Positions 1-64,000 of a stretch of DNA of 64,000 nucleotides are shown piece after piece. The DNA is from Gammaproteobacteria bacterium (GTDB taxonomy: Bacteria; Pseudomonadota; Gammaproteobacteria; Enterobacterales; Alteromonadaceae), in contig JAFLDV010000003.1 in assembly GCA_017302255.1 (NCBI GenBank), positions 1 to 64,000 on the forward strand, written 5' to 3'. The notes under the pieces were generated by a model. That model searched no databases. It was not told the DNA's origin and worked only from the letters and a program-made list of their open reading frames with translations. The position numbers and the translations under genes are program-made. Positions within the stretch are counted from its first letter, which is position 1, and the number at the start of each line of letters is the position of its first letter.

Positions 1-1234
1 TAACTTCATAACCATATAAAAATCCGCCACCGACATTGCCAGTATTAAAGGTCATGGGATAACCAGTGACTGTTTGGGTAATTGCTGAACCAGTAACTAC
101 CTTCCCTTCATTATCAAGAACTTCCATCTTAAACTGGTCAGGCGCTGTGAAGGTTATCAAAAACTCATTTGGTGGAACACTACCACCTTGCCCACCTTCG
201 ACAGTCGCGGTAATCCGCCCTGCACCAACATTATCCCGCATAGGATAAGCGCCAAAGGTTCCCATCGAATAGATGTCTTTACCGAGCTGCCCGTTACCAT
301 CCATCCCAAGCCGGTTCTGGGTATTTATGGCGTCACCTAAAGCAATTGCTAACTGACCGAGCTTATTTTGGGTTGGTTCGAGCATTTGCGAGCGAAATTC
401 GAGTAACCCACCGATTTTTCCGCCAAGCCCAGCACTTTCAACGTCTTGCAGGATGTTGCTGTTGTAATCCAGCTGCATTTCCAGCACCTTACGCTCCGGA
501 TCTGGGTCTCCACTCGCCGCCAACATATTAAAGCGGCCGTGTTCCATCACAAGCGCTTGGCCGCTATTGAGAAATACCAGTTTTTCACCGTTCTCGGCAT
601 CTAGCGTTTGGATTTCAATCATTTCGGACAGTTCGCGTAATGCTTCGTCCCGTTTATCGAGCAAATCAAGCGGTGCTGGCGTGCTTTGACCAATACCGTA
701 AGCCATGATCTCTTTATTTAAAGATGCAATGTTGTTGACGATATTGTTAGTTTCAACCACAAAGGAATCTAATTGCTGGCTAACAAAGGTGCGCTGCTCA
801 AGCACTAGGCTCGACAAGGTATTGAATTTATTAATTAATGTCTGTGAACTCCCCATCACTAATTGTCTAGAAGAGGTGTTTGATGGATCGTTATTGGCGG
901 TTTGGACTTGCTTAAATAAATCGGTAATACCAGTAGAAATACTATTGGCTGTGTTGGAAAACAACGAGTCTACCCGATTGGCTTCCGCTAAAAACTGCTT
1001 GTTGTATTCGACGGATGAAGTGTCACGACGTAATTGACGCATAGCAAAATCATTGACCAAGCGATCTGTGGTGCCACGGCCAACGCCTAAGCCCAAGATA
1101 GACGAATCGTACTCGGTATTTTGCCGCGTATAACCTTTGGTATTTAAATTACTGATGTTATTACTGGTGGTATTTAGCAAGCCATTGCTTGCCATGACCC
1201 CAGAGGTCCCTATCGTGAGTAAGTTATCAGCCAT
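1..1234 (-). CDS. flgK: Flagellar hook-associated protein 1 FlgK (3' end beyond window)
   Basis: FlgK forms the first hook-filament junction ring outside the cell. The reading frame starts with ATG at 1234 (MADNLLTIGTSGVMAS...) after the SD-like AGAGGTGG and runs open to base 1, giving about 411 N-terminal residues. The N-terminus has the rod/hook-family signature (NGLLNTTSNNISNLNTKGYTRQ) typical of FlgK. It lies 45 bp after flgJ on the same strand. A sigma-54-type core inside the end of flgJ could drive it separately. The C-terminus is missing because the window ends, not because the gene is broken. flgL would be expected next. Confidence 0.95.
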   Translation of the reverse strand, partial: MADNLLTIGTSGVMASNGLLNTTSNNISNLNTKGYTRQNTEYDSSILGLGVGRGTTDRLVNDFAMRQLRRDTSSVEYNKQFLAEANRVDSLFSNTANSISTGITDLFKQVQTANNDPSNTSSRQLVMGSSQTLINKFNTLSSLVLEQRTFVSQQLDSFVVETNNIVNNIASLNKEIMAYGIGQSTPAPLDLLDKRDEALRELSEMIEIQTLDAENGEKLVFLNSGQALVMEHGRFNMLAASGDPDPERKVLEMQLDYNSNILQDVESAGLGGKIGGLLEFRSQMLEPTQNKLGQLAIALGDAINTQNRLGMDGNGQLGKDIYSMGTFGAYPMRDNVGAGRITATVEGGQGGSVPPNEFLITFTAPDQFKMEVLDNEGKVVTGSAITQTVTGYPMTFNTGNVGGGFLYGYEV

Positions 1235-1279
1235 TTTCCACCTCTGCAAAGCGCCAATTCAAATGACACTATACTTATT

Positions 1280-2494
1280 TTAATCAGTCAGTTGATTTGC
1301 CAGCAATTTTCGTACCTGATTGAACGTTGCACCTTCAAACACTGCCATGAGTTTTTGTGCATAGTTCGGATCTGTTGCGTATCCGGCCGCCTGTAATTGT
1401 CGAAAGTAACTCTTCGCATCACCAGTATTTGCCAAGGCTTGTTGATACCTAGGATTGCTCTTCATAAAAGCTACGTAATCTTGCATGCTTTGTTCGACGT
1501 TCTCATAGACACGAAATTTTGCCTTTTCACGCTGCGCAGAACCTTGCCGATACTCGAGGGTATCAACTACCGCTACTTGTCCATTCCAGCCAGAACTTGC
1601 TTTGATGCCAAACAAGTTATGACTTTGCGCGCCATCGGCGGCGCGGAAGATTTTTTTACCCCAACCTGTTTCTAGCGCCGCCTGCGCGAGCAAAGCCATA
1701 GGTTCTAAACCTAGTTCTTTTGCCGCAACTCGAGCTGCCGGCAGTAGCTGTTGAACAAAGGCCATTGGCTCATCAGTTGGCTGCCCCTCGCTTGTGGCTT
1801 TGGTCGCTTCCACTTCAGCCAACTTGGTAACAGCTGCGCTTTCATTTGGTACAGATACTTTTCTTAATTGAGCAATCCGATGATTTTGCCAGACCGTTTC
1901 ATCACCAAGCTGTTGGACTCGCGGTCCAGCAACAACACCATTGCTAGCCAAGGGGTCAATAACCACTGTTGGCTCAACCCTAACCGCTTGCTCTGGTGCT
2001 AATTGCTGGGTAAACGGCTTAGCTTTTTGCACGTTCAACACAATTCGCTCAGGATCGAGCTGCTTAAACATTGGAGCATGTTCTGGGATCGCTAGTTTTT
2101 TCTGCTTTTGGTTCGGCATGACCAAGGTCTTTTCCTCACCAATATCACCGGGCATCGATAAGTGTCGCTGCAATTTGCTTGGCGCAGGTTCTGGGCTTAA
2201 TTGCTTGACCATCAAGTCAGCTAAACCTAAAGCGCCATTTTTAGACAATTCGGTCGACAATTGTTGGTCGTACATATCGCGAAAGAATTCGCTGTTGTTG
2301 GTGTTCAGTGGATTATCTTGCTCAAAAGCTTTATTGGCTTTACGCATGCTAGATAACAACATGCTCATAAACACCGATTCAAACTGCTTTGCAGCCTGAC
2401 GCACCGCTTCCTTCTCGTCTTTTTTCGCCAATGAACGCAGTTCATCTAAGCTCGACAAGTCATGATAGGAAATGTTGCTGCCAGGCGTTTCCAT
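1280..2494 (-). CDS. flgJ: Flagellar rod assembly protein / peptidoglycan hydrolase FlgJ
   Basis: FlgJ is a dual-function periplasmic protein: the N-terminal domain caps the growing rod and the C-terminal glucosaminidase opens peptidoglycan. Residues about 25-105 carry the rod-binding domain (AAKQFESVFMSMLLSSMRKA). Residues about 245-395 are the glucosaminidase domain with AALETGWGKK, whose Glu is the expected catalytic acid, followed by NLFGIKA and YATDPNYAQKL. At 404 residues it is about 90 longer than the 313-residue enteric protein. The extra length is a Gln/Pro/Val-rich linker of about 140 residues between the domains. ATG 2494 lies one base after the flgI stop, so the two are translationally coupled. 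Confidence 0.95.
   Translation of the reverse strand: METPGSNISYHDLSSLDELRSLAKKDEKEAVRQAAKQFESVFMSMLLSSMRKANKAFEQDNPLNTNNSEFFRDMYDQQLSTELSKNGALGLADLMVKQLSPEPAPSKLQRHLSMPGDIGEEKTLVMPNQKQKKLAIPEHAPMFKQLDPERIVLNVQKAKPFTQQLAPEQAVRVEPTVVIDPLASNGVVAGPRVQQLGDETVWQNHRIAQLRKVSVPNESAAVTKLAEVEATKATSEGQPTDEPMAFVQQLLPAARVAAKELGLEPMALLAQAALETGWGKKIFRAADGAQSHNLFGIKASSGWNGQVAVVDTLEYRQGSAQREKAKFRVYENVEQSMQDYVAFMKSNPRYQQALANTGDAKSYFRQLQAAGYATDPNYAQKLMAVFEGATFNQVRKLLANQLTD
1301..1318 (-). promoter_or_regulatory. Candidate sigma-54 promoter of flgK, inside flgJ
   Basis: On the minus strand the sequence AGGTACGAAAATTGCT has GG and GC separated by exactly 10 bases. It matches TGGCACG-N4-TTGCW at all but two positions. 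The start point would be near 1291, about 57 bases before the flgK ATG. The site lies within the last codons of flgJ. Placement agrees with flgK being a separate sigma-54 unit in Vibrio; activity here is inferred. Confidence 0.6.
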
Positions 2495-2495
2495 G

Positions 2496-3587
2496 TTAGA
2501 TCACCACCAGCTCGCCGTGAATTGCCCCAGCTTCTTTTAACGCTTCAAGAATTGCCATCAAGTCACCGGGCGCTGCACCTACCGCGTTTACCGTGCTGAC
2601 CAATTCATCAAGGGTGGTGCCTGGGTCAAATTTGAACATCCGCGATTTGTCTGGGCGAACATCGATAATGGTATTTTGTTGCACTGCGGTATCGCCCCCA
2701 GCCAATACGTTCGGCTGCACAACTTGAGGATTCTCAGCAATAGTTACCGTCATACCACCGTGTGTGATCGCTGCCGGAAATAGCCTAACATCTTTACCAA
2801 TGACAATAGTGCCGGTACGCGAATTGATAATGATTTTCGCGGCATCAGACGCTGGTTCAAAACTCAAATTTTCTAAGGTTGCTAAGTAAGACACTCGTTG
2901 GTCAATGTCGCGTGGTGCGCGCACTTGCACAGATCTAGCGTCCAGCGTGCGTGCGGTTTCATCGCCGACAAAACTATTAATCGCCGCCGCCAAATTCTTG
3001 GCTGTGGTGAAATCTCCGCGATTCAGATTAAAAGTGATGTAGTCGCCTTGCGCAAATGGCGTTTGCACTTCACGTTCAACCATTGCGCCATTTGGGATCC
3101 GGCCGACTGTCGGAGTATTCACTACAACTTTTGAACCGTCGGCTCCTTCAGCACCTAAACCACTGACGATCAAACTGCCTTGGGCCACGGCGTACACTTC
3201 ACCATTGAGGCCTTTTAAGAAAGTCTGGAGTAAAGTACCGCCACGTAAACTTTTCGAACTTCCGACTGAAGAGACAGTAATATCAATCGCTTGCCCTGGC
3301 TTTGCAAATGCAGGCAATTCGGCTGAAACGGCAACCGCCGCGACGTTTTTAATTTGCGCTTTCATGCCAGCAGGCAAATTGATACCAAAATTGGCCAACA
3401 TGGTTTTGAAACTTTGTTCGGTAAATGGACTTTGTTCACCAGTTCCTGGTAAACCGACCACTAACCCATAACCCACTAATTGGTTAGACCGCACGCCTTC
3501 GACAGTCGCGACATCTTTTACCCGAGCAGCATCAGCACCGAGACTGAAGCACAACAACGGCAATAACCACCATTTGGTATTTAACAT
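2496..3587 (-). CDS. flgI: Flagellar P-ring protein FlgI
   Basis: FlgI builds the periplasmic P ring around the rod, a bushing in the peptidoglycan layer. The 363-residue product begins with a signal peptide ([15 protein letters not shown], cleavage before ARVKDV) and continues with the hallmark [20 protein letters not shown] and GLPGTGE motifs. The length is normal for the family. ATG 3587 has a strong GAGGAGG site. It lies between flgH (18 bp gap) and flgJ (1 bp gap) in the flgF-J unit. Confidence 0.97.
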
Positions 3588-3605
3588 ATCGCCTCCTCGG
3601 GACCG

Positions 3606-4286
3606 TTAAAACGGCCACGCTGAAGTTGAGAAGAACCGGCTCAACCAACCCGGACCTTGGCCGCCATGAGTAGCGCCAGTGCCTGAATATTCAATACGTG
3701 CATTCGCAATTTTGGTCGATTCCACCATATTTTTCGAATCGACATCTTCGGCGCGAATAACCCCAGTTAAACGAATGTATTCTTTACCTGTATTCAACGT
3801 CAGCCATTTTTCACCACGGATCACTAAGTTTCCGTTCGCCATCACTCGCAACACGTTGACGGAAATATCGCCCACTAGACTGTTACTTTGGTCTGCCTTT
3901 GAGTCACCTTTGAAATCGCTAGTGGAGTTAACCCCTAGTTGCAAGGTATTCCCGGCAATCGACACCTCACGTCCCGCAAGACCAACCATCGGGTCGATTG
4001 AGTTGGACGAGTCCTTACCGTATTCGGTTTTGGCTTTTTTCGATGCTTGGGTATTTTCCCGAAGAATCACAGTGATGATGTCGCCTTCTCTTCTTGCTTT
4101 GTTATCCGAGTACAAACCATTGGACGTTGCTTGCGTAAACAACGAACCGGTATTAACTACTGGCTTGGATTGCGGCTCAGGTGGCAGCGGCGCAAATGCC
4201 GGATCATCCGGAAAGGCCTCTTTTTCGTAACTCGCACAACCACTGAGAACCAACAATAGCAAAGCGCTTAAGCGTTTATTGATCAT
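3606..4286 (-). CDS. flgH: Flagellar L-ring lipoprotein FlgH
   Basis: FlgH is an outer-membrane lipoprotein forming the L ring. The N-terminus MINKRLSALLLLVLSGCASYE has a lipobox (LSGC), and the body has the family pattern (GSLFTQ, LYSDNKARREGDIITVILRENTQASKKAKT, GEKWLTLNTGKEYIRLTGVIR). I chose ATG 4286 because GGGGG lies 6 bases upstream. A GTG one codon earlier (4289) is also in frame. The length of 226 residues is usual. It is followed by flgI in the same operon. Confidence 0.96.
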   Translation of the reverse strand: MINKRLSALLLLVLSGCASYEKEAFPDDPAFAPLPPEPQSKPVVNTGSLFTQATSNGLYSDNKARREGDIITVILRENTQASKKAKTEYGKDSSNSIDPMVGLAGREVSIAGNTLQLGVNSTSDFKGDSKADQSNSLVGDISVNVLRVMANGNLVIRGEKWLTLNTGKEYIRLTGVIRAEDVDSKNMVESTKIANARIEYSGTGATHGGQGPGWLSRFFSTSAWPF

Positions 4287-4299
4287 CACTCACCCCCAA

Positions 4300-5088
4300 T
4301 TACAGGTTTTGTACCGCATAACTCAGCATTTGATCGACGGCAGTGATCACTTTTGAGTTCATCTCATACACACGCTGACTTTCGATCAAGCCAACTAATT
4401 CTTCAGTCACGTTAACGTTGGAAGACTCCAAAGCACCTTGAACTATGTAGCCTAAACCTTCCAAGCCAGGAACACCCTGCACCGGATCGCCACTAGCGCC
4501 AGTCTGCTTAAATAAGTTTTGACCTATAGGTTCTAAACCAGCCGGATTAATAAAGTTAGTCACAGTCAACTGACCAAGAACCGCGTTATCAGCTTGTCCT
4601 TGTAACTTCACTGAAACCTCACCGTCTTGCGAAATATTAATTTCAATCGCATCTGGCGGCACAGTGATAGTTGGCTGGATCTGATAACCTGCGCCCGATG
4701 TCACTAAGTTGCCTTCACTATCCGTGGTTAATTGACCGTTGCGAGTGTACGAAATGGTACCGTCCGGCATCAAAATTTCAAAAAAGCCGGCGCCCTGAAT
4801 AGTCACGTCTAACGCGTTATCCGTAGTGATGTGATTGCCTTGGCTGAAGTTTTTCTGCGTCGCAACGACTTTGGCACCCGCCCCCAACATCAAACCATTG
4901 GGTAGCTCAGAGTTCTGTGATGAACGACCGCCTGGCTGATTGACGTTTTGATAAAGCAAATCTTCAAACACTGCACGGCTCTTTTTATAACCGACAGTAC
5001 TGGCGTTAGCTAAGTTGTTTGAGATCACCGAAATATCGCGTTGTTTTGCGTCTAAACCGGTTTTACTGATCCAAAGCGCTGGATGCAT
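4300..5088 (-). CDS. flgG: Flagellar distal rod protein FlgG
   Basis: FlgG forms the distal rod. At 262 residues it has the family length. The N-terminal rod signature (KQRDISVISNNLANASTVGYKKSRAVFEDLLYQ) and the C-terminal one (NVNVTEELVGLIESQRVYEMNSKVI, ending MLSYAVQNL) are both present. ATG 5088 follows CAGGAGGACTGT, a strong ribosome site. It sits between flgF and flgH with 10-25 bp gaps. Confidence 0.97.
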   Translation of the reverse strand: MHPALWISKTGLDAKQRDISVISNNLANASTVGYKKSRAVFEDLLYQNVNQPGGRSSQNSELPNGLMLGAGAKVVATQKNFSQGNHITTDNALDVTIQGAGFFEILMPDGTISYTRNGQLTTDSEGNLVTSGAGYQIQPTITVPPDAIEINISQDGEVSVKLQGQADNAVLGQLTVTNFINPAGLEPIGQNLFKQTGASGDPVQGVPGLEGLGYIVQGALESSNVNVTEELVGLIESQRVYEMNSKVITAVDQMLSYAVQNL

Positions 5089-5111
5089 ACAGTCCTCCTG
5101 AGCCTTAAGCT

Positions 5112-5855
5112 CTAGATAATACGTAAAATTTGGTTGTGTTGGCGGTCCATATCTTCGGCCGTCTTCATCATTTTCACCTGCAATTCGTACTGACGTTGCA
5201 GCGCAATTAAATACGTCATCTCACCGACAGCATTGACGTTACTGCCTTCGACAGCACCGCTAATTAGCGTGACTGCAGGGTCAACTTCGGCAACTTCGCC
5301 ATCTTTACGGCGAAATAAGCCATCAGTGCCTTTTTCTAAGTCAGCTCTGCCTGGATTCACTAATTTGATCCTACCGGCCTCTAACATCGCGGTTGCAGGT
5401 GCCCCGCGCGGCAACGCCATCACGGTGCCGTCTTCGTTAATTTCTAATTTGTTTAATGGCAACGGCAGTTCAATCGGACCATTATCACCAAGTACTGGCC
5501 GACCAGAAGCAGTTTGCAGTACCCCTTCAGTGCTGATCTGTAAATTACCCGCACGGGTGTACGCCTCATTGCCATCGGCATCTTGCACGGCAAACCAGCC
5601 GTCACCACGAATGGCAATATCCAGCTCGTTCTCAGTAATTTTCAGCTCACCCGCGTCAAAATTCTGACTTGGTGACTCTGTCATCGAAAACACCCGGCTT
5701 GGTAGGCCATCGCCAAACGCTTGCATCGCCCGCGCTTGTTGCAAATCGGCTTTAAAACCAACTGTTGTGGCGTTCGCTAAGTTATTTGAGCGCACAGCTA
5801 AGGCATTCATGTTTTCTTTAGCGCCGCTCATCGCGATATAAAGTAAGTGGTCCAT
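5112..5855 (-). CDS. flgF: Flagellar proximal rod protein FlgF
   Basis: FlgF is a proximal rod subunit. The sequence MDHLLYIAMSGAKENMNALAVRSNNLANATTVGF is a typical start. The C-terminal axial signature is AVGEMTYLIALQRQYELQVKMM. I chose ATG 5855, not the in-frame TTG at 5870, because GGAG lies 7 bases upstream and the family starts with MD(H/R). It is the first gene of a unit separated from flgE by a terminator and a sigma-54-type core. The product has 247 residues, a normal length. Confidence 0.95.
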   Translation of the reverse strand: MDHLLYIAMSGAKENMNALAVRSNNLANATTVGFKADLQQARAMQAFGDGLPSRVFSMTESPSQNFDAGELKITENELDIAIRGDGWFAVQDADGNEAYTRAGNLQISTEGVLQTASGRPVLGDNGPIELPLPLNKLEINEDGTVMALPRGAPATAMLEAGRIKLVNPGRADLEKGTDGLFRRKDGEVAEVDPAVTLISGAVEGSNVNAVGEMTYLIALQRQYELQVKMMKTAEDMDRQHNQILRII

Positions 5856-5884
5856 CGCATTCTCCGACAAGTTATATCAAGATA

Positions 5885-5902
5885 AAGCAAGGATGATGCC
5901 AG
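5885..5902 (-). promoter_or_regulatory. Candidate sigma-54 promoter of flgFGHIJ
   Basis: On the minus strand TGGCATCATCCTTGCT has GG-N10-GC spacing and near-consensus -24 (TGGCA) and -12 (TTGCT) elements. Initiation near 5873 would leave an 18-base leader with the GGAG site of flgF. It lies just downstream of the flgE terminator, so flgF-J would be a separate unit, as in Pseudomonas aeruginosa. Confidence 0.72.
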
Positions 5903-5936
5903 CTTGAGAAATGGCCGATTTTTGCCACTAAAAGCG

Positions 5937-5966
5937 CAATAAAAAAGCCACACAAGGTGGCTTTTA
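5937..5966 (-). terminator. Rho-independent terminator after flgE
   Basis: On the minus strand AAAAGCCAC-CTTGT-GTGGCTTTTTT forms a 9-bp stem with a 5-base loop and a run of six T, 22 bases past the flgE stop. It would end or attenuate the flgBCDE transcript before flgF. Confidence 0.85.
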
Positions 5967-5987
5967 TGAACTTGAAGCGAACTATGC

Positions 5988-7316
5988 TTATCGGATCTGC
6001 AGCACTGTTTGTTGCAGAGAGCTGTTCACCTCAAGCGCCCGCGAGTTTGCCTGGAAGTTCCGTTGCGCGGCAATCAAATCCACCAGCTCATTGGTTAAGT
6101 TGACGTTGGATTGCTCTAACGCCGACGAGTTCACAGCGCCTAAAGTACCGCTGTTTGCTTCACCGGCAAGGGCTTCCCCAGAACGTAAGCTCGCTTTCCA
6201 CGACGTGTTTCCTGCTTGGGTTAAACCTTGTGGGTTAGCAAATTTCACTAGGGTAATTTGCGACAAATAAGTCTGATCACCGTTACTGTAACTTGCCATT
6301 ACTTTACCTGCGGCATCAATATCAATACCGGTTAAACGACCGACGGTCGTACCATCTTGACTCAGTGAACCAACTTCAAATTTAGAAGAATACTGCGTCG
6401 GGAAATTTGTACCAGATTGATTACTAAAGTTCACCGTGACGTTACTAGTAAATTGCGCACCGTTGTTTAAATATGGCGGGCTATTTAATGAAGTATTCGG
6501 CAAAACTAAATCTGGTAACGATGCTGAAGTTGGCGCATTCGGAACGCCGTTAGCGTCAAAATCAAGCACTACCGGACCGAAATAAGAACCAGCCGCCGGC
6601 GGTGTTGCTGTGTTATTGTCAAAAGTCGCATAAGTTTCCCAGTTATTGTCTGTTGCCGTTGCGGTGCGACGGAAATAGAACGTCAGAATATGCGGTTCAC
6701 CCAGACTGTCATAAACGGTGGTCGATGTTGTCGAACCCGAGTTATAAGTCGCTTTATCACTTGGGTTAAAAGTAGCCCAGCCACCAGTCGGCGCAGTTAA
6801 AGTCGAATTTAAGTTCATGGTCAAATACACGTTTTGCGTTGAACGTGGTGCACCAGCAGTACTTGGGATTTGAATTGGTTTGGTGGTACTTAAACTCACT
6901 GAACTCGCCGAGCCTGTGCTTGGATCTACCGGATAACCCTGCAGGTAATTGCCGTTACTATCAACAATGAAATTATCTTTGCTTAACTTAAATGCGCCAG
7001 CACGAGTAAAGGTCATATCCCGTGATGACAAATCTGGAGTCATGGCAAAAAAACCATCGCCCGTGATCGACATATCTAATGAGTTACTGGTGAACTTTAG
7101 CGCGCCCTGACTAAATTGTTGCGCAACTGATGCAGTGGTTACACCATCACCGACCTTGGTACGGCCTGGCGAAAAAATTGAACCAGCATACACATCGGCA
7201 AATTCCGCGCGGGACTCTTTAAAGCCTGTTGTATTGACGTTTGCAATGTTGTTTGCCGTAGTATCCAAATCTTTTTGGGCGGCGGCTAACCCGCTTAATG
7301 CGATATTAAAACTCAT
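5988..7316 (-). CDS. flgE: Flagellar hook protein FlgE
   Basis: FlgE polymerises into the hook. The 442-residue product has the N-terminal MSFNIALSGLAAAQKDLDTTANNIANVNTTGFKESRAEF region and C-terminal ALEQSNVNLTNELVDLIAAQRNFQANSRAL helix typical of hook proteins, with a Ser/Thr/Gly-rich variable centre. ATG 7316 is preceded by GAGGTG. It is last in flgBCDE and followed at once by a terminator. Its separate termination fits its high copy number per flagellum. Confidence 0.97.
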   Translation of the reverse strand: MSFNIALSGLAAAQKDLDTTANNIANVNTTGFKESRAEFADVYAGSIFSPGRTKVGDGVTTASVAQQFSQGALKFTSNSLDMSITGDGFFAMTPDLSSRDMTFTRAGAFKLSKDNFIVDSNGNYLQGYPVDPSTGSASSVSLSTTKPIQIPSTAGAPRSTQNVYLTMNLNSTLTAPTGGWATFNPSDKATYNSGSTTSTTVYDSLGEPHILTFYFRRTATATDNNWETYATFDNNTATPPAAGSYFGPVVLDFDANGVPNAPTSASLPDLVLPNTSLNSPPYLNNGAQFTSNVTVNFSNQSGTNFPTQYSSKFEVGSLSQDGTTVGRLTGIDIDAAGKVMASYSNGDQTYLSQITLVKFANPQGLTQAGNTSWKASLRSGEALAGEANSGTLGAVNSSALEQSNVNLTNELVDLIAAQRNFQANSRALEVNSSLQQTVLQIR

Positions 7317-7337
7317 AATTCACCTCGTTGGTTTGGT

Positions 7338-8024
7338 TTATCCTGCGGCAATTTCAAGCACGTCAGACAATTTTTTGGCGCCAAGACCTAGCAAGTTTAA
7401 GGTCATGCCAGTGGTTGAAGTGCCTAAGGTGACACTTGCAACTGGCACATAACTTGATGTGGTCAAGGTTTCATTTTTTCCGTTAATTGATGCCTCAACC
7501 TTCATGGTATAGAGGCCTCTTTCAAGTTTTGTGCCGTTGTTATCGGTGCCGTCCCAAGCCAATTCAAATTTGCCACTGGCAGGATTTTCAACGGACTGGG
7601 ATTTCACTAAAGCACCGCTAGCATCGTAAATATTCACTTTCATCATCGAAGTACCTGCAGGAACTTCGGTTGAGCCGTACGAATTATTCGTACCATCAAA
7701 CACCAGTTGATCTGAATTCACTCGGACAGTACGTCCAACCAGCGTCGACGCTTGCAAGGCTTGGTTTGAATTCATACTGGCGGCAAAATCTTTAAAATTG
7801 GTGTTTAACGAACTGATGCCATCGGCCATCGTGAAGTTGGTCATTTGGGCAATCATCTGATCGTTTTCAACTGGTTTTGTCGGGTCTTGAAACGCCAGTT
7901 GTTGAGTCAGCAACGAAAAGAAATCGGACTGGGTCAAAGCTCCTGAATCATCCGACGCCGCTTTATTGCCGGTGCCCTTTAACGAATCTAAGTAGCTATT
8001 GCCAGTACTGGTTACCGTGGTCAT
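7338..8024 (-). CDS. flgD: Flagellar hook capping protein FlgD
   Basis: FlgD is the scaffold cap for hook polymerisation. The N-terminal segment carries the family motif (DFFSLLTQQLAFQDPTKPVENDQMIAQMTNFTM). The central and C-terminal parts are the Ig-like/tudor-like beta domains (WDGTDNNGTKLERGLYTMKVEA). The length of 228 residues is normal. ATG 8024 follows AAGGAGT. It lies 13 bp after flgC and 21 bp before flgE. Confidence 0.96.
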   Translation of the reverse strand: MTTVTSTGNSYLDSLKGTGNKAASDDSGALTQSDFFSLLTQQLAFQDPTKPVENDQMIAQMTNFTMADGISSLNTNFKDFAASMNSNQALQASTLVGRTVRVNSDQLVFDGTNNSYGSTEVPAGTSMMKVNIYDASGALVKSQSVENPASGKFELAWDGTDNNGTKLERGLYTMKVEASINGKNETLTTSSYVPVASVTLGTSTTGMTLNLLGLGAKKLSDVLEIAAG

Positions 8025-8037
8025 AAATTACTCCTTA

Positions 8038-8454
8038 TCAGCGCTGGCCTAACGCAAGGGTTCTGGTCAACATTTGTTTTGCTGCATCAGCGATCTGCAC
8101 ATTGGCGTCATAGGAGCGTGAGGCAGAAATCATATTTGCCATTTCTTCCATGATGTTAACGTTTGGCTTGTAGATAAATCCGTTCTCATCAGCAAGCGGA
8201 TGTGAAGGGTTATATTCAGTAGTCAGCGGGGCGTCGCTTTCAACGATGCCGAGAACCTGGACCCCAGCGCCATTCTTTTCGCCTAAGGCTTGATCAAGTT
8301 GTGCCGCAAACACTGGATGACGACCTCGATAGGTCTGGTCCAAACTGCTACTCACACTTTCCGCGTTGGCAATGTTACTTGCCGTGGTATTTAGGCGCAG
8401 CGCTTGGGCAGACAACCCAGAGCCAGCGATATCAAAGACTCGGTATAAGCTCAT
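8038..8454 (-). CDS. flgC: Flagellar proximal rod protein FlgC
   Basis: FlgC is a proximal rod subunit. The 138-residue product has the rod N-terminus (FDIAGSGLSAQALRLNTTASNIANAESV) and the C-terminal NVNIMEEMANMISASRSYDANVQI helix. Its ATG overlaps the flgB stop by one base (TGATG), and GGAGGGC lies inside the end of flgB, so translation is coupled. Confidence 0.97.
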   Translation of the reverse strand: MSLYRVFDIAGSGLSAQALRLNTTASNIANAESVSSSLDQTYRGRHPVFAAQLDQALGEKNGAGVQVLGIVESDAPLTTEYNPSHPLADENGFIYKPNVNIMEEMANMISASRSYDANVQIADAAKQMLTRTLALGQR

Positions 8455-8852
8455 CAGGATTGCCCTCCTAAAGCTTTTCTTAAACCACCAATTTTGCTGT
8501 TTAAAAATTGCATTGAAGATTGATACTCCATGCTATTTTCGGTAAATGCATTCCGCTCGCGGTGAATATCAACGCTATTGCCGTCGCCGGTATCCGTTTG
8601 GTCGGCGATGCGAAACTTCACTTCGCTGCGGCTTGTTGTGGAAATTTCGAAGTGTTTTTCATGAGTGCGATTAATAGGCGTCGACTGGCGCTCTTGCGCG
8701 TTAGCTAAGGCAGCCTTGAAATCGAGGTCTTTGGCTTTGTAACCCGGCGTATCGGCATTAGCGATATTATCGGCTAGCAACACTGTGCGCTGCTCGCGCA
8801 GCAACATGCCCTGCTCGTGCAATCCAAAAGCATTTTTAAAGCTGATGGCCAT
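8454..8852 (-). CDS. flgB: Flagellar proximal rod protein FlgB
   Basis: FlgB is the innermost proximal rod subunit. The product MAISFKNAFGLHEQGMLLREQRTVLLADNIANADTPGYKAKDLDF... has the characteristic axial-protein N-terminus and a C-terminal SMQFLNSKIGGLRKAL helix. I chose ATG 8852 because GGGAG lies 7 bases upstream. The ATG at 8870 would add six residues without homology. It is the first gene of the flgBCDE unit and sits 28 bases below the predicted sigma-54 start point. Confidence 0.95.
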   Translation of the reverse strand: MAISFKNAFGLHEQGMLLREQRTVLLADNIANADTPGYKAKDLDFKAALANAQERQSTPINRTHEKHFEISTTSRSEVKFRIADQTDTGDGNSVDIHRERNAFTENSMEYQSSMQFLNSKIGGLRKALGGQS

Positions 8853-8889
8853 GGATGAACTCCCGCTCATGAAATCATTGGTAATTTCA

Positions 8890-8908
8890 AAGCAAAAGTT
8901 AGGCCAAA
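8890..8908 (-). promoter_or_regulatory. Candidate sigma-54 promoter of flgBCDE
   Basis: On the minus strand TTGGCCTAACTTTTGCTT has the invariant GG-N10-GC arrangement with TTGC at -12. Initiation near 8880 would give a leader of about 28 bases to flgB ATG 8852. The gap between cheR and flgB holds no other gene. Confidence 0.68.
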
Positions 8909-8971
8909 GTTGAAGTCAAAACACAGGCGGTGGCGAAATTAAAAGAATAAACGGAAAAATACCTAATAAAA

Positions 8972-9802
8972 TCAGGTCTTTTTCCGATATATAATTCCAG
9001 GATTACAGCGGATCATTTCAAAATCACTATTGATACTCGACAATGATTCAGAAGCGCCAAGGAACAGATAACCGCGAGGGTTAAGCGACTGGGCAAATTG
9101 GCGGATGATTTTTGCCTTCACTTCCGGCGAGAAATAAATCAGCACATTGCGGCAAAATATAATGTCAAATTTGCCGAGCAAGGTATAACTGTCGAGCAGA
9201 TTTAGGTGGCGAAAGCTAACGTTCTTACGGACTTGTTCCTTGACCCGCATCATGCCATTGCCACTATCTTCAAAAAACTTAGTGCGTCGCTCTGGCGATA
9301 AACCACGCGACAGCGCTAAGCCGTCATATTCTGCTTTTTGACAATGATCTAGCATGGCATTAGAAATATCAGTGCCTAAAATCTGGATCCCTAAACTAAA
9401 AGATCCAGGTTTAGTCTGCTGATATTCTAAACCAGTCATCGCTATTGAATATGGCTCTTGACCAGACGAACTTGCCGCCGACCAAATTTTGACGGTGCGG
9501 TGATCTTTCTCAAATTCTGGCAGAATCTGCTTCTTTAATAACTCATAAGGGTAATTATCGCGAAACCACAACGTCTCGTTGGTTGTCATCGCATCAATAA
9601 CCGCTGATCGCAACTGGCGTTCAAAAGGACTTAGGGTTTTACTGACCAGCTCAGAGAGACTTGCCAGATTAAACCGCTGCATTAAAGGCGCAAGTCGGCT
9701 CTTCACTAGGTATTGTTTGTTATCACCTAGTACAATGCCGCATTGCTGCTCCAAAAAATCTCGGAACAATTTGTATTCGCTGTCGTGTAGCTCTTTATTC
9801 AC
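8972..9802 (-). CDS. cheR: Chemoreceptor glutamate methyltransferase CheR
   Basis: CheR methylates receptor glutamates with S-adenosylmethionine in chemotactic adaptation. The 276-residue product has the N-terminal helical CheR_N domain (residues 1-75) and a Rossmann methyltransferase with IWSAASSSGQEPYSIAM, followed by GTDIS, FDIIFCRNVLIYF and GYLFLGASESL. The start is GTG 9802, with GGGG 7 bases upstream. It lies 17 bp after cheV, so cheV-cheR look cotranscribed next to the flagellar genes, as in Vibrio and Pseudomonas. Confidence 0.95.
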   Translation of the reverse strand: MNKELHDSEYKLFRDFLEQQCGIVLGDNKQYLVKSRLAPLMQRFNLASLSELVSKTLSPFERQLRSAVIDAMTTNETLWFRDNYPYELLKKQILPEFEKDHRTVKIWSAASSSGQEPYSIAMTGLEYQQTKPGSFSLGIQILGTDISNAMLDHCQKAEYDGLALSRGLSPERRTKFFEDSGNGMMRVKEQVRKNVSFRHLNLLDSYTLLGKFDIIFCRNVLIYFSPEVKAKIIRQFAQSLNPRGYLFLGASESLSSINSDFEMIRCNPGIIYRKKT

Positions 9803-9819
9803 CCGACAACCCCTGCGCC

Positions 9820-10749
9820 TTAACTTTCATGCAACCATTTCCGTACTGATTCGCCCAATTCATCCGGATTAAATTTGGCGATAAAATCATTTGCGCCAAC
9901 TTTTTGTACCATCTGCTGATTAAATACACCGCTAAGCGAGGTATGCAAAATGACATGTAAATCCTTCAACATAGGATCAAGTCGAATTTCAGCAGTCAGT
10001 GTATATCCATCCATTTCCGGCATTTCAATATCGGAAATTAACAAGCCAATTTTCTCGGTAACTGAGTTTTTGCAGTCTTTGGATAGTTCTTGCAAGTAGG
10101 TCAACGCTTCTCGGCCATTTTTCACCAAGTGCATCGCGATGCCTAGCCCTTCCAAAGCACGTTTAACTTGATTACGAGCAACTGCCGAATCATCGGCAAT
10201 CAAAATAGTTCGATCACCCAAATCTGCGTTGATAGTGGATGTCTCCACTGCGGTGGTAATCATGGTTGGTGACGGCGAGATTTCCTCAAGGATTTTCTCA
10301 ACGTCGATAATCTCGACTAATTCTTTGTCAATTTCGGTGACTGCCGTCAAGTAACTGGAGCGACCGCCAGTGCCTTTCGGCGGCGGCATAATAGATTCCC
10401 AGTTAATATTGATGATTCGTTCAACCGAATTCACCAAAAAGCCCTGCACCGAACGGTTGTATTCAGCGATAATAATGAAGCTGTCTTTAACGTTATCGAT
10501 CGGACGACCGCCTGTTGCTAAGCTTAAGTCGATAACCGAAATAGTTTGACCGCGAATGTGAGCAATACCACGCACGAATTTGTTGCGTTTAGGGATCGCA
10601 GTCAACGGCGGACATTGCAAAACTTCACGAACCTTGAAAACGTTAATGCCAAATCTTTGCCGTCCTGACAACCGAAACAACAGCAATTCCAATCGGTTTT
10701 GACCGACTAATTGCGTTCTTTGGTTGACTGAATCAAGAATACCCGCCAT
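9820..10749 (-). CDS. cheV: Chemotaxis coupling protein CheV (CheW-receiver)
   Basis: CheV couples receptors to CheA and can be phosphorylated. Residues about 15-165 are a CheW-like domain (RFGINVFKVREVLQCPPLTAIP, GIAHIRGQTISVIDL). Residues about 180-305 are a receiver domain with TILIADDSAVARNQ (acidic pair), LLISDIEMPEMDG (phospho-acceptor Asp) and FIAKFN (conserved Lys). ATG 10749 follows GGGAG. It is first in a cheV-cheR unit and divergent from flgA. Confidence 0.96.
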   Translation of the reverse strand: MAGILDSVNQRTQLVGQNRLELLLFRLSGRQRFGINVFKVREVLQCPPLTAIPKRNKFVRGIAHIRGQTISVIDLSLATGGRPIDNVKDSFIIIAEYNRSVQGFLVNSVERIININWESIMPPPKGTGGRSSYLTAVTEIDKELVEIIDVEKILEEISPSPTMITTAVETSTINADLGDRTILIADDSAVARNQVKRALEGLGIAMHLVKNGREALTYLQELSKDCKNSVTEKIGLLISDIEMPEMDGYTLTAEIRLDPMLKDLHVILHTSLSGVFNQQMVQKVGANDFIAKFNPDELGESVRKWLHES

Positions 10750-10771
10750 GAGAGACTCCCTGGAATGACTT

Positions 10772-10789
10772 CAGGATCGATTCTTGCTT
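10772..10789 (+). promoter_or_regulatory. Possible sigma-54 promoter of flgA
   Basis: AGGATCGATTCTTGCT has GG and GC separated by 10 bases and a perfect TTGCT, but a weaker -24 box than the other flagellar sites. Initiation near 10799 would place flgA 77 bases downstream. Confidence 0.4.
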
Positions 10790-10875
10790 AAGTCCTATCG
10801 ACTGATGCAAGTCACTGAAAATTGACACACTTGGTATGTTATTACCCTTTGCCGACTAAGCATAGCTGAAACTAT

Positions 10876-11592
10876 ATGAAAATGTACGATAATTTTTTCC
10901 AGACACTGACATGCCGCAAGCTTTTGACTGGTATCGGATTGTTGATTGCCAGCACCCAGCCCTTTGCCGCTGAGTACAATAGTGCGCAAATATCTATTGA
11001 GGCTCATGCCTGGCTGGAAAACCAAATGGCTGAACAAGGCAACGCCGCCACAAAAGTGACGATGTACCCTGTTGATCAGCGTCTAGCCAGCAAATATTGC
11101 GAATTACCGCTAGAATTCAGTTTAGTGAATCAAAATCTGCAAACACAAAACAGTATTCGTGTGCAGTGTCCAGATCTTGACGGATGGCAACTGTATTTAA
11201 GTGCTAAAGTTAGCAAGATGGTGATGGCACTAGTCAGTAATCGGCAATTAGCTGCCGGCAGTATAATTACAGAAGATGCGGTGCTTGCGCAGGAGCGCGA
11301 ACAGAGCCAAGCACGAGGTGTGATCATGCAGGATCCTGCCATGGTTATCGGTGCTAGGACTAAGCGGAGCTTGAATATTGGCCAAATCATCACTAATGCT
11401 GATCTTTGTCTTGTATGTAAGGGAGATATTGTTACAATTGAAGGAATTTCAGACAGTCTGGTCGTTTCCGCCGCTGGAAAAGCTTTAGCTGACGGTGCTT
11501 TAGGTGACAATGTTCGAGTGCAGAATTTGCAATCAGGTAGAACCATAGTTGCTAGTGTTTCCGCGATAAAAAAAGTCGCAATAAAGTTATAA
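10876..11592 (+). CDS. flgA: Flagellar P-ring assembly chaperone FlgA
   Basis: FlgA is a periplasmic chaperone for P-ring assembly. A signal peptide (LLTGIGLLIASTQPFAAEY) precedes a C-terminal SAF domain (ITEDAVLAQEREQ, VIGARTKRSLNIGQIITNADL, VSAAGKALADGALGDNVRVQNLQSGRTIVASV). The length of 238 residues is normal. Two ATGs (10876, 10882) are close and neither has a strong ribosome site. It is divergent from cheV and upstream of flgMN, the usual flgA-flgM-flgN order. Confidence 0.94.
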   Translation: MKMYDNFFQTLTCRKLLTGIGLLIASTQPFAAEYNSAQISIEAHAWLENQMAEQGNAATKVTMYPVDQRLASKYCELPLEFSLVNQNLQTQNSIRVQCPDLDGWQLYLSAKVSKMVMALVSNRQLAAGSIITEDAVLAQEREQSQARGVIMQDPAMVIGARTKRSLNIGQIITNADLCLVCKGDIVTIEGISDSLVVSAAGKALADGALGDNVRVQNLQSGRTIVASVSAIKKVAIKL

Positions 11593-11599
11593 AAATTCC

Positions 11600-11626
11600 T
11601 AAAGTTTTTCGTATAGCGGCCGTTAA
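11600..11626 (+). promoter_or_regulatory. Sigma-28 (FliA) promoter of flgMN
   Basis: TAAA-N15-GCCGTTAA matches the FliA consensus TAAA-N15-GCCGATAA with one mismatch and exact spacing. It sits 43 bases before flgM in the flgA-flgM gap. It predicts late-class expression of the anti-sigma factor, a negative feedback loop. Confidence 0.75.
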
Positions 11627-11668
11627 AGGAATTAAGGAAAGGACCACAGGTCTGTTGAGGGGTGTAAA

Positions 11669-11995
11669 ATGGCTATCAATGTGAATCAAGGTGTTGTAAC
11701 TACCACCACGGTTAAAACCGATAAAGTAGATCAAAACATTCAAAAACAACAGATTGCACAACAGCAACAGGCTGTTATGAGTTCGCCAGCACAAAAGCAG
11801 GACTCAGTATCGTTGACGGTACAAGCTCAGCAGTTTACCAAAGCTTCAGAAAAAGCTTCGAACAGTTCTGGGATTGACCAAGAGAAAGTCGACAAAATTA
11901 AGCAAGCAATTGCTGAAGGCAAATATAAAGTAAACGTTGAGCAATTAGCTAAACGTATCATGCAATTTGAAGGCGAGTTATTCGGAAGAAAATGA
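11669..11995 (+). CDS. flgM: Anti-sigma-28 factor FlgM
   Basis: FlgM binds FliA until it is exported through the finished hook. The 108-residue, Gln-rich protein has an unstructured N-terminus and the conserved C-terminal sigma-binding region (QDSVSLTVQAQQF, IDQEKVDKIKQAIAEGKYKVNVEQLAKRIMQFE). GAGGGG precedes ATG 11669. Its stop overlaps the flgN start (ATGA). Confidence 0.95.
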   Translation: MAINVNQGVVTTTTVKTDKVDQNIQKQQIAQQQQAVMSSPAQKQDSVSLTVQAQQFTKASEKASNSSGIDQEKVDKIKQAIAEGKYKVNVEQLAKRIMQFEGELFGRK

Positions 11996-12423
11996 CAACT
12001 GCATCCCCAGCACTTTCCTTACTTGCACAACAACAAGAGCACCTGCGGGTGCTTTTGTCGCTTTTACAAACCGAATTCAGCGCTATCAGTGCGCGTGATA
12101 TCGCCGCCTTAGAAAAAGGCTCAGCAGACAAAATCAGCTGCCTTGAACAAATCCAACATCTTGACCAACAAATAAGCCAAGTCCCCGCCCTTGCACAATT
12201 AAAAACGGAGCAATGGTTCGTTGATAGCGTTAAAGCCGTTGATAGTATTTTGGCGCAGTGCAAAGAGCAGAATGAAATCAATCGAATGACTTTAGAGCAA
12301 AGCCAACTCGTCATTGAACGCTTTAAACATGAATTATTGCAAAATCGTGGGAAGTCTGGCCTAACTTATAACTCCAAGGGCAAACCAAGTGTGGACAGTT
12401 TGGGTAAAGGCATCAAAGCCTAA
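11992..12423 (+). CDS. flgN: Flagellar export chaperone FlgN
   Basis: FlgN is the cytoplasmic chaperone of FlgK and FlgL. The 143-residue, almost wholly helical protein has the family pattern of heptads (LLAQQQEHLRVLLSLLQTEFSAISARDIAALEKGSADK) and a C-terminal tail with LTYNSKGKPS. It overlaps flgM by 4 bases, which couples chaperone synthesis to the anti-sigma factor. Confidence 0.92.
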   Translation: MTTASPALSLLAQQQEHLRVLLSLLQTEFSAISARDIAALEKGSADKISCLEQIQHLDQQISQVPALAQLKTEQWFVDSVKAVDSILAQCKEQNEINRMTLEQSQLVIERFKHELLQNRGKSGLTYNSKGKPSVDSLGKGIKA

Positions 12424-12431
12424 AACCACAA

Positions 12432-12488
12432 AGTACTAACGCCCTATGCTCCCAGTAATTTAGCAGCAAACAACATTAGTACTCTTTT
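12432..12488 (+). terminator. Possible terminator after flgN
   Basis: An 8-bp perfect inverted repeat, AGTACTAA (12432-12439) and TTAGTACT (12476-12483), is followed by CTTTTAT. The 36-base loop is large and the stem AT-rich, so this is a weak call. Confidence 0.3.
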
Positions 12489-12516
12489 ATCAATAATCTC
12501 TGCGGTATTGCCACTA

Positions 12517-12969
12517 TTAATAGTATTTCACCGATTGAATGCGCCGCACTGGCTGTGAGTTTTGGTACAGATCGTAGACAAGTTTAAAATCTAGTTCCAT
12601 TTCGGTCGCATAGAATTCACCCACTGGATAGGTCTTAATCACTCGAGCGCCGCGGATCACACCTTGCAATGATGCCTTTAGTTGATCGTTACCTAGCAAT
12701 GCTTGTTGCATCGTCACTTTATAGTCAATTTTCTGACCATACACTTGCTCGGCTAGCTCGCGGTAAGCTTCAAGCTTTGACGCTTTCATTGCTTGCAACA
12801 TACGTTGTTCGGGACTCTCGCCTTTTTGCTCTGCCAAAGGTGCATACCCGACAGCTTTGAGCACCGGGAAAGTCTCTGGTGGCACGGTTTCATAAACAAC
12901 TTCTTTATCTAGCCAAGTGCTACAACCACTGAGCATCAATAAACCAGCCAATAATAGTAAATGTTTCAT
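12517..12969 (-). CDS. flgP: Flagellar outer-membrane lipoprotein FlgP (LPP20 family)
   Basis: FlgP is an outer-membrane lipoprotein of polar flagellates needed for motility and basal-disk formation in Vibrio and Campylobacter. The 150-residue product starts MKHLLLLAGLLMLSGCSTW (lipobox LSGC) and continues with an LPP20-type domain (LKAVGYAPLAEQKGESPEQRMLQAMKASKLEAYRELAEQVYG, IRGARVIKTYPVGEFYATEMELDF). I chose ATG 12969 because it begins the lipoprotein signal with AGGTT upstream. The frame is open further back without sense. It is divergent from flgT, which supports the name. Confidence 0.85.
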   Translation of the reverse strand: MKHLLLLAGLLMLSGCSTWLDKEVVYETVPPETFPVLKAVGYAPLAEQKGESPEQRMLQAMKASKLEAYRELAEQVYGQKIDYKVTMQQALLGNDQLKASLQGVIRGARVIKTYPVGEFYATEMELDFKLVYDLYQNSQPVRRIQSVKYY

Positions 12970-13080
12970 GATAACCTCGAAATCTGTGCCCTGTTTTGCC
13001 ATTAAACTTACGAGAAAGCCCGCTAAGATCTTAATCGGCATTCACATCAGGCGTTTTATTCCTACATTCTGCAGATCCGC

Positions 13081-13098
13081 TTGCAGAAATCACGCCAA
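13081..13098 (-). promoter_or_regulatory. Sigma-54 promoter of flgP
   Basis: On the minus strand TTGGCGTGATTTCTGCAA has exact GG-N10-GC spacing. Initiation near 13071 gives a leader of about 100 bases to flgP. It is paired with a divergent sigma-54 core 33-50 bases away. Confidence 0.68.
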
Positions 13099-13128
13099 CT
13101 CTATGCTAAGACCTTATTGGCTTGCACT

Positions 13129-13146
13129 AAGGCACAGAATTTGCTT
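13129..13146 (+). promoter_or_regulatory. Sigma-54 promoter of flgT
   Basis: AGGCACAGAATTTGCT has GG-N10-GC, GGCAC at -24 and TTGCT at -12, close to consensus. Initiation near 13156 leaves about 105 bases before flgT ATG 13261. Confidence 0.72.
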
Positions 13147-13260
13147 TAGCTATGACAATAGCGAGAATTCGATCTCAGGTCGTTGCATCTGCACACTTGT
13201 CATCGGTCAGACCAACCGGCGCGGATAACGTTACTGTTGTGGTCAATTGGAGTCAAACGC

Positions 13261-14445
13261 ATGCGAAAATTAAGTCTAGTCACCTTGGCCCTATGGGCGA
13301 CAGCATCACAAGCGCAATGGGTGGAAGCCTCTGGCCAAGCCACTATCAATGGCGGTGATTTGGTGGCGGCAAGAGCCCAAGCAACTGAAGACGCGGTGCG
13401 TCGAGCTCTATTATTCGCAGGTGTCAGCGTTCGTAGCGTGCAAGAAGCCACTGATGGTTTATTGACGCGTGAAAGTCTACAAGTGCAAAGTTACGGTGAA
13501 ATGCAGCAAGTTCAGCTGGTTTCTGAGCGCAAAAAGGATGGTATTTTTGAAGTGACCATTCGCGCCGACATTGTGCCTTCTGAGCCATTATGTGCCAATG
13601 TTGGTTATCGGAAAAAACTGCTCATCACGCCATTTCAACTGCAGAACCCTGAACAAGCAGTCATTGGCGATTTATTTGAACTCGGACGTGTCAGCAGCAA
13701 AGTATTTAGCGAGCGACTTGCCGAGATCAGTCATAGTAGCTGGCCTGAAAGTTTTAATAACCCAGTGGATGCAACCAAACTGGATTACCAAGAGCGTAAA
13801 GCAATCTTACAACAATACGGCGCCCGCTATTTATTGTCGGCTAATTTAGAGGATGTATCCTTAGGCGCTCAAGCCGGTGTGAATTGGGAGTTCTGGAGCG
13901 ATCCAGATCGCAAACGCTATTTCCACTTACAACTTAGTGTGCATGATTTGGCTGAAAACCGCGTGGTGTTCCAGCAGAAGTATCAGACTTCAGCGATTTG
14001 GACTTATCGCAAAACGACCCAAATGCAGCCAACAGATTTTCGTTTCTGGGAAACGCCTTATGGCCTTGCCGCATCGCGAATTTTAAATGCCGCCGCAATG
14101 GATGTCGAAGAGGCGATCCGCTGTGAAGCCATTGAAGCTGAGGTTATTCAAGTCAAAGAAAATCAAGTGCTGATTAACATCGGCAAGCTGCATGGCGTTG
14201 CGGTTGGTGATAAATTCCAATTAGTTCATCGTCGTGAATTGCGCGATACTTTTGGCCAAATTCAACCGTTGTTAGCACCGACTGAGTTACAGATTGAAGT
14301 TAGCCAAGTGAATTCGACTGTTGCCTGGGCACAAAGTGTCGATCAACAACTACTTGCCAATATCCAAATTGGTGACATTGCCACAGTGATTGTAAAACCA
14401 GTCGATGAATTTGGTGATGTTGTGACGGAATCAGCTGAACACTAA
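13261..14445 (+). CDS. flgT: Flagellar H-ring protein FlgT
   Basis: FlgT forms the H ring around the L/P rings in sodium-type polar flagella and recruits the MotXY T ring. A signal peptide (MRKLSLVTLALWATASQAQW) is followed by the FlgT N-terminal domain (WVEASGQATINGGDLVAARAQATEDAVRRALLFAGVSV), a middle domain (YRKKLLITPFQLQNPEQAVIGDL) and a C-terminal domain (VLINIGKLHGVAVGDKFQLVHRRELRDTFGQ). I chose ATG 13261 after TTGGAGTC. The in-frame upstream stretch lacks a signal sequence. It is divergent from flgP. Confidence 0.93.
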   Translation: MRKLSLVTLALWATASQAQWVEASGQATINGGDLVAARAQATEDAVRRALLFAGVSVRSVQEATDGLLTRESLQVQSYGEMQQVQLVSERKKDGIFEVTIRADIVPSEPLCANVGYRKKLLITPFQLQNPEQAVIGDLFELGRVSSKVFSERLAEISHSSWPESFNNPVDATKLDYQERKAILQQYGARYLLSANLEDVSLGAQAGVNWEFWSDPDRKRYFHLQLSVHDLAENRVVFQQKYQTSAIWTYRKTTQMQPTDFRFWETPYGLAASRILNAAAMDVEEAIRCEAIEAEVIQVKENQVLINIGKLHGVAVGDKFQLVHRRELRDTFGQIQPLLAPTELQIEVSQVNSTVAWAQSVDQQLLANIQIGDIATVIVKPVDEFGDVVTESAEH

Positions 14446-14457
14446 TCGCCTTAAAAC

Positions 14458-14533
14458 TGGCTGCCCTGGCGAGACTCGAACTCACGACTGGCGCTTAGGA
14501 GGCACCCGTTATATCCAGTTTAACTACAGGGCA
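14458..14533 (-). tRNA. tRNA-Arg (CCU)
   Basis: A 76-base cloverleaf with encoded CCA: acceptor TGCCCTG/CAGGGCA, D stem GTTA/TAAC, anticodon stem GGTGC/GCGCC around loop CTCCTAA (anticodon CCT), T stem GTGAG/CTCGC around TTCGAGT, discriminator G. It reads AGG codons. It ends 13 bases from the flgT stop, facing it. Confidence 0.95.
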
Positions 14534-14544
14534 ACTGGCGAGGC

Positions 14545-14573
14545 AGTGTAGCAGACTGTCCGCACGCTGTGAA
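14545..14573 (-). promoter_or_regulatory. Promoter of tRNA-Arg
   Basis: TTCACA-N17-TACACT on the minus strand, 11 bases before the tRNA 5' end, with optimal spacing for a sigma-70 promoter. Confidence 0.6.
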
Positions 14574-14654
14574 CCCTAAAGCTACGTCAGATCAATTAGT
14601 TCAAGCCTTGAACTGGACTAGAACTAGCAAGAAAAACATTCCCAAGCTCGATTG

Positions 14655-14690
14655 CCTAAAAACAAAACAGGCCCTTAGGGCCTGAGTTTA
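14655..14690 (-). terminator. Rho-independent terminator of the flgO cluster
   Basis: CAGGCCC-TAA-GGGCCTG on the minus strand, a 7-bp GC-rich stem followed by TTTTGTTTTT, lies about 60 bases beyond the last FlgO-like gene. Confidence 0.85.
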
Positions 14691-14749
14691 TGTCTAGTTG
14701 CTTTAACGGTTAGATTGTTGTGTGCGCTCACGATCCAGCTGATTCAAGC

Positions 14750-15592
14750 TTAAGGTTGAATTTGTTGTAACACCAAATGCGGTAACAGAGTTGAAGCAGA
14801 CGCAACTACCCGATGATCGGACACTGATACCACTTTACTGTTGATCTGCACGCCGCGACGAGTTGTCACTAAAGTCCCAGTCAGCAAATAGTCCATGCCG
14901 ACTTCGTCATGTAAATCGCTAACTTGGCGCGACAATGCTAAATCCCCATCAGCACCAATAGACAGATTCTTCGTCAGTTTGTATTCAATAATATCGACAC
15001 CATATTGCGGTAACAGCGTGGCCAAAGCTTCGGCAAATTGATTGCCAAGTGGCGTGGTTGAGCGCAATGACTCATCAAACTCAACAAAACTTGCAACCCC
15101 AACTCGGGCACCTTTAATGGCTTCAAAGTTAATCAATTTAAAAGCCATTTGCTGAGCATAGTCAGACAGTTGTTTCTTACTACGCGACAACTCTGGGTAT
15201 GGCGATAGCGGCGCATACTGCTGCTGCGCTTGCACCACTTCCGATGGCAACATTTTTCGAATTAACTGCGGATTTTCGTTGGCCCGAACAAAATTTCGAT
15301 CCAAATTTACTGGGCGCGCATTCGGATCAGCGGCCAGCATATCTAACTGCGAAGGCTGTGAACTGCCATAAACCGGAGGCGCTTCGCGCATCGGTCTGGC
15401 ATCCAAAGGCTGACCATCAGAATCAATCGCCACAGTGTCAGAGTTAGTCCCCGCCACAGCACTTTGCACCACCTCAGAACTGGTGGCTGCATCATTAGTT
15501 TGCTGCTCAGCTTTATCTTGGTTGGCACAATCACACCAGTTGGCACATGACGTGAGTGAAGCAACCAGCAATACCGCAGTTAGTTGGCGCAT
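14750..15592 (-). CDS. FlgO-like outer-membrane lipoprotein, third paralogue
   Basis: A 280-residue lipoprotein (signal and lipobox LTSC; mature start CANWCDCANQ). After a disordered Ser/Ala-rich region, residues about 135-280 form a FlgO-like domain: ARVGVASFVEFDESL, LGNQFAEALATLLPQYGVDIIEY, DLALSRQVSDL, YLLTGTLV, INSKVVSVSDHRVVASA. FlgO is an outer-membrane protein for motility and flagellar stability in Vibrio. The start lies one base after the upstream paralogue's stop. Its own role is unknown. The long linker suggests a spacer between membrane and domain. Confidence 0.75.
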   Translation of the reverse strand: MRQLTAVLLVASLTSCANWCDCANQDKAEQQTNDAATSSEVVQSAVAGTNSDTVAIDSDGQPLDARPMREAPPVYGSSQPSQLDMLAADPNARPVNLDRNFVRANENPQLIRKMLPSEVVQAQQQYAPLSPYPELSRSKKQLSDYAQQMAFKLINFEAIKGARVGVASFVEFDESLRSTTPLGNQFAEALATLLPQYGVDIIEYKLTKNLSIGADGDLALSRQVSDLHDEVGMDYLLTGTLVTTRRGVQINSKVVSVSDHRVVASASTLLPHLVLQQIQP

Positions 15593-15593
15593 A

Positions 15594-16343
15594 CTACTCC
15601 CCTTGCTTCAACATCAATTTCCCTGGTGCCGCTGACTCTTGCAACGCATTAACTACAGGCTCAGGAATAAAGCCTTGTGCTGTTGCTAACACTTTCTTCG
15701 AGGCAACTGAAACTAATCGAACATTAACTAAAGTACCGCCTTGATGCTGAACCAAGGTGCCACCGAGCACAAACTCGATAGGTTGTTCTTCACGCAGCTC
15801 CATGAAATCGCGACTAAAAACAAAATCACCCTTAGGCGTTACCCGAATATAATCAGTTGTTTTAAAATCGACGACGTTTAAGCCAAATTGATGGACTTCG
15901 TGCATAAAGCTTTCGGACAGTTGATTCCCCAACAGATCCGCTTGATCGTAGGATCCATCGAGATAGACAAAACTGGTAACCCCAACAATCATTTGCGGTT
16001 TCACGTCATCAAGATTTGCGACTAAATCATGCATCATCCCCTGCACATACTGATTCACATTCAGCATGGACTGCGGTTGATACAAAGGTGCGCTCACCAT
16101 GGCACTTTGGCGGGTGGCTTGGTAAGTAGCGCCATTGTAATTCGCAGGAGTCACAAAGGCTGGCGCTCGAGTTGTAATAAGTTCACCGGCAGGAGTCATC
16201 AAACTAGTGGTTGCCGGAGCTTCAGTGGCCGCAAGTGGCATGGTTTGCCCTTTATTGGCTTCTTGAAAGCGTTGCCAGTTTTGCATCGAGGCACAACCTG
16301 CCAGTAGCAGTGATAAACCAATTATGCTTAGGGTGGTTTTCAT
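15594..16343 (-). CDS. FlgO-like outer-membrane lipoprotein, second paralogue
   Basis: A 249-residue lipoprotein (MKTTLSIIGLSLLLAGCASMQ, lipobox LAGC). A linker of about 80 residues leads into a FlgO-like domain: MIVGVTSFVYLDGSY, LLGNQLSESFMHEVHQFGLNVVDF, GDFVFSRDFMEL, FVLGGTLVQHQGGTLVNVRLVSVASKKVLATAQ. It lies 16 bp after flgO and 1 bp before the third paralogue, so the three are cotranscribed. Separate functions cannot be told from sequence. Confidence 0.78.
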   Translation of the reverse strand: MKTTLSIIGLSLLLAGCASMQNWQRFQEANKGQTMPLAATEAPATTSLMTPAGELITTRAPAFVTPANYNGATYQATRQSAMVSAPLYQPQSMLNVNQYVQGMMHDLVANLDDVKPQMIVGVTSFVYLDGSYDQADLLGNQLSESFMHEVHQFGLNVVDFKTTDYIRVTPKGDFVFSRDFMELREEQPIEFVLGGTLVQHQGGTLVNVRLVSVASKKVLATAQGFIPEPVVNALQESAAPGKLMLKQGE

Positions 16344-16359
16344 AAAAATCCTCGTTCCA

Positions 16360-16971
16360 TTACCGGTTGCTGGTGCGGTACAACTTCTGCTGACGTAATT
16401 GCAATTGCTCGGAACTACCGAGCACTTCGGCAGGGATCACATCCGAAGCCGCAGCAACCACACTGTTAGTCTGTATATCGACCAATCTGGCGTTGACTGT
16501 AGTATAAAATTCAGATTGATTTAGAGTGCCGACAATTACATAACGAACCGACTGTTGAGTCGCGAGTTCAGACAGATCACGACTGAGTTGACGCTCGTGG
16601 TCGGCGTAAACGGAGACGGCCTTGGCAAGACGCAGCTCTTTGACTTGGTAACCACGCTGGCTGGCTACAGCTATCATGCTTTCTTGCAGCTGCAATCCCA
16701 ATAAATTCAGAGACAAATTGTATGGATCTGGCGCTAGCGATTTTAAATCGGTAAAACTAACGACCGCAATCGACCCCTTTTGAATTGGCGCAAGGCCGGC
16801 AAAGAGCTGATCAGCCAGTCGCTCGGTGTAGACCAACACTGGCGCAGCGGCATTTGTTTGCACAGGCGCGGCAGCAGTTTGCCGCTTAACGATAGGCTGA
16901 CAGCCTGCCGTTAACCAAGCAGTGAAACAGATCGTAAGCAGCGGGATTAGCGCTTTGACGGCCGCTTTCAT
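16360..16971 (-). CDS. flgO: Flagellar outer-membrane lipoprotein FlgO
   Basis: A 203-residue lipoprotein (MKAAVKALIPLLTICFTAWLTAGCQP, lipobox TAGC) with the shortest linker of the three paralogues and a FlgO domain: YTERLADQLFAGLAPIQKGSIAVVSFTDL, LLGLQLQESMIAVASQRGYQVKELR, ERQLSRDLSELA, YVIVGTLNQSEFYTTVNARLVDIQTNSVVAAA. I chose ATG 16971 because AGGAG lies 9 bases upstream; ATG 17028 lacks this. It is first in the operon, below a sigma-54 core. It is the likeliest orthologue of Vibrio FlgO by size and position. Confidence 0.85.
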   Translation of the reverse strand: MKAAVKALIPLLTICFTAWLTAGCQPIVKRQTAAAPVQTNAAAPVLVYTERLADQLFAGLAPIQKGSIAVVSFTDLKSLAPDPYNLSLNLLGLQLQESMIAVASQRGYQVKELRLAKAVSVYADHERQLSRDLSELATQQSVRYVIVGTLNQSEFYTTVNARLVDIQTNSVVAAASDVIPAEVLGSSEQLQLRQQKLYRTSNR

Positions 16972-17052
16972 GGCACTCACTCCTAAATGGCGTAAACTCT
17001 GGGCTGACTTGGCCATTTGCAACAACAAAAATCAACCGACTCTAATTAATCA

Positions 17053-17070
17053 AAGCAAAAACAGTGCCAG
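17053..17070 (-). promoter_or_regulatory. Sigma-54 promoter of the flgO cluster
   Basis: On the minus strand TGGCACTGTTTTTGCT matches TGGCAC-N5-TTGCW almost perfectly with GG-N10-GC spacing. It is the best sigma-54 core in the window. Initiation near 17043 gives a 72-base leader to flgO. Confidence 0.8.
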
Positions 17071-17151
17071 TAAGGAAAAACTAGCGGAGCTGCGGTATTT
17101 GGGTATACTGCGCGCTTTTTTTGCACCCACATAACCTTGATTGGAGAAATT

Positions 17152-18447
17152 ATGGCAACAGTACCCGCCTATGCTGGAATTGATTTTGGCACCTCAAACT
17201 GTACCGCCGGTTATCTTCAGCAAGGTGAACCTACTTTGTGGCCGCTTGAGGCTGATAGTTGTTACCTAAGCTCGGCTTTGTATATCGAAAAGCCGCCAGT
17301 TGACGATGAAGACGAAATAAAAACGCCAAGCTTGAATCAATTGCTACGTGAACAGCACCCAGTGTATTTAGGCCAAGCGGCGCACAAAAAATACAGTCAA
17401 GATCCATTAGGCGGTGTGTTTATTCGCTCGCCAAAATCTATGCTCGGCTCCAGACTAACCCCAGCCCAAACCCAAGTTTATGAAAAAGTCTGTGCGCTGA
17501 TGCTCAAGCATATTCGTCAGCGCGCCGGTGGCGATGCGCTGCAATACGCCGTGCTGGGTCGCCCTATCCATTTTCAGGGTATTGATGGCGCGCAAGGCGA
17601 TGATCGCGCTGAAGCTATCTTGCGTGCAGCTGCGGCAAGTGTCGGCTTTAAAGACATCCAATTCGCGTACGAGCCTGTCGCCGCGGCCATCGAATATGAA
17701 CGAACACTCAGCAGCGAACAAAAAGTTTTGGTAGTGGATATCGGTGGCGGAACTTCCGATATCAGCCTAGTTCGCTTAGGCCCGCAGTTACGCCAACAAA
17801 GCTGCCGGACCGCAGACTTATTAGGGCATGCGGGTCGACGGATCGGTGGTGTTGATATGGATATTAAACTGGCCATCTATGGCTTAATGCCAGCCTTAGG
17901 CCGTGGAACCTTGGCGCAAACCGGACGGCCCCTGCCTTCTGCTTCATTTAGCGATGCGGTAAACATTATTGATATTCAAGCCCAAGAAAACTTCTATCAA
18001 AAGGCGACTGCCAAAACTATTGCCACTCTTATTGCCGATGCGCAACAACCATTGCTGGTCGAACGCTTATTGACCTTATATCGTCACCATCTGAGTTATT
18101 ATTTGGTCCAGCAGGCCGAACAGGCAAAAATTGAACTCGCCTCAGCGGCAGAGCACCAAGTATCGCTAGCTCGGCTAGATGCAAATCTCGCGATGGATTT
18201 GACCGCCGACACGCTAAGCCAAGCGATTTATGTGGAACTGAATGGCATCCGCAAATTAGTGCAAGACTGTCTGCAAAGTGCCGGCAGTGCGCCAGACCAA
18301 ATATTTCTTACCGGTGGCGCTTCGGCGGCAGCAGGCGTGGTCGGCGTGCTGCAGCAAGTGTTACCAGAAACACCAATTATGCGTGGAGACCGCTTTGGCT
18401 CGGTGGGAAAAGGACTTTGCAGCATCGCAAACCAGCTTTATCAGTAG
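17152..18447 (+). CDS. yegD: Hsp70-family chaperone-like protein YegD
   Basis: A 431-residue actin/Hsp70-type ATPase close to Escherichia coli YegD. Phosphate-1 motif is GIDFGTSNCTAGY, followed by FIRSPKSMLG, AVLGRPIHFQG, FAYEPVAAAIEYE, VLVVDIGGGTSDISLV and the adenosine motif IFLTGGASAA. It stops after the nucleotide-binding fold and lacks the substrate-binding beta-sandwich of DnaK, as the family does. I chose ATG 17152 after TTGGAGAAATT, not the earlier in-frame TTG. It is divergent from flgO. Function is unknown beyond predicted ATP binding. Confidence 0.85.
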   Translation: MATVPAYAGIDFGTSNCTAGYLQQGEPTLWPLEADSCYLSSALYIEKPPVDDEDEIKTPSLNQLLREQHPVYLGQAAHKKYSQDPLGGVFIRSPKSMLGSRLTPAQTQVYEKVCALMLKHIRQRAGGDALQYAVLGRPIHFQGIDGAQGDDRAEAILRAAAASVGFKDIQFAYEPVAAAIEYERTLSSEQKVLVVDIGGGTSDISLVRLGPQLRQQSCRTADLLGHAGRRIGGVDMDIKLAIYGLMPALGRGTLAQTGRPLPSASFSDAVNIIDIQAQENFYQKATAKTIATLIADAQQPLLVERLLTLYRHHLSYYLVQQAEQAKIELASAAEHQVSLARLDANLAMDLTADTLSQAIYVELNGIRKLVQDCLQSAGSAPDQIFLTGGASAAAGVVGVLQQVLPETPIMRGDRFGSVGKGLCSIANQLYQ

Positions 18448-18548
18448 GCCAAGGTCAAAGTCGTAGCTAATCGCTGGGTAAAGGGTTAGAATGCGCGACT
18501 TTTTTGTACAGCCCCACTCCGGCGCGCTGTCGAATTCTGGGGTTATGC

Positions 18549-20021
18549 ATGTCGTTCAGTTCGTTAAATTTAGATGCCGTTATTGTCAAAGCTGTCGCTG
18601 CGGCGGGTTATGAAACACCAACCCCGATCCAGCAACAAGCGATCCCTGCAGTGTTGTCAGGCCGTGATGTTATGGCTGCAGCACAAACCGGGACTGGCAA
18701 AACGGCAAGTTTCGTACTGCCAATTTTGCAAAAGCTCAGCCAACGTAAACCGGCGCACCCAAGACCAGTACGAGCGCTCATCTTAACGCCGACTCGCGAA
18801 CTCGCAGCGCAAATCAGTGAACAAGTCACCAAATACAGTCAATTCCTTGAGCCTAAACTGAAGCACTTAGTAGTGTTTGGCGGTGTGAGCATCAACCCAC
18901 AAATGATGGGATTGCGCGGTGGCGTTGACATTCTAACGGCAACACCTGGCCGTTTATTGGATTTAGTTGGCCAGAATGCGCTGAAATTAAACGAAGTTGA
19001 AATTCTGGTGCTCGATGAAGCCGACCGCATGCTCGACATGGGTTTTGTCCGCGACATTCAGAAAATTCTCGCATTGTTACCAAAAGTTCGGCAAAACCTA
19101 TTGTTCTCTGCCACCTTTGGCGATGATATCAAGGGCTTGACCAGCAAACTGCTGAAAGACCCGGTAGCCATCAGCGTCACTCCAGAAAATACCACTGCCG
19201 AAAAAGTTGAGCAGCAGGTTTATCATGTGGCGAAAGGTCAAAAAACTGGCACCTTAATTCAGTTGCTAGAGACTCACCAATGGCAACAAGTGTTGGTGTT
19301 TATGGCAACCAAACACGAAGCCAACCGTTTAACTGAAAAACTCAATAGCGCAGGCATCAGTGCAGCGGCTATTCATGGCAATAAGAGCCAAAATGCTCGC
19401 ACTGCAGCCCTCAGTGGCTTTAAGAATAATGAAGTTCGCGTGCTGGTGGCCTCTGATGTGGCTGCGCGCGGTATTGATATCGCGCAACTGCCTTATGTAG
19501 TGAATTTCGCCCTACCACGTGGCGCTGCAGACTATGTGCATCGTATTGGTCGTACTGGCCGCGCGGGAATGTCAGGCCTTGCAGTGTCGTTGGTAAGCCC
19601 AGACGAAATGCCACAATTAAAGCAAGTTGAAAAACTGATTGGTATGAAAATACCTGTTGTTGAACTCGCTGGTGGCCTCACCCAACAAATCAACGATCGT
19701 GAATTGACGATCCGTCCACCACGGCCACCACGTGGTCCAGCAAAGCCAAAAACAACTGATGGCAGTGCTGACAAAGCCGGTGCGGATAGAAAAGCCAACA
19801 ATAACCCTCGCCCAGGTAAGCCACGCACCACCTCAGGCAGCAATACGACAGGGAATAGCACCAATACTGGCAATGGTGGCGCTAAGCCAGCGGCAAAACA
19901 AGGACAACCGAAGCCACAAGGCCAACGGACCGACAACCGCCGGCCGAATACCGAAAGTAACCATTCTGGCCAACGCCGCACGAATAAGCCAAATCCTGGT
20001 CGTGCTACCAAAGGCGAATAA
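18549..20021 (+). CDS. rhlE: DEAD-box ATP-dependent RNA helicase RhlE
   Basis: RhlE unwinds RNA and acts in ribosome maturation. The start MSFSSLNLD and Q motif ([14 protein letters not shown]) are followed by AQTGTGKT (Walker A), [22 protein letters not shown] (DEAD), SATF and [10 protein letters not shown]. The last 110 residues are a low-complexity Arg/Pro/Asn/Gly/Gln tail, usual for RhlE RNA contact. I chose ATG 18549 by family alignment; upstream codons have no homology. The next gene begins three bases after the stop. Confidence 0.95.
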
Positions 20022-20024
20022 GCC

Positions 20025-20765
20025 TTGAGCAAACCGCTGCGACTTTGGCAATGGCTTGCGCGAGCAGGTCTTGGCCGTCGGCAGCAATTGCTCGACTTAA
20101 TCGGTAGCGGTGCAGTGACTGTCGACGGTCAAGTTGCCAGTCCCTTATTACAAATAAATTCGGATGCTGAAGTGCGCTTGCATGGCGAACTTGTTAGTTT
20201 GCAGTGGCAAACGCAAGTGGTCATGTATCACAAGCCGGTTGGGGTTGACTGCAACGTCAAACCCGATGATCCAAGCAGCATTGCCGCACTGTTGACTAAG
20301 CTGCCAATGGGCATGTTTCCCGTCGGTCGATTGGACAAAGACAGCTGCGGTTTGTTGTTATTTTGCAATAATGGTGAACTTGCCCAGCAGTTGATGCATC
20401 CAGATTTTGCCCATGAAAAAGAATATCTGGTGCAAGTAAGCCCTGCTCCGAGCATCGAGCAACTTAAAGCCCTAGCGGCAGGACCTAGCTACCCATTTAA
20501 GAACCAGCAAATTATTACCCGAGCTTGCCAAGTTGCGGCAAAAACTGCTGATAGCTTTCGTATTATTTTGACGGAAGGCCGTTATCGACAAATCCGTTTT
20601 ATGTGCAAAGCCGTGGGATTGAAGGTCATCCGGCTGCAACGCATTCGATTACAGCAGCTAGCGCTTGGGGAGCTGAGCGAGAATGAATGGCGCGTATTGT
20701 CGAGCGAGGAAATAGCCAATTTAGCGCAAGCAATCGAAGCAAACTTAACGGCCAAACCGTCTTAG
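20025..20765 (+). CDS. RNA pseudouridine synthase, RsuA/RluB/RluE/RluF family
   Basis: A 246-residue two-domain enzyme isomerising uridine in rRNA or tRNA. The N-terminal S4 RNA-binding domain (residues 1-58: RLWQWLARAGLGRRQQLLDLIGSGAVTVDG) is followed by a catalytic domain with MYHKPVGVDCN, FPVGRLDKDSCGLLLF (catalytic Asp in GRLDKDS), HEKEYLV and EGRYRQIRFMCKAVG. RluF is the closest type by these motifs, but it lacks the basic C-terminal tail. Start TTG 20025 lies three bases after rhlE, with AAAGGCG inside the rhlE end. The 3' end overlaps a convergent gene by 21 bases. Confidence 0.85.
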   Translation: MSKPLRLWQWLARAGLGRRQQLLDLIGSGAVTVDGQVASPLLQINSDAEVRLHGELVSLQWQTQVVMYHKPVGVDCNVKPDDPSSIAALLTKLPMGMFPVGRLDKDSCGLLLFCNNGELAQQLMHPDFAHEKEYLVQVSPAPSIEQLKALAAGPSYPFKNQQIITRACQVAAKTADSFRIILTEGRYRQIRFMCKAVGLKVIRLQRIRLQQLALGELSENEWRVLSSEEIANLAQAIEANLTAKPS

Positions 20766-21923
20766 ACTTAAACAGAGCAGCAAGGTAAAGCTCAGCATCA
20801 AGCAAGAGCCAACAATTACCCCACTCCACTTTTGCCACTGCCAAAACGGCTGTAAATACAGACTGCCGGTGCTGGCGCCGACATAATAAAACACTAAATA
20901 CATTGCACTAGCACTGGCTTTTGCTTTCAGTGCATGGCGGTTAACCCAGCTACTAGCAAGGCTATGAGTGACAAAAAAGCCAAAGGCTGTAATGAAAAAT
21001 CCAAGAATTATCAGCGGGATACTTTGCCAAAGTGTCACCAATGACCCTGCCATCATAATAACGACCCCAAGTGCCATAGCGATTGGCGCAGGCAGTTTCT
21101 GCGCAATTCGCCCCGACAAAGCCGAGCCTAATGTGCCAGTGAGATAGGTCAAAAACAGCAGTCCAATTAAACCGCTCCCAAGGTTAAAAGGTTCAGCTGC
21201 AAGTACAAAGCTCATGTAAGTGTACTGATTAACGTAAATAAAAAAGTTAAGTCCACCAATTAGGAATGTCGTGAGTAACACCGGCTGACGCAGGTGAAAC
21301 CAATTGTTCGCCGCGGCAACCCGCCACGAAAATGGCTTAGCTTCAAAGTGTTGCGAACGAGGCAGATACCGAAGCACTAGGATGGACAGCAACAGCGACG
21401 CGATAAATAACGGCCAAAAAGCCCATGGCCAATGACCGAGTTCGGCAAAAAAGCCTGCCAATAAGCGTCCCAAAATCCCACCAAGCGAACTAGCACTGAT
21501 GTAACTTGCTACCGCACTTAACATAGCCGGACGGCTTAGTTCCTCGCCTAAATAGGCAATAGCAATGGCTGGCAGGCCTCCCAAACAAAAGCCTTGTAGC
21601 GCACGCCAAAACAACAATTCGCCGTAGGAATCGACTTGGGTTAACGCGAAGGTACAAGCAGTCATGCCGATTAAAGTCCAAATCAGCAATTCACGACGGC
21701 CAAAAGCATCCGATAAAGCACCGTAAAACAGTAATGACACACCTAACGACAAAGTGCCGATGGCATAGGTCCAGCTTGTTTGTAGCTCAGACAAAGCAAA
21801 AGTGCGACTTAGCTCAGGCAATAAAGGCTGCAACGCATGTAGGCAGGCAAAAACCACGACCGCGGCAAAACTCATTGCCCAAGTAATACGACGAAACGCC
21901 GGGGTATTTTTCTCTATCATCAC
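20745..21923 (-). CDS. MFS transporter (YnfM-like)
   Basis: A 392-residue inner-membrane protein with twelve hydrophobic segments. The MFS signature GALSDAFGRRELLIW lies between helices 2 and 3, and FWRALQGFCLGGLPAIAIAYLGEE resembles motif C/B regions of the YnfM group of drug/sugar-efflux antiporters. The substrate cannot be inferred. It converges on the pseudouridine synthase with a 21-bp overlap of the coding ends. Confidence 0.85.
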   Translation of the reverse strand: MMIEKNTPAFRRITWAMSFAAVVVFACLHALQPLLPELSRTFALSELQTSWTYAIGTLSLGVSLLFYGALSDAFGRRELLIWTLIGMTACTFALTQVDSYGELLFWRALQGFCLGGLPAIAIAYLGEELSRPAMLSAVASYISASSLGGILGRLLAGFFAELGHWPWAFWPLFIASLLLSILVLRYLPRSQHFEAKPFSWRVAAANNWFHLRQPVLLTTFLIGGLNFFIYVNQYTYMSFVLAAEPFNLGSGLIGLLFLTYLTGTLGSALSGRIAQKLPAPIAMALGVVIMMAGSLVTLWQSIPLIILGFFITAFGFFVTHSLASSWVNRHALKAKASASAMYLVFYYVGASTGSLYLQPFWQWQKWSGVIVGSCLMLSFTLLLCLSLRRFGR

Positions 21924-22127
21924 GACAAACCAGATCTGCTATCGCAGCATTATACCCGTTATCCCTATCTAGGCGTACGAATAAACCGGCGCTATTGTCG
22001 CCAAATATCAGTTACCGAAGAGAAAAATCGCCACCATCGCTCGCTTCCACTGCTGCCAGCTGCTCACAGTCGGAAGTTTTATGTGTATGATATGGACGCC
22101 ACTAACCATTCTTATAAAGGAATTTTC

Positions 22128-24014
22128 ATGCGTTTATCTCTAATCGCCTGCGCAGTGTTGAGCTGTACTTTATTGACTCATTGTACTGAGGCGCCGGTTG
22201 CTAACAACCCAACCGCCGCTGTCGCGGAAAAAGTTGCCGAAACCCAAATCAATGCTGAAGCTGTCTATCAGCAAGCAACCGCAGAACTCTTTCAAGCCCG
22301 TCCATTAAGCGCAACCGCCTATAGCTTGTCAGAACAGCAGGTGGGAAAACCTTTTGCAAATTTGATGGAGTTTTATCATTCAAGCGGTGAAAACACCCTA
22401 CGAAGCCAAATGCAAGCCGCAGTTACTGCCCTGCAGACCATACCGACCGACGCGACGCCGCAGCAAATCGAAAACCAACAAGTCATGGCGAACATTTTCG
22501 GATTTTATGCTGGCGCCCCAGGTGTGACTCAAGGCTATATTGATATGTGGATGGGCCATTCGCCATTTATTATCAATCAAATCAATGGCCCAGTTATTGA
22601 TATGGCAGGAGCCTTGGTTAATTCCCACGCCATCAAAAATGCAGCTGACGCGAACAATTATTTGACGCGACTTCAGCAGTTTGCACCGGCGCTAAAAGCG
22701 GTTGGCGATAAATTCACTACTGATGTGAAATCGGATTGGGTTCCACCACGCGTGTTATTGGAAAAAGCCATTAAAATTTTAGACAGTTATGGTCAAGCCG
22801 ATGCCACGACCCATCCACTGTACAAAGATTTTGCGACAAAAGTCGCTGCGCTTACTGATGTCCCTCAAACCGAACGAGATGCTTGGTTGGCGCAAGCAAA
22901 CACGCTGGTTTCGCAGCAAATTGCCCCTGCCTTCATGCAATTAAAGCAACAAGTGACTGACGCGCTGCCGCACGGCAAATTAGATGCCGGTATTTGGGCG
23001 CAACCAGGGGGAGATGCCTTTTACGCATACTCAGTTAAACAATTGGGCGATACCGATTTAACGCCAGATCAAATCCATCAAATTGGTTTAGATGAAGTAA
23101 AACGTATCACTGCCGATATGGACAAAATTCTGAAAGCTAACGGCTACAGTGAAGGCTCAGTTGGCGACCGTATGGCGGCATTAAACGAAGAACCACGTTT
23201 TCTATATGCTGACTCAGATGCAGGACGTGCAGAGTTACTGGCCGATTTAAATGGCTACATCGCTGAAATGGATAAGCGGATTGGTGAACAATTTGCTACT
23301 CGCCCACCGTACTCAGTAGAAGTTCGCCGGATCCCGGTAGAAATCCAAGATAGCGCAGCCGGCGGTCAATATACTTCGCCAGCGATTGATGGTAGCAAGC
23401 CAGGGATCTATTGGATCAACTTGGCGGATATGAAAGCAAACGCAAAATTCGATTTAAAAACACTGACTTACCATGAAGCCAACCCAGGCCATCATTGGCA
23501 AATCGCGTTAAATTTGGCACAAGAGCAACTGCCATTACTGCGCCGTATCGCCCCATACAACGCTTATGCTGAAGGCTGGGGTCTATATGCAGAGCAAGTT
23601 GGTTATGAAATGGGCATGTATAAAACCGATCCATTTGGTGATTTGGGCCGCTTAAAAGCAGAACTATTTCGTTCAGTACGTTTAGTCGTTGATACCGGCA
23701 TGCACGCTAAACATTGGAGCCGCGAGCAAGCTATCCAATATATGGCAAGCACGACCGGCACTGCATCATCTGATGTCATCAGTGAAATCGAACGTTATAT
23801 GGCGTGGCCTGGCCAAGCTTTGGGCTACAAGCTTGGCATGCTAAAAATCTTAGAATTACGCGAGTTTGCGCGCAAAGAATTGGGCGAACAGTTCGATATC
23901 AAAGCGTTCCATGATTTAGTGTTGTTAGGCGGTGCCGTGCCAATGTCGGTACTAGATAGCAAAGTTAAAAACTGGGTAAGCCAACAAAAATCAGCTGTCC
24001 CAAGCACCAAATAA
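22128..24014 (+). CDS. DUF885-family lipoprotein, probable metallocarboxypeptidase
   Basis: A 628-residue periplasmic lipoprotein (MRLSLIACAVLSCTLLTHCTEA; Cys at about 19). The DUF885 signature TYHEANPGHHWQ (HExxxxxHH-like zinc-binding motif) lies near residue 450, with EGWGLYAEQVGYEMG after it (second metal-ligand region). Family members act as carboxypeptidases or peptidases; this assignment is by motif. I chose ATG 22128, which follows AAAGGAATTTTC. The small membrane gene starts 14 bases after its stop, so the two are probably cotranscribed. Confidence 0.85.
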   Translation: MRLSLIACAVLSCTLLTHCTEAPVANNPTAAVAEKVAETQINAEAVYQQATAELFQARPLSATAYSLSEQQVGKPFANLMEFYHSSGENTLRSQMQAAVTALQTIPTDATPQQIENQQVMANIFGFYAGAPGVTQGYIDMWMGHSPFIINQINGPVIDMAGALVNSHAIKNAADANNYLTRLQQFAPALKAVGDKFTTDVKSDWVPPRVLLEKAIKILDSYGQADATTHPLYKDFATKVAALTDVPQTERDAWLAQANTLVSQQIAPAFMQLKQQVTDALPHGKLDAGIWAQPGGDAFYAYSVKQLGDTDLTPDQIHQIGLDEVKRITADMDKILKANGYSEGSVGDRMAALNEEPRFLYADSDAGRAELLADLNGYIAEMDKRIGEQFATRPPYSVEVRRIPVEIQDSAAGGQYTSPAIDGSKPGIYWINLADMKANAKFDLKTLTYHEANPGHHWQIALNLAQEQLPLLRRIAPYNAYAEGWGLYAEQVGYEMGMYKTDPFGDLGRLKAELFRSVRLVVDTGMHAKHWSREQAIQYMASTTGTASSDVISEIERYMAWPGQALGYKLGMLKILELREFARKELGEQFDIKAFHDLVLLGGAVPMSVLDSKVKNWVSQQKSAVPSTK

Positions 24015-24028
24015 TTCGGAGAAATAGC

Positions 24029-24421
24029 ATGGAAAAAGCAAATCAACAAGAATGGCTATTAGTACAACGTAGTTTTGATCAAATGGAAATTCAGGCTTTG
24101 TGGCTAAAAATAGTGGCCATTATTGTTTGGTTAGGACTTTTGGTCAGCAAAGAAAGTTTGGTACTGATGGTTGGGGTTATTGGCCTATTTTGGCTCAATG
24201 AAGCCATCTGGAAAACCCAGCAACAACGCGCTGCAGCGCGCTTGCGCCAGTTAGAGCAAGCTGCTGACGATATCAGTTGTCAGTGGCATACCGACTTTGC
24301 AAATAACAGGCCTGGGGCAATGAACTTGGCGCTTGGCTATCTGAAAAACTTATTACCACCAACAGTTGCGGTCACTTATGTGATCATGCTGGGCGCTACT
24401 TTAGTTCGACATTTCTTCTAA
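24029..24421 (+). CDS. Small membrane protein of unknown function
   Basis: A 130-residue protein not assigned to a family. Two close hydrophobic segments (residues about 25-58: WLKIVAIIVWLGLLV, LVLMVGVIGLFWL) are followed by a charged amphipathic helix (QQQRAAARLRQLEQAADDISC) and a final hydrophobic helix (VAVTYVIMLGATLV). ATG 24029 has CGGAGAAATAGC upstream. It sits 14 bp after the DUF885 gene and is convergent with paeA. Confidence 0.75.
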   Translation: MEKANQQEWLLVQRSFDQMEIQALWLKIVAIIVWLGLLVSKESLVLMVGVIGLFWLNEAIWKTQQQRAAARLRQLEQAADDISCQWHTDFANNRPGAMNLALGYLKNLLPPTVAVTYVIMLGATLVRHFF

Positions 24422-24447
24422 CAAGAGGGTGTTGTAACAATTAGCGT

Positions 24448-24489
24448 GCTGTAGATGTTTTTAGCACCAAAGTTAAAAGCATCTACAGC
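24448..24489. repeat. Long AT-rich inverted repeat between convergent genes
   Basis: Arms 24448-24463 (GCTGTAGATGTTTTTA) and 24473-24489 match over 16 positions with one mismatch, around a 9-base loop. It lacks a trailing T run outside the stem. It may end transcription from both sides or be a small palindromic element. Confidence 0.6.
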
Positions 24490-24535
24490 AATTATGGCGT
24501 TGATGGACGCTCAAGTGACTGTCCAGTTTTGCACC

Positions 24536-25834
24536 TTAGAGCACTTCCTCTTTCACCACCTTAGTCACCAACAGTTGGTCAATTTTATAACTGTCGATAT
24601 CCACTACCTCAAACTTGTAACCTTGATAGAGCACAAAGTCAGTCCGTTTTGGAATTTTTCGCAGCATAAACATCATAAAGCCAGCGATAGTTTCGTAGTT
24701 TTCTTGGTGTGGGAAAGATTCAATATCAAACACCCGCATGACATCATCGAGTGGTGTCAGACCTTCGACTAACCACGAATCGTCGTCACGTTTAACGATT
24801 TGCTCTTCCTCTGAATTCACCAACTCGCCCATAACGATGCTCATGACGTCTTTGAGGGTGATCATGCCGACCACTAAGGCATATTCGTTTAAGATCACCG
24901 CAAAATCGACACCTGAACTTTTAAAATGCGCTAATACTTCATAAAGCGATAAATTATCAGGAATTATCAATGCGTTATGCAGCATACCGGGTTTACTAAG
25001 CGAGATTTCTTGCTCACTCAGTACTTGCATCAGTAGTTCGCGAGACTCAACATAACCCACCACTTTATCTAAACTACCATCGCAGACCATAAACCGAGCA
25101 TGCGGATATTCGGCTAACTTAGCTTTGATACTTTCAGTGGTTTCTGTGCGGTTAAAATACACCAGACTTTCCCGTGGCGTCATCGCTGAAGTCACAGTCC
25201 GTTGGTCCATATCAAATACGTTTTCCAACAAAGTATGTTCTTGTTGCTGCAGCACGCCAGCTTCAGCGCCTTCATCCATCATGGAAATAATGTCTTCAGG
25301 GGTGATTTGGTCTTTGCGATGGATCGGTACATTAAATAAACGAAACACCACATTGGCCACGCCGTTAAACAACATGACCAAAGGTCGTAGCACCACTAAA
25401 AGTGTCATAATTGGCCGAACCACGGTCATGGCAACTTTTTCCGGCGCCAGCATGGCCAAGCGTTTTGGCATTAGATCGGCGAACAAAATAAATAAGGTCG
25501 TGACAAAAAACACTGATAAACCAAAACCAATGTTCTGTAACCAAGGTCCTTGATAAATGACTTCAACTACGCTGACAAAATAAGGGGTAAAAGCGGCTTC
25601 ACCAATGATACCGCCCAAAATTGCCACGGCATTGAGGCCTATCTGCACGATAGTAAAAAAATTGCCGGGGTGTTGCTGAAGATCCAGTACTAACTGTGCT
25701 TTTGTTTCACCGTCAGCGGAAAGTTGGCGTAAACGTAGTTTTCGCGCTGCGGCTAAAGCAATTTCAGACATTGAAAAAAACGCACTGATACTAATCAGTA
25801 CCGTAATGATAAGAATGTGTTCAAATACCGACAT
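24536..25834 (-). CDS. paeA: Polyamine exporter PaeA (YtfL-like; CNNM-CBS-CorC)
   Basis: A 432-residue inner-membrane protein. The N-terminal CNNM/DUF21 domain (residues 1-190; three or four helices, SAFFSMSEIALAAARKLRLRQLSADGE, FFTIVQIGLNAVAILGGIIGEAAF) is followed by two CBS domains (about 205-330) and a C-terminal CorC/HlyC domain (about 345-425, DDSWLVEGLTPLDDVMRVF). Close similarity to Escherichia coli YtfL/PaeA, a cadaverine and putrescine exporter, gives the name. A polyamine-producing decarboxylase lies 17 kb away. ATG 25834 follows AGGTG. Confidence 0.82.
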   Translation of the reverse strand: MSVFEHILIITVLISISAFFSMSEIALAAARKLRLRQLSADGETKAQLVLDLQQHPGNFFTIVQIGLNAVAILGGIIGEAAFTPYFVSVVEVIYQGPWLQNIGFGLSVFFVTTLFILFADLMPKRLAMLAPEKVAMTVVRPIMTLLVVLRPLVMLFNGVANVVFRLFNVPIHRKDQITPEDIISMMDEGAEAGVLQQQEHTLLENVFDMDQRTVTSAMTPRESLVYFNRTETTESIKAKLAEYPHARFMVCDGSLDKVVGYVESRELLMQVLSEQEISLSKPGMLHNALIIPDNLSLYEVLAHFKSSGVDFAVILNEYALVVGMITLKDVMSIVMGELVNSEEEQIVKRDDDSWLVEGLTPLDDVMRVFDIESFPHQENYETIAGFMMFMLRKIPKRTDFVLYQGYKFEVVDIDSYKIDQLLVTKVVKEEVL

Positions 25835-25990
25835 TATGTTCGCACCTACGCTGTTTTGCGCGCAGCAATATTGCCGCGACTTGATGACGCACGCGTGACA
25901 AGCGTCACATTTTTCACGTCAACATTAGGGTCTGTTGGCCCTAGCTAGTATAAGCGCGAATCTCAGCTATTTCAGCATCTTATTCAAAGT

Positions 25991-26027
25991 AAAAAGCCCG
26001 GCGACTTTGCAGTCGCCGGGCTTTTTT
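25991..26027 (-). terminator. Rho-independent terminator after the S9 peptidase gene
   Basis: AAGCCCGGCGACT-GCAA-AGTCGCCGGGCTTTTT on the minus strand, a 13-bp GC-rich stem with T run, 12 bases past the stop. It is also near-symmetrical on the plus strand. Confidence 0.92.
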
Positions 26028-26038
26028 AGCCAATCAAC

Positions 26039-27967
26039 TTACTTTTTAAGGTGCGTTGCTAAATATGCTTGTAGTTTGCGCATATAAACTAATTGGTTTT
26101 CTGCTGAGTAGAAGCCGTGCGCTTCATCATCAAACTCTAGGTATTCAAACGGTTTGTTCGCCGCTTTTAACGCATCAGTCAATGCTTCCGCGTGTGCGAT
26201 TGGCGCGCGCTCATCGCGTTTACCATGGGCAATTAACAGATGCGTGGTAAGTCCTGCCACATTGCGACTTGGCGAATAACTGGTCAGTAATTTTTCATCC
26301 TGACCGATGACACGTTTTAAATAACTTGAGCCAGAACCAGATTGACGGACATCGCCTTCTTTATACATCAAGGTCAAATCGTAAATACCAGCGACAGCTA
26401 CACCACATTTATACAAATTTGGCTTGAGCACTGAGGATTGCACCACAGAATAAGCACCAAATGAACCGCCAACGATACAAACGTTACCTGCTTTACCATG
26501 CCCTTGGGCGATAGCCCATTCAGTGCCGGCGATAATATCGCGCTGGATATTATTGCCCCATTGCAGGTAACCAGCTTGTTCGTATTTATCACCATAACCA
26601 CCTGAGCCACGGTAGTTCACTTGCAGGACGTTGTAACCTGACAACGCCATTAGTTGCACTGTGTCGTCAAATTGCCATACATCACGCACCCCATGTGGGC
26701 CACCGTGTACGTAGACTACCAAAGGTTTTTCCGCTGATTTACTCGGGCTTTGTGTCAGATAACCATGAATTTTCATGCCATCAAAAGAATCAAAACTGAT
26801 TGGTTCAGTCGGCGCAAAGGCAACCCCCTTCAGCGCAGCGCGAGATTTGCTGATTAGTCCCAACGAGTTTTTCGCCACATCGTAGCTATAGTAAGCAACT
26901 GGGCTAATGTCAGAGCTAACGGCTACCACAAATTGATTCAAATCGTCAGTGCTGCTGGTGATAGTGACATCTTCACCTGGGAAAGCACCTAATAAATCTT
27001 TGAAAACTTTAGCTTCTTTATACTCATCAGATAACAACACATAAGCTGGACGACCGTCTGCAACTTCGACCGCATAGACAGAGCGTTTATCGTTAGTCCG
27101 TTTTGCTTGCACAACATCAACTGCAGGATCGGTGTAAACCGCAGTGTATTTGCCGGTTTTTAGGTCAAATTTAAAGACACCAGTTTTATCTTGATTGATG
27201 TCATCATAAACGTACAAAGCATTATTATCGCCGGTCATCGCAATTGGGGTGAAATCATCACCAAATGCTGCTAATGGAACTCGTTTCCATTCATCAACAT
27301 TTTCGTCTTTCACATAGACTTCGCGTTCGCCACTGCGGTTAATGCCCGTTACTACACGCGGTTTACCGGTAGTTCCAGCGATGACTTGAGCTCTTGGCAC
27401 TGGCACACGACCATAGAACTTAGTTTTGCCGTTAAACACGTTTAATGACAAAACCTCAGACAAACGCTCACCATCTTCAGACATTGGTGTTGATTGAATT
27501 AAAATATTGCCATTTTCATCAGCTTTCGCTTCGATGAACTCAGCCCAAGCATTCACCGCTTCGCGTTTTGGTTTGATCTTTGAACCTTTGGCTTCCTCGC
27601 CGGCGCGATACCCAAACAGAATTTGACCTTTTGAGCCATCGGCATTAATACCGTATAACTCGCCGTAATACTGTGGCTGCTCTAACCAAGGATGTGATTC
27701 GACCATTTTGAACACCACGCGATCGTTACTGACCCAGCGGTATTCGCCAACTTCAATTAAACCACCAAAGCGAGCAACGCCGGTTGGCTTCATGGTTTTA
27801 CTGTCTAAAAACACTAAGGTTTGTTTGCCATCAACAAACATTTTGGTGGCTAAATAGCTGCCATCCGGAGAGATTTTGACATCAAAAATATCAGGGTTAC
27901 GGCTTAATAAATCAGCGTAATCAGGCGCTGCGGCACTAGCGTTTGAACTTGCTGCCAACATCAGCAA
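26039..27967 (-). CDS. S9-family prolyl oligopeptidase / acylaminoacyl peptidase
   Basis: A secreted serine peptidase of about 642 residues: a beta-propeller (residues about 20-380) and a C-terminal alpha/beta hydrolase with VYVHGGPHG, VGGSFGAYSVVQ (Ser nucleophile), HGKRDERAP (Asp) and DDEAHGF (His). The start is unclear. TTG 27967 or ATG 27961 truncates the signal peptide and has no ribosome site. The open frame continues upstream with no ATG, GTG or TTG. An ATT at 27994, 5 bases after AAGGA, would restore a 20-residue signal (CQIYTISALLMLAASSNASA). Confidence 0.88.
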   Translation of the reverse strand: MLMLAASSNASAAAPDYADLLSRNPDIFDVKISPDGSYLATKMFVDGKQTLVFLDSKTMKPTGVARFGGLIEVGEYRWVSNDRVVFKMVESHPWLEQPQYYGELYGINADGSKGQILFGYRAGEEAKGSKIKPKREAVNAWAEFIEAKADENGNILIQSTPMSEDGERLSEVLSLNVFNGKTKFYGRVPVPRAQVIAGTTGKPRVVTGINRSGEREVYVKDENVDEWKRVPLAAFGDDFTPIAMTGDNNALYVYDDINQDKTGVFKFDLKTGKYTAVYTDPAVDVVQAKRTNDKRSVYAVEVADGRPAYVLLSDEYKEAKVFKDLLGAFPGEDVTITSSTDDLNQFVVAVSSDISPVAYYSYDVAKNSLGLISKSRAALKGVAFAPTEPISFDSFDGMKIHGYLTQSPSKSAEKPLVVYVHGGPHGVRDVWQFDDTVQLMALSGYNVLQVNYRGSGGYGDKYEQAGYLQWGNNIQRDIIAGTEWAIAQGHGKAGNVCIVGGSFGAYSVVQSSVLKPNLYKCGVAVAGIYDLTLMYKEGDVRQSGSGSSYLKRVIGQDEKLLTSYSPSRNVAGLTTHLLIAHGKRDERAPIAHAEALTDALKAANKPFEYLEFDDEAHGFYSAENQLVYMRKLQAYLATHLKK

Positions 27968-28175
27968 AGCCGAAATAGTATAAATTTGACAAATTGGATT
28001 CCTTGTATAAATTCCGTTTGTATCAAGATTTATTGAACTTTGTCTTCGGCCTTAAATTTAGCATACAATTATTTAACACGCCAATATTTAACACTTCAGA
28101 ACATTTCGCTGCAATTTTACCTGTAGCCGGTAACTTTAGGCGACTTTTATTTGCGAAAAAGCGGGAAAGTGCAAC

Positions 28176-28904
28176 TTACATCAGTGAAAATACTGATTTT
28201 GCCTGTTGATAGACCCAAAGCGCTAACGCCGGATCATATCGTTCACCTTCATCACGCATAAATGCATGATTGGCGTCAAACTCATGCCAACTAAAGCGGG
28301 TGCCACTAGCTAAAAGTGTTTGGTGAATGAGCTCGCGGCCTGCGCGCGGAATATGCGGATCCTGACGCCCCCAGATCATGGTTAATTCACCTTGGATCTT
28401 GTTGGAAAGTGCGAGTGTCTGCTCAGCCCCTGGCAGGGTATTGCTATGCAGATCTGTGGCATATAAACAGATCGTCGCCAAAACCTCTGGTTGTAAAGCA
28501 GCGCGAAAGGCCAAATGCCCACCAATGCAAACACCAATTGCGCCGATTTTACCGTTACAGGCTTGATGCTGCTGCAAATAGCTGATCATCGCCCTATTAT
28601 CGCTATCGTAACCTTCCAGCGGCTTGGTCCATTTATCTTGGTTGCCTTTGTCTTTGCCGACATCGTCATAGCCAAGCACTGTGCCAAGCGGGTTTAATTC
28701 ATGAAAGATTTCTGGAACTAACACCAAAAATCCCTGCCCAGCCAGCATCGCCGCGGTGCGAGCTATCGGCGCGGTGATTTGGAATATTTCTGAGTAAAAC
28801 AGCAAGGCTGGAAACTGACGACCGTTAACCACAGGTCGAAACAACTGGCATTGCATAGGCCCTGTTGCGGTCTCAAGCGTTAAATACTCACGGGTGATTT
28901 GCAT
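28176..28904 (-). CDS. Dienelactone hydrolase family protein
   Basis: A 242-residue alpha/beta hydrolase. The nucleophile elbow is IGVCIGGHLAF (Cys), followed by WGRQDPHIP (Asp) and FDANHAF (His), the Cys-Asp-His triad of dienelactone hydrolases. It has no signal peptide. Real substrates of such stand-alone enzymes are usually unknown. I chose ATG 28904, preceded by AGAGGG; the GTG-frame extension to 28934 lacks a site. Confidence 0.88.
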   Translation of the reverse strand: MQITREYLTLETATGPMQCQLFRPVVNGRQFPALLFYSEIFQITAPIARTAAMLAGQGFLVLVPEIFHELNPLGTVLGYDDVGKDKGNQDKWTKPLEGYDSDNRAMISYLQQHQACNGKIGAIGVCIGGHLAFRAALQPEVLATICLYATDLHSNTLPGAEQTLALSNKIQGELTMIWGRQDPHIPRAGRELIHQTLLASGTRFSWHEFDANHAFMRDEGERYDPALALWVYQQAKSVFSLM

Positions 28905-29247
28905 AATGCCCTCTTCAATTCGCTGAACATTCAAACGAATTGTTCAATAAAACAGCGTAAAAATGCGAAAGAACAGCTTAACTACCAGCCACTTGGCTAA
29001 AGTTCTCAAAATAATTGCAACTTGTAAAGTCGCGCACTGGTCGAACATTTGCTCAATCTAGTGTCATCAGTGACTATTGAACCTAGCTTTTGCGACCGAC
29101 TCTGCACTCCAAGCGCTGAGCCTTACTAGTCGCAAATAGACAATTGCGGTACACTCCAAATAGTTGTTAATGCGCTGTAACTCGGTCAATCATGCCCTTT
29201 AGCACCGAATTAAGTGCAACTTACCCAAGTTTTTAAAAGGATTATTT
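28905..29247. other. Intergenic region without gene
   Basis: A 343-base gap between the divergent dienelactone hydrolase and M16 genes. I see no gene, terminator or RNA. A TACACT hexamer at about 29151 may be a -10 box of the M16 gene but has no good -35 partner. AAAAGGA at 29237 is the ribosome site of the M16 gene. Confidence 0.5.
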
Positions 29248-32103
29248 ATGTTGTTCCGTTCTCGTTTAGCCTTGGCTATCGCCTTAACTTTTAGCATGGC
29301 CGCCTGTGATAGTCCCGAGCCAACAGCAACTGCTGCAGCCAAGCTCCCTGCGGGCATCAGCTTAGTGAAAGTACAGGAGCCGGTGCCGGGTGCCTTAGCT
29401 ATTCCTTATAAAAAGTACAAATTAAATAATGGTTTAACTGTTATTGTCCACGAAGACAATTCAGATCCATTAGTCCACGTTGATGTAACTTATCATGTGG
29501 GATCTTCCAGAGAAGAGCCGGGGAAATCAGGCTTTGCCCACTTTTTCGAACATATGATGTTCCAAGGCTCAGAACATGTGGCAGACGAGCAGCATTTTAA
29601 AATAATCACCGAAGCCGGTGGCAACATGAACGGTTCGACTAACACTGATAGAACCAACTACTTTCAGACTGTGCCAGTGAACCAATTGGAAAAAGTACTG
29701 TGGCTGGAATCAGACCGCATGGGCTTTTTAGTTGACGCGGTGACCGAGCAAAAATTCGAAGTTCAGCGCGAAACCGTGAAAAATGAGCGTGGCCAACGGA
29801 TCGATAATCGCCCTTACGGTCGTTTGTCTGAACGCGCAAACGAATTACTCTACCCAGCCAATCACCCGTACGCGTGGCCAGTAATTGGTTATATGGATGA
29901 CCTTAACCGCGCCAATGTGAATGATGTAAAAGCATTCTTCCTGCGCTGGTATGGCCCAAACAATGCCACGATCACCATCGGTGGCGCTGTCAATGCCGAG
30001 GAAGTATTACCGCTGGTCCAAAAATACTTCGGTGAAATTCCGAGCGGTCCTGCAGTTGAACCTTTGCCCAAGGAATTATTTAGTCTGTCAGCAGATCGTT
30101 ATTTATCGTTTGAAGACAATATCCAATTCCCACTAATTTCTATCCAATTTCCAACAGTTTACGCCCGCCACCCAGACGAAGCGCCGTTAGATATTTTGGC
30201 GCAAATTATTGGCGGTGATAACAACTCTATTCTTTACAAGAACTTGGTGAAGAATCAGTTCACAGTGCAAGCGCAAAGTTCGCATGGCTGCCAAGAATTG
30301 CATTGCACATTCGATTTGTTGGCGTTACCAAGTAACGGCAAAACTTTAAGTGACATCGAAACTATCCTAAGACAAAGCTTGGTAGAGTTCGAACAACGAG
30401 GCGTGACCGACGACGATTTGCTCAAAGTTAAAGCGCAAATTGAAGCAGCCAGCATTTTCGGACTACAAAGTGTCAGCGGTAAAGTGAGCCAGCTTGCATA
30501 CAACGAGACATTTTTCAGCGAACCCGATTTAATGGCAGCAGATATCGCCCGCTACCAAGCCGTATCCAAAGAAGATATCGTGCGGGTTTACCAAAAATAC
30601 TTGAAAAATCAGCATGCAGCTGTATTGAGTATTGTGCCAAACGGTAAGGTTGCACCACCGGCAAAAGCTGATAACTATCAGATTGCTGCACGCAATTTCC
30701 AAGGTGCTTCGACAACAAAAGCCAGTGATTTAGTGCTGAGAAAAACACCATCAACTTTTGATCGCAGCCAACAACCTGTTGCCAAAGCCAATCCATCAGT
30801 CAATCTTCCGGCAACTTGGCAGGAGCAACTACCAAACGGTATTGCGATGCTTGGTAGTCAAAGTTTTGAAACACCAACCACCGACATTTTATTAAAAATC
30901 CCGGCCGGACTTTATTTTGAAACAGCTGACACTTTAGGCACAACTGCGATGCTTGCGGCATTGCTTAATGAAAGCAGCGAAAACTACAGTACCGAAGCCA
31001 TGGCCATGGCGCTGCAAAAACTCGGCAGCAGTATTGCGGTGAGCTCCGATGATCAGAATATCAATGTGTTTGTCTCGAGCCTGAGTAAAAACTTGCCAGC
31101 GACCTTAGACTTACTTGAGGAAAAACTGTTTCGCCCTGCCTTCTCAGTTGCAGATTTCGAACGGTTAAAACTGCAAAGTATTCAAGGGCTGGAACACGCA
31201 ACCAAAGATGCGGGTTATCAGGCTGACCGCGCATTTCGCGAGTTGATGTTTGGTCAACATATCGCGCGTTTCGATCAAACAGGCACACTAGTTTCATTAC
31301 AACAAATGCAATTAGCTGCAGTTCAAGCGCTGTACCAAAAACAATTTAAGCCAACTGGCGCACAATTAATTCTGGTCAGCGATTTAGCAAAAGCGGATGT
31401 GGTTGCACTTTTAAACGGCAAATTAGCGAAATGGCAAGGTCAAGGCGCGGCCATGGTCGAGCAACCTGCGGTGGCAGTAGCAGAGGCCGGTACTATTTAT
31501 CTCATCGATAAACCAGATGCAGCACAATCGGAGATCCGCATCGGTAAACGCAGTTTACTAGAAGATCTACATGGTGATTTCTATCGTGCAGGCTTAATGA
31601 ACTTTGTCTTAGGAGGTAATTTCAATAGTCGACTCAACCTCAAACTCCGTGAAGAAAAAGGCTATACCTACGGCGCTCGCGCGGGCTTTAGTGCAGACGA
31701 CCAACTCGGAGTTTACAGTGCATCAGCGGCGGTACGGACCGATGCAACAGCGGCGGCAGTGAAAGAATTCCTCAGCGAGATTACTAAATATCAGCAAGCA
31801 GGGATCACGGCGGAAGAACTGGAGTTCACCAGAAATGCAATCAACCAAGCCGATGCGCTGAAATACGAAACTCCAACGGCAAAGCTTGGTTTTATGGCAA
31901 AAATGCAGCACTACAACACCAACGCAGACTTTGTGCAAAAGCGGCAAAATTTGGTGCAGTCTTTAACTAAAGCTGAAGTAGATGCGCTGGCCAAACAGCA
32001 TTTAGACCCAACAACTATGGCTATCGTCGTGGTCGGAGATGCGAAAAAAATCCGTCCAGACTTGGAAGCCTTAGGTTATCCTGTAAAAACCTATCAGTTC
32101 TAA
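29248..32103 (+). CDS. M16-family zinc metallopeptidase lipoprotein
   Basis: A 951-residue periplasmic lipoprotein (ALTFSMAACDSPE; lipobox MAAC). Two M16 halves: the N-terminal one has the inverted zinc motif AHFFEHMMFQGSEH (HxxEH) and a downstream TVKNERGQRIDNRPYG. The C-terminal half (from about residue 510) keeps the fold (LREEKGYTYGARAGF) without the zinc motif. This is the usual active/inactive pairing of pitrilysin-type peptidases. It probably degrades peptides in the periplasm. Confidence 0.93.
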   Translation: MLFRSRLALAIALTFSMAACDSPEPTATAAAKLPAGISLVKVQEPVPGALAIPYKKYKLNNGLTVIVHEDNSDPLVHVDVTYHVGSSREEPGKSGFAHFFEHMMFQGSEHVADEQHFKIITEAGGNMNGSTNTDRTNYFQTVPVNQLEKVLWLESDRMGFLVDAVTEQKFEVQRETVKNERGQRIDNRPYGRLSERANELLYPANHPYAWPVIGYMDDLNRANVNDVKAFFLRWYGPNNATITIGGAVNAEEVLPLVQKYFGEIPSGPAVEPLPKELFSLSADRYLSFEDNIQFPLISIQFPTVYARHPDEAPLDILAQIIGGDNNSILYKNLVKNQFTVQAQSSHGCQELHCTFDLLALPSNGKTLSDIETILRQSLVEFEQRGVTDDDLLKVKAQIEAASIFGLQSVSGKVSQLAYNETFFSEPDLMAADIARYQAVSKEDIVRVYQKYLKNQHAAVLSIVPNGKVAPPAKADNYQIAARNFQGASTTKASDLVLRKTPSTFDRSQQPVAKANPSVNLPATWQEQLPNGIAMLGSQSFETPTTDILLKIPAGLYFETADTLGTTAMLAALLNESSENYSTEAMAMALQKLGSSIAVSSDDQNINVFVSSLSKNLPATLDLLEEKLFRPAFSVADFERLKLQSIQGLEHATKDAGYQADRAFRELMFGQHIARFDQTGTLVSLQQMQLAAVQALYQKQFKPTGAQLILVSDLAKADVVALLNGKLAKWQGQGAAMVEQPAVAVAEAGTIYLIDKPDAAQSEIRIGKRSLLEDLHGDFYRAGLMNFVLGGNFNSRLNLKLREEKGYTYGARAGFSADDQLGVYSASAAVRTDATAAAVKEFLSEITKYQQAGITAEELEFTRNAINQADALKYETPTAKLGFMAKMQHYNTNADFVQKRQNLVQSLTKAEVDALAKQHLDPTTMAIVVVGDAKKIRPDLEALGYPVKTYQF

Positions 32104-32181
32104 TCTTTGAAATTGATGGAATGAACCACCAAGTGCGGCAGTTAAAGGCTGCACTTGGCTGCGACAAAACGGAGCTTTGGA

Positions 32182-32904
32182 TTGCAGAACAATTGGATGG
32201 TTAAATTATCTTGGCATACACGGCTGATAGCGCTTTGTTATCGGCTGCGTTGTTGCATTACCAGTTGCGCACTTCTGCTGGCTTTTTCGGCACAGGCCAA
32301 TGATCTCCCGACTATAACCATAGTTACCGGCCTCAATCAGTCGTCAATGAGCGACAGAATTGAGCAGCAACTGAAAACCGCGTATTTGCAACTCGGCTAT
32401 CAAATGCAGGTGCAGCGTCTGCCAGCAGGTCGTTCGTTAATGATGACAAACGCTGGTGAATTTGATGGTGAGCTGTTTCGGATCGCTGATATTGCCGAGC
32501 AGTATCCTAATTTATTGCAGGTACCCACCCCACTTGAGCGGATCAATCTGCATGCTTTTATCAAACGCAGCGACAAGAGCGATTACAGCTTTTGGCAACA
32601 AAATCCAAAGCTAAGGGTGGCTTACATCAGGGGCTTCAAAATGGCGGAAAGCTATACATTTAGCGGCCAACCGGTGCCAATGAATACCGTTTCGCAAGCG
32701 GTGCAGATGTTATTGCAGGATAAAGTGGATGTGTTATTGGAAGACCCAGCGTCAGTCTATAGCGCCACCATAGAATTGTCGCCGAATGGCCAACTAGAGC
32801 AACTACCTGAAGTATTAGCTACGGCCGATTTATATCATTTCATCCATAAAAAACATCAGCAATTACTGATCCCATTAGCAGCATCACTGTCTTCTACTCG
32901 CTAA
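32182..32904 (+). CDS. Periplasmic substrate-binding-like protein (SBP family 3 type)
   Basis: A 240-residue protein with a signal peptide (CITSCALLLAFSAQAND) and a fold like amino-acid-binding proteins without an ABC transporter next to it (DRIEQQLKTAYLQLGYQMQVQRLPAGRSL, FDGELFRIADIAEQYPNL, VQMLLQDKVDVLLEDPAS). Start TTG 32182 follows GGAG at 7 bases; an in-frame TTG at 32155 lacks one. Such stand-alone proteins are often sensor-like. The coding end overlaps the convergent GGDEF-EAL gene by 21 bases. Confidence 0.75.
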   Translation: MQNNWMVKLSWHTRLIALCYRLRCCITSCALLLAFSAQANDLPTITIVTGLNQSSMSDRIEQQLKTAYLQLGYQMQVQRLPAGRSLMMTNAGEFDGELFRIADIAEQYPNLLQVPTPLERINLHAFIKRSDKSDYSFWQQNPKLRVAYIRGFKMAESYTFSGQPVPMNTVSQAVQMLLQDKVDVLLEDPASVYSATIELSPNGQLEQLPEVLATADLYHFIHKKHQQLLIPLAASLSSTR

Positions 32905-34761
32905 TAGCTTTAGAAACTCGGCCTCTGCCACCGGCTTAGACCAGTAGTATCCTTGGGCACTATCACAACCTAACAGTTTTAGTCGCTCCAAAGTCGCGGC
33001 GTCTTCTACCCCTTCAGCCACAATTTTCAGTCCCAAACTATGCCCCATTTGGATGATGGCATGAACCAATGGCTCATCACGGTCGGACATACACAAGGAA
33101 TGGATAAATGATTTATCAATTTTTAAAGTGGTGGCATTGAACCGGCGCAAGTAGCCCAGATTCGAATAGCCAGTGCCGAAGTCATCAATGGCAAATGACA
33201 CCCCTAAGCCGCCCAACTGTGCTAACTGCCGCGAAATATTGTCACCTTCACCGATTAATAAAGATTCGGTTAACTCCAGTTCTAATGCCGCCGCTGGTAA
33301 CTGTGCTTCGCGCAGCGCCTGCTGTACTTTCGCTTCCAATAAGCCATCACGAAATTGCACAAAAGAGAGGTTTACCGCAATGGTCATATCTGGATAGCCA
33401 TGCAACTGCCAACGTCTACAAGCTTTGCAAGCCTCAACCAAAACCCAATAGCCTAATTCATTAATGAGACCAGACTCTTCGCAAAGACCAATAAAGTCTT
33501 GCGGAGCAATAAAACTGCCATCGGCTTGTGGCCATCGCACTAAGGCTTCGGCGCTATCAATAAGGCCTGTCTGCAGGTTAATCTTCGGCTGATAATACAA
33601 TTGAAATTGCTGTTCTTTTAAAGCCACCCGCAACTTCTGCAACAAATTAAATTTATCAACATTGGCCTTATCCATGACTTCATCATAAAAACGCCAAATA
33701 TTGCGACCTGAGGTTTTCGCTTGAAACATTGCCATGTCAGCACGTTTGAGCAAAGGCGCAAAATCGACGCCATCTCTTGGCACGACCGAAATACCCAAGG
33801 AGCCAGAGATCTCGACTTGAGTTTGCATCAACTGAAAATGTTGACTGGTTTGCAATAAAATACGTTCTGCGCGAGCAATCACTTCGGCGTCAGTGACGAT
33901 ACCAGGCAACAACAACAGAAATTCATCGCCGCCAAATCGACAAATATAGTCGCGTGGTGCCAGTTCGTTACGCAAGCGATCGGCTAATTGCTGAAGCAAC
34001 AAATCCCCTGCGGAGTGCCCCAATGCATCATTCACAGGCTTAAAATAATCCAAATCTAAAAACAACAGCACCAAGCGTTCACCGCGCTGTTGGCACTCAC
34101 CAAGTAATTGCTTAAACATAGGTTCGGCGGTGGTTCGGTTAGGCAACCCCGTCAGCGCGTCATGCTGGGTAAGTCGAATTAATTCAGCCTGAGAATCATG
34201 AACACGAATATTCTCTTGCTGTAGTGCCTTCATCAAGCGGTGAAGATCTCGGGAAAGCAAGTACACACTAAACCCTGACACGGACAAAATGACCGCGACA
34301 TAAACCAAACTATTCCAAGCCGTCTTCGGAATATGGGGGTGATACCAGCCATAAATATCTAGCGAGACTAAGGCACAACAGCTGAGTAAAATCGCCGTTA
34401 ATAGCGACACAAATAGTGATAAATCGCCGAGGATTGCTGCAAAAACTAAAACTCCCGGAAAGCCAAGCACGGCCAAATCACGAATGCCTCCGGAATAAAA
34501 TGCTAAAGCAGTAAGCATCAGGGTCATTGACCAGAGCAGAATGTAGGCAGAACTTAAAGGATGTTGGTAAAAGGCTAAGATGGCTGATAAAACCAACATC
34601 ACACAACCGGCCAAAATGATCAGCTTGACACCACCGGAAGCAAAGACCAATGCCAGCAATAATCCAGACAAGGTACTGCCACTTATTTGCAATAACCGCT
34701 TGATTTTTAACTGTTGCATCGACTGATAAGATACAACTTGCTGCAGACTACCAATATCCAA
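32884..34761 (-). CDS. Membrane GGDEF-EAL protein (c-di-GMP turnover)
   Basis: A 625-residue inner-membrane protein. Residues about 25-190 hold six hydrophobic segments; GGDEF about 195-360 with the intact catalytic motif RFGGDEFLLLL; EAL about 370-620 with SAEALVRW, IDDFGTGYSNLGYL and KIVAEGVEDAATL, all intact. It could make and degrade c-di-GMP; net activity is unknown. TTG 34761 is the longest start; ATG 34719 is an alternative. Convergent overlap of 21 bases with the binding-protein gene is notable. Confidence 0.9.
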   Translation of the reverse strand: MDIGSLQQVVSYQSMQQLKIKRLLQISGSTLSGLLLALVFASGGVKLIILAGCVMLVLSAILAFYQHPLSSAYILLWSMTLMLTALAFYSGGIRDLAVLGFPGVLVFAAILGDLSLFVSLLTAILLSCCALVSLDIYGWYHPHIPKTAWNSLVYVAVILSVSGFSVYLLSRDLHRLMKALQQENIRVHDSQAELIRLTQHDALTGLPNRTTAEPMFKQLLGECQQRGERLVLLFLDLDYFKPVNDALGHSAGDLLLQQLADRLRNELAPRDYICRFGGDEFLLLLPGIVTDAEVIARAERILLQTSQHFQLMQTQVEISGSLGISVVPRDGVDFAPLLKRADMAMFQAKTSGRNIWRFYDEVMDKANVDKFNLLQKLRVALKEQQFQLYYQPKINLQTGLIDSAEALVRWPQADGSFIAPQDFIGLCEESGLINELGYWVLVEACKACRRWQLHGYPDMTIAVNLSFVQFRDGLLEAKVQQALREAQLPAAALELELTESLLIGEGDNISRQLAQLGGLGVSFAIDDFGTGYSNLGYLRRFNATTLKIDKSFIHSLCMSDRDEPLVHAIIQMGHSLGLKIVAEGVEDAATLERLKLLGCDSAQGYYWSKPVAEAEFLKLLASRRQ

Positions 34762-34934
34762 CGCTGATATGCCTTTTCACTTGCCTCTATCGTTTAAGAT
34801 AGCGCAATTCAGCGAATTTGCTTGCTCGCTGCGAAAAAAGCCAACTAAAGTTGTATTAGTTGAAATCTTGGCACTTAGGCTATTTTGCGGCGAAAGCACT
34901 TCACAAAACACCAGCTTAAGTTCATGTATAACAT

Positions 34935-34966
34935 AAAAAACCGGCCGCAATTGCGGCCGTTTTTAT
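34935..34966 (-). terminator. Rho-independent terminator after the M28 lipoprotein gene
   Basis: CGGCCGCAATTGCGGCCG palindrome with GGTTTTTTA on the minus strand, 50-80 bases past the stop; T runs on both sides make it bidirectional. Confidence 0.85.
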
Positions 34967-35017
34967 TTGATTTTAGCGTCGCCCGCGACTACGGGCACCA
35001 CTGTGCAAGATGCAATC

Positions 35018-36709
35018 TTATTTCGCATTTGCCCGTGATGCATCACGCGCGGCTTTAAACTCTTTGCCTTCGTACCAGTTTGGCCAAGTGTTAGAGTCAG
35101 CTAACTCACGACCTGTGCGGTAGTACAAGAACAAATCCTGTTGCGCACCGCGCAGATCCCAGGCATCAGAAAACTCATCTTCGACTTTGTGGTAGCAGCA
35201 AGTGTTAAACGCTTCGCGCTGAGCTAAGCCCCACTCTTTGCCGTGTTCCACGCTGTCTTCACCACCTTTAGCGTACAACATTGGTACGCCAACTTTTGCT
35301 AAGTTGAAGTGATCTGAGCGGTAATAATGACCACCAGCGCCATTAGCCTCTGGCGCCACGTAACGCCCTTGTTGCTCGGTATGTTTTTTCAGAATATCTT
35401 CCAGCTCAGAACTACCATGCCCCACCACAACCATATCTTTCATCGGACCATACACGTTCATCACGTCCATGTTGATGCCAGCGACAGTTTTATCCAATGG
35501 GAATAATGGATTTTTAGCATACCAAGCTGAACCAAGGAGACCGCGTTCTTCCGCAGTAACAGCGACAAACAACACCGACCGTTTTGGTTTTGGCTGAGCG
35601 GCAAAGTATTCTGCAAGTGCAATCAAGCCACCGGTGCCTGAAGCGTTATCCTGCGCGCCATTAAATACCTTATTTTTTGGGTTTGAGAAATCAACGCCCA
35701 AATGATCCCAATGCGCCATGTACAACACCGCTTCATCCGGACGCTCAGAGCCTTCAATGTAACCAGCAACGTTGGCAGAGGTTAACTCTTGAACATTACT
35801 TTTCACACTCACAGAGGCTTTAATTCCTAGCGGAATAGGCGCGAATCCCTTGCTTAGCGCTTTTTTGCGCATTGATTCAATGTCTTCGCCAATAGTCGCG
35901 AACAAAGTATTTGCCGCTTCTGTGGTGACCCAACCATCTACAGCATCACGATCAGCATTTTTATTTGGATTGATCAAATCAAATTTTGTCGCTGAGCCGC
36001 CAGCCACAACATGCCAACCGTATGATGCGGCTTCAGTTTCATGGATAATCAAAGCCATCGCTGCGCCTTGACGAGCAGCTTCTTCGAACTTGTAAGTCCA
36101 ACGACCGTAATAGGTCATGTTGTTGCCGGTAAACAATGCAGGATCTTTAGTCGCAAAACCAGGGTCATTGACGAACATCACCACGGTTTTACCTTTAACA
36201 TCAAGGCCAGCATAGTCGTTCCATTGGTATTCTGGCGCCACGATGCCGTAACCCACAAACACCATGTCAGACTCTTTGACTTCGCTCAGTTCAGTAACTC
36301 GGGTGGTCCAAGTGAACATTTGCTCACGGTATTTAAATTCTGCAGGCGCTTTTTCACCAGTAAAAGTCATGCTAGAAACTGCCACCGGATCAATCCGAAC
36401 CAACTGCACTGGCTGGATATAACTGTCGCCATTAACGGGCTTCAAGCCAATACGTTTAAATTGCTCGGATAAATAAGCAACCGTGACTTCTTCGCCTTTT
36501 GTTGCTGGTGCGCGGCCCTGAAATTCATCAGAAGCTAAAGTTTTGATGTATTCACCGAGTCGAGGGTTCATCTCGGTATCTGGCAATGCAGTTGCTACCT
36601 GTGGTGCTTTACTTGTTTCGGTTTCTTGCGGTTGCTTGGTACAAGCCGCTAAACCGATACATGCACTGAGTGCCAACCATGTTCCTGAAAACCAAAATTG
36701 TGGTTTCAT
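35018..36709 (-). CDS. M28-family metallopeptidase lipoprotein with PA domain
   Basis: A 563-residue periplasmic lipoprotein (CIGLAACTKQ; lipobox LAAC). A protease-associated insert (residues about 135-250, VGYGIVAPEYQWNDYAGLDVKGKTVVMFV) precedes the M28 zinc core: AHWDHLG (His), NGAQDNASGTGG (bridging Asp), VTAEERGLLGS (Glu pair), GINMDVMN (Asp), YRSDHFN (His). The set is complete. Probable aminopeptidase. ATG 36709 has GGAG upstream, and a 14-bp palindrome (36725-36738) lies just beyond. Confidence 0.93.
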   Translation of the reverse strand: MKPQFWFSGTWLALSACIGLAACTKQPQETETSKAPQVATALPDTEMNPRLGEYIKTLASDEFQGRAPATKGEEVTVAYLSEQFKRIGLKPVNGDSYIQPVQLVRIDPVAVSSMTFTGEKAPAEFKYREQMFTWTTRVTELSEVKESDMVFVGYGIVAPEYQWNDYAGLDVKGKTVVMFVNDPGFATKDPALFTGNNMTYYGRWTYKFEEAARQGAAMALIIHETEAASYGWHVVAGGSATKFDLINPNKNADRDAVDGWVTTEAANTLFATIGEDIESMRKKALSKGFAPIPLGIKASVSVKSNVQELTSANVAGYIEGSERPDEAVLYMAHWDHLGVDFSNPKNKVFNGAQDNASGTGGLIALAEYFAAQPKPKRSVLFVAVTAEERGLLGSAWYAKNPLFPLDKTVAGINMDVMNVYGPMKDMVVVGHGSSELEDILKKHTEQQGRYVAPEANGAGGHYYRSDHFNLAKVGVPMLYAKGGEDSVEHGKEWGLAQREAFNTCCYHKVEDEFSDAWDLRGAQQDLFLYYRTGRELADSNTWPNWYEGKEFKAARDASRANAK

Positions 36710-37068
36710 AAAAACTCCATTCTTATAGTTATAACTATTCCCAACAACCTGAATGCTGCCAGTTGGCGCGGTCTAACTTCGCCGCCGGCTTCAATTAAAA
36801 GCCAGTTGCCTAATAGATTCGCACCCACTACTAGCCTGGTTACTGAGGATAATATGGAGATAGGCCGATAAACCCATCTAAACTCGATGTTACTGCACCT
36901 GAGCTTGCGATGCTAGCATCTCCAGCTTATGCACTTGGCGGCTCATCTAGTTAAAACCACGCTATAGTTGCTGTAGTTTAAGCCCTCGACTGCAAACGTA
37001 TGCAGCCAGCTCAAGCGGCGAATGCTTTGTGTTAGCATAAGGGTTTGCATAACGAACAAGGCGCCAAT
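36710..37068. other. Intergenic region without gene
   Basis: A 359-base gap between divergent M28 and GH13 genes. It contains the perfect palindrome ATAGTTATAACTAT (36725-36738) next to the M28 start, possibly an operator. I see no further gene or RNA. Confidence 0.55.
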
Positions 37069-38982
37069 ATGAACAAATTCAAATGGTTAACATTAGTGAT
37101 GCTGCCACTATGCTTGCTAAATTCTTGTACTAAGGCGCCAACTAATGAAGAGTTGTCTGCGAAAGCAGTGCCGCAAGCTGTCGAGCCGGAAGGGAAAGTG
37201 GTTATTTATCAGGCTTTTACTCGATTATTCGGCAACAAAATTACCACGAACAAACCTTGGGGTACTGCCACAGAAAATGGTGTTGGCAAGTTTAATGATT
37301 TCAACGATGAAGCATTTATCGGATTAAAAAAACTTGGGGTCAGCCACCTCTGGCTCACTGGCGTTGTTCATCATGCGATGGTGGCAGATTACACCGCCTA
37401 TGGCATAGATGCCGATGATCCTGATGTCGTCAAAGGCCGTGCCGGCTCGCCTTATGCGGTTAAAGATTATTACGATGTGGATCCAGATTTAGCCATTGAT
37501 CCAGCCAAACGCATGGAGGAATTTAAAGCCTTTCTCGCCAGAGCGCATCAACATGGCATCAAAGTGATTATCGATATAGTCCCGAACCATGTTGCACGCC
37601 ATTATCGCTCGACCACCAAACCTGAAGGTGTGCGAGATTTTGGTCAGGATGACAATGTCAGTGTTGAATACCATCGGGACAACAATTTTTATTATGTGCC
37701 CAACCAAGCCTTTGAATTACCAGACTACCCTCAAGGCTTTCAAGCACTTGGGGGCGAAGCACACCCGCTTCGCGATGGCAAATTTACTGAATTCCCAGCA
37801 AAGTGGACCGGTAATGGCGCTCGGGCTGCCAAGCCAAGGTTTGATGACTGGTTTGAAACCGTGAAAATCAACTATGGGGTTAAACCTGACGGTAGCTTGG
37901 ATTTTGTTAAGCTGCCAAACGACTATGCCACAAAAGACCACGCCGCCCATCGCGCTTTCTGGCAACAACAAACAGTGCCAAGTTCATGGCTTAAATTTCA
38001 ACAAATTACCCAATATTGGTTAGCGCTTGGTGTCGATGGCTTTCGTTATGATATGGCAGAAATGGTTCCGGTAGAATTTTGGAGCTATCTCAATAGTGAA
38101 ATCAAAGCGACTAAGCCAGATGCGTTATTGCTTGCAGAAGTTTATCAACCAGCGTTGTACCGCGACTACATTCATCTGGGCAAAATGGATTATCTGTACG
38201 ACAAAGTCGGATTTTATGACAGCCTCAAGCCATTGATGCAAGGCAAAGGCACTGCATCTGCGGTTTTTGCTGCGCAGCAGCAAGTCCAAGATATCGCAAA
38301 ACACATGCTGCACTTTTTGGAAAACCATGACGAACAGCGGATCGCCAGCCCTGAATTTGCCGGTGATGCGCTGAAAGGCAAACCTGCCATGGTGGTTTCT
38401 GCACTGATTAGCACCTCCCCGACTTTGTTGTATTTCGGTCAAGAGAGTGGTGAAGCTGGTGCATTAGCCGCTGGTTTTGGTCAGCCTTCTCGTACTAGCA
38501 TTTTTGATTATGTCGGTGTCCCTGCACACCAAGCATGGATGAATGGTGGTCGTTTTGATGGTGGCGGCTTTACTGAAGCACAGCAGCAACTTCATCAATT
38601 TTATCAACAACTCATGCAAATCTCGGCAAGCCGACCAGCCCTTCAGGGTCAATTTGTTTCCTTGCATCAACATAATTTGCAAACAGCTGGGTATAGCGAA
38701 CAACAAATGAGTTTTGCTCGCTTTAATGAGCAACAACGGCTAATAGTCATCAGTAATTTCAGTGAGCAACCGGCAAGCTTTAGCCTGCAAGTTCCTGCAG
38801 AACTATTACAGCAATGGCAAGTTGCACCAGGTGAGATCAAGCTCTCGGAGCTATTGCAACAGAATGGACCTCATTCAAGCACAGCCTATAACTTACACTA
38901 CGCATCAGGACAAGCTGGCACTATCAATGTGCAATTAGCGGGGCTTGGTTCTGTAGTTCTCGTAGTCCCTTCTGCCAAATAG
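37069..38982 (+). CDS. GH13 alpha-amylase-family lipoprotein
   Basis: A 637-residue lipoprotein (MNKFKWLTLVMLPLCLLNSCTKAP). The four GH13 regions are present: VIIDIVPNHVA, GVDGFRYDMAEM (nucleophile Asp), LLAEVYQ (acid Glu) and FLENHDEQRI (transition-state Asp). A C-terminal beta domain follows. Specificity (amylase, maltogenic or glucosidase type) is not clear. I chose ATG 37069, preceded by AAGGCG; the upstream in-frame ATG at 37045 lacks a site. Confidence 0.92.
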   Translation: MNKFKWLTLVMLPLCLLNSCTKAPTNEELSAKAVPQAVEPEGKVVIYQAFTRLFGNKITTNKPWGTATENGVGKFNDFNDEAFIGLKKLGVSHLWLTGVVHHAMVADYTAYGIDADDPDVVKGRAGSPYAVKDYYDVDPDLAIDPAKRMEEFKAFLARAHQHGIKVIIDIVPNHVARHYRSTTKPEGVRDFGQDDNVSVEYHRDNNFYYVPNQAFELPDYPQGFQALGGEAHPLRDGKFTEFPAKWTGNGARAAKPRFDDWFETVKINYGVKPDGSLDFVKLPNDYATKDHAAHRAFWQQQTVPSSWLKFQQITQYWLALGVDGFRYDMAEMVPVEFWSYLNSEIKATKPDALLLAEVYQPALYRDYIHLGKMDYLYDKVGFYDSLKPLMQGKGTASAVFAAQQQVQDIAKHMLHFLENHDEQRIASPEFAGDALKGKPAMVVSALISTSPTLLYFGQESGEAGALAAGFGQPSRTSIFDYVGVPAHQAWMNGGRFDGGGFTEAQQQLHQFYQQLMQISASRPALQGQFVSLHQHNLQTAGYSEQQMSFARFNEQQRLIVISNFSEQPASFSLQVPAELLQQWQVAPGEIKLSELLQQNGPHSSTAYNLHYASGQAGTINVQLAGLGSVVLVVPSAK

Positions 38983-39032
38983 CGACAGGCCATTAGCTAC
39001 AGGCCATTAGCGCCCCCACATTCCACATACCA

Positions 39033-39058
39033 ACGCGAGCCGATACTTTGGCTCGCGT
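39033..39058. terminator. Hairpin after the GH13 gene
   Basis: ACGCGAGCC (39033-39041) and GGCTCGCGT (39050-39058) form a perfect 9-bp GC-rich stem, but with no T run. Two direct copies of ACAGGCCATTAGC (38985-38997, 38999-39011) lie before it. Possible terminator or Rho-dependent end. Confidence 0.4.
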
Positions 39059-39182
39059 ACTCGGCATTTCATCCAGTTCATTCTCAATTTACTTACAATT
39101 GCATCACGTCTATAAAACGGTTAAGTTATCCAAGCAGAGCTTATTTCTGTATCAATTGATGTCGTAACATAGGATTTTTATC

Positions 39183-40151
39183 ATGGATTATAATTTAATT
39201 GTCCCCGCTTTCATTGCCCTTGCCGCGCTGATCACCATCGCCAAAGCTATAGTAATAGTGCCGCAAAACACTGCGCTTTTAGTAGAACGGCTTGGTAAGT
39301 ACCACAGCACTTTAACTGCGGGTATGCAATTTGTTCTGCCTTATATTGACCGTATCGCGTATCGCGTATCGCTAAAAGAAAGTGCCATCGACATTCCAAG
39401 TCAGGCTGCGATCACCAAAGACAATATCAGTTTGACCATCGATGGTGTTTTATATATTAAAGTTATGGAGCCATACAAAGCATCCTATGGTATTGATAAC
39501 TATAAATATGCTGTTATTCAGTTAGCGCAAACATCAATGCGCTCTGAGCTAGGTAAACTCGATTTAGATAAAACCTTTGAAGAGCGCGATAGCTTAAACG
39601 CTAAAATTATTAGTGCCATTAACCAAGCATCTGCGGCTTGGGGTGTGCAAGTCATGCGTTATGAGATCAAGGACATTAATCCACCAGGATCTGTGCTTGA
39701 TGCCATGGAAAAACAAATGCGCGCCGAACGGGAAAAACGTGCGGCAATTTTAGATTCTGAAGGGAAAAGACAAGCTGCTATTAACATGGCAGAAGGTAAT
39801 CGTCAGGCCACGGTATTGGCGGCTGAAGCTCAGCAACAATCAACTTTGTTAGCGGCAGAAGCGGAAAAGCAACAGCAAGTATTAAAAGCTGAAGGTGAAG
39901 CCCAGTCTATTGAATTAGTCGCTGCTGCCCGCGCTAAAGCCTTGACCTTGATTGGTGAAGCCGCAGCAACGCCACAAGGTAAAGCAGCTGTACAATTGGA
40001 TTTGGCAACAGAAGCTATTGCTGCGAAAAAGGCGATTGCTCGCGAATCGACTGTTGTGCTGATGGATAATGACAAATCCAATACCGGTAACACTGTCGCT
40101 GAAGCTTTAGGTGTGATCGCTGCAATCCAAAAGAGTGGCAATTTTAACTAA
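39183..40151 (+). CDS. SPFH/band 7 membrane protein (QmcA/stomatin-like)
   Basis: A 322-residue protein with an N-terminal membrane anchor (residues 5-25), the SPFH domain (about 27-190: VPQNTALLVERLGKYHSTLTAGMQFVLPYIDRI, EIKDINPP) and a long Ala/Glu/Gln-rich coiled coil (about 195-290). Such proteins form large membrane cages with NfeD partners. The next gene is an NfeD protein, which supports a two-protein complex. Confidence 0.9.
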   Translation: MDYNLIVPAFIALAALITIAKAIVIVPQNTALLVERLGKYHSTLTAGMQFVLPYIDRIAYRVSLKESAIDIPSQAAITKDNISLTIDGVLYIKVMEPYKASYGIDNYKYAVIQLAQTSMRSELGKLDLDKTFEERDSLNAKIISAINQASAAWGVQVMRYEIKDINPPGSVLDAMEKQMRAEREKRAAILDSEGKRQAAINMAEGNRQATVLAAEAQQQSTLLAAEAEKQQQVLKAEGEAQSIELVAAARAKALTLIGEAAATPQGKAAVQLDLATEAIAAKKAIARESTVVLMDNDKSNTGNTVAEALGVIAAIQKSGNFN

Positions 40152-40160
40152 GGAATGCAC

Positions 40161-40622
40161 ATGAGTTTTACTTCCGCTTTATTATTGCTTGCGGTGCTTT
40201 GCCTGATTGCCCTGCCCTTTGCAGTGCCGGGGTTACTTGAACTGTTGTTAGCATTAACCATCGCAGCACTATTAAACGCAATGTTAGTGTGGATGGGTAT
40301 AGTTCCAGAACAAAGCCATGTGATTTTGCTGACATTGGCTGGCACAACCATTGTCAGCGCAGTGTTAATTTGGAAACCACTGCGCCGTTTGCAAAAAAGT
40401 GGCGAGAAACTTGAAGAAGATAGTGGTATCTCCGATTTTGTTGGCACAGTGCTTTACCTAAATGCACCGCTGAGCAAAAGCGAAGTCGGCCAGATCGATT
40501 TTTCTGGAGTAAGTTGGCAGGTTCGCTTAAGTGCCGATTCGACTCAGGAGCTGTTACCTGCGGGCGCTGCAGTTAAAATTGTCAGCGCTACTGTTGGTTT
40601 ACTCGTCGTCACTAGCGTTTAG
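40161..40622 (+). CDS. NfeD-family membrane protein
   Basis: A 153-residue NfeD1-type protein: two or three N-terminal helices (MSFTSALLLLAVLCLIALPFAVPGLLELLLAL) and a C-terminal OB-fold (about residues 75-153, ISDFVGTVLYLNAPLSKSEVGQIDFSGVSWQVRLS). It partners SPFH proteins. I chose ATG 40161 because AAGGA is 6 bases upstream; ATG 40155 directly abuts it. It lies 10 bp after the SPFH gene. Confidence 0.88.
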   Translation: MSFTSALLLLAVLCLIALPFAVPGLLELLLALTIAALLNAMLVWMGIVPEQSHVILLTLAGTTIVSAVLIWKPLRRLQKSGEKLEEDSGISDFVGTVLYLNAPLSKSEVGQIDFSGVSWQVRLSADSTQELLPAGAAVKIVSATVGLLVVTSV

Positions 40623-40639
40623 CTTTACCTGACTGCATA

Positions 40640-40673
40640 GCCCCCTTGGCTGCTTTTGACGGCCAAGCGGGGC
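40640..40673 (+). terminator. Probable terminator after nfeD
   Basis: GCCCCCTTGGC and GCCAAGCGGGGC form an imperfect GC-rich stem (one extra base on the right arm) ending in TTCCC; no long T run. Confidence 0.45.
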
Positions 40674-40743
40674 TTCCCAAGCTTAGAAAAACTCTTTTTA
40701 GCCCATATCCTTTCACAAGCCATTTTTATGTTAGCTAAATGAC

Positions 40744-40810
40744 TTACATATTTAAATGTAATTAAATTTCCTTACATTTGAAATTGTAAGCGTATTGAAT
40801 TACAATTCAA
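40744..40810 (+). promoter_or_regulatory. Promoter and operator array of the SatD/DUF3307 operon
   Basis: Two 18-bp inverted repeats of TTACA-N8-TGTAA, at 40744-40761 (TTACATATTTAAATGTAA) and 40772-40789 (TTACATTTGAAATTGTAA), have centres 28 bp apart. A third partial one (TTACA half site at 40800) is centred another 28 bp on. A separate 16-bp palindrome, TTGAATTACAATTCAA, lies at 40795-40810. A promoter TTGAAA-N17-TACAAT (40778-40806) overlaps sites 2 and 3, so binding would occlude it. A 118-base leader follows. Confidence 0.65.
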
Positions 40811-40923
40811 TTGAACACAAAACTCTCAAACATAACCACGAACAGTGTTAGAGCTATCGGGTTGCCAAAACGTGAACAATTGATTTTATGTTCTAAGATC
40901 ACTGAAAACATGAGGACGGAAGC

Positions 40924-41544
40924 ATGGGCTGGAGTGCAGTCATCACGGGCGATTTGGTGCGTTCATCAAAAATGGCTCCCGATCGTTACAACTTAATTTT
41001 GCAGCAACTCGAACAAACCTTAGCAACGCTCAGCTCAAACCACACTGATTTCAGCATCTATCGCGGCGATGGTTTTCAGCTATATTTACCAAATCCTGAG
41101 CAATCGATAACGGCTGCACTATTGATTCGCTTAAACTTAATCTCTCACGACGCCGATTGTCGTTTGAGTATTGGTCTGGGAAATATTGATAGCAAACGGT
41201 CACAAATCAGTATGTCAACCGGCGAAGCCTTTACCCTCTCAGGCCGCGGCTTGGAAGCACTAAAAGATGTGTATTGGTCTTTGCAATTACCGCAATCGCT
41301 GTCGGTTGACTGGCAACTCTTATTACGCTTTGCTGATGTTTTATTGCAACAGATGACGGCAAGACAAGCGCAGGTGTTGTATGGTTATTTAACTGGCGAT
41401 AATCCCTCGCATCAGCAGTTGGCAGATCAAATGCAAACTTCGCGGGCGAATATCACCCAATTGCTCAACCAAGCGCATTACACATTGTTCCAAGATTTAT
41501 TAAGTCAATTTAAGCGATTTTTAGGCGAACAAGGAAAGTTATGA
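40924..41544 (+). CDS. SatD-family protein with C-terminal HTH
   Basis: A 206-residue cytoplasmic protein. Residues about 1-115 match the SatD pattern (WSAVITGDLVRSSKM, SIYRGDGFQLYL, LSIGLGNID), a fold of unknown reaction that resembles nucleotide-cyclase domains. Residues about 150-200 look like a winged or sigma-4-type HTH (GDNPSHQQLADQMQTSRANITQLLNQAHYTLFQDLLSQ), which could bind the operator array before the gene. It overlaps the next gene by 4 bases (ATGA). Function unknown. Confidence 0.7.
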   Translation: MGWSAVITGDLVRSSKMAPDRYNLILQQLEQTLATLSSNHTDFSIYRGDGFQLYLPNPEQSITAALLIRLNLISHDADCRLSIGLGNIDSKRSQISMSTGEAFTLSGRGLEALKDVYWSLQLPQSLSVDWQLLLRFADVLLQQMTARQAQVLYGYLTGDNPSHQQLADQMQTSRANITQLLNQAHYTLFQDLLSQFKRFLGEQGKL

Positions 41545-42308
41545 CGGATCTCCCTTTATTGATATTGCTGCTAGTCGGTCATATTTTAGGTGACTTCTAC
41601 CTACAACCGAAAACGTGGGTGGATGATCGGATCGCTAAACACTTTCATTCAGTAAAACTGCGCTATCACGTTTTAGTACACACAGTGCTAACTGCGCTGG
41701 TGTTATGTTATTGGAGCTGGCTACAAGGCACCAGCCTATCACTAATGAGTATTAGCTACTGTTGTGGATTGGTTGCTGCGAGTCACTTTGTCATCGACGC
41801 CGCAAAATCTTATGCCAAAGCCACAGTGTGGCCATTTGTTCTTGATCAAATAGCGCATGGCGCGATCTTGGTTTGTGTCTTTTGTTTTTTCACCGAGCAA
41901 TGGTCGGTACTATGCGAAACATTCGCTAAGACGCCATCATTCACGGTGTTGGCGGTGCTCTTAGGTTATCTGTTAGCCATGACACCGACATCCATTCTGG
42001 TTGGTTTATTATTAAGAAGCTGGCACTCCGCTATTCCTGAAAGCTCACGCACGCAAAGCTTAAGCGATGCCGGACATTACATCGGAATATTAGAACGATT
42101 GTTGATAGTGACTTTTGTTGTGCTAAACGAACTAGGCGGCGTCGGTTTTCTACTCGCGGCGAAATCAATATTTCGCTTTGGCGATTTAACTCGAAGCACC
42201 GACAAAAAACTTACCGAGTATGTGCTGCTTGGCACACTACTTAGTGTCGGCTGCAGTTTGGCGATCGGCTTAATCTTAAGGTTTATTATCAATACAAACC
42301 TTGCATGA
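41541..42308 (+). CDS. DUF3307 membrane protein
   Basis: A 255-residue integral membrane protein with about seven hydrophobic segments. The N-terminal DUF3307 motif is LLLVGHILGDFYLQPKTWVDDR, with a conserved HxxxD (GHILGDF) and later HFVIDAAKSY and DQIAHGAIL, a spread His/Asp pattern like membrane-bound enzymes or transporters. The ATGA overlap with the SatD gene implies they act together. Function unknown. Confidence 0.72.
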   Translation: MTDLPLLILLLVGHILGDFYLQPKTWVDDRIAKHFHSVKLRYHVLVHTVLTALVLCYWSWLQGTSLSLMSISYCCGLVAASHFVIDAAKSYAKATVWPFVLDQIAHGAILVCVFCFFTEQWSVLCETFAKTPSFTVLAVLLGYLLAMTPTSILVGLLLRSWHSAIPESSRTQSLSDAGHYIGILERLLIVTFVVLNELGGVGFLLAAKSIFRFGDLTRSTDKKLTEYVLLGTLLSVGCSLAIGLILRFIINTNLA

Positions 42309-42530
42309 TGTTAATGCACATTCAGTCGAAAAAAGTTCATATCTATTCGGCAAACTAGTTTTTAAATCAGTCATAGCATCTGAAATGTTAATGAAACATA
42401 ATTTCACAGCAAGATGCGGATAAAAGCTGCAAGATAGCGCATATTTTTTGTGGAAAAAAAGCGAAATTCAGGTATCTTGTGCAGGTTTTTTCTGGCTCCA
42501 ATTTCGCCGCAAAATCGCACGAGTGAGCAG

Positions 42531-42571
42531 AACTATTTTCGACTGCGAAATTGCATAGCAATGCAATAGTT
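42531..42571 (+). promoter_or_regulatory. Compact three-stem structure in the decarboxylase leader
   Basis: Nested complementary arms: AACTA (42531-42535)/TAGTT (42567-42571) enclosing TTTCG/CGAAA (42537-42541, 42546-42550) and TTGCAT/ATGCAA (42551-42556, 42561-42566). All but one base of the junction is paired. The structure ends 28 bases before the ATG, close to AAGGAACC. It could be an RNA control element or a DNA operator. Confidence 0.5.
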
Positions 42572-42599
42572 CGCAACCCAGCCACGTTAAGGAACCACC

Positions 42600-44861
42600 A
42601 TGCAATTTTACTTCCCGATTGTGATTATTGATGAAGACTTCCGCTCGGAGAATACCAGCGGTTCGGGCATACGCGAGCTGGCATCGGCTATTGAAAAAGC
42701 CGGTATGGAAGTGGTTGGTTACACCAGCTATGGTGATTTGACTTCATTCGCCCAGCAACAAAGCCGGGCTGCTGGTTTTATTTTATCTATTGACGACGAA
42801 GAGTTCGGCAGTGGCAGCGTCGAAGAAAGTAAATCAGTGCTGAGTCAACTGCGTAATTTCGTTGAACAAATCCGTCATCGCAACCCTGACATCCCAATTT
42901 ACTTGTATGGCGAAACTCGCACAGCTCGCCATATTCCAAATGACATCCTTCGCGAATTGCATGGTTTTATTCACATGCACGAAGACACCCCGGAATTCGT
43001 TGCTCGGCACATTATTCGTGAAGCCAAAAGTTACTTAGATTCATTACCGCCGCCATTTTTCCGCGCACTGACCCACTACGCACAAGACGGCTCATACAGC
43101 TGGCATTGCCCGGGACACTCTGGTGGTGTTGCCTTTTTGAAATCACCAGTCGGTCGGATGTTTCACCAATTCTTTGGCGAAAATATGCTGCGGGCGGACG
43201 TCTGTAACGCGGTCGACGAACTGGGGCAACTACTTGACCATACTGGTCCAGTTGCAGCATCCGAACGCAACGCTGCGCGGATTTTTAACTGTGACCATTT
43301 ATTCTTCGTTACCAATGGCACCTCAACGTCTAATAAAATCGTTTGGCACTCAACAGTAGCGCCAGGTGACATCGTGGTGGTTGACCGTAACTGCCATAAA
43401 TCAATCTTGCACGCGATTATGATGACCGGCGCCCTGCCAGTCTTCTTAATGCCGACACGTAACCACTACGGCATTATCGGTCCGATCCCACGCAGCGAGT
43501 TTGAGCCTGAAACGATTCGTCGGAAAATGGCAGCGAACCCATTTATCCGCGAGATTTTGGAAAAAGATCCAAACGTCAAACCACGGGTACTGACCATTAC
43601 CCAAAGTACCTATGACGGTATCTTGTATAACGTAGAAGAAATCAAAACGTTATTAGACGGCGAAATCGAAACGCTGCACTTTGACGAAGCTTGGTTACCG
43701 CATGCTGCGTTCCATGATTTCTATGGTGACTACCATGCGATCGGCGAAGGTCGTCCGCGTTGCGATACTTCGATGGTATTCGCCACACAATCTACTCATA
43801 AGTTATTAGCGGGTATTTCCCAAGCTTCACAAATTTTGGTGCAAGACGCCAACCTAAACAAATTAGATACCCATTTGTTTAATGAAGCTTACTTAATGCA
43901 TACCTCGACCAGTCCACAATACGCAATTATTGCGTCGTGCGACGTGGCAGCTGCGATGATGGAAGCACCTGGTGGCACCGCACTCGTTGAGGAATCATTG
44001 GACGAAGCTCTTGAATTCCGTCGTGCGATGCGCAAAGTTGATGACGAGTATGGGGATGATTGGTGGTTTAAAGTTTGGGGACCAGACGATTTAACCGCTG
44101 AAGGCTTGGACGAACGCGAAGCTTGGATGCTGCATGCCGATGAAAATTGGCATGGTTTCGGTGCCATTGCTGAAGGCTTCAATTTATTAGATCCAATCAA
44201 AGCGACCATCTTAACTCCTGGCTTAAACGTTGACGGTGATTTCTCCGATACCGGGATCCCTGCGGCTATCGTTGCCAAATACTTAGCCGAACACGGGGTT
44301 GTCATCGAGAAAACTGGTCTGTATAGCTTCTTTATCATGTTCACTATCGGCATCACAAAAGGCCGTTGGAACACCATGGTTACAGCGTTACAACAGTTTA
44401 AAGATGATTACGATAAAAACGCGCCACTATGGCGTATTTTGCCGGAATTTATTCAGAAGTATCCGCAGTATGAGCGTATTGGCTTGCGTGATCTTTGCGA
44501 CCAGATCCATGAAATCTACCGCGCTTATAACATCGCGAAACTAACCACCGAAATGTATTTATCGGACTTAGTGCCAGCGATGAAACCGGCAGACGCTTTC
44601 GCTCGGATGGCGCATAAGAAAATTGAACGGGTACCACTAGATGAATTGACTGGCCGCATCACCGCAGTGATGCTGACACCATATCCACCAGGGATCCCAT
44701 TATTAGTGCCAGGCGAAGTGTTTAACGACACCATCGTCAGCTACTTGAAATTTGCTCGGGAATTCAACGCCAAGTTTCCAGGCTTTGAAACTTATATTCA
44801 TGGATTGGTTGCAGACGAGCAGCAAGGGCAGAAGATCTATTATGTCGACTGCGTGAAGTAG
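42600..44861 (+). CDS. Orn/Lys/Arg decarboxylase (fold-type I, PLP)
   Basis: A 753-residue PLP enzyme that decarboxylates a basic amino acid to a polyamine or agmatine. Domains: N-terminal response-regulator-like wing (residues 1-140), PLP core (about 145-600) with WHCPGHSGGVAF, FFVTNGTSTSNKIVWH, TLHFDEAW and the PLP-lysine motif FATQSTHKLLA, then a C-terminal domain. It is closest in length and motifs to Pseudomonas LdcA (lysine decarboxylase, 751 residues), but arginine cannot be excluded. ATG 42600 has TTAAGGAACC upstream. Product export could involve PaeA. Confidence 0.9.
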   Translation: MQFYFPIVIIDEDFRSENTSGSGIRELASAIEKAGMEVVGYTSYGDLTSFAQQQSRAAGFILSIDDEEFGSGSVEESKSVLSQLRNFVEQIRHRNPDIPIYLYGETRTARHIPNDILRELHGFIHMHEDTPEFVARHIIREAKSYLDSLPPPFFRALTHYAQDGSYSWHCPGHSGGVAFLKSPVGRMFHQFFGENMLRADVCNAVDELGQLLDHTGPVAASERNAARIFNCDHLFFVTNGTSTSNKIVWHSTVAPGDIVVVDRNCHKSILHAIMMTGALPVFLMPTRNHYGIIGPIPRSEFEPETIRRKMAANPFIREILEKDPNVKPRVLTITQSTYDGILYNVEEIKTLLDGEIETLHFDEAWLPHAAFHDFYGDYHAIGEGRPRCDTSMVFATQSTHKLLAGISQASQILVQDANLNKLDTHLFNEAYLMHTSTSPQYAIIASCDVAAAMMEAPGGTALVEESLDEALEFRRAMRKVDDEYGDDWWFKVWGPDDLTAEGLDEREAWMLHADENWHGFGAIAEGFNLLDPIKATILTPGLNVDGDFSDTGIPAAIVAKYLAEHGVVIEKTGLYSFFIMFTIGITKGRWNTMVTALQQFKDDYDKNAPLWRILPEFIQKYPQYERIGLRDLCDQIHEIYRAYNIAKLTTEMYLSDLVPAMKPADAFARMAHKKIERVPLDELTGRITAVMLTPYPPGIPLLVPGEVFNDTIVSYLKFAREFNAKFPGFETYIHGLVADEQQGQKIYYVDCVK

Positions 44862-44891
44862 TCACTGCCAAATAACCTTGTAGTCATATTG

Positions 44892-44920
44892 AAACTGCCA
44901 GCAATTTGCTGGCAGTTTTG
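44892..44920. terminator. Bidirectional terminator
   Basis: AACTGCCAGCA-ATT-TGCTGGCAGTTTTG, an 11-bp stem with T and A runs on both sides, between the convergent decarboxylase and GGDEF-EAL genes. Confidence 0.88.
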
Positions 44921-47647
44921 TTAGCGACGCCCGGTTTGGCGACGAAAAATGTCTAAGCTCAGTTGACGAATTTCCGCCAATAAATCGGACAATATTTCCG
45001 GCTGCAACACCGCGTGTTCTGCAAGCTCGGTGATGTGCTTTTTCTCGGAAGAAGGTTGCACAGCCGATAAAGACCCAGCTAACTCGTGGAGTTGTTTTCT
45101 TAATTTTTCGATAGCTCGGCCTTGTTTACTCGAAGCATGCGGCTGCAAACTTTGCAAAAAGCCCAGCATCCGCTGCGGATCAGTCGCGTTTGCCAGCGTG
45201 GAAGCACGCAGTTCAATTTCAGCTATCAACAGATTGACCGGCAAACCAGTCTGATGCTGCGCCCACTCTGCTGGTAATTGCCATTGTTGGATCCAAGCGG
45301 CGACTTGCTCGCCAGGCATTGGCTTGGCAATACCAAAACCTTGACCATAATTGCAGCCAAGTTCTAACAGGAGCTTGCCATGAGCAACAGATTCCACACC
45401 CTCGGCAATCAGCTGCCGCCCTAAACTATCGGCAAGACCAATAACACTATCAATAATCACTAATTGTTCAGCATCGACCAGCATCTGTCCGACAAAGCTC
45501 TGATCAATTTTGATGGCATGAGTAGGCAACTGCTTGATAAAGGTGAGCGATGAATAACCGGTACCAAAATCATCCAACGCCACCCGGATGCCCGCAGACT
45601 GTAAACGAGCAATCAACCGAGAAACTTGTCGCAGATTATCCAAGGCACCTGTTTCGACGATTTCAAGCTCCAGCTGCCAAGGACGCAATTCCGGATATTG
45701 ATGCAGTTTTGCCAGCAAATTGTCGGCAAAATCAGCAGCGAATAATTGCATTACATCAATATTCACGCTAACGGCGGTGATTAGTCCGTGCTGACGCCAT
45801 AAATCAAGCTGCGCCAAGGCAGTGGCAATAACCCAATCACCAAAACGGATGGCAATTGGGTGTTGATGCAACAGAGCAATAAAATCTGCCGGCAATAGCA
45901 AACCTTGTATGGGGTCCTGCCAACGTGCCAACGCCTCAAAACCGAGCACACTGCCATTGCCCATATGAACTTTAGGTTGGTAATACAGTAGTAATTGCCC
46001 TTCCGAAATCGCTTTATCTAAAGCGTCTATCCGCAAAAAGCGATGCCGAGCAGTGAGATCATGCAAGGGATCAAAGCTACAGATCCGATTCTTACCGGCC
46101 AACTTGGCCTGATACATGGCTTGATCAGCTTGACGCAACAACTGCTCCGCATCAACTTCCTGTTGTTGGGGCACAAAAGTCACGCCAATACTGGCGGAAA
46201 CTTGCATTTCATTGCCTTGCACAATCACTGGTAACGCAGCTGCTTCCAACAATCGCTCGAGGATCGGCTGACTTGCCATAGGGTCTTGCAATTGGGATAA
46301 CACGGCGACAAATTCATCGCCCCCCAAGCGCGCAATGGTATCTTCGGCACGCAATGCATCCGTTAAACGCGCGGACAGCGCAATTAACAACAAGTCGCCA
46401 CATTCATGCCCATATCGATCGTTGATGGCTTTAAAACCGTCAAGATCGAGAAAAGCGACCGCTAAGGTTTGTTGATGACGACGGTTATTCAGCAAAGCTT
46501 GGCGCAAACGGTCAACCAGCAGCACCCGATTCGGTAAACCGGTTAAGGCATCAAAGTGAGCGTTGTGCTCTAACTGTTGTTGTTGTGCTTTAACCCGACT
46601 GATATCAGAGAATAATGCTAGGTAGGCATTGGGTTGTTGTAACTTATCTCGTAGCAGGCTGATATGCAGCATTTCAGGAAACAGCTCACCATTTTTTCGG
46701 CGGTTCCAGATTTCACCTGCCCAGTACCCTTGCTGTAATAAGGCTTGCCACATTTGTTGATAAAAAAACTCATCATGCTGCCCAGAACTGAGCATCCGCG
46801 CATTTTGCCCCAGTACTTCCGCAGTTTCATAGCCAGTAATGCGACAGAATGAAGCATTCACATCGAGAATATTGCCCAGTAAATCAGTGATCATGATGCC
46901 TTCAAGCGCACTGCTAAATACGCTGGCTGCGCGCTCTAACCGAGCTTCCATCGCCTTTCGCTCGGTGATGTCATGGCCAATACCCAACACTCCAATCAAC
47001 GACTGCTGTTCATCAAAAAGCGCAACCTTTGATGTTTCTAACAGTTCTTGATGACCATCCCCGACAAAAGTTACCCACTCTTCAAATACATAAGGCTGTT
47101 TGGAAGCCATGGCCTTCAAATCACAGCTTCGGAAAAAGTTTGCTTGTTTTTTACTTACAAAATCAGCATCTTTGCGTCCAATTAGCTGTGCTTCGGTCAC
47201 ACCATACATTTGCTGAAAGCGACTATTCCCAGCCAGATACTTACCGCCAGGATCTTTCAGCCAAACCAAGTCTGGAATATTGTCGAGTAAACTTTTAAGC
47301 AGTTGTCGTTCTTTACTTAATGACTCGGCAAGTTCATGTTGTCGAGTCATATTAGTGTGAGTACCGAGCATGCGACTTGGCATCCCCAAAGCGTCGTGCG
47401 CCACAATCTTGCCAATTGCCAATACCCACAGCCATTTGCCTTCGATATTCCGCTGGCGAAATTCAATATGAAACTGCGAATTATTGCCCTCTAGGAACTG
47501 TTCAAAATGTGCTAGCACTCGCTCGCGGTCATCCGGATGAAGTCTTTCACTCCAGCATTGCTGCGATTCAGTAAATTCAGTCGCTGGCTCACCCAGCATT
47601 TGTGCATATTCGGGGCTAAATTTGAATACACGACGTTTGACGTCCAA
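44921..47647 (-). CDS. PAS-GGDEF-EAL protein, downstream part of an interrupted gene
   Basis: A 908-residue frame. Domains: rest of a PAS_3 domain (residues 1-90), PAS (130-220), PAS (240-355), GGDEF (about 370-530, ARLGGDEFVAVL intact), EAL (about 545-790, GFEALARW, DDFGTGYSSL, LIAEGVES intact) and a helical C-terminus of about 110 residues. The TTG at 47647 has no ribosome site, and 14 codons before it in the same frame encode the missing PAS start (LRFALQASGQGLFD). Those run back to the TAG at 47690. It is therefore the continuation of the upstream ORF, and expression from TTG is doubtful. Confidence 0.85.
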   Translation of the reverse strand: MDVKRRVFKFSPEYAQMLGEPATEFTESQQCWSERLHPDDRERVLAHFEQFLEGNNSQFHIEFRQRNIEGKWLWVLAIGKIVAHDALGMPSRMLGTHTNMTRQHELAESLSKERQLLKSLLDNIPDLVWLKDPGGKYLAGNSRFQQMYGVTEAQLIGRKDADFVSKKQANFFRSCDLKAMASKQPYVFEEWVTFVGDGHQELLETSKVALFDEQQSLIGVLGIGHDITERKAMEARLERAASVFSSALEGIMITDLLGNILDVNASFCRITGYETAEVLGQNARMLSSGQHDEFFYQQMWQALLQQGYWAGEIWNRRKNGELFPEMLHISLLRDKLQQPNAYLALFSDISRVKAQQQQLEHNAHFDALTGLPNRVLLVDRLRQALLNNRRHQQTLAVAFLDLDGFKAINDRYGHECGDLLLIALSARLTDALRAEDTIARLGGDEFVAVLSQLQDPMASQPILERLLEAAALPVIVQGNEMQVSASIGVTFVPQQQEVDAEQLLRQADQAMYQAKLAGKNRICSFDPLHDLTARHRFLRIDALDKAISEGQLLLYYQPKVHMGNGSVLGFEALARWQDPIQGLLLPADFIALLHQHPIAIRFGDWVIATALAQLDLWRQHGLITAVSVNIDVMQLFAADFADNLLAKLHQYPELRPWQLELEIVETGALDNLRQVSRLIARLQSAGIRVALDDFGTGYSSLTFIKQLPTHAIKIDQSFVGQMLVDAEQLVIIDSVIGLADSLGRQLIAEGVESVAHGKLLLELGCNYGQGFGIAKPMPGEQVAAWIQQWQLPAEWAQHQTGLPVNLLIAEIELRASTLANATDPQRMLGFLQSLQPHASSKQGRAIEKLRKQLHELAGSLSAVQPSSEKKHITELAEHAVLQPEILSDLLAEIRQLSLDIFRRQTGRR

Positions 47648-47689
47648 ATCGAATAAGCCCTGTCCACTGGCTTGCAGAGCAAATCGGAG

Positions 47690-47692
47690 CTA
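47690..47692 (-). other. In-frame amber codon separating two parts of one gene
   Basis: On the minus strand ...GCC AGT GAG GAT TAG CTC CGA TTT GCT... keeps one frame across the stop. A C-to-T change from CAG (Gln) would explain it: SEDQLRFALQASGQG would be a continuous PAS linker and start. Either a recent null mutation, a base error or a readthrough site. Confidence 0.85.
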
Positions 47693-48130
47693 ATCCTCAC
47701 TGGCAAGAACGTTCGCCTGCTGCTGCTTATTGACAGTGACATCGCTGAAAACCACCATTATTACCGGCACAACGCCGAGACGAAGTAACATCCAGTTCAA
47801 ATCAGCAACTAACTCGGAATTGTCAGCAAACCGAATTGTATGCTCACTCAGCCAGGATTGAGGCGCAGTTATCGGCTGCTCTTGACTGAACTGTTCTTCA
47901 CTAAACTGCGCTTTGAGTTGTGCGAGTTTCGGCTCATGGATCCCAAGATCTACTAAGCAACACCCGTCGCTCGGCTCTGCTCGAAGCAATTGCCACAGGG
48001 TAGAATTGCCAAAATATATCTGCTGAGTGACTGGATCTACGAACAAAATACCCAACGATATTTTGGCAAATATCGCGCTCAGCACATGAATGCTTTCGGC
48101 AATTTGAGGGGAATTTAAGCGCTGGTCCAA
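47690..48130 (-). CDS. PAS-domain fragment, upstream part of an interrupted gene
   Basis: A 146-residue ORF with one PAS domain (SIHVLSAIFAKISLGILFVDPVTQQIYFGNSTLWQLLRAEP, VPVIMVVFSDVTVNKQQQ) and the linker NVLASED before TAG. The full gene (44921-48130) would encode 1069 residues. On its own it has no output domain. The start TTG 48130 has no clear SD sequence. Confidence 0.8.
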   Translation of the reverse strand: MDQRLNSPQIAESIHVLSAIFAKISLGILFVDPVTQQIYFGNSTLWQLLRAEPSDGCCLVDLGIHEPKLAQLKAQFSEEQFSQEQPITAPQSWLSEHTIRFADNSELVADLNWMLLRLGVVPVIMVVFSDVTVNKQQQANVLASED

Positions 48131-48390
48131 AGTATCTTCAACTATCGGCTAAGCCATCTAATTGTTTTAGCTTAAAACCGCATCCTCAGCCAGCGTTGGA
48201 GGACGTTCCGGTACATTCAATCCACAAAAATTGATCTACGTCTTAATCTGACAAAACTTTTGCTTAAGCACACAACAGCACAATTAAAATCTAGACATCT
48301 AAACATCCGAAAATTCTGGTGCAATCGGTAAAAATCAGGTTTACTAAGCCTCAATCAATATTCGTTCAAATCTAAGCAAAGGAGCTAAAT

Positions 48391-48672
48391 ATGTTTAAAG
48401 TGAATCAGTATTTTGATGGTAAAGTAACGTCCATTGCGTTTGCTGGCGACCAGCTGCCTGCCACCGTCGGTGTGATGGCTGCGGGCGAATATGAATTTGG
48501 CACCAGCCAACATGAAGTGCTGAGTATCATCAGTGGTGAATTATCGGTGTTATTGCCAGGACAGGCTGAGTGGCAAACATTTAGTCAGGGTCAGCAGTTT
48601 GAAGTGGCTGCCAATCAGAAATTCCAGCTAAAGGTTCTGCGCGATACTGCTTATTTATGTACCTATGAATAA
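48391..48672 (+). CDS. ppnP: Pyrimidine/purine nucleoside phosphorylase PpnP
   Basis: A 93-residue cupin, closely similar to Escherichia coli YaiE/PpnP, that cleaves nucleosides with phosphate. Features: [58 protein letters not shown]. The size is normal. AAGGAG precedes ATG 48391. Confidence 0.92.
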
Positions 48673-48737
48673 ACATCTTTGACGTGAATAATATGCAGAG
48701 CTGCAGCAGCTAGCTCTGCTTTCAGGAGTGAATCAAC

Positions 48738-50552
48738 ATGCGTGGTTTTGCCGGCGCTGCGAAGCGAGCCGACCCAGTAAAAACGGATGAGTCAGCCAAT
48801 TTACGTGAAACCATTCAATACATGTTGCCTTATTTATTGGCTTACCGTGGCCATGTGCTCATGGCGATACTGGCACTTATCGCGGCCAAAGCAACCACAT
48901 TGTTACTGCCATACGGTCTGAAACTAATTGTTGATGCCTTAGATGGCAATCTGCAAGCACAAATCACCCTCCCTCTTTTGTTAGTCATCGGCTATGGCTC
49001 CTTGCGTTTTGCCAGTGTCTTTTTTGGTGAAATTCGTGATGCCTTGTTTGGTCGGGTGACTGAGCATGCGATGCGACAGGTCGGATTGAATGTATTTAAG
49101 CATTTGCATCAATTAGATTTAAGCTTCCACTTAGACCGCCAAACCGGCGGCATCAGCCGTGATATCGAACGCGGCACTAATGGCATCAGTTTTTTGATGC
49201 GCTTTATGATGTTTAATATTCTGCCGACGCTGCTGGAAATTCTTTTAGTCGCAATCATTTTTTGGAGCCTTTTTTCGTTCTGGTATGCGCTGACAACCGC
49301 AGTCGCTGTCCTTGCCTATATCTGGTTTACCGTTAAAGTCACCGAATGGCGCAATAAATACATTCGTGAAGCTAACCAAGCTGACTCCAGCACCAATAGC
49401 AAAGCTGTCGATAGTCTGATCAATTATGAGACCGTGAAATATTTTAATAATGAAGCCTATGAAGCGGAAAATTACGACCGAGCACTGGCTGGTTGGGAAC
49501 AAGCCAAATTAAGAAATCGACTTTCACTGTTAGCGCTGAACAGCGGGCAAGCATTAATTATTGCACTGGCAATCACCGTCATGTTGCTGCTCGCCGCAGA
49601 CGGCGTTGTGGAAAAACAGCTGACACTGGGCGATTTTGCCATGGTTAACGCCTATATGCTGCAGCTCTTTTTACCGCTTAACTTTTTGGGATTCGTTTAC
49701 CGAGAAATTCGTCGAGCTTTAACTGACTTGGAAAACATGCTTGGCTTGTTAAAACGTCGCCCAGTAATCGCTGATGCAGCAGACGCTCAACCCCTGCAAT
49801 TAGCAGATGGAGTCATCGAGTTTAAAGATGTGCACTTTGCCTATCAGGCCGAACGGCCAATCCTAAAGGGATTGTCGTTTATTGTTCGCCCTGGGCATAA
49901 GCTGGCTGTGGTCGGCAGCTCTGGAGCTGGAAAAAGTACGATTTCTCGCTTACTTTATCGTTTTTATGATATCCAGCAGGGAACCATTTCGATTGACCAA
50001 CAGTCAATAACCGAGCTCACTTTGGATAGTCTGCGACAGGCGATTGCGATAGTCCCTCAGGACACTGTGTTGTTTAATACTAGCATCCGGGAAAATATCG
50101 CCTATGGCAACCCATCGGCGAGCGAGAGTGACATCGATAGAGCCATCGAATTAGCGCATTTGCGCCCTTTCATTGCAAGTCTGCCGCAAGGTGACCAAAC
50201 ATTGGTAGGTGAACGAGGGCTCAAAGTTTCAGGTGGCGAGAAACAGCGAATAGCGATAGCACGCGTGCTATTAAAACGTTCGAAAGTGTTAGTGTTTGAC
50301 GAAGCAACTTCTGCACTGGACTCACACACTGAACAAAGTATTTTACAGGCTATCCGAGAAGTGTCGGTCGGCCATACGTCGATCGTTATCGCGCATCGGT
50401 TATCAACTATTATCGATGCCGATCAAATTATAGTGTTAGATCAAGGAGTGGTAATAGAAACAGGACGACATGATGACTTACTGGCTCAAGGCGGTGTTTA
50501 TGCTGCAATGTGGGCATTACAACAGCAAGAAACGACCGTGACGTTGGATTAA
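48738..50552 (+). CDS. Atm1-type ABC transporter (heavy metal/Fe-S exporter)
   Basis: A 604-residue half-transporter: six membrane helices (residues about 30-330, with QLDLSFHLDRQTGGISRDIERGTNGI and SLINYETVKYFNNEAYE, typical of Atm1) and an ATPase with GSSGAGKST, Q-loop QDTVLFN, signature VSGGEKQRIAIARVLL, Walker B VLVFDEATSALD and IAHRLS. Family members export glutathione-linked metals or Fe-S precursors. ATG 48738 has CAGGAGTG upstream. An 8-bp hairpin (GCAGAGCT/AGCTCTGC) precedes it in the ppnP gap. Confidence 0.92.
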   Translation: MRGFAGAAKRADPVKTDESANLRETIQYMLPYLLAYRGHVLMAILALIAAKATTLLLPYGLKLIVDALDGNLQAQITLPLLLVIGYGSLRFASVFFGEIRDALFGRVTEHAMRQVGLNVFKHLHQLDLSFHLDRQTGGISRDIERGTNGISFLMRFMMFNILPTLLEILLVAIIFWSLFSFWYALTTAVAVLAYIWFTVKVTEWRNKYIREANQADSSTNSKAVDSLINYETVKYFNNEAYEAENYDRALAGWEQAKLRNRLSLLALNSGQALIIALAITVMLLLAADGVVEKQLTLGDFAMVNAYMLQLFLPLNFLGFVYREIRRALTDLENMLGLLKRRPVIADAADAQPLQLADGVIEFKDVHFAYQAERPILKGLSFIVRPGHKLAVVGSSGAGKSTISRLLYRFYDIQQGTISIDQQSITELTLDSLRQAIAIVPQDTVLFNTSIRENIAYGNPSASESDIDRAIELAHLRPFIASLPQGDQTLVGERGLKVSGGEKQRIAIARVLLKRSKVLVFDEATSALDSHTEQSILQAIREVSVGHTSIVIAHRLSTIIDADQIIVLDQGVVIETGRHDDLLAQGGVYAAMWALQQQETTVTLD

Positions 50553-50678
50553 GTTCCATGTATAATAAGTTAACTAATGTTAAGTGACGCAAAGATGAGT
50601 AAAATCAGAAACTTCGGAAATGATTTCTGCTCCTATGTGCGTTTATCCCCGTTCATATAGAGTATTTAAGAGAACCTT

Positions 50679-52031
50679 ATGCGAATTCTTAGACCGATAG
50701 CTGTAGTTTTTAGTACATTGTGGTTAGCCGCCTGTGGTGGTGGTTCTGACGATGAAGTCAGTGCAACGTTCCCAAATGCCTATGTTCAGATGTACAACGG
50801 CTCAGCCAATAGCGCGAATACCTCACTGACTTTGACGCTTGACACTACTGATACTCCAGTTGGCGAGGCGCCATTCGCTGACGTTACCAATTTGGTTGGT
50901 GTTGAAGGCAACACCTTTAAATTGAAACTGACTTATAAATCAGACAGTACTACTACTAAAACTATCAAAGAAGACACAGTTACTTTAACAAACGGCGAAA
51001 AAACGCTGTTGTTTATGGCTGGTGACTTCGCAAGCCCTGATTTACTGAAAATGAACTTTGTTCGTGACGACACCTTAGACGATCAGTTTAAAGTAAGCGT
51101 AATGAACTTGCTGAATAACACCACAACTTATGATGTGTACATTGGTGATTCAACTAAGACCTTTACTGATGCAGTATTAGTTGGTTCTGCTGGTTATAAA
51201 ACATCAACTCAATTTAAGAATAGCGCTGTTGGTAGTTACTTCATTTATGTAACTAAAGGCGGTGACAAAACAGTTCTGTTTAAATCAAGTGCTGTTGCCT
51301 TTGCTTATGAAACTGAGTTCGTATTAGTTCTTCGTGCAGCTGTTGGTCCACAACAAAACAAGTTAGCTGTTGATTTAATCGGCAACACCACTACTGTTTT
51401 AACGCAAGAAGACGTAAATAGCTCAGCGCAATTCCGCGTATACAACAGTATCAACGATGTTAACCCAGGTAAGATCTTCTTGGGCGACCTGACTGACACT
51501 CCAGCTTTTGCCAACGTAGCCGCAGATACCTTAACTGCTTATAAAGAGACAGTTGCTGGTGATTACCGCGTATCTTTAGCTGATGCACAAAACAATTTAG
51601 TAATGCGTAACGGTTTAGTCACACTGAGCCAAAACTCTGTGAAATCAATCGTTTTCTACCGTGATGCCAATGCAAATGCTGCAGCAATCACTGTTGCAGA
51701 TAGCAAATTGCCACAAGTATTTGATTTCGTATTCAACGCGGTTAACGTTATCCCTAACTACAACCAAGTGAGCTTATACTTTGTTGCTCCTGGCCAAACC
51801 ATGGAAACTACACCGTATTACGTAAACACCTTAAACTATGCATCTCAAACTAGCGTTACTTTACCGGCTGGTGAGTACACAATGTTCGTGGTTCACAAAG
51901 ACACTAACAACAACAAAATCTTATTGGCACAAACTGAGCTGAAGACTTTAGTCACTGGCAGTAACTATCTGTTAGTTGCTGAACCAGATGCATTTAGCTT
52001 AAGTGGTTATAAACTGTCGTTAAGTAAGTAA
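50679..52031 (+). CDS. DUF4397-like lipoprotein
   Basis: A 450-residue lipoprotein (VVFSTLWLAACGGGSDDE; lipobox LAAC then a GGGSDD tail). About three repeats of an Ig-like beta domain occur (VQMYNGSANSANTSLTLT, KVSVMNLLNNTTTYDVYIGDS, FRVYNSINDVNPGKIFLGD), similar to DUF4397. Codons are strongly biased to GGT, GTT, GCT and AAC compared with neighbours, suggesting high expression. It is followed by a strong terminator and is likely monocistronic. Function unknown. Confidence 0.8.
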   Translation: MRILRPIAVVFSTLWLAACGGGSDDEVSATFPNAYVQMYNGSANSANTSLTLTLDTTDTPVGEAPFADVTNLVGVEGNTFKLKLTYKSDSTTTKTIKEDTVTLTNGEKTLLFMAGDFASPDLLKMNFVRDDTLDDQFKVSVMNLLNNTTTYDVYIGDSTKTFTDAVLVGSAGYKTSTQFKNSAVGSYFIYVTKGGDKTVLFKSSAVAFAYETEFVLVLRAAVGPQQNKLAVDLIGNTTTVLTQEDVNSSAQFRVYNSINDVNPGKIFLGDLTDTPAFANVAADTLTAYKETVAGDYRVSLADAQNNLVMRNGLVTLSQNSVKSIVFYRDANANAAAITVADSKLPQVFDFVFNAVNVIPNYNQVSLYFVAPGQTMETTPYYVNTLNYASQTSVTLPAGEYTMFVVHKDTNNNKILLAQTELKTLVTGSNYLLVAEPDAFSLSGYKLSLSK

Positions 52032-52039
52032 TATCTCCA

Positions 52040-52070
52040 CGGCCACATCGCCTAGATGTGGCCGTTTTTC
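52040..52070 (+). terminator. Rho-independent terminator after the DUF4397-like gene
   Basis: ACGGCCACATC-GCCTA-GATGTGGCCGTTTTT, a 10-bp GC-rich stem with T run, 9 bases past the stop. Confidence 0.9.
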
Positions 52071-52149
52071 TCCCCCCAGCCCTGATCCAACTGTTGTAAT
52101 TCCCATATAAGCTAAGTAATCTTTGCACAGTTTTTAACTTTGAGGATCC

Positions 52150-53229
52150 ATGGTCATGATGACTTGGTTAATGCTTTTTGCTGGTTTGGTTTTACTTGTC
52201 ATTGGTGCTGACACCTTGGTAAAAGGTGCTGCCCGCCTCGCGTCATCTTTTGGCGTGCCAACTTTAGTTATAGGTTTGACGGTTGTCGCTTTTGGCACCA
52301 GTGCTCCTGAATTAGCGGTGTCAGTAAAGGCGGCTTATGCAGGTCAAGCCGAACTTGCGATTGCTAATGCAGTTGGCAGCAATATTTTCAATGTCTTATT
52401 CATTTTGGGACTCTCGGCATTAATTATGCCGCTGATTATCTCAAAACAGCTGATTCGCCAAGATGTACCGATCATGGTCGTAGTTTCCTTGGCAGCTTTT
52501 TGGTTCGTACAGGACGGACAAATTACTCGATACGAAGCGGCTGTGCTCTTCGTGGGCTTGTTAGCGTACACCGGTTTCTTGTTCTATCAAGGTAAATCTC
52601 AAGGCGCTAGTGATGAAGGCGACGATGAAGTTGCAGAGCTTTTGAAAGAACCAAAACCAATGTGGCAAAGCTTAGCATTGGTGGTCGGCGGTTTGGTGCT
52701 TTTGGTGCTTGGCGCGCGTTGGCTAGTGCAAAGCGCCGTTGAACTAGCTACCGCTTGGGGCGTTAATGAAGCTGTTATCGGTTTAACTATCGTTGCTGCA
52801 GGCACATCATTACCTGAAGTTGTTACCTCAGTTATTGCAACTATCCGCGGCGAACGCGATATTGCTGTGGGTAACGTAGTCGGTAGCAACATCTTCAATA
52901 TATTGTGTGTGTTAGGTTTATCGGGTCTAGTGTCCCCTACACCACTGCTGGCTGGTGCTCAAATGGCCGCTATCGACATTCCGGTGATGGTTGCTGTTGC
53001 ATTACTATGTTTGCCGTTCTTCTTTGCAGGAGCTATTCTGAATCGCATCGAAGGTGCGTTGTTCTTAATATGTTATGCCGCCTACACTTGGTTCTTGGTG
53101 GCGCTGGCACTAAAACTCGATTACTTAGCCTCATTACAAGACGCCATCGTCTATGGATTGGCTCCGGTAGTGCTTGGATATGTGGTTATCAGTCTTGCCC
53201 TGGATTTGCGCCATAGAGTTAGACGCTAA
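52150..53229 (+). CDS. Calcium/sodium antiporter (CaCA, YrbG-like)
   Basis: A 359-residue membrane protein with about ten helices and the two inverted alpha repeats of the CaCA family: VAFGTSAPELAVSVKAA with NAVGSNIFNVLF, and VAAGTSLPEVVTSVIA with NVVGSNIFNILC. An acidic loop (residues about 152-170, SDEGDDEVAELLKE) separates the halves. Exports calcium or similar cations in exchange for sodium. Start ATG 52150 lies only 3 bases after GAGGA; ATG 52156 is the more likely start. Confidence 0.9.
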   Translation: MVMMTWLMLFAGLVLLVIGADTLVKGAARLASSFGVPTLVIGLTVVAFGTSAPELAVSVKAAYAGQAELAIANAVGSNIFNVLFILGLSALIMPLIISKQLIRQDVPIMVVVSLAAFWFVQDGQITRYEAAVLFVGLLAYTGFLFYQGKSQGASDEGDDEVAELLKEPKPMWQSLALVVGGLVLLVLGARWLVQSAVELATAWGVNEAVIGLTIVAAGTSLPEVVTSVIATIRGERDIAVGNVVGSNIFNILCVLGLSGLVSPTPLLAGAQMAAIDIPVMVAVALLCLPFFFAGAILNRIEGALFLICYAAYTWFLVALALKLDYLASLQDAIVYGLAPVVLGYVVISLALDLRHRVRR

Positions 53230-53241
53230 CTTTAGACTATG

Positions 53242-53270
53242 AAAAACGCTTCTTTTGAAGCGTTTTTTTT
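53242..53270 (+). terminator. Rho-independent terminator after the CaCA gene
   Basis: AAACGCTTC-TTTT-GAAGCGTTTTTTTT, 9-bp stem with eight T, 13 bases past the stop. Confidence 0.92.
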
Positions 53271-53347
53271 GCCTAAAAACTGGTTTGACCAGAAGATTAC
53301 TTCAAGACTAAAATAAATCGGCTGTTGCAGCACAATTGAGCTTTTGT

Positions 53348-53369
53348 CGGCGACCGCTTTCGATATAAT
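53348..53369 (+). promoter_or_regulatory. Possible rpiA promoter
   Basis: A perfect TATAAT at 53364-53369 lies 35 bases before ATG 53405. The best -35, TTTTGT-like about 16 bases before it, is weak. Confidence 0.4.
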
Positions 53370-53404
53370 ATCCATCTTTATGGCTAAACACCGGAATTAA
53401 TCGC

Positions 53405-54061
53405 ATGACTCAAGATGAAATGAAAAAACGCGCTGCCTGGGCTGCGCTCGACTTTGTCCCTCGGCATACTATTGTCGGTGTCGGCACTGGCTCGACAGTC
53501 AATCATTTCATTGATGCTCTTGCCAGTATCAAGCATGAAATTAAAGGTGCAGTATCAAGCTCTGTGCAATCAACTGAGAAGATGCTGGCGTTGGGAATTC
53601 AAGTATTCGATTTAAACGATGTTGATTCGTTCAGTGTCTATGTCGATGGCGCCGATGAAATCAACAGTCAAAAACACATGATCAAAGGCGGTGGCGCCGC
53701 ATTGACCCGCGAAAAAATTGTTGCCGCAGTCGCTGAAAAATTTGTTTGCATCGTCGACAGCAGCAAACAAGTTGATGTTTTGGGTAAATTTCCACTGCCA
53801 GTCGAAGTCATTCCAATGGCCAGAAATTATGTTGCCCGCGAACTAACCATACTTGGCGGTCGTCCGGTCTGGCGCGAGTCAGTCGTCACCGACAATGGCA
53901 ATATCATTTTGGACGTGCATGGACTTGCCATCACAGATCCATTGGCGTTAGAACAACAGATTAATCAAATTACCGGGGTTGTCGCTAACGGCCTATTTGC
54001 CGCGAGAGCCGCAGACGTCGTATTAGTCGGTGCAGCAACCGGCACTCTAGTCCTTCAATAA
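53405..54061 (+). CDS. rpiA: Ribose-5-phosphate isomerase A
   Basis: RpiA interconverts ribose-5-phosphate and ribulose-5-phosphate in the pentose phosphate pathway. The 218-residue product has [16 protein letters not shown] (phosphate loop), VDGADEIN (catalytic Asp) and [15 protein letters not shown]. The length is as in Escherichia coli (219). It is followed by serA 54 bases on, a common gammaproteobacterial pair. Confidence 0.97.
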
Positions 54062-54115
54062 TAAAAACTAACGACTAGATTTACCAAATTTTGCAACATT
54101 AAAAAGAGCGTTACT

Positions 54116-55342
54116 ATGAAAAACTACTCGTTACCGAAAGACAAAATTAAGATTTTGCTGCTGGAAGGATTGCATCAAAGTGCGGTGCAAACCTTTAAAA
54201 ACCAAGGTTACAGCAACATTGAATATCTGAAGACCTCATTGTCGGAAGAAGAGCTGATTGAAAAAATCCGTGATGTGCATTTCATTGGTATTCGCTCAAG
54301 AACGCAGTTGACTGAAAAGGTGTTAAACGAAGCGAGCAAGTTAGTAGCCATCGGATGTTTCTGTATCGGCACCAACCAAGTTGATTTAGATGCCGCACTA
54401 GCACGCGCTATTCCGGTATTTAATGCACCATTCTCAAACACCCGCTCAGTCGCAGAACTGGTGCTCGGCCAAATTATTATGTTGTTACGTGGTATTCCAC
54501 AACGCAATGCAGCAGCGCACCGCGGTGAATGGCAAAAAACGGCGACACAATCGTATGAAGCCCGCGGTAAAGTCCTTGGGATCATTGGTTATGGTCACAT
54601 CGGTACTCAGCTTTCTATCATGGCTGAAAACATCGGTATGCGTGTACAGTTTTATGATATCGAAGACAAATTGGTATTGGGTAATGCAGTACAAGTTGAT
54701 TTAGCAACCTTACTGAAAACTTCGGATGTGGTCACTCTGCATGTGCCTGAAACACCACAAACCCAAAACATGATTGGTGAAGCCGAACTCGACTTGATGA
54801 AGAATGGCGCCATTCTGATCAATGCCTCACGTGGCACTGTTGTTGATATCGATGCTCTAGCCGGCGCGCTCTCTGCCAACAAATTGGCAGGCGCTGCGAT
54901 TGACGTATTCCCAGTTGAGCCAACAGGCAATGACGAAGTATTCGAATCGCCATTGCGTGCCTTCGATAACGTGATCCTGACACCACACATCGGTGGTTCC
55001 ACCCAAGAAGCCCAAGAAAACATTGGTTATGAAGTTGCCGGTAAACTAGTGAAATACTCAGACAACGGTTCGACATTGTCTGCAGTGAATTTCCCAGAAG
55101 TTTCGCTGCCAGAGCACAAAGGTCGCTCTCGCCTGCTGCATATCCATAAAAACCAACCTGGTATGCTGACCAAAATCAACGAAGCTTTCGCCCGTCATGG
55201 CATCAACATCTCTGGTCAATATCTGCAAACCAACGCCGAGATTGGCTATGTAGTCATCGACATCGACAGCCTTGACCAAGAATTGGCACTCAATGAACTT
55301 AAAGCTATCCCTGGCACTTTAAAAGCGCGGGTATTGCATTAA
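54116..55342 (+). CDS. serA: D-3-phosphoglycerate dehydrogenase
   Basis: SerA catalyses the first step of serine synthesis. The 408-residue product has the NAD fold motif LGIIGYGHIGTQLS, INASRGTVVDIDAL, TPHIGGSTQEAQENIG with the catalytic His, and a C-terminal ACT domain (about 335-408, RLLHIHKNQPGMLTKINEAFARHGINISGQYLQ) that binds serine for feedback control. The length is as in Escherichia coli (410). Confidence 0.97.
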   Translation: MKNYSLPKDKIKILLLEGLHQSAVQTFKNQGYSNIEYLKTSLSEEELIEKIRDVHFIGIRSRTQLTEKVLNEASKLVAIGCFCIGTNQVDLDAALARAIPVFNAPFSNTRSVAELVLGQIIMLLRGIPQRNAAAHRGEWQKTATQSYEARGKVLGIIGYGHIGTQLSIMAENIGMRVQFYDIEDKLVLGNAVQVDLATLLKTSDVVTLHVPETPQTQNMIGEAELDLMKNGAILINASRGTVVDIDALAGALSANKLAGAAIDVFPVEPTGNDEVFESPLRAFDNVILTPHIGGSTQEAQENIGYEVAGKLVKYSDNGSTLSAVNFPEVSLPEHKGRSRLLHIHKNQPGMLTKINEAFARHGINISGQYLQTNAEIGYVVIDIDSLDQELALNELKAIPGTLKARVLH

Positions 55343-55480
55343 TAACACTATCCGGCGCAGCAAGTCAGTTGTTGCGCCGACTTTCCAGCCTTTCCCTTAT
55401 TTACTACCCCAAAGCTGGGCTAAATAAAGTACTTTCATCTCACACTGCATAAAGTCCGCTGCAAATTGCTCAAATCAACT

Positions 55481-55518
55481 TTTTATCATTTTTTTATCTT
55501 TTTTTTATCTTTTTTTAT
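55481..55518 (+). repeat. Helically phased T tracts
   Basis: Four T tracts each ending in TTTATC or TTTATA occur at 11, 11 and about 10 bp spacing (ATC at 55485, 55496, 55507, then AT at 55517). Spacing equal to the helical repeat predicts intrinsically bent DNA, 120-157 bases before the start of the cysteine-rich protein gene. Confidence 0.7.
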
Positions 55519-55637
55519 AAGCGCAAAATCATGTTTTAAAAAGCATTTTTCCTTGAAATCTCGGTAGCTTATTTACGTGCCTTAAGGTGCATCGTCAGAT
55601 TGCTGAATTAAATAAACTGAATTTCAGGATGAACAAC

Positions 55638-56021
55638 ATGAACAAAATCGCTTTTGCTATTAGCGCATTATTTGCCGCACAATTGGCTTATGCCGTCCCA
55701 ACTGATTGCGGTGAGTGGATTTCTTACCAAGTTGAAGTTTGTGACGAGCGTGAAGTTTTAACCGACAAACCAATTACTCACTGCCGTTATATCAGCCTGC
55801 CAATTGAAAACCGTCAATATACCAAAACTGTTGATGGGCATATTTCTTACCCGCAGTGCGGCAGAATGAACGGCTATTACCTCAATGAAGTCGAGCATAC
55901 AACCAAACAAGTTCGCACTGTTGTCCGTGAAAACTGTCGTATGGAAACTCGGTGGGAATGGGTACCTGGCGGCCCAAACTGTGACGATATTCCTTTTTCT
56001 TCGAAAAAAGACCAGCAATAA
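55638..56021 (+). CDS. Secreted cysteine-rich protein of unknown function
   Basis: A 127-residue protein with a signal peptide (MNKIAFAISALFAAQLAYA, cleavage before VPTDC) and a mature part of about 108 residues with six cysteines (DCGEW, VCDE, HCRY, QCGR, NCRM, NCDD), which could form three disulfides. I do not recognise a family. I chose ATG 55638 with AGGA 8 bases upstream; other in-frame starts lie further back. The gene stands alone between serA and gltX. Confidence 0.72.
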   Translation: MNKIAFAISALFAAQLAYAVPTDCGEWISYQVEVCDEREVLTDKPITHCRYISLPIENRQYTKTVDGHISYPQCGRMNGYYLNEVEHTTKQVRTVVRENCRMETRWEWVPGGPNCDDIPFSSKKDQQ

Positions 56022-56052
56022 CATCTGCCAGTGTAACGACGTAAATAAGCCG

Positions 56053-56086
56053 AAAAAAAACCAGTCTGACAACAGACTGGTTTTTT
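56053..56086. terminator. Bidirectional terminator
   Basis: AACCAGTCTG-ACAA-CAGACTGGTT with six T on one side and eight A on the other, shared by the cysteine-rich protein gene and gltX, which converge. Confidence 0.92.
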
Positions 56087-56119
56087 GCTATCCAAATTGA
56101 GTTCGGATCTTTTTCCGCT

Positions 56120-57532
56120 TTACGCAGCTTCCCCACGTTTTTCGATGTAGCTAAGCGCTAAATCGATACGAGCGATAGCCCGCTCCCGCCCAATAAGCGC
56201 AACCGTAACGTCTAATGATGGCGAGTTACCGCCTCCGGTCACCGCAACACGCAATGGCATGCCGACTTTGCCCATACCAAGACCTAAACTTTCTGCGGCT
56301 GTGTTGATAGCTGCATGCACAGTTTCAGCATTCCAATCGGTCAAGGTTGCTAGCTGCTGTTGCACGGATTTTAACGGCTCTGCCGCAACTGGGCGTAAGT
56401 GTTTTTTCGCCGCAGCTTCGTCGAATTCTGCAAAATCTTCGTAGAAGTAACGACTTACTTCAACTAATTCTTTTAACGTTTTAACACGCTCGCCCTGCAC
56501 TGCAATTAACTGCTCCAGACTTGGACCTTGGCTGATGTCGAGTTTTTGTTCACTCAAATGCCATTCTAAATGCTTAGCCACTTCTGACGCTGGTAAAGTA
56601 CGGATGTAATGTTGGTTTAACCACAACAGTTTTTCCGTGTTAAACGCTGACGGCGCACGGTTACAAGCCGATAAATCAAACAATTGCACAAGCTCTTCAA
56701 TACTGAAGATCTCTTGGTCGCCGTGTGACCAGCCTAAACGCACCAAATAGTTCAGCAATGCTTGTGGTAAGAAGCCGTTATCACGGTATTGCATTACGCC
56801 CACAGCACCATGACGTTTTGATAAACGTTTACCGTCATCACCTAAAATCATTGGCACGTGCGCATATTTAGGTAATTCAGCACCTAAAGCTGCAAGAATG
56901 TTCATTTGACGCGGAGTATTGTTCACATGGTCATCACCACGGATCACGTGAGTAACTCCCATCTTCCAATCGTCAACAACCACGGTCAGGTTATAAGTTG
57001 GCGTGCCGTCACTGCGGGCAATAATCAAATCATCAAGTTCGGCGTTAGCAACTTCAATCCGACCTTTGATTAGGTCGTCAATTACCACGACACCTTCTTG
57101 CGGGTTTTTAAAACGGATCACAAAAGGTTTATCTGTCGGGTGGTCTGTACGATCACGCCACATCCCGTTGTATTTTGGCTTTTCGCCAGCGGCCATCTGC
57201 GCTTCGCGCATGGCATCAACTTCTTCAACGGTACAGAAGCATTTGTATGCTTTACCGTCGGCAAGTAACTGCGCAACTACTTCTTTGTATAAATCAAAAC
57301 GCTTGGTTTGATAAAACGGGCCTTGGTCCCAATCCAGACCTAACCAATTCATCCCGTCAAGGATGGCATCAACAGACTCTTGGCTTGAACGTTCTAAATC
57401 GGTGTCTTCAATCCGCAGAATAAAAGTACCGCCAAACTTTCTGGCATACAACCAACTAAACAGAGCAGTCCGAGCACCACCGACATGCAGGTAACCGGTT
57501 GGACTTGGCGCGAAACGTGAAACAATTGACAT
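56120..57532 (-). CDS. gltX: Glutamyl-tRNA synthetase
   Basis: GltX charges tRNA-Glu. The 470-residue class I synthetase has the HIGH-type motif [43 protein letters not shown] and the KMSKS-type motif KRLSKRHG. Length is as in Escherichia coli (471). It is divergent from two tRNA-Val genes, as gltX is beside valU in Escherichia coli. Confidence 0.97.
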
Positions 57533-57686
57533 AACAGACCCATCACAGATTTCGAATAATGGTCGCTATTGTAACAATCTCACTGAGTTCTTGCACTGAT
57601 TGTCACAAGATTCGCCATTGGATCTGCTGAGTTTTTGCAGTTTTGGCTGTTTTTACAGCATTCAAAAGCAAAACAGAAAATTAATA

Positions 57687-57714
57687 TTGACAGCTTTTCC
57701 CATCCCCCTATAAT
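57687..57714 (+). promoter_or_regulatory. Promoter of the tRNA-Val pair
   Basis: TTGACA-N16-TATAAT: consensus -35 and -10 hexamers with a 16-base spacer. The discriminator after it (GACGGCCG) is GC-rich, as in stringently controlled stable RNA promoters. Confidence 0.9.
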
Positions 57715-57732
57715 GACGGCCGAACGTCATGC

Positions 57733-57808
57733 GGATGGTTAGCTCAGCTGGGAGAGCATCGCCCTTACAAGGCGAGGGTCACTGGTTCGAACCCAGTACC
57801 ATCCACCA
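57733..57808 (+). tRNA. tRNA-Val (UAC), copy 1
   Basis: 76 bases with encoded CCA. Acceptor GGATGGT/ACCATCC, anticodon loop CTTACAA (anticodon TAC), T loop TTCGAAC. A 25-base spacer separates it from the second copy. Confidence 0.97.
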
Positions 57809-57833
57809 TAACGCTTCAATTGTGATATCCCGC

Positions 57834-57909
57834 GGATGGTTAGCTCAGCTGGGAGAGCATCGCCCTTACAAGGCGAGGGTCACTGGTTCGATCCCAGTAC
57901 CATCCACCA
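57834..57909 (+). tRNA. tRNA-Val (UAC), copy 2
   Basis: 76 bases; identical to copy 1 except one base in the T loop (TTCGATC for TTCGAAC). Encoded CCA, anticodon TAC. Both are likely processed from one transcript. Confidence 0.97.
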
Positions 57910-58102
57910 TATTCTTTCTTCATAAAATCATTTACTTCTTATTATCGTCTTTAGACCTTGCTAAAACTATTTCCCAATTTATCGCCAAAAATCAGCATTT
58001 ACTATTCTAAGCCAAATCTGATCTGCTAAGATTCAGCGACATGCGTTGATTCGATTGTGACTTGCGCATAGCCTGATATAGTAGGACTAGTTTTTTTAGT
58101 GG

Positions 58103-59752
58103 TTGAAAATATTGGCAGAACAACAAGTTAGCCGGGACGTTAAGATCCTAATCATCGATGAACAGCCCCTCGCGCAAAATTATCTACGATTTGCGTTGGA
58201 GAAACTCGGCTACACCCAAGTCCAATTCACCGAACGCGCGCAAATTGCCTTAAATTGGTGTAAAGAAACCCAATACGATTTAATTATCTGCGCTTTCAAT
58301 CTTCATACTGGCAAAGACGGTTATCAATTCTACGAAGAACTGAAAGTCCGCAGAATTCAGGGCTACAGTACTGGTTTTATCTTTATTAGCGCTGAAACTG
58401 ATCCCTCATTAGTTTATAGCGTGGTAGAACTTCAGCCGGATGAGTTTTTAGCAAAGCCTTACACTATGCGCGATCTGCAACTGCGCATTGAACGAGTACT
58501 CAAACGCAAACATCAGCTTCGCCCCATTCATGCTTGGATGGATTTAGGCCGAGCCGATAAAGCCCTACAGCAACTTGATAATATGCTGACTCAAGGCGAA
58601 TACCCGAAACTGGTGCCGTTACTACTGCGCACTAAGGGTGATTTGCTGCTTGAGATTGGCGACGTCGACAAAGCACTGGGTTATTTCCAGTCTGTTCTCG
58701 CGGTGCAAAAGTTTGGTTGGGCGCAAATTGGCGAAGTCCGCTGTTTACTCGCGCAAAACAACTACCGCCAAGCCGAAGTGCAATTAGGCCAATTGGAGCT
58801 AAAAGCGGATACCCGATTATTCGCCCTTGATCAAAAAGCCGAACTTGAATTTCATCGCAAAAGTTTTGAAGAAGCACAACAAAGCCTGCAACAAGCTGCA
58901 GCTCTCGCGCCGCGTAATCTTTATCGTCAGCAGAAGCTGATGAACTTATCTCGGTTAAATCATGACTACGAACGTCAGTATCGTACTGCTCGTGATATGG
59001 TGAAATTTGCTCGATACTCAGTGTTTGAACAACCGGATCTGTATTTGAACTTGGCCCGTGCCTGCATCGATTACGCAGCGAGCATCGACGAAGATGGCGA
59101 AACGAATAAGCTGAGTAAACAAGCGACTGATGCTTTAACCAACCTACGTTCAAGCTTTCCTGACGCCGAAACCTTAGATCAACAAGCGGTGATCCAAGCC
59201 CGTTTATATTATTTACGAGATCAAAAAGACAAAGCCGCAAAATTACTAGAGAAAATGGAGCATGTGCCTGCAGAGCTCAATGGCATTGAAGACGCTTTAG
59301 ACCGAGCCAAAGCCTTTCACGAAATAGGCATGACACAGGCATCAAAAGCTTGGTTTGATAAAATTGCCACTCACCTTGCCAGCCATCAGAATGACCAAAA
59401 TATCGATCCGTTCCTCACCAGCTACCTACAGCAGGAGCGGCAAGAACGCGCGGAATTAAGCACTGCGCCTCGCGAACTCAACAACATTGCGGTAATGCAT
59501 TATCAACATGGCAATCATCAAGCGGCGCTGGCAGCTTTCCAACATGCATACAAATTGCTGCCGAAGAATGCCGGTATCGCCCTTAACTTACTGCAAAGTC
59601 TATTAACAGCGCCGCTTGGCGCTATAGATCCGGTCAGCCGTAAAAAACTTCTGCAGTCGACTTTGGCAACGATTCGCCAAGGTAAATTACACCCAGAACA
59701 ATCTAGACGTTTTGAGCAGCTGAAATTAAAACACGCGATGGAAATCCGCTGA
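58103..59752 (+). CDS. Receiver-domain/TPR protein with degenerate receiver
   Basis: A 549-residue cytoplasmic protein. Residues about 12-130 are a receiver fold (KILIIDEQPLAQNYLRFALEKLGY, GFIFISAE, FLAKPYT with the conserved Lys). The phospho-acceptor position is Ala (DLIICAFNLHTGKDG), so Asp phosphorylation is not expected there. Residues about 150-540 are TPR-like helical repeats (ADKALQQLDNMLTQGEYP, KALGYFQSVLAVQKFGWAQIG, AALAAFQHAYKLLPKNAG). Start TTG 58103 has a poor ribosome site, and TTG 58112 is possible. It may be a protein-scaffold regulator. Confidence 0.82.
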   Translation: MKILAEQQVSRDVKILIIDEQPLAQNYLRFALEKLGYTQVQFTERAQIALNWCKETQYDLIICAFNLHTGKDGYQFYEELKVRRIQGYSTGFIFISAETDPSLVYSVVELQPDEFLAKPYTMRDLQLRIERVLKRKHQLRPIHAWMDLGRADKALQQLDNMLTQGEYPKLVPLLLRTKGDLLLEIGDVDKALGYFQSVLAVQKFGWAQIGEVRCLLAQNNYRQAEVQLGQLELKADTRLFALDQKAELEFHRKSFEEAQQSLQQAAALAPRNLYRQQKLMNLSRLNHDYERQYRTARDMVKFARYSVFEQPDLYLNLARACIDYAASIDEDGETNKLSKQATDALTNLRSSFPDAETLDQQAVIQARLYYLRDQKDKAAKLLEKMEHVPAELNGIEDALDRAKAFHEIGMTQASKAWFDKIATHLASHQNDQNIDPFLTSYLQQERQERAELSTAPRELNNIAVMHYQHGNHQAALAAFQHAYKLLPKNAGIALNLLQSLLTAPLGAIDPVSRKKLLQSTLATIRQGKLHPEQSRRFEQLKLKHAMEIR

Positions 59753-59819
59753 TTAGCAGATTTTCGCTGTAACTGCTGCCAACACCGTTTAGAGGCAAAA
59801 ACTTTGCTGACTTCAGTCT

Positions 59820-60344
59820 TTAGTCGCTTCTTGCCGAATTGTCGTCAACAGTGGTTTGGTGTTTTGGCTCTGGCCACTCACTAAATAGCAGCGGTAACTG
59901 TCGACTCTTCAACAGATAAAATAATGCCAACAGCAGTGCGATAGGCGCTATCAATAACCAAGGTGCACGAACTGAAACATAAGCGGGCAAATGTTGTGTC
60001 GTCCAGTAGAGATCCAGCAGCACATTGATAAGCAGCAGCCAACGGCTTTGTCGCCAGCAGAAAAACCAAAAACGCCGAGCGCGTCCACGCCGTAATTTCG
60101 GATCATAAGGTACTCGTTGACTCAACACTGCCATTAACAAGATGGCTGGTACGGCAATTATCAATGCCCGCAGGAAATCCGTAGTTATGGGGTAAAACCA
60201 AGCCAAGATCTGACGCTGATCAGACGGCATCGCCAAAGTAACGACCCAACACAAATACGGCCGCAATAGCAGTACCAACAGCCAATACAATCGACTAGGT
60301 ACTCGATAGAGCCCATCCTGATCCAAGCGCGGCAGTTCGCGCAT
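59820..60344 (-). CDS. DUF2919 membrane protein
   Basis: A 174-residue inner-membrane protein with four hydrophobic segments (LYWLLVLLLRPYLCWVVTL, LRALIIAVPAILLMAVL, WLLLINVLLDLYW, LLIAPIALLLALFYLL) and the DUF2919 pattern (YRVPSRLYWLL, ILAWFYP, VPYDPKLRRGRARRFW). It follows ligA by 27 bases. Function unknown. Confidence 0.75.
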   Translation of the reverse strand: MRELPRLDQDGLYRVPSRLYWLLVLLLRPYLCWVVTLAMPSDQRQILAWFYPITTDFLRALIIAVPAILLMAVLSQRVPYDPKLRRGRARRFWFFCWRQSRWLLLINVLLDLYWTTQHLPAYVSVRAPWLLIAPIALLLALFYLLKSRQLPLLFSEWPEPKHQTTVDDNSARSD

Positions 60345-60371
60345 TAGTGATAACCCTTCACTTGCTCACCC

Positions 60372-62477
<2,106 letters not shown>

Positions 62478-62504
62478 TCAGCAAGTCAAAACTCGTTAAC
62501 TAGC

Positions 62505-64000
62505 TTATTGCTGACTCCAAGCGACTTTTACACCGCTAAAGGCACTATAAGCGCGCACACCAACTATCCAATTGCCAGCCACTGGATTAGTTAAAGTACA
62601 GCTTTCGGTATTACCGGTTTTATAAGGGCGACAGGCATAAGTCGTGGTCGTTGGGTTTGCACCTTGGCGCACATACATATCAGCATCGCCAGTACCACCG
62701 CTCATGTTGATCTGCAGTGATTTTGCTCCAGCTGGCACCACAATAGTTTTGTAGACCCAGCTTCCTTTGGCCGCAGCAAGGTTAGTAAATTCGCCTGATG
62801 AACCAGTTGGTGGCGGTGGTGTGGTACCAGTACTGTTACCGAGCTCAAGCGCAAAGGATAAACCCAACTTGGCAAACTTCAGCGCATGCGCCGCAGTTTG
62901 GTCTGAATTGGCGAGTGTATCGTTCACACTATGAATTTTCGGGTTTGAGCTATTAAACTTGGCTTCAAACGGCATCACTGCCGCATAACCAGCGTTGTGC
63001 CAAGAGGCATGATCAGAACAGCCATAACCGCAGACATCGGTGCTTTGTTTTAAACTTGGCTGATAGGTGCTAATTAATGATTGCACATAAGCATTTAAAC
63101 TCGTGTTCGTGTAGTCAGTCATCAACACAATATCGTCGACACCACCTTTGTAGTTAGTCATATCGAGTTGCATCACACCAATGACTTGCTTGCCGGCACT
63201 TGCTGCAGCTGTTGCGATATCTTTACTACCGCGCAGACCTACCTCTTCGGCAGCATATCCATAAAAACGAATAGTGCGTTTTGGTCGCAGGTTTTGCGAG
63301 GCCATCACGCGGATGATATCGGTTAACGTAGCAATACCAGAGGCATCATCATCAGCGCCTGGCGCGCGAGTAGTTTCGGTGGTGCCGCTTTGGTTGATAG
63401 AATCGAGATGTCCACCTAGCACCACAATTTCATTTGGAAAATCACTACCAACAAACTCAAGCATCACCGATTGTTGGTTATAACCAGTATGCGCAACACG
63501 ACTAACTGTCGCCCAACTGCGTCCGCTGACTAGCGACGTCCATTGGCTAGCGATCCAGTCTGCCGAGTTTTTACCTGAGGTCGTAGTGTAATAGCGGTTG
63601 GTGAATGCACTTAAGTCAGTGATAGTTTGCGCAATTGAACTGTTGTTCAACATTGGCAGCATAGCATTGACGAGTGTGCCTTGGGTCAATGGCGGCGGCG
63701 TGAAGACAGCTAAAGAGACTGGATTTGCCGTTGCATTCATTGCCTCAGCCAAGCTGTTGTGGGCAATAAAGCCACCACAACGATGCAATTGCTGATGGAT
63801 CTGACCTGATAAGATTGAAATGTCTTGCTCATCAATACTCGCGAGTACCGGCAACTGATGCTCTGGTGCAAGATTGGCGATGCCAAGACTTGTCATCAGA
63901 CTCTGCCTGTCTGCAACCTGATACGGCGCATTTTTTAATTTGGCGGCGGTACCGGCATCAATAGTGATCCAGACAGTTTCAGCGACTGCTGGTGCTGCGA
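62505..64000 (-). CDS. Secreted M28 aminopeptidase with PPC domain (5' end beyond window)
   Basis: The frame is open to base 64000, so the true start and signal peptide are outside. What is seen: a propeptide (about residues 1-110 of the visible part), an M28 zinc core with LGGHLDSI (His), APGADDDASGIATL (Asp), AAEEVGLRGS (Glu pair), MQLDMTNY (Asp) and CSDHASWHNAG (His), a Pro/Thr linker (TGTTPPPPTGSSGE) and a C-terminal PPC domain (about 95 residues). This is the layout of Vibrio proteolyticus-type leucine aminopeptidase. Confidence 0.92.
   Translation of the reverse strand, partial: AAPAVAETVWITIDAGTAAKLKNAPYQVADRQSLMTSLGIANLAPEHQLPVLASIDEQDISILSGQIHQQLHRCGGFIAHNSLAEAMNATANPVSLAVFTPPPLTQGTLVNAMLPMLNNSSIAQTITDLSAFTNRYYTTTSGKNSADWIASQWTSLVSGRSWATVSRVAHTGYNQQSVMLEFVGSDFPNEIVVLGGHLDSINQSGTTETTRAPGADDDASGIATLTDIIRVMASQNLRPKRTIRFYGYAAEEVGLRGSKDIATAAASAGKQVIGVMQLDMTNYKGGVDDIVLMTDYTNTSLNAYVQSLISTYQPSLKQSTDVCGYGCSDHASWHNAGYAAVMPFEAKFNSSNPKIHSVNDTLANSDQTAAHALKFAKLGLSFALELGNSTGTTPPPPTGSSGEFTNLAAAKGSWVYKTIVVPAGAKSLQINMSGGTGDADMYVRQGANPTTTTYACRPYKTGNTESCTLTNPVAGNWIVGVRAYSAFSGVKVAWSQQ

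Follow-up and report, generated by a model that had tools for sequence, protein, structure and literature searches.

A satD-like gene and an overlapping DUF3307 gene in the 64,000-nucleotide stretch of DNA analysed here (the window, part of an Alteromonadaceae contig) are preceded by a regular ladder of alternating half-sites, and computational comparison of homologous loci makes it very likely that SatD regulates its own transcription through this ladder. We further consider it likely that the repressor core of the locus is a self-contained, autorepressed module, through which a ligand may control a membrane effector. The repeats, their 28-bp spacing, the promoter and the gene overlap had been pointed out in an earlier note, and all are present in the sequence. 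The features of the locus are as follows.

40730-40733, plus strand: degenerate core GTTA, left half of unit 1 (one mismatch to GTAA, predicted position)
40744-40747, minus strand: core TTAC, right half of unit 1 (from the sequence)
40758-40761, plus strand: core GTAA, left half of unit 2 (from the sequence)
40772-40775, minus strand: core TTAC, right half of unit 2 (from the sequence)
40786-40789, plus strand: core GTAA, left half of unit 3 (from the sequence)
40800-40803, minus strand: core TTAC, right half of unit 3, overlapping the -10 hexamer (from the sequence)
40778-40806, plus strand: predicted sigma-70-like promoter TTGAAA-N17-TACAAT inside the ladder (best-scoring upstream site)
40924-41544, plus strand: candidate SatD-like autoregulator, 206 aa (ORF, profiles, AlphaFold model, fold search)
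41443-41472, plus strand: predicted recognition helix of SatD, residues 174-183 (AlphaFold helix; columns 174, 176 and 173 rank first to third)
41541-42308, plus strand: DUF3307 protein, 255 aa, all-helical, probably membrane-bound (PF11750 and predicted structure)
42048-42305, plus strand: C-terminal domain of the partner, residues 170-255, SatD-linked (IGxxER...AAKSxFRFGDL...TEY; invariant residues; stand-alone in L168 and L169)

Two perfect TTACA-N8-TGTAA dyads, TTACATATTTAAATGTAA at 40744-40761 (centre 40752.5) and TTACATTTGAAATTGTAA at 40772-40789 (centre 40780.5), are followed by a third half-site, TTACA at 40800-40804, with its (half) centre at 40808.5; the pitch of all three centres is exactly 28 bp. 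The predicted promoter hexamers, TTGAAA at 40778-40783 and TACAAT at 40801-40806, make up the best match of the upstream region in a matrix-based sigma-70 scan. The stop codon of satD and the start of the DUF3307 gene overlap in the sequence ATGA. Directly upstream of the ladder, positions 39183-40622 encode an SPFH/band 7 protein and then an NfeD-like protein that scores below the Pfam cut-off.

Single dyads occur at chance level. With at most one mismatch, TTACA-N8-TGTAA was observed three times in the window versus 2.78 expected, and exact dyads were found at four places in the genome versus five for a reversed-pattern control, which rules out the single dyad as a signal. Unlike single dyads, the array is a significant element: TTAC-N10-GTAA-N10-TTAC has three matches in 4,031,574 bases, all of them inside the window array, and the reversed-pattern control has one. 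No second three-core site was found elsewhere in the 4.03-Mb genome, and a wider regulon was rejected on this ground. The source genome contains one satD match and one DUF3307 match. A leader RNA element was likewise rejected, as no Rfam match reached the gathering score.

The upstream regions (260 bases per locus) of SatD homologues were then compared using 152 loci, reduced to 88 at 80% protein identity. Exact 6-mer direct repeats occurred at a lag of 28 in 67 of the 88 loci (6.5 expected), at a lag of 56 in 38 (6.3 expected) and at a lag of 29 in 24 (7.1 expected). A free ladder search was performed with four alternately oriented 5-mers, pitches of 26-30 and spacings of 7-21, for a maximum score of 20. 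Four-rung ladders scoring at least 19 were obtained in 73/88 SatD loci and in 0/88 shuffles, with one single-letter shuffle per locus. Among the 73 ladder loci the pitch was 28 in 57 and 29 in 16, and never 26, 27 or 30. The remaining 15 loci scored below 19, including L135 and L141 (16). No ladder was found upstream of 210 control genes, counting those with 260 bases available, or at five DUF3307 loci lacking SatD; a sixth such locus, L184, could not be placed. The upstream alignment proposed in the earlier note thus showed the array to be kept upstream of most SatD homologues, with a pitch of 28 or 29 bp and varying letters.

Loci of Bacteroidota, one Methanoculleus MAG and loci from a further class of the phylum have ladders as well, spelled with other letters. 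Ten further loci came from the phylum sample; six scored at least 19, and L161, L164, L165 and L166 scored 16-17. The six include two loci with the shortest partner and two from family f60, which we take to be Alphaproteobacteria, another class of the phylum. The score of 19 at L168 was also reached by one of ten shuffles of that locus. The seven plasmid copies examined scored 20 (Enterobacter kobei and Segatella), 18 (pEC34A and the Klebsiella 4.4-kb plasmid), and 17 and 16 (Salinivibrio and Sphingomonas, no ladder), while in the P. fragi plasmid copy the best array (19) lies just beyond the annotated start.

The regular element in the window consists of alternating 4-bp cores every 14 bp, at 40730, 40744, 40758, 40772, 40786 and 40800 (span 40730-40803). 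Across the homologues, 71 loci could be placed in one register; the other 17 of the 88 lack a registered half-site (15 scoring below 19, two with even spacing). The registered loci have cores 14 bp apart, six of them in 39/71 with a range of 4-13, where end cores were allowed one mismatch of four. Six-core ladders begin with the GTAA-like orientation and end with the TTAC-like one in 31 of 39 cases, and of the 15 registered ladders with a 29-bp pitch, 12 have the additional base at the junction of two GTAA-N10-TTAC units. Both observations replace the TTACA-N8-TGTAA dyad by GTAA-N10-TTAC as the probable operator unit. This phasing is likely rather than certain: four-core ladders lean the opposite way, with a GTAA-like start in only 5/14 and the opposite orientation in 9/14. 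Under it, the window contains units at 40730/40744 (GTTA/TTAC, the first core being degenerate), 40758/40772 and 40786/40800 (both GTAA/TTAC). Of the operators first proposed, the array therefore stands and the dyad as its unit does not, and the third half-site is probably the right half of a third unit.

The cores vary with lineage. By locus, the 71 registered ladders have GTAA (26), GCAA (15), CTAA (7), GTGA (6), GTAT (6) and seven rarer cores. Half-site distance, controlled for whole-protein distance, correlates best with SatD columns 174, 176 and 173 of 206, which form the start of the recognition helix predicted by AlphaFold (174-183). Arginine at 174 is accompanied by G at core position 1 in 50/50 loci, and Q174 by G (6, all of them the GTAT loci), A (5) or C (1); Q175 is accompanied by C at core position 2 in 18/18, and the GTGA loci have S175 in 6/6. 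Half-sites were oriented to resemble [GC][TC]AA, which biases this letter table towards agreement, and the locus pairs are non-independent, many agreements descending from few changes. On a tree of the N-terminal domain alone, 11 core changes are needed. Among the independent pairs listed for G/R174, three agree, none disagree and one is uninformative, too few for significance in a sign test. The dozen half-site cores with their recognition helices constitute a natural data set.

Because the half-site letters follow the helix of SatD itself, autoregulation is the simplest reading, and the earlier claim of autoregulation is strengthened by the comparison. A different regulator might instead bind the ladder, whose position upstream of satD would then be incidental; we regard this as highly improbable, given that the letters track SatD's own helix, that the five DUF3307 loci lacking SatD have no ladders and that the genome holds no second three-core site.

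Ladder and best sigma-70-like site overlap in 56/71 loci, compared with 30.7 expected from shuffles, which bears out the promoter overlap noted earlier and favours repression by occlusion. The ladder could in principle be an activator site instead. Computationally, the locus displays the pattern of an autoregulated HTH repressor operon, namely operator-like sites over its own predicted promoter that covary with its own recognition helix. SatD would bind the three GTAA-N10-TTAC units, at 28-bp pitch over its own promoter, probably as one dimer per unit, and bound SatD would keep satD and the downstream membrane gene at low expression. Its N-terminal domain most likely binds a metal-nucleotide ligand that would loosen or tighten DNA binding. 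The sole output would be the DUF3307 protein, whose C-terminal half is a conserved, SatD-linked putative effector that may act at the membrane. This gives a concrete, testable regulatory mechanism for a widespread gene pair.

The predicted structure of SatD (pLDDT 95) comprises a palm domain of approximately residues 1-122 and a C-terminal helix-turn-helix of approximately residues 128-206. The suggestion of a cyclase-like N-terminal fold found support from two sides: the domain resembles the class III adenylyl cyclase Ma1120 in a Foldseek search (4wp9, E = 2.3e-4, TM 0.43/0.52) and by sequence profile (E = 1e-3, residues 6-91). Palms of GGEEF/GGDEF proteins and GTP cyclohydrolase III score nearly as well as Ma1120. 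Among 87 SatD sequences, a set from which L011 was left out, D10, G48, D49, Q52, S106 and G107 are invariant, and R47 and S14 occur in 86. We infer that D10 and D49 correspond to the two metal-binding aspartates of class III cyclases. R108, present in 57/87 sequences, presumably corresponds to the catalytic arginine of the Asn/Arg pair of these enzymes, an assignment based on an alignment by eye. We read the N-terminal domain as a metal-nucleotide sensor that may have lost its enzymatic activity; on this reading a one-component repressor has probably taken over a class III cyclase fold for sensing. Resemblance in fold is no proof that a ligand is bound.

Alternatively, SatD could still be enzymatically active and supply its membrane partner with a cyclic nucleotide, in the manner of Pycsar, while the HTH provides feedback control. 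The class III cyclase fold and the invariant and nearly invariant residues listed above are compatible with such an activity; the minimal domain of about 122 residues, the incomplete conservation of R108 and a partner with neither a recognised nucleotide-binding domain nor a fold match argue against it, and we consider it quite improbable.

The window SatD has no match to the Pfam SatD family PF16264 at E≤1 and is thus below the cut-off of 29 bits. Of the 87 aligned relatives, 40 match PF16264 at E≤0.01 (as distinct from the 29-bit cut-off), the best at 7.7e-10, indicating homology through intermediates. In 150 genomes of the phylum the only PF16264 match reached 21.8 bits.

The DUF3307 partner of the window matches PF11750 with 82.6 bits (cut-off 23; E = 3e-23) over residues 6-130 only. 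Its model is all-helical (pLDDT 92), and its hydrophobic helices suggest that it is probably membrane-bound. Searches of the PDB revealed no relative by sequence (E up to 1) or by fold (best E = 1.6). In 82 partners, a set from which L092 and L114 were left out for a doubtful start or end, the invariant residues are G178, I181, G182, E185, R186, K208, R212, E226, Y227, G231 and S235. The SatD partners at L168 (1471-2487) and L169 (983-2109) match only profile positions 131-246 and 125-241, and the short DUF3307 proteins without SatD at L188 and L189 match only positions 4-111 and 4-113. From these two kinds of truncated protein it follows that the C-terminal half is the SatD-linked part, and the conserved core of SatD partners is a domain outside the Pfam definition of DUF3307. 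At L011 (727-1305) the partner ORF matches the profile only from position 41, its first part being missing or in another frame. The partner on pEC34A is approximately 77 residues longer than that of the window. Short DUF3307 proteins have been described in phages (PMC8504454).

SatD homologues were found in 18/60 near genomes (including the source genome), in 53/345 genomes of the order and in 17/349 of the phylum. A scan of named genomes yielded 252 SatD proteins, of which 80 were kept, from Alteromonadales, Vibrionales, Bacteroidota, Methanoculleus, Phycisphaerae and Opitutia, and closely similar versions occur in five families. The pair is accessory and has probably been transferred between lineages.

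Linkage of the two genes, for which the earlier note proposed a survey, holds within the order; outside it DUF3307 often occurs without SatD. In the order, 46 of 47 genomes with DUF3307 also have SatD, adjacent in the listed coordinates apart from one case where the contig breaks; the remaining genome, G295, has a 22-bit match with a stop. In the phylum sample, 14/30 DUF3307 genomes have SatD and 16/30 do not. Seen from the SatD side, a partner is adjacent in 87 of the 88 loci: downstream with the IGxxER signature in 84, recognised by profile in L011 and L097, and upstream in L142. At L132 neither signature nor profile detected a partner. The order is reversed, with the partner upstream of satD, in the Methanoculleus MAG loci L142 (1835-2776) and L149 (1837-2784). 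In family f60, DUF3307 genes without SatD (L180, L183, L186) follow a gene for a protein ending in WGM(D/E)MMSDEARLELGFM or similar, and such an ending also lies just upstream of satD at L163-L167, as if satD and its ladder had been gained or lost in one slot.

Plasmid searches returned nine and twelve records, five of them shared, corresponding to 16 of 72,556 plasmids, and DUF3307 lies beside SatD in all seven plasmids examined. Small ColE1-like plasmids from E. coli and Klebsiella carry the pairs at L195 (1792-3481, pEC34A) and L196 (362-1937). On the 3,770-bp E. coli plasmid pEC34A, the pair accompanies Rop, MobA and a small hypothetical gene, according to a PLSDB gene table that may be incomplete; it is the evident cargo of this 3.8-kb plasmid, which points to a function within reach of a two-gene experiment. 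In Klebsiella, SatD matches occur on five plasmids of 3,770 bp, and a 4,424-bp plasmid carries DUF3307 beside SatD. In 5,426 complete E. coli genomes no place covers 80% of the pEC34A pair, the matches listed comprising its first ~140 bases only. No SatD-DUF3307 pair was found in phage collections, and a phage origin was not upheld.

Two readings of the function were weighed. In the first, the pair would work like an addiction or defence system: SatD would be at once an antitoxin-like repressor and a sensor of nucleotides, and the membrane protein would become harmful when SatD releases, for example upon infection or plasmid loss. In the second, it serves membrane or acid-stress homeostasis, SatD sensing a nucleotide stress signal and setting the level of a protective membrane protein. 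The small plasmids of E. coli and Klebsiella, with the pair beside replication and mobilisation genes on pEC34A, favour the former, and so minimal a carrier speaks against a housekeeping role. Further plasmid contexts point the same way: the 10.3-kb P. fragi plasmid also carries toxin-antitoxin genes, the neighbours of the pair on the Sphingomonas insulae plasmid (L194, 1944-9434) bear the annotations Pycsar effector, nucleotide cyclase and TIR domain, and on the E. kobei plasmid the pair follows an AAA ATPase, a helicase and an IS3 transposase. The patchy distribution, with similar versions in five families, is also in line with such a module. In S. pyogenes, satD is accessory (178/249 genomes) and yet scored essential in transposon data (PMC11323703); the essentiality may, however, be polar.

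Against addiction or defence, neither SatD nor the partner has a PADLOC match (0 families at E≤1), and the pair was not found in the complete E. coli genomes (at 80% coverage) or the phage collections described above. The neighbourhood, judged by ORF sizes alone, looks conserved in two families, which also speaks against that reading and for homeostasis. A sample of chromosomal neighbours (125 of 249 ORFs) matched 48 PADLOC families, compared with 13 for a sample of 129 of 226 control ORFs; the test sample omits the ORFs of most SatD proteins and partners, the whole of L230-L236 and, for L224-L226 and L229, some ORFs that were near-duplicates or further ones, and keeps two DUF3307 ORFs. Among the 25 families listed of the 48, most match the same four proteins, apparently helicases (four members match DEAD/Helicase_C); what remains is single matches for a type IV restriction enzyme and two for AriA. 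Defence islands as a general context were not upheld by this comparison.

The name sat, for secretion and acid tolerance of Streptococcus (PMC11323703), agrees with a role in acid stress, as does the Orn/Lys/Arg decarboxylase gene that adjoins the pair in the window; however, among 18 loci with 1.5-kb flanks the start of this decarboxylase was found only at L001. Taking both sides together, we entertain homeostasis as a possible, though not a probable, reading and consider addiction or defence possible and rather unlikely. A bolder proposal takes the pair for an undescribed mobile module. Its SatD would be a degenerate class III cyclase that has become a nucleotide sensor and is joined to an HTH; through an evolvable three-dimer operator ladder it would restrain the membrane effector until a nucleotide signal changes, and on plasmids and at accessory loci the whole would serve for addiction or against phages. 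Taken in full, this is unlikely.

The locus had been proposed as undescribed, which is correct in part. SatD already has a family name, taken from the sat operon of Streptococcus (PMC11323703), although the window protein itself is unmatched to it in Pfam, and S. suis satD is listed as a DNA-binding protein and target of a small RNA (PMC12005413). The literature searched on SatD/DUF3307, the SatD family and the sat operon yielded nothing on the operator ladder, on SatD autoregulation or on DUF3307 function.

Compared with known systems, the window SatD is similar in length to the full-length PF16264 profile (211 positions) and differs in being unmatched by it at E≤1. With the class III cyclases Ma1120 and Rv1900c, SatD shares the palm fold, the profile match and the invariant aspartate pair; it differs in being shorter, in its fusion to a C-terminal HTH and in the lack of conservation of R108. 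The partner scores above the PF11750 cut-off as a DUF3307 protein, whereas the Pfam domain includes neither its 11 invariant residues nor the SatD-linked half. Like Pycsar and toxin-antitoxin modules, the pair consists of two genes, for a DNA-binding protein with a nucleotide fold and a putative effector, and is found in some mobile contexts; in contrast to them, it has no PADLOC match and its partner has no recognised nucleotide-binding domain.
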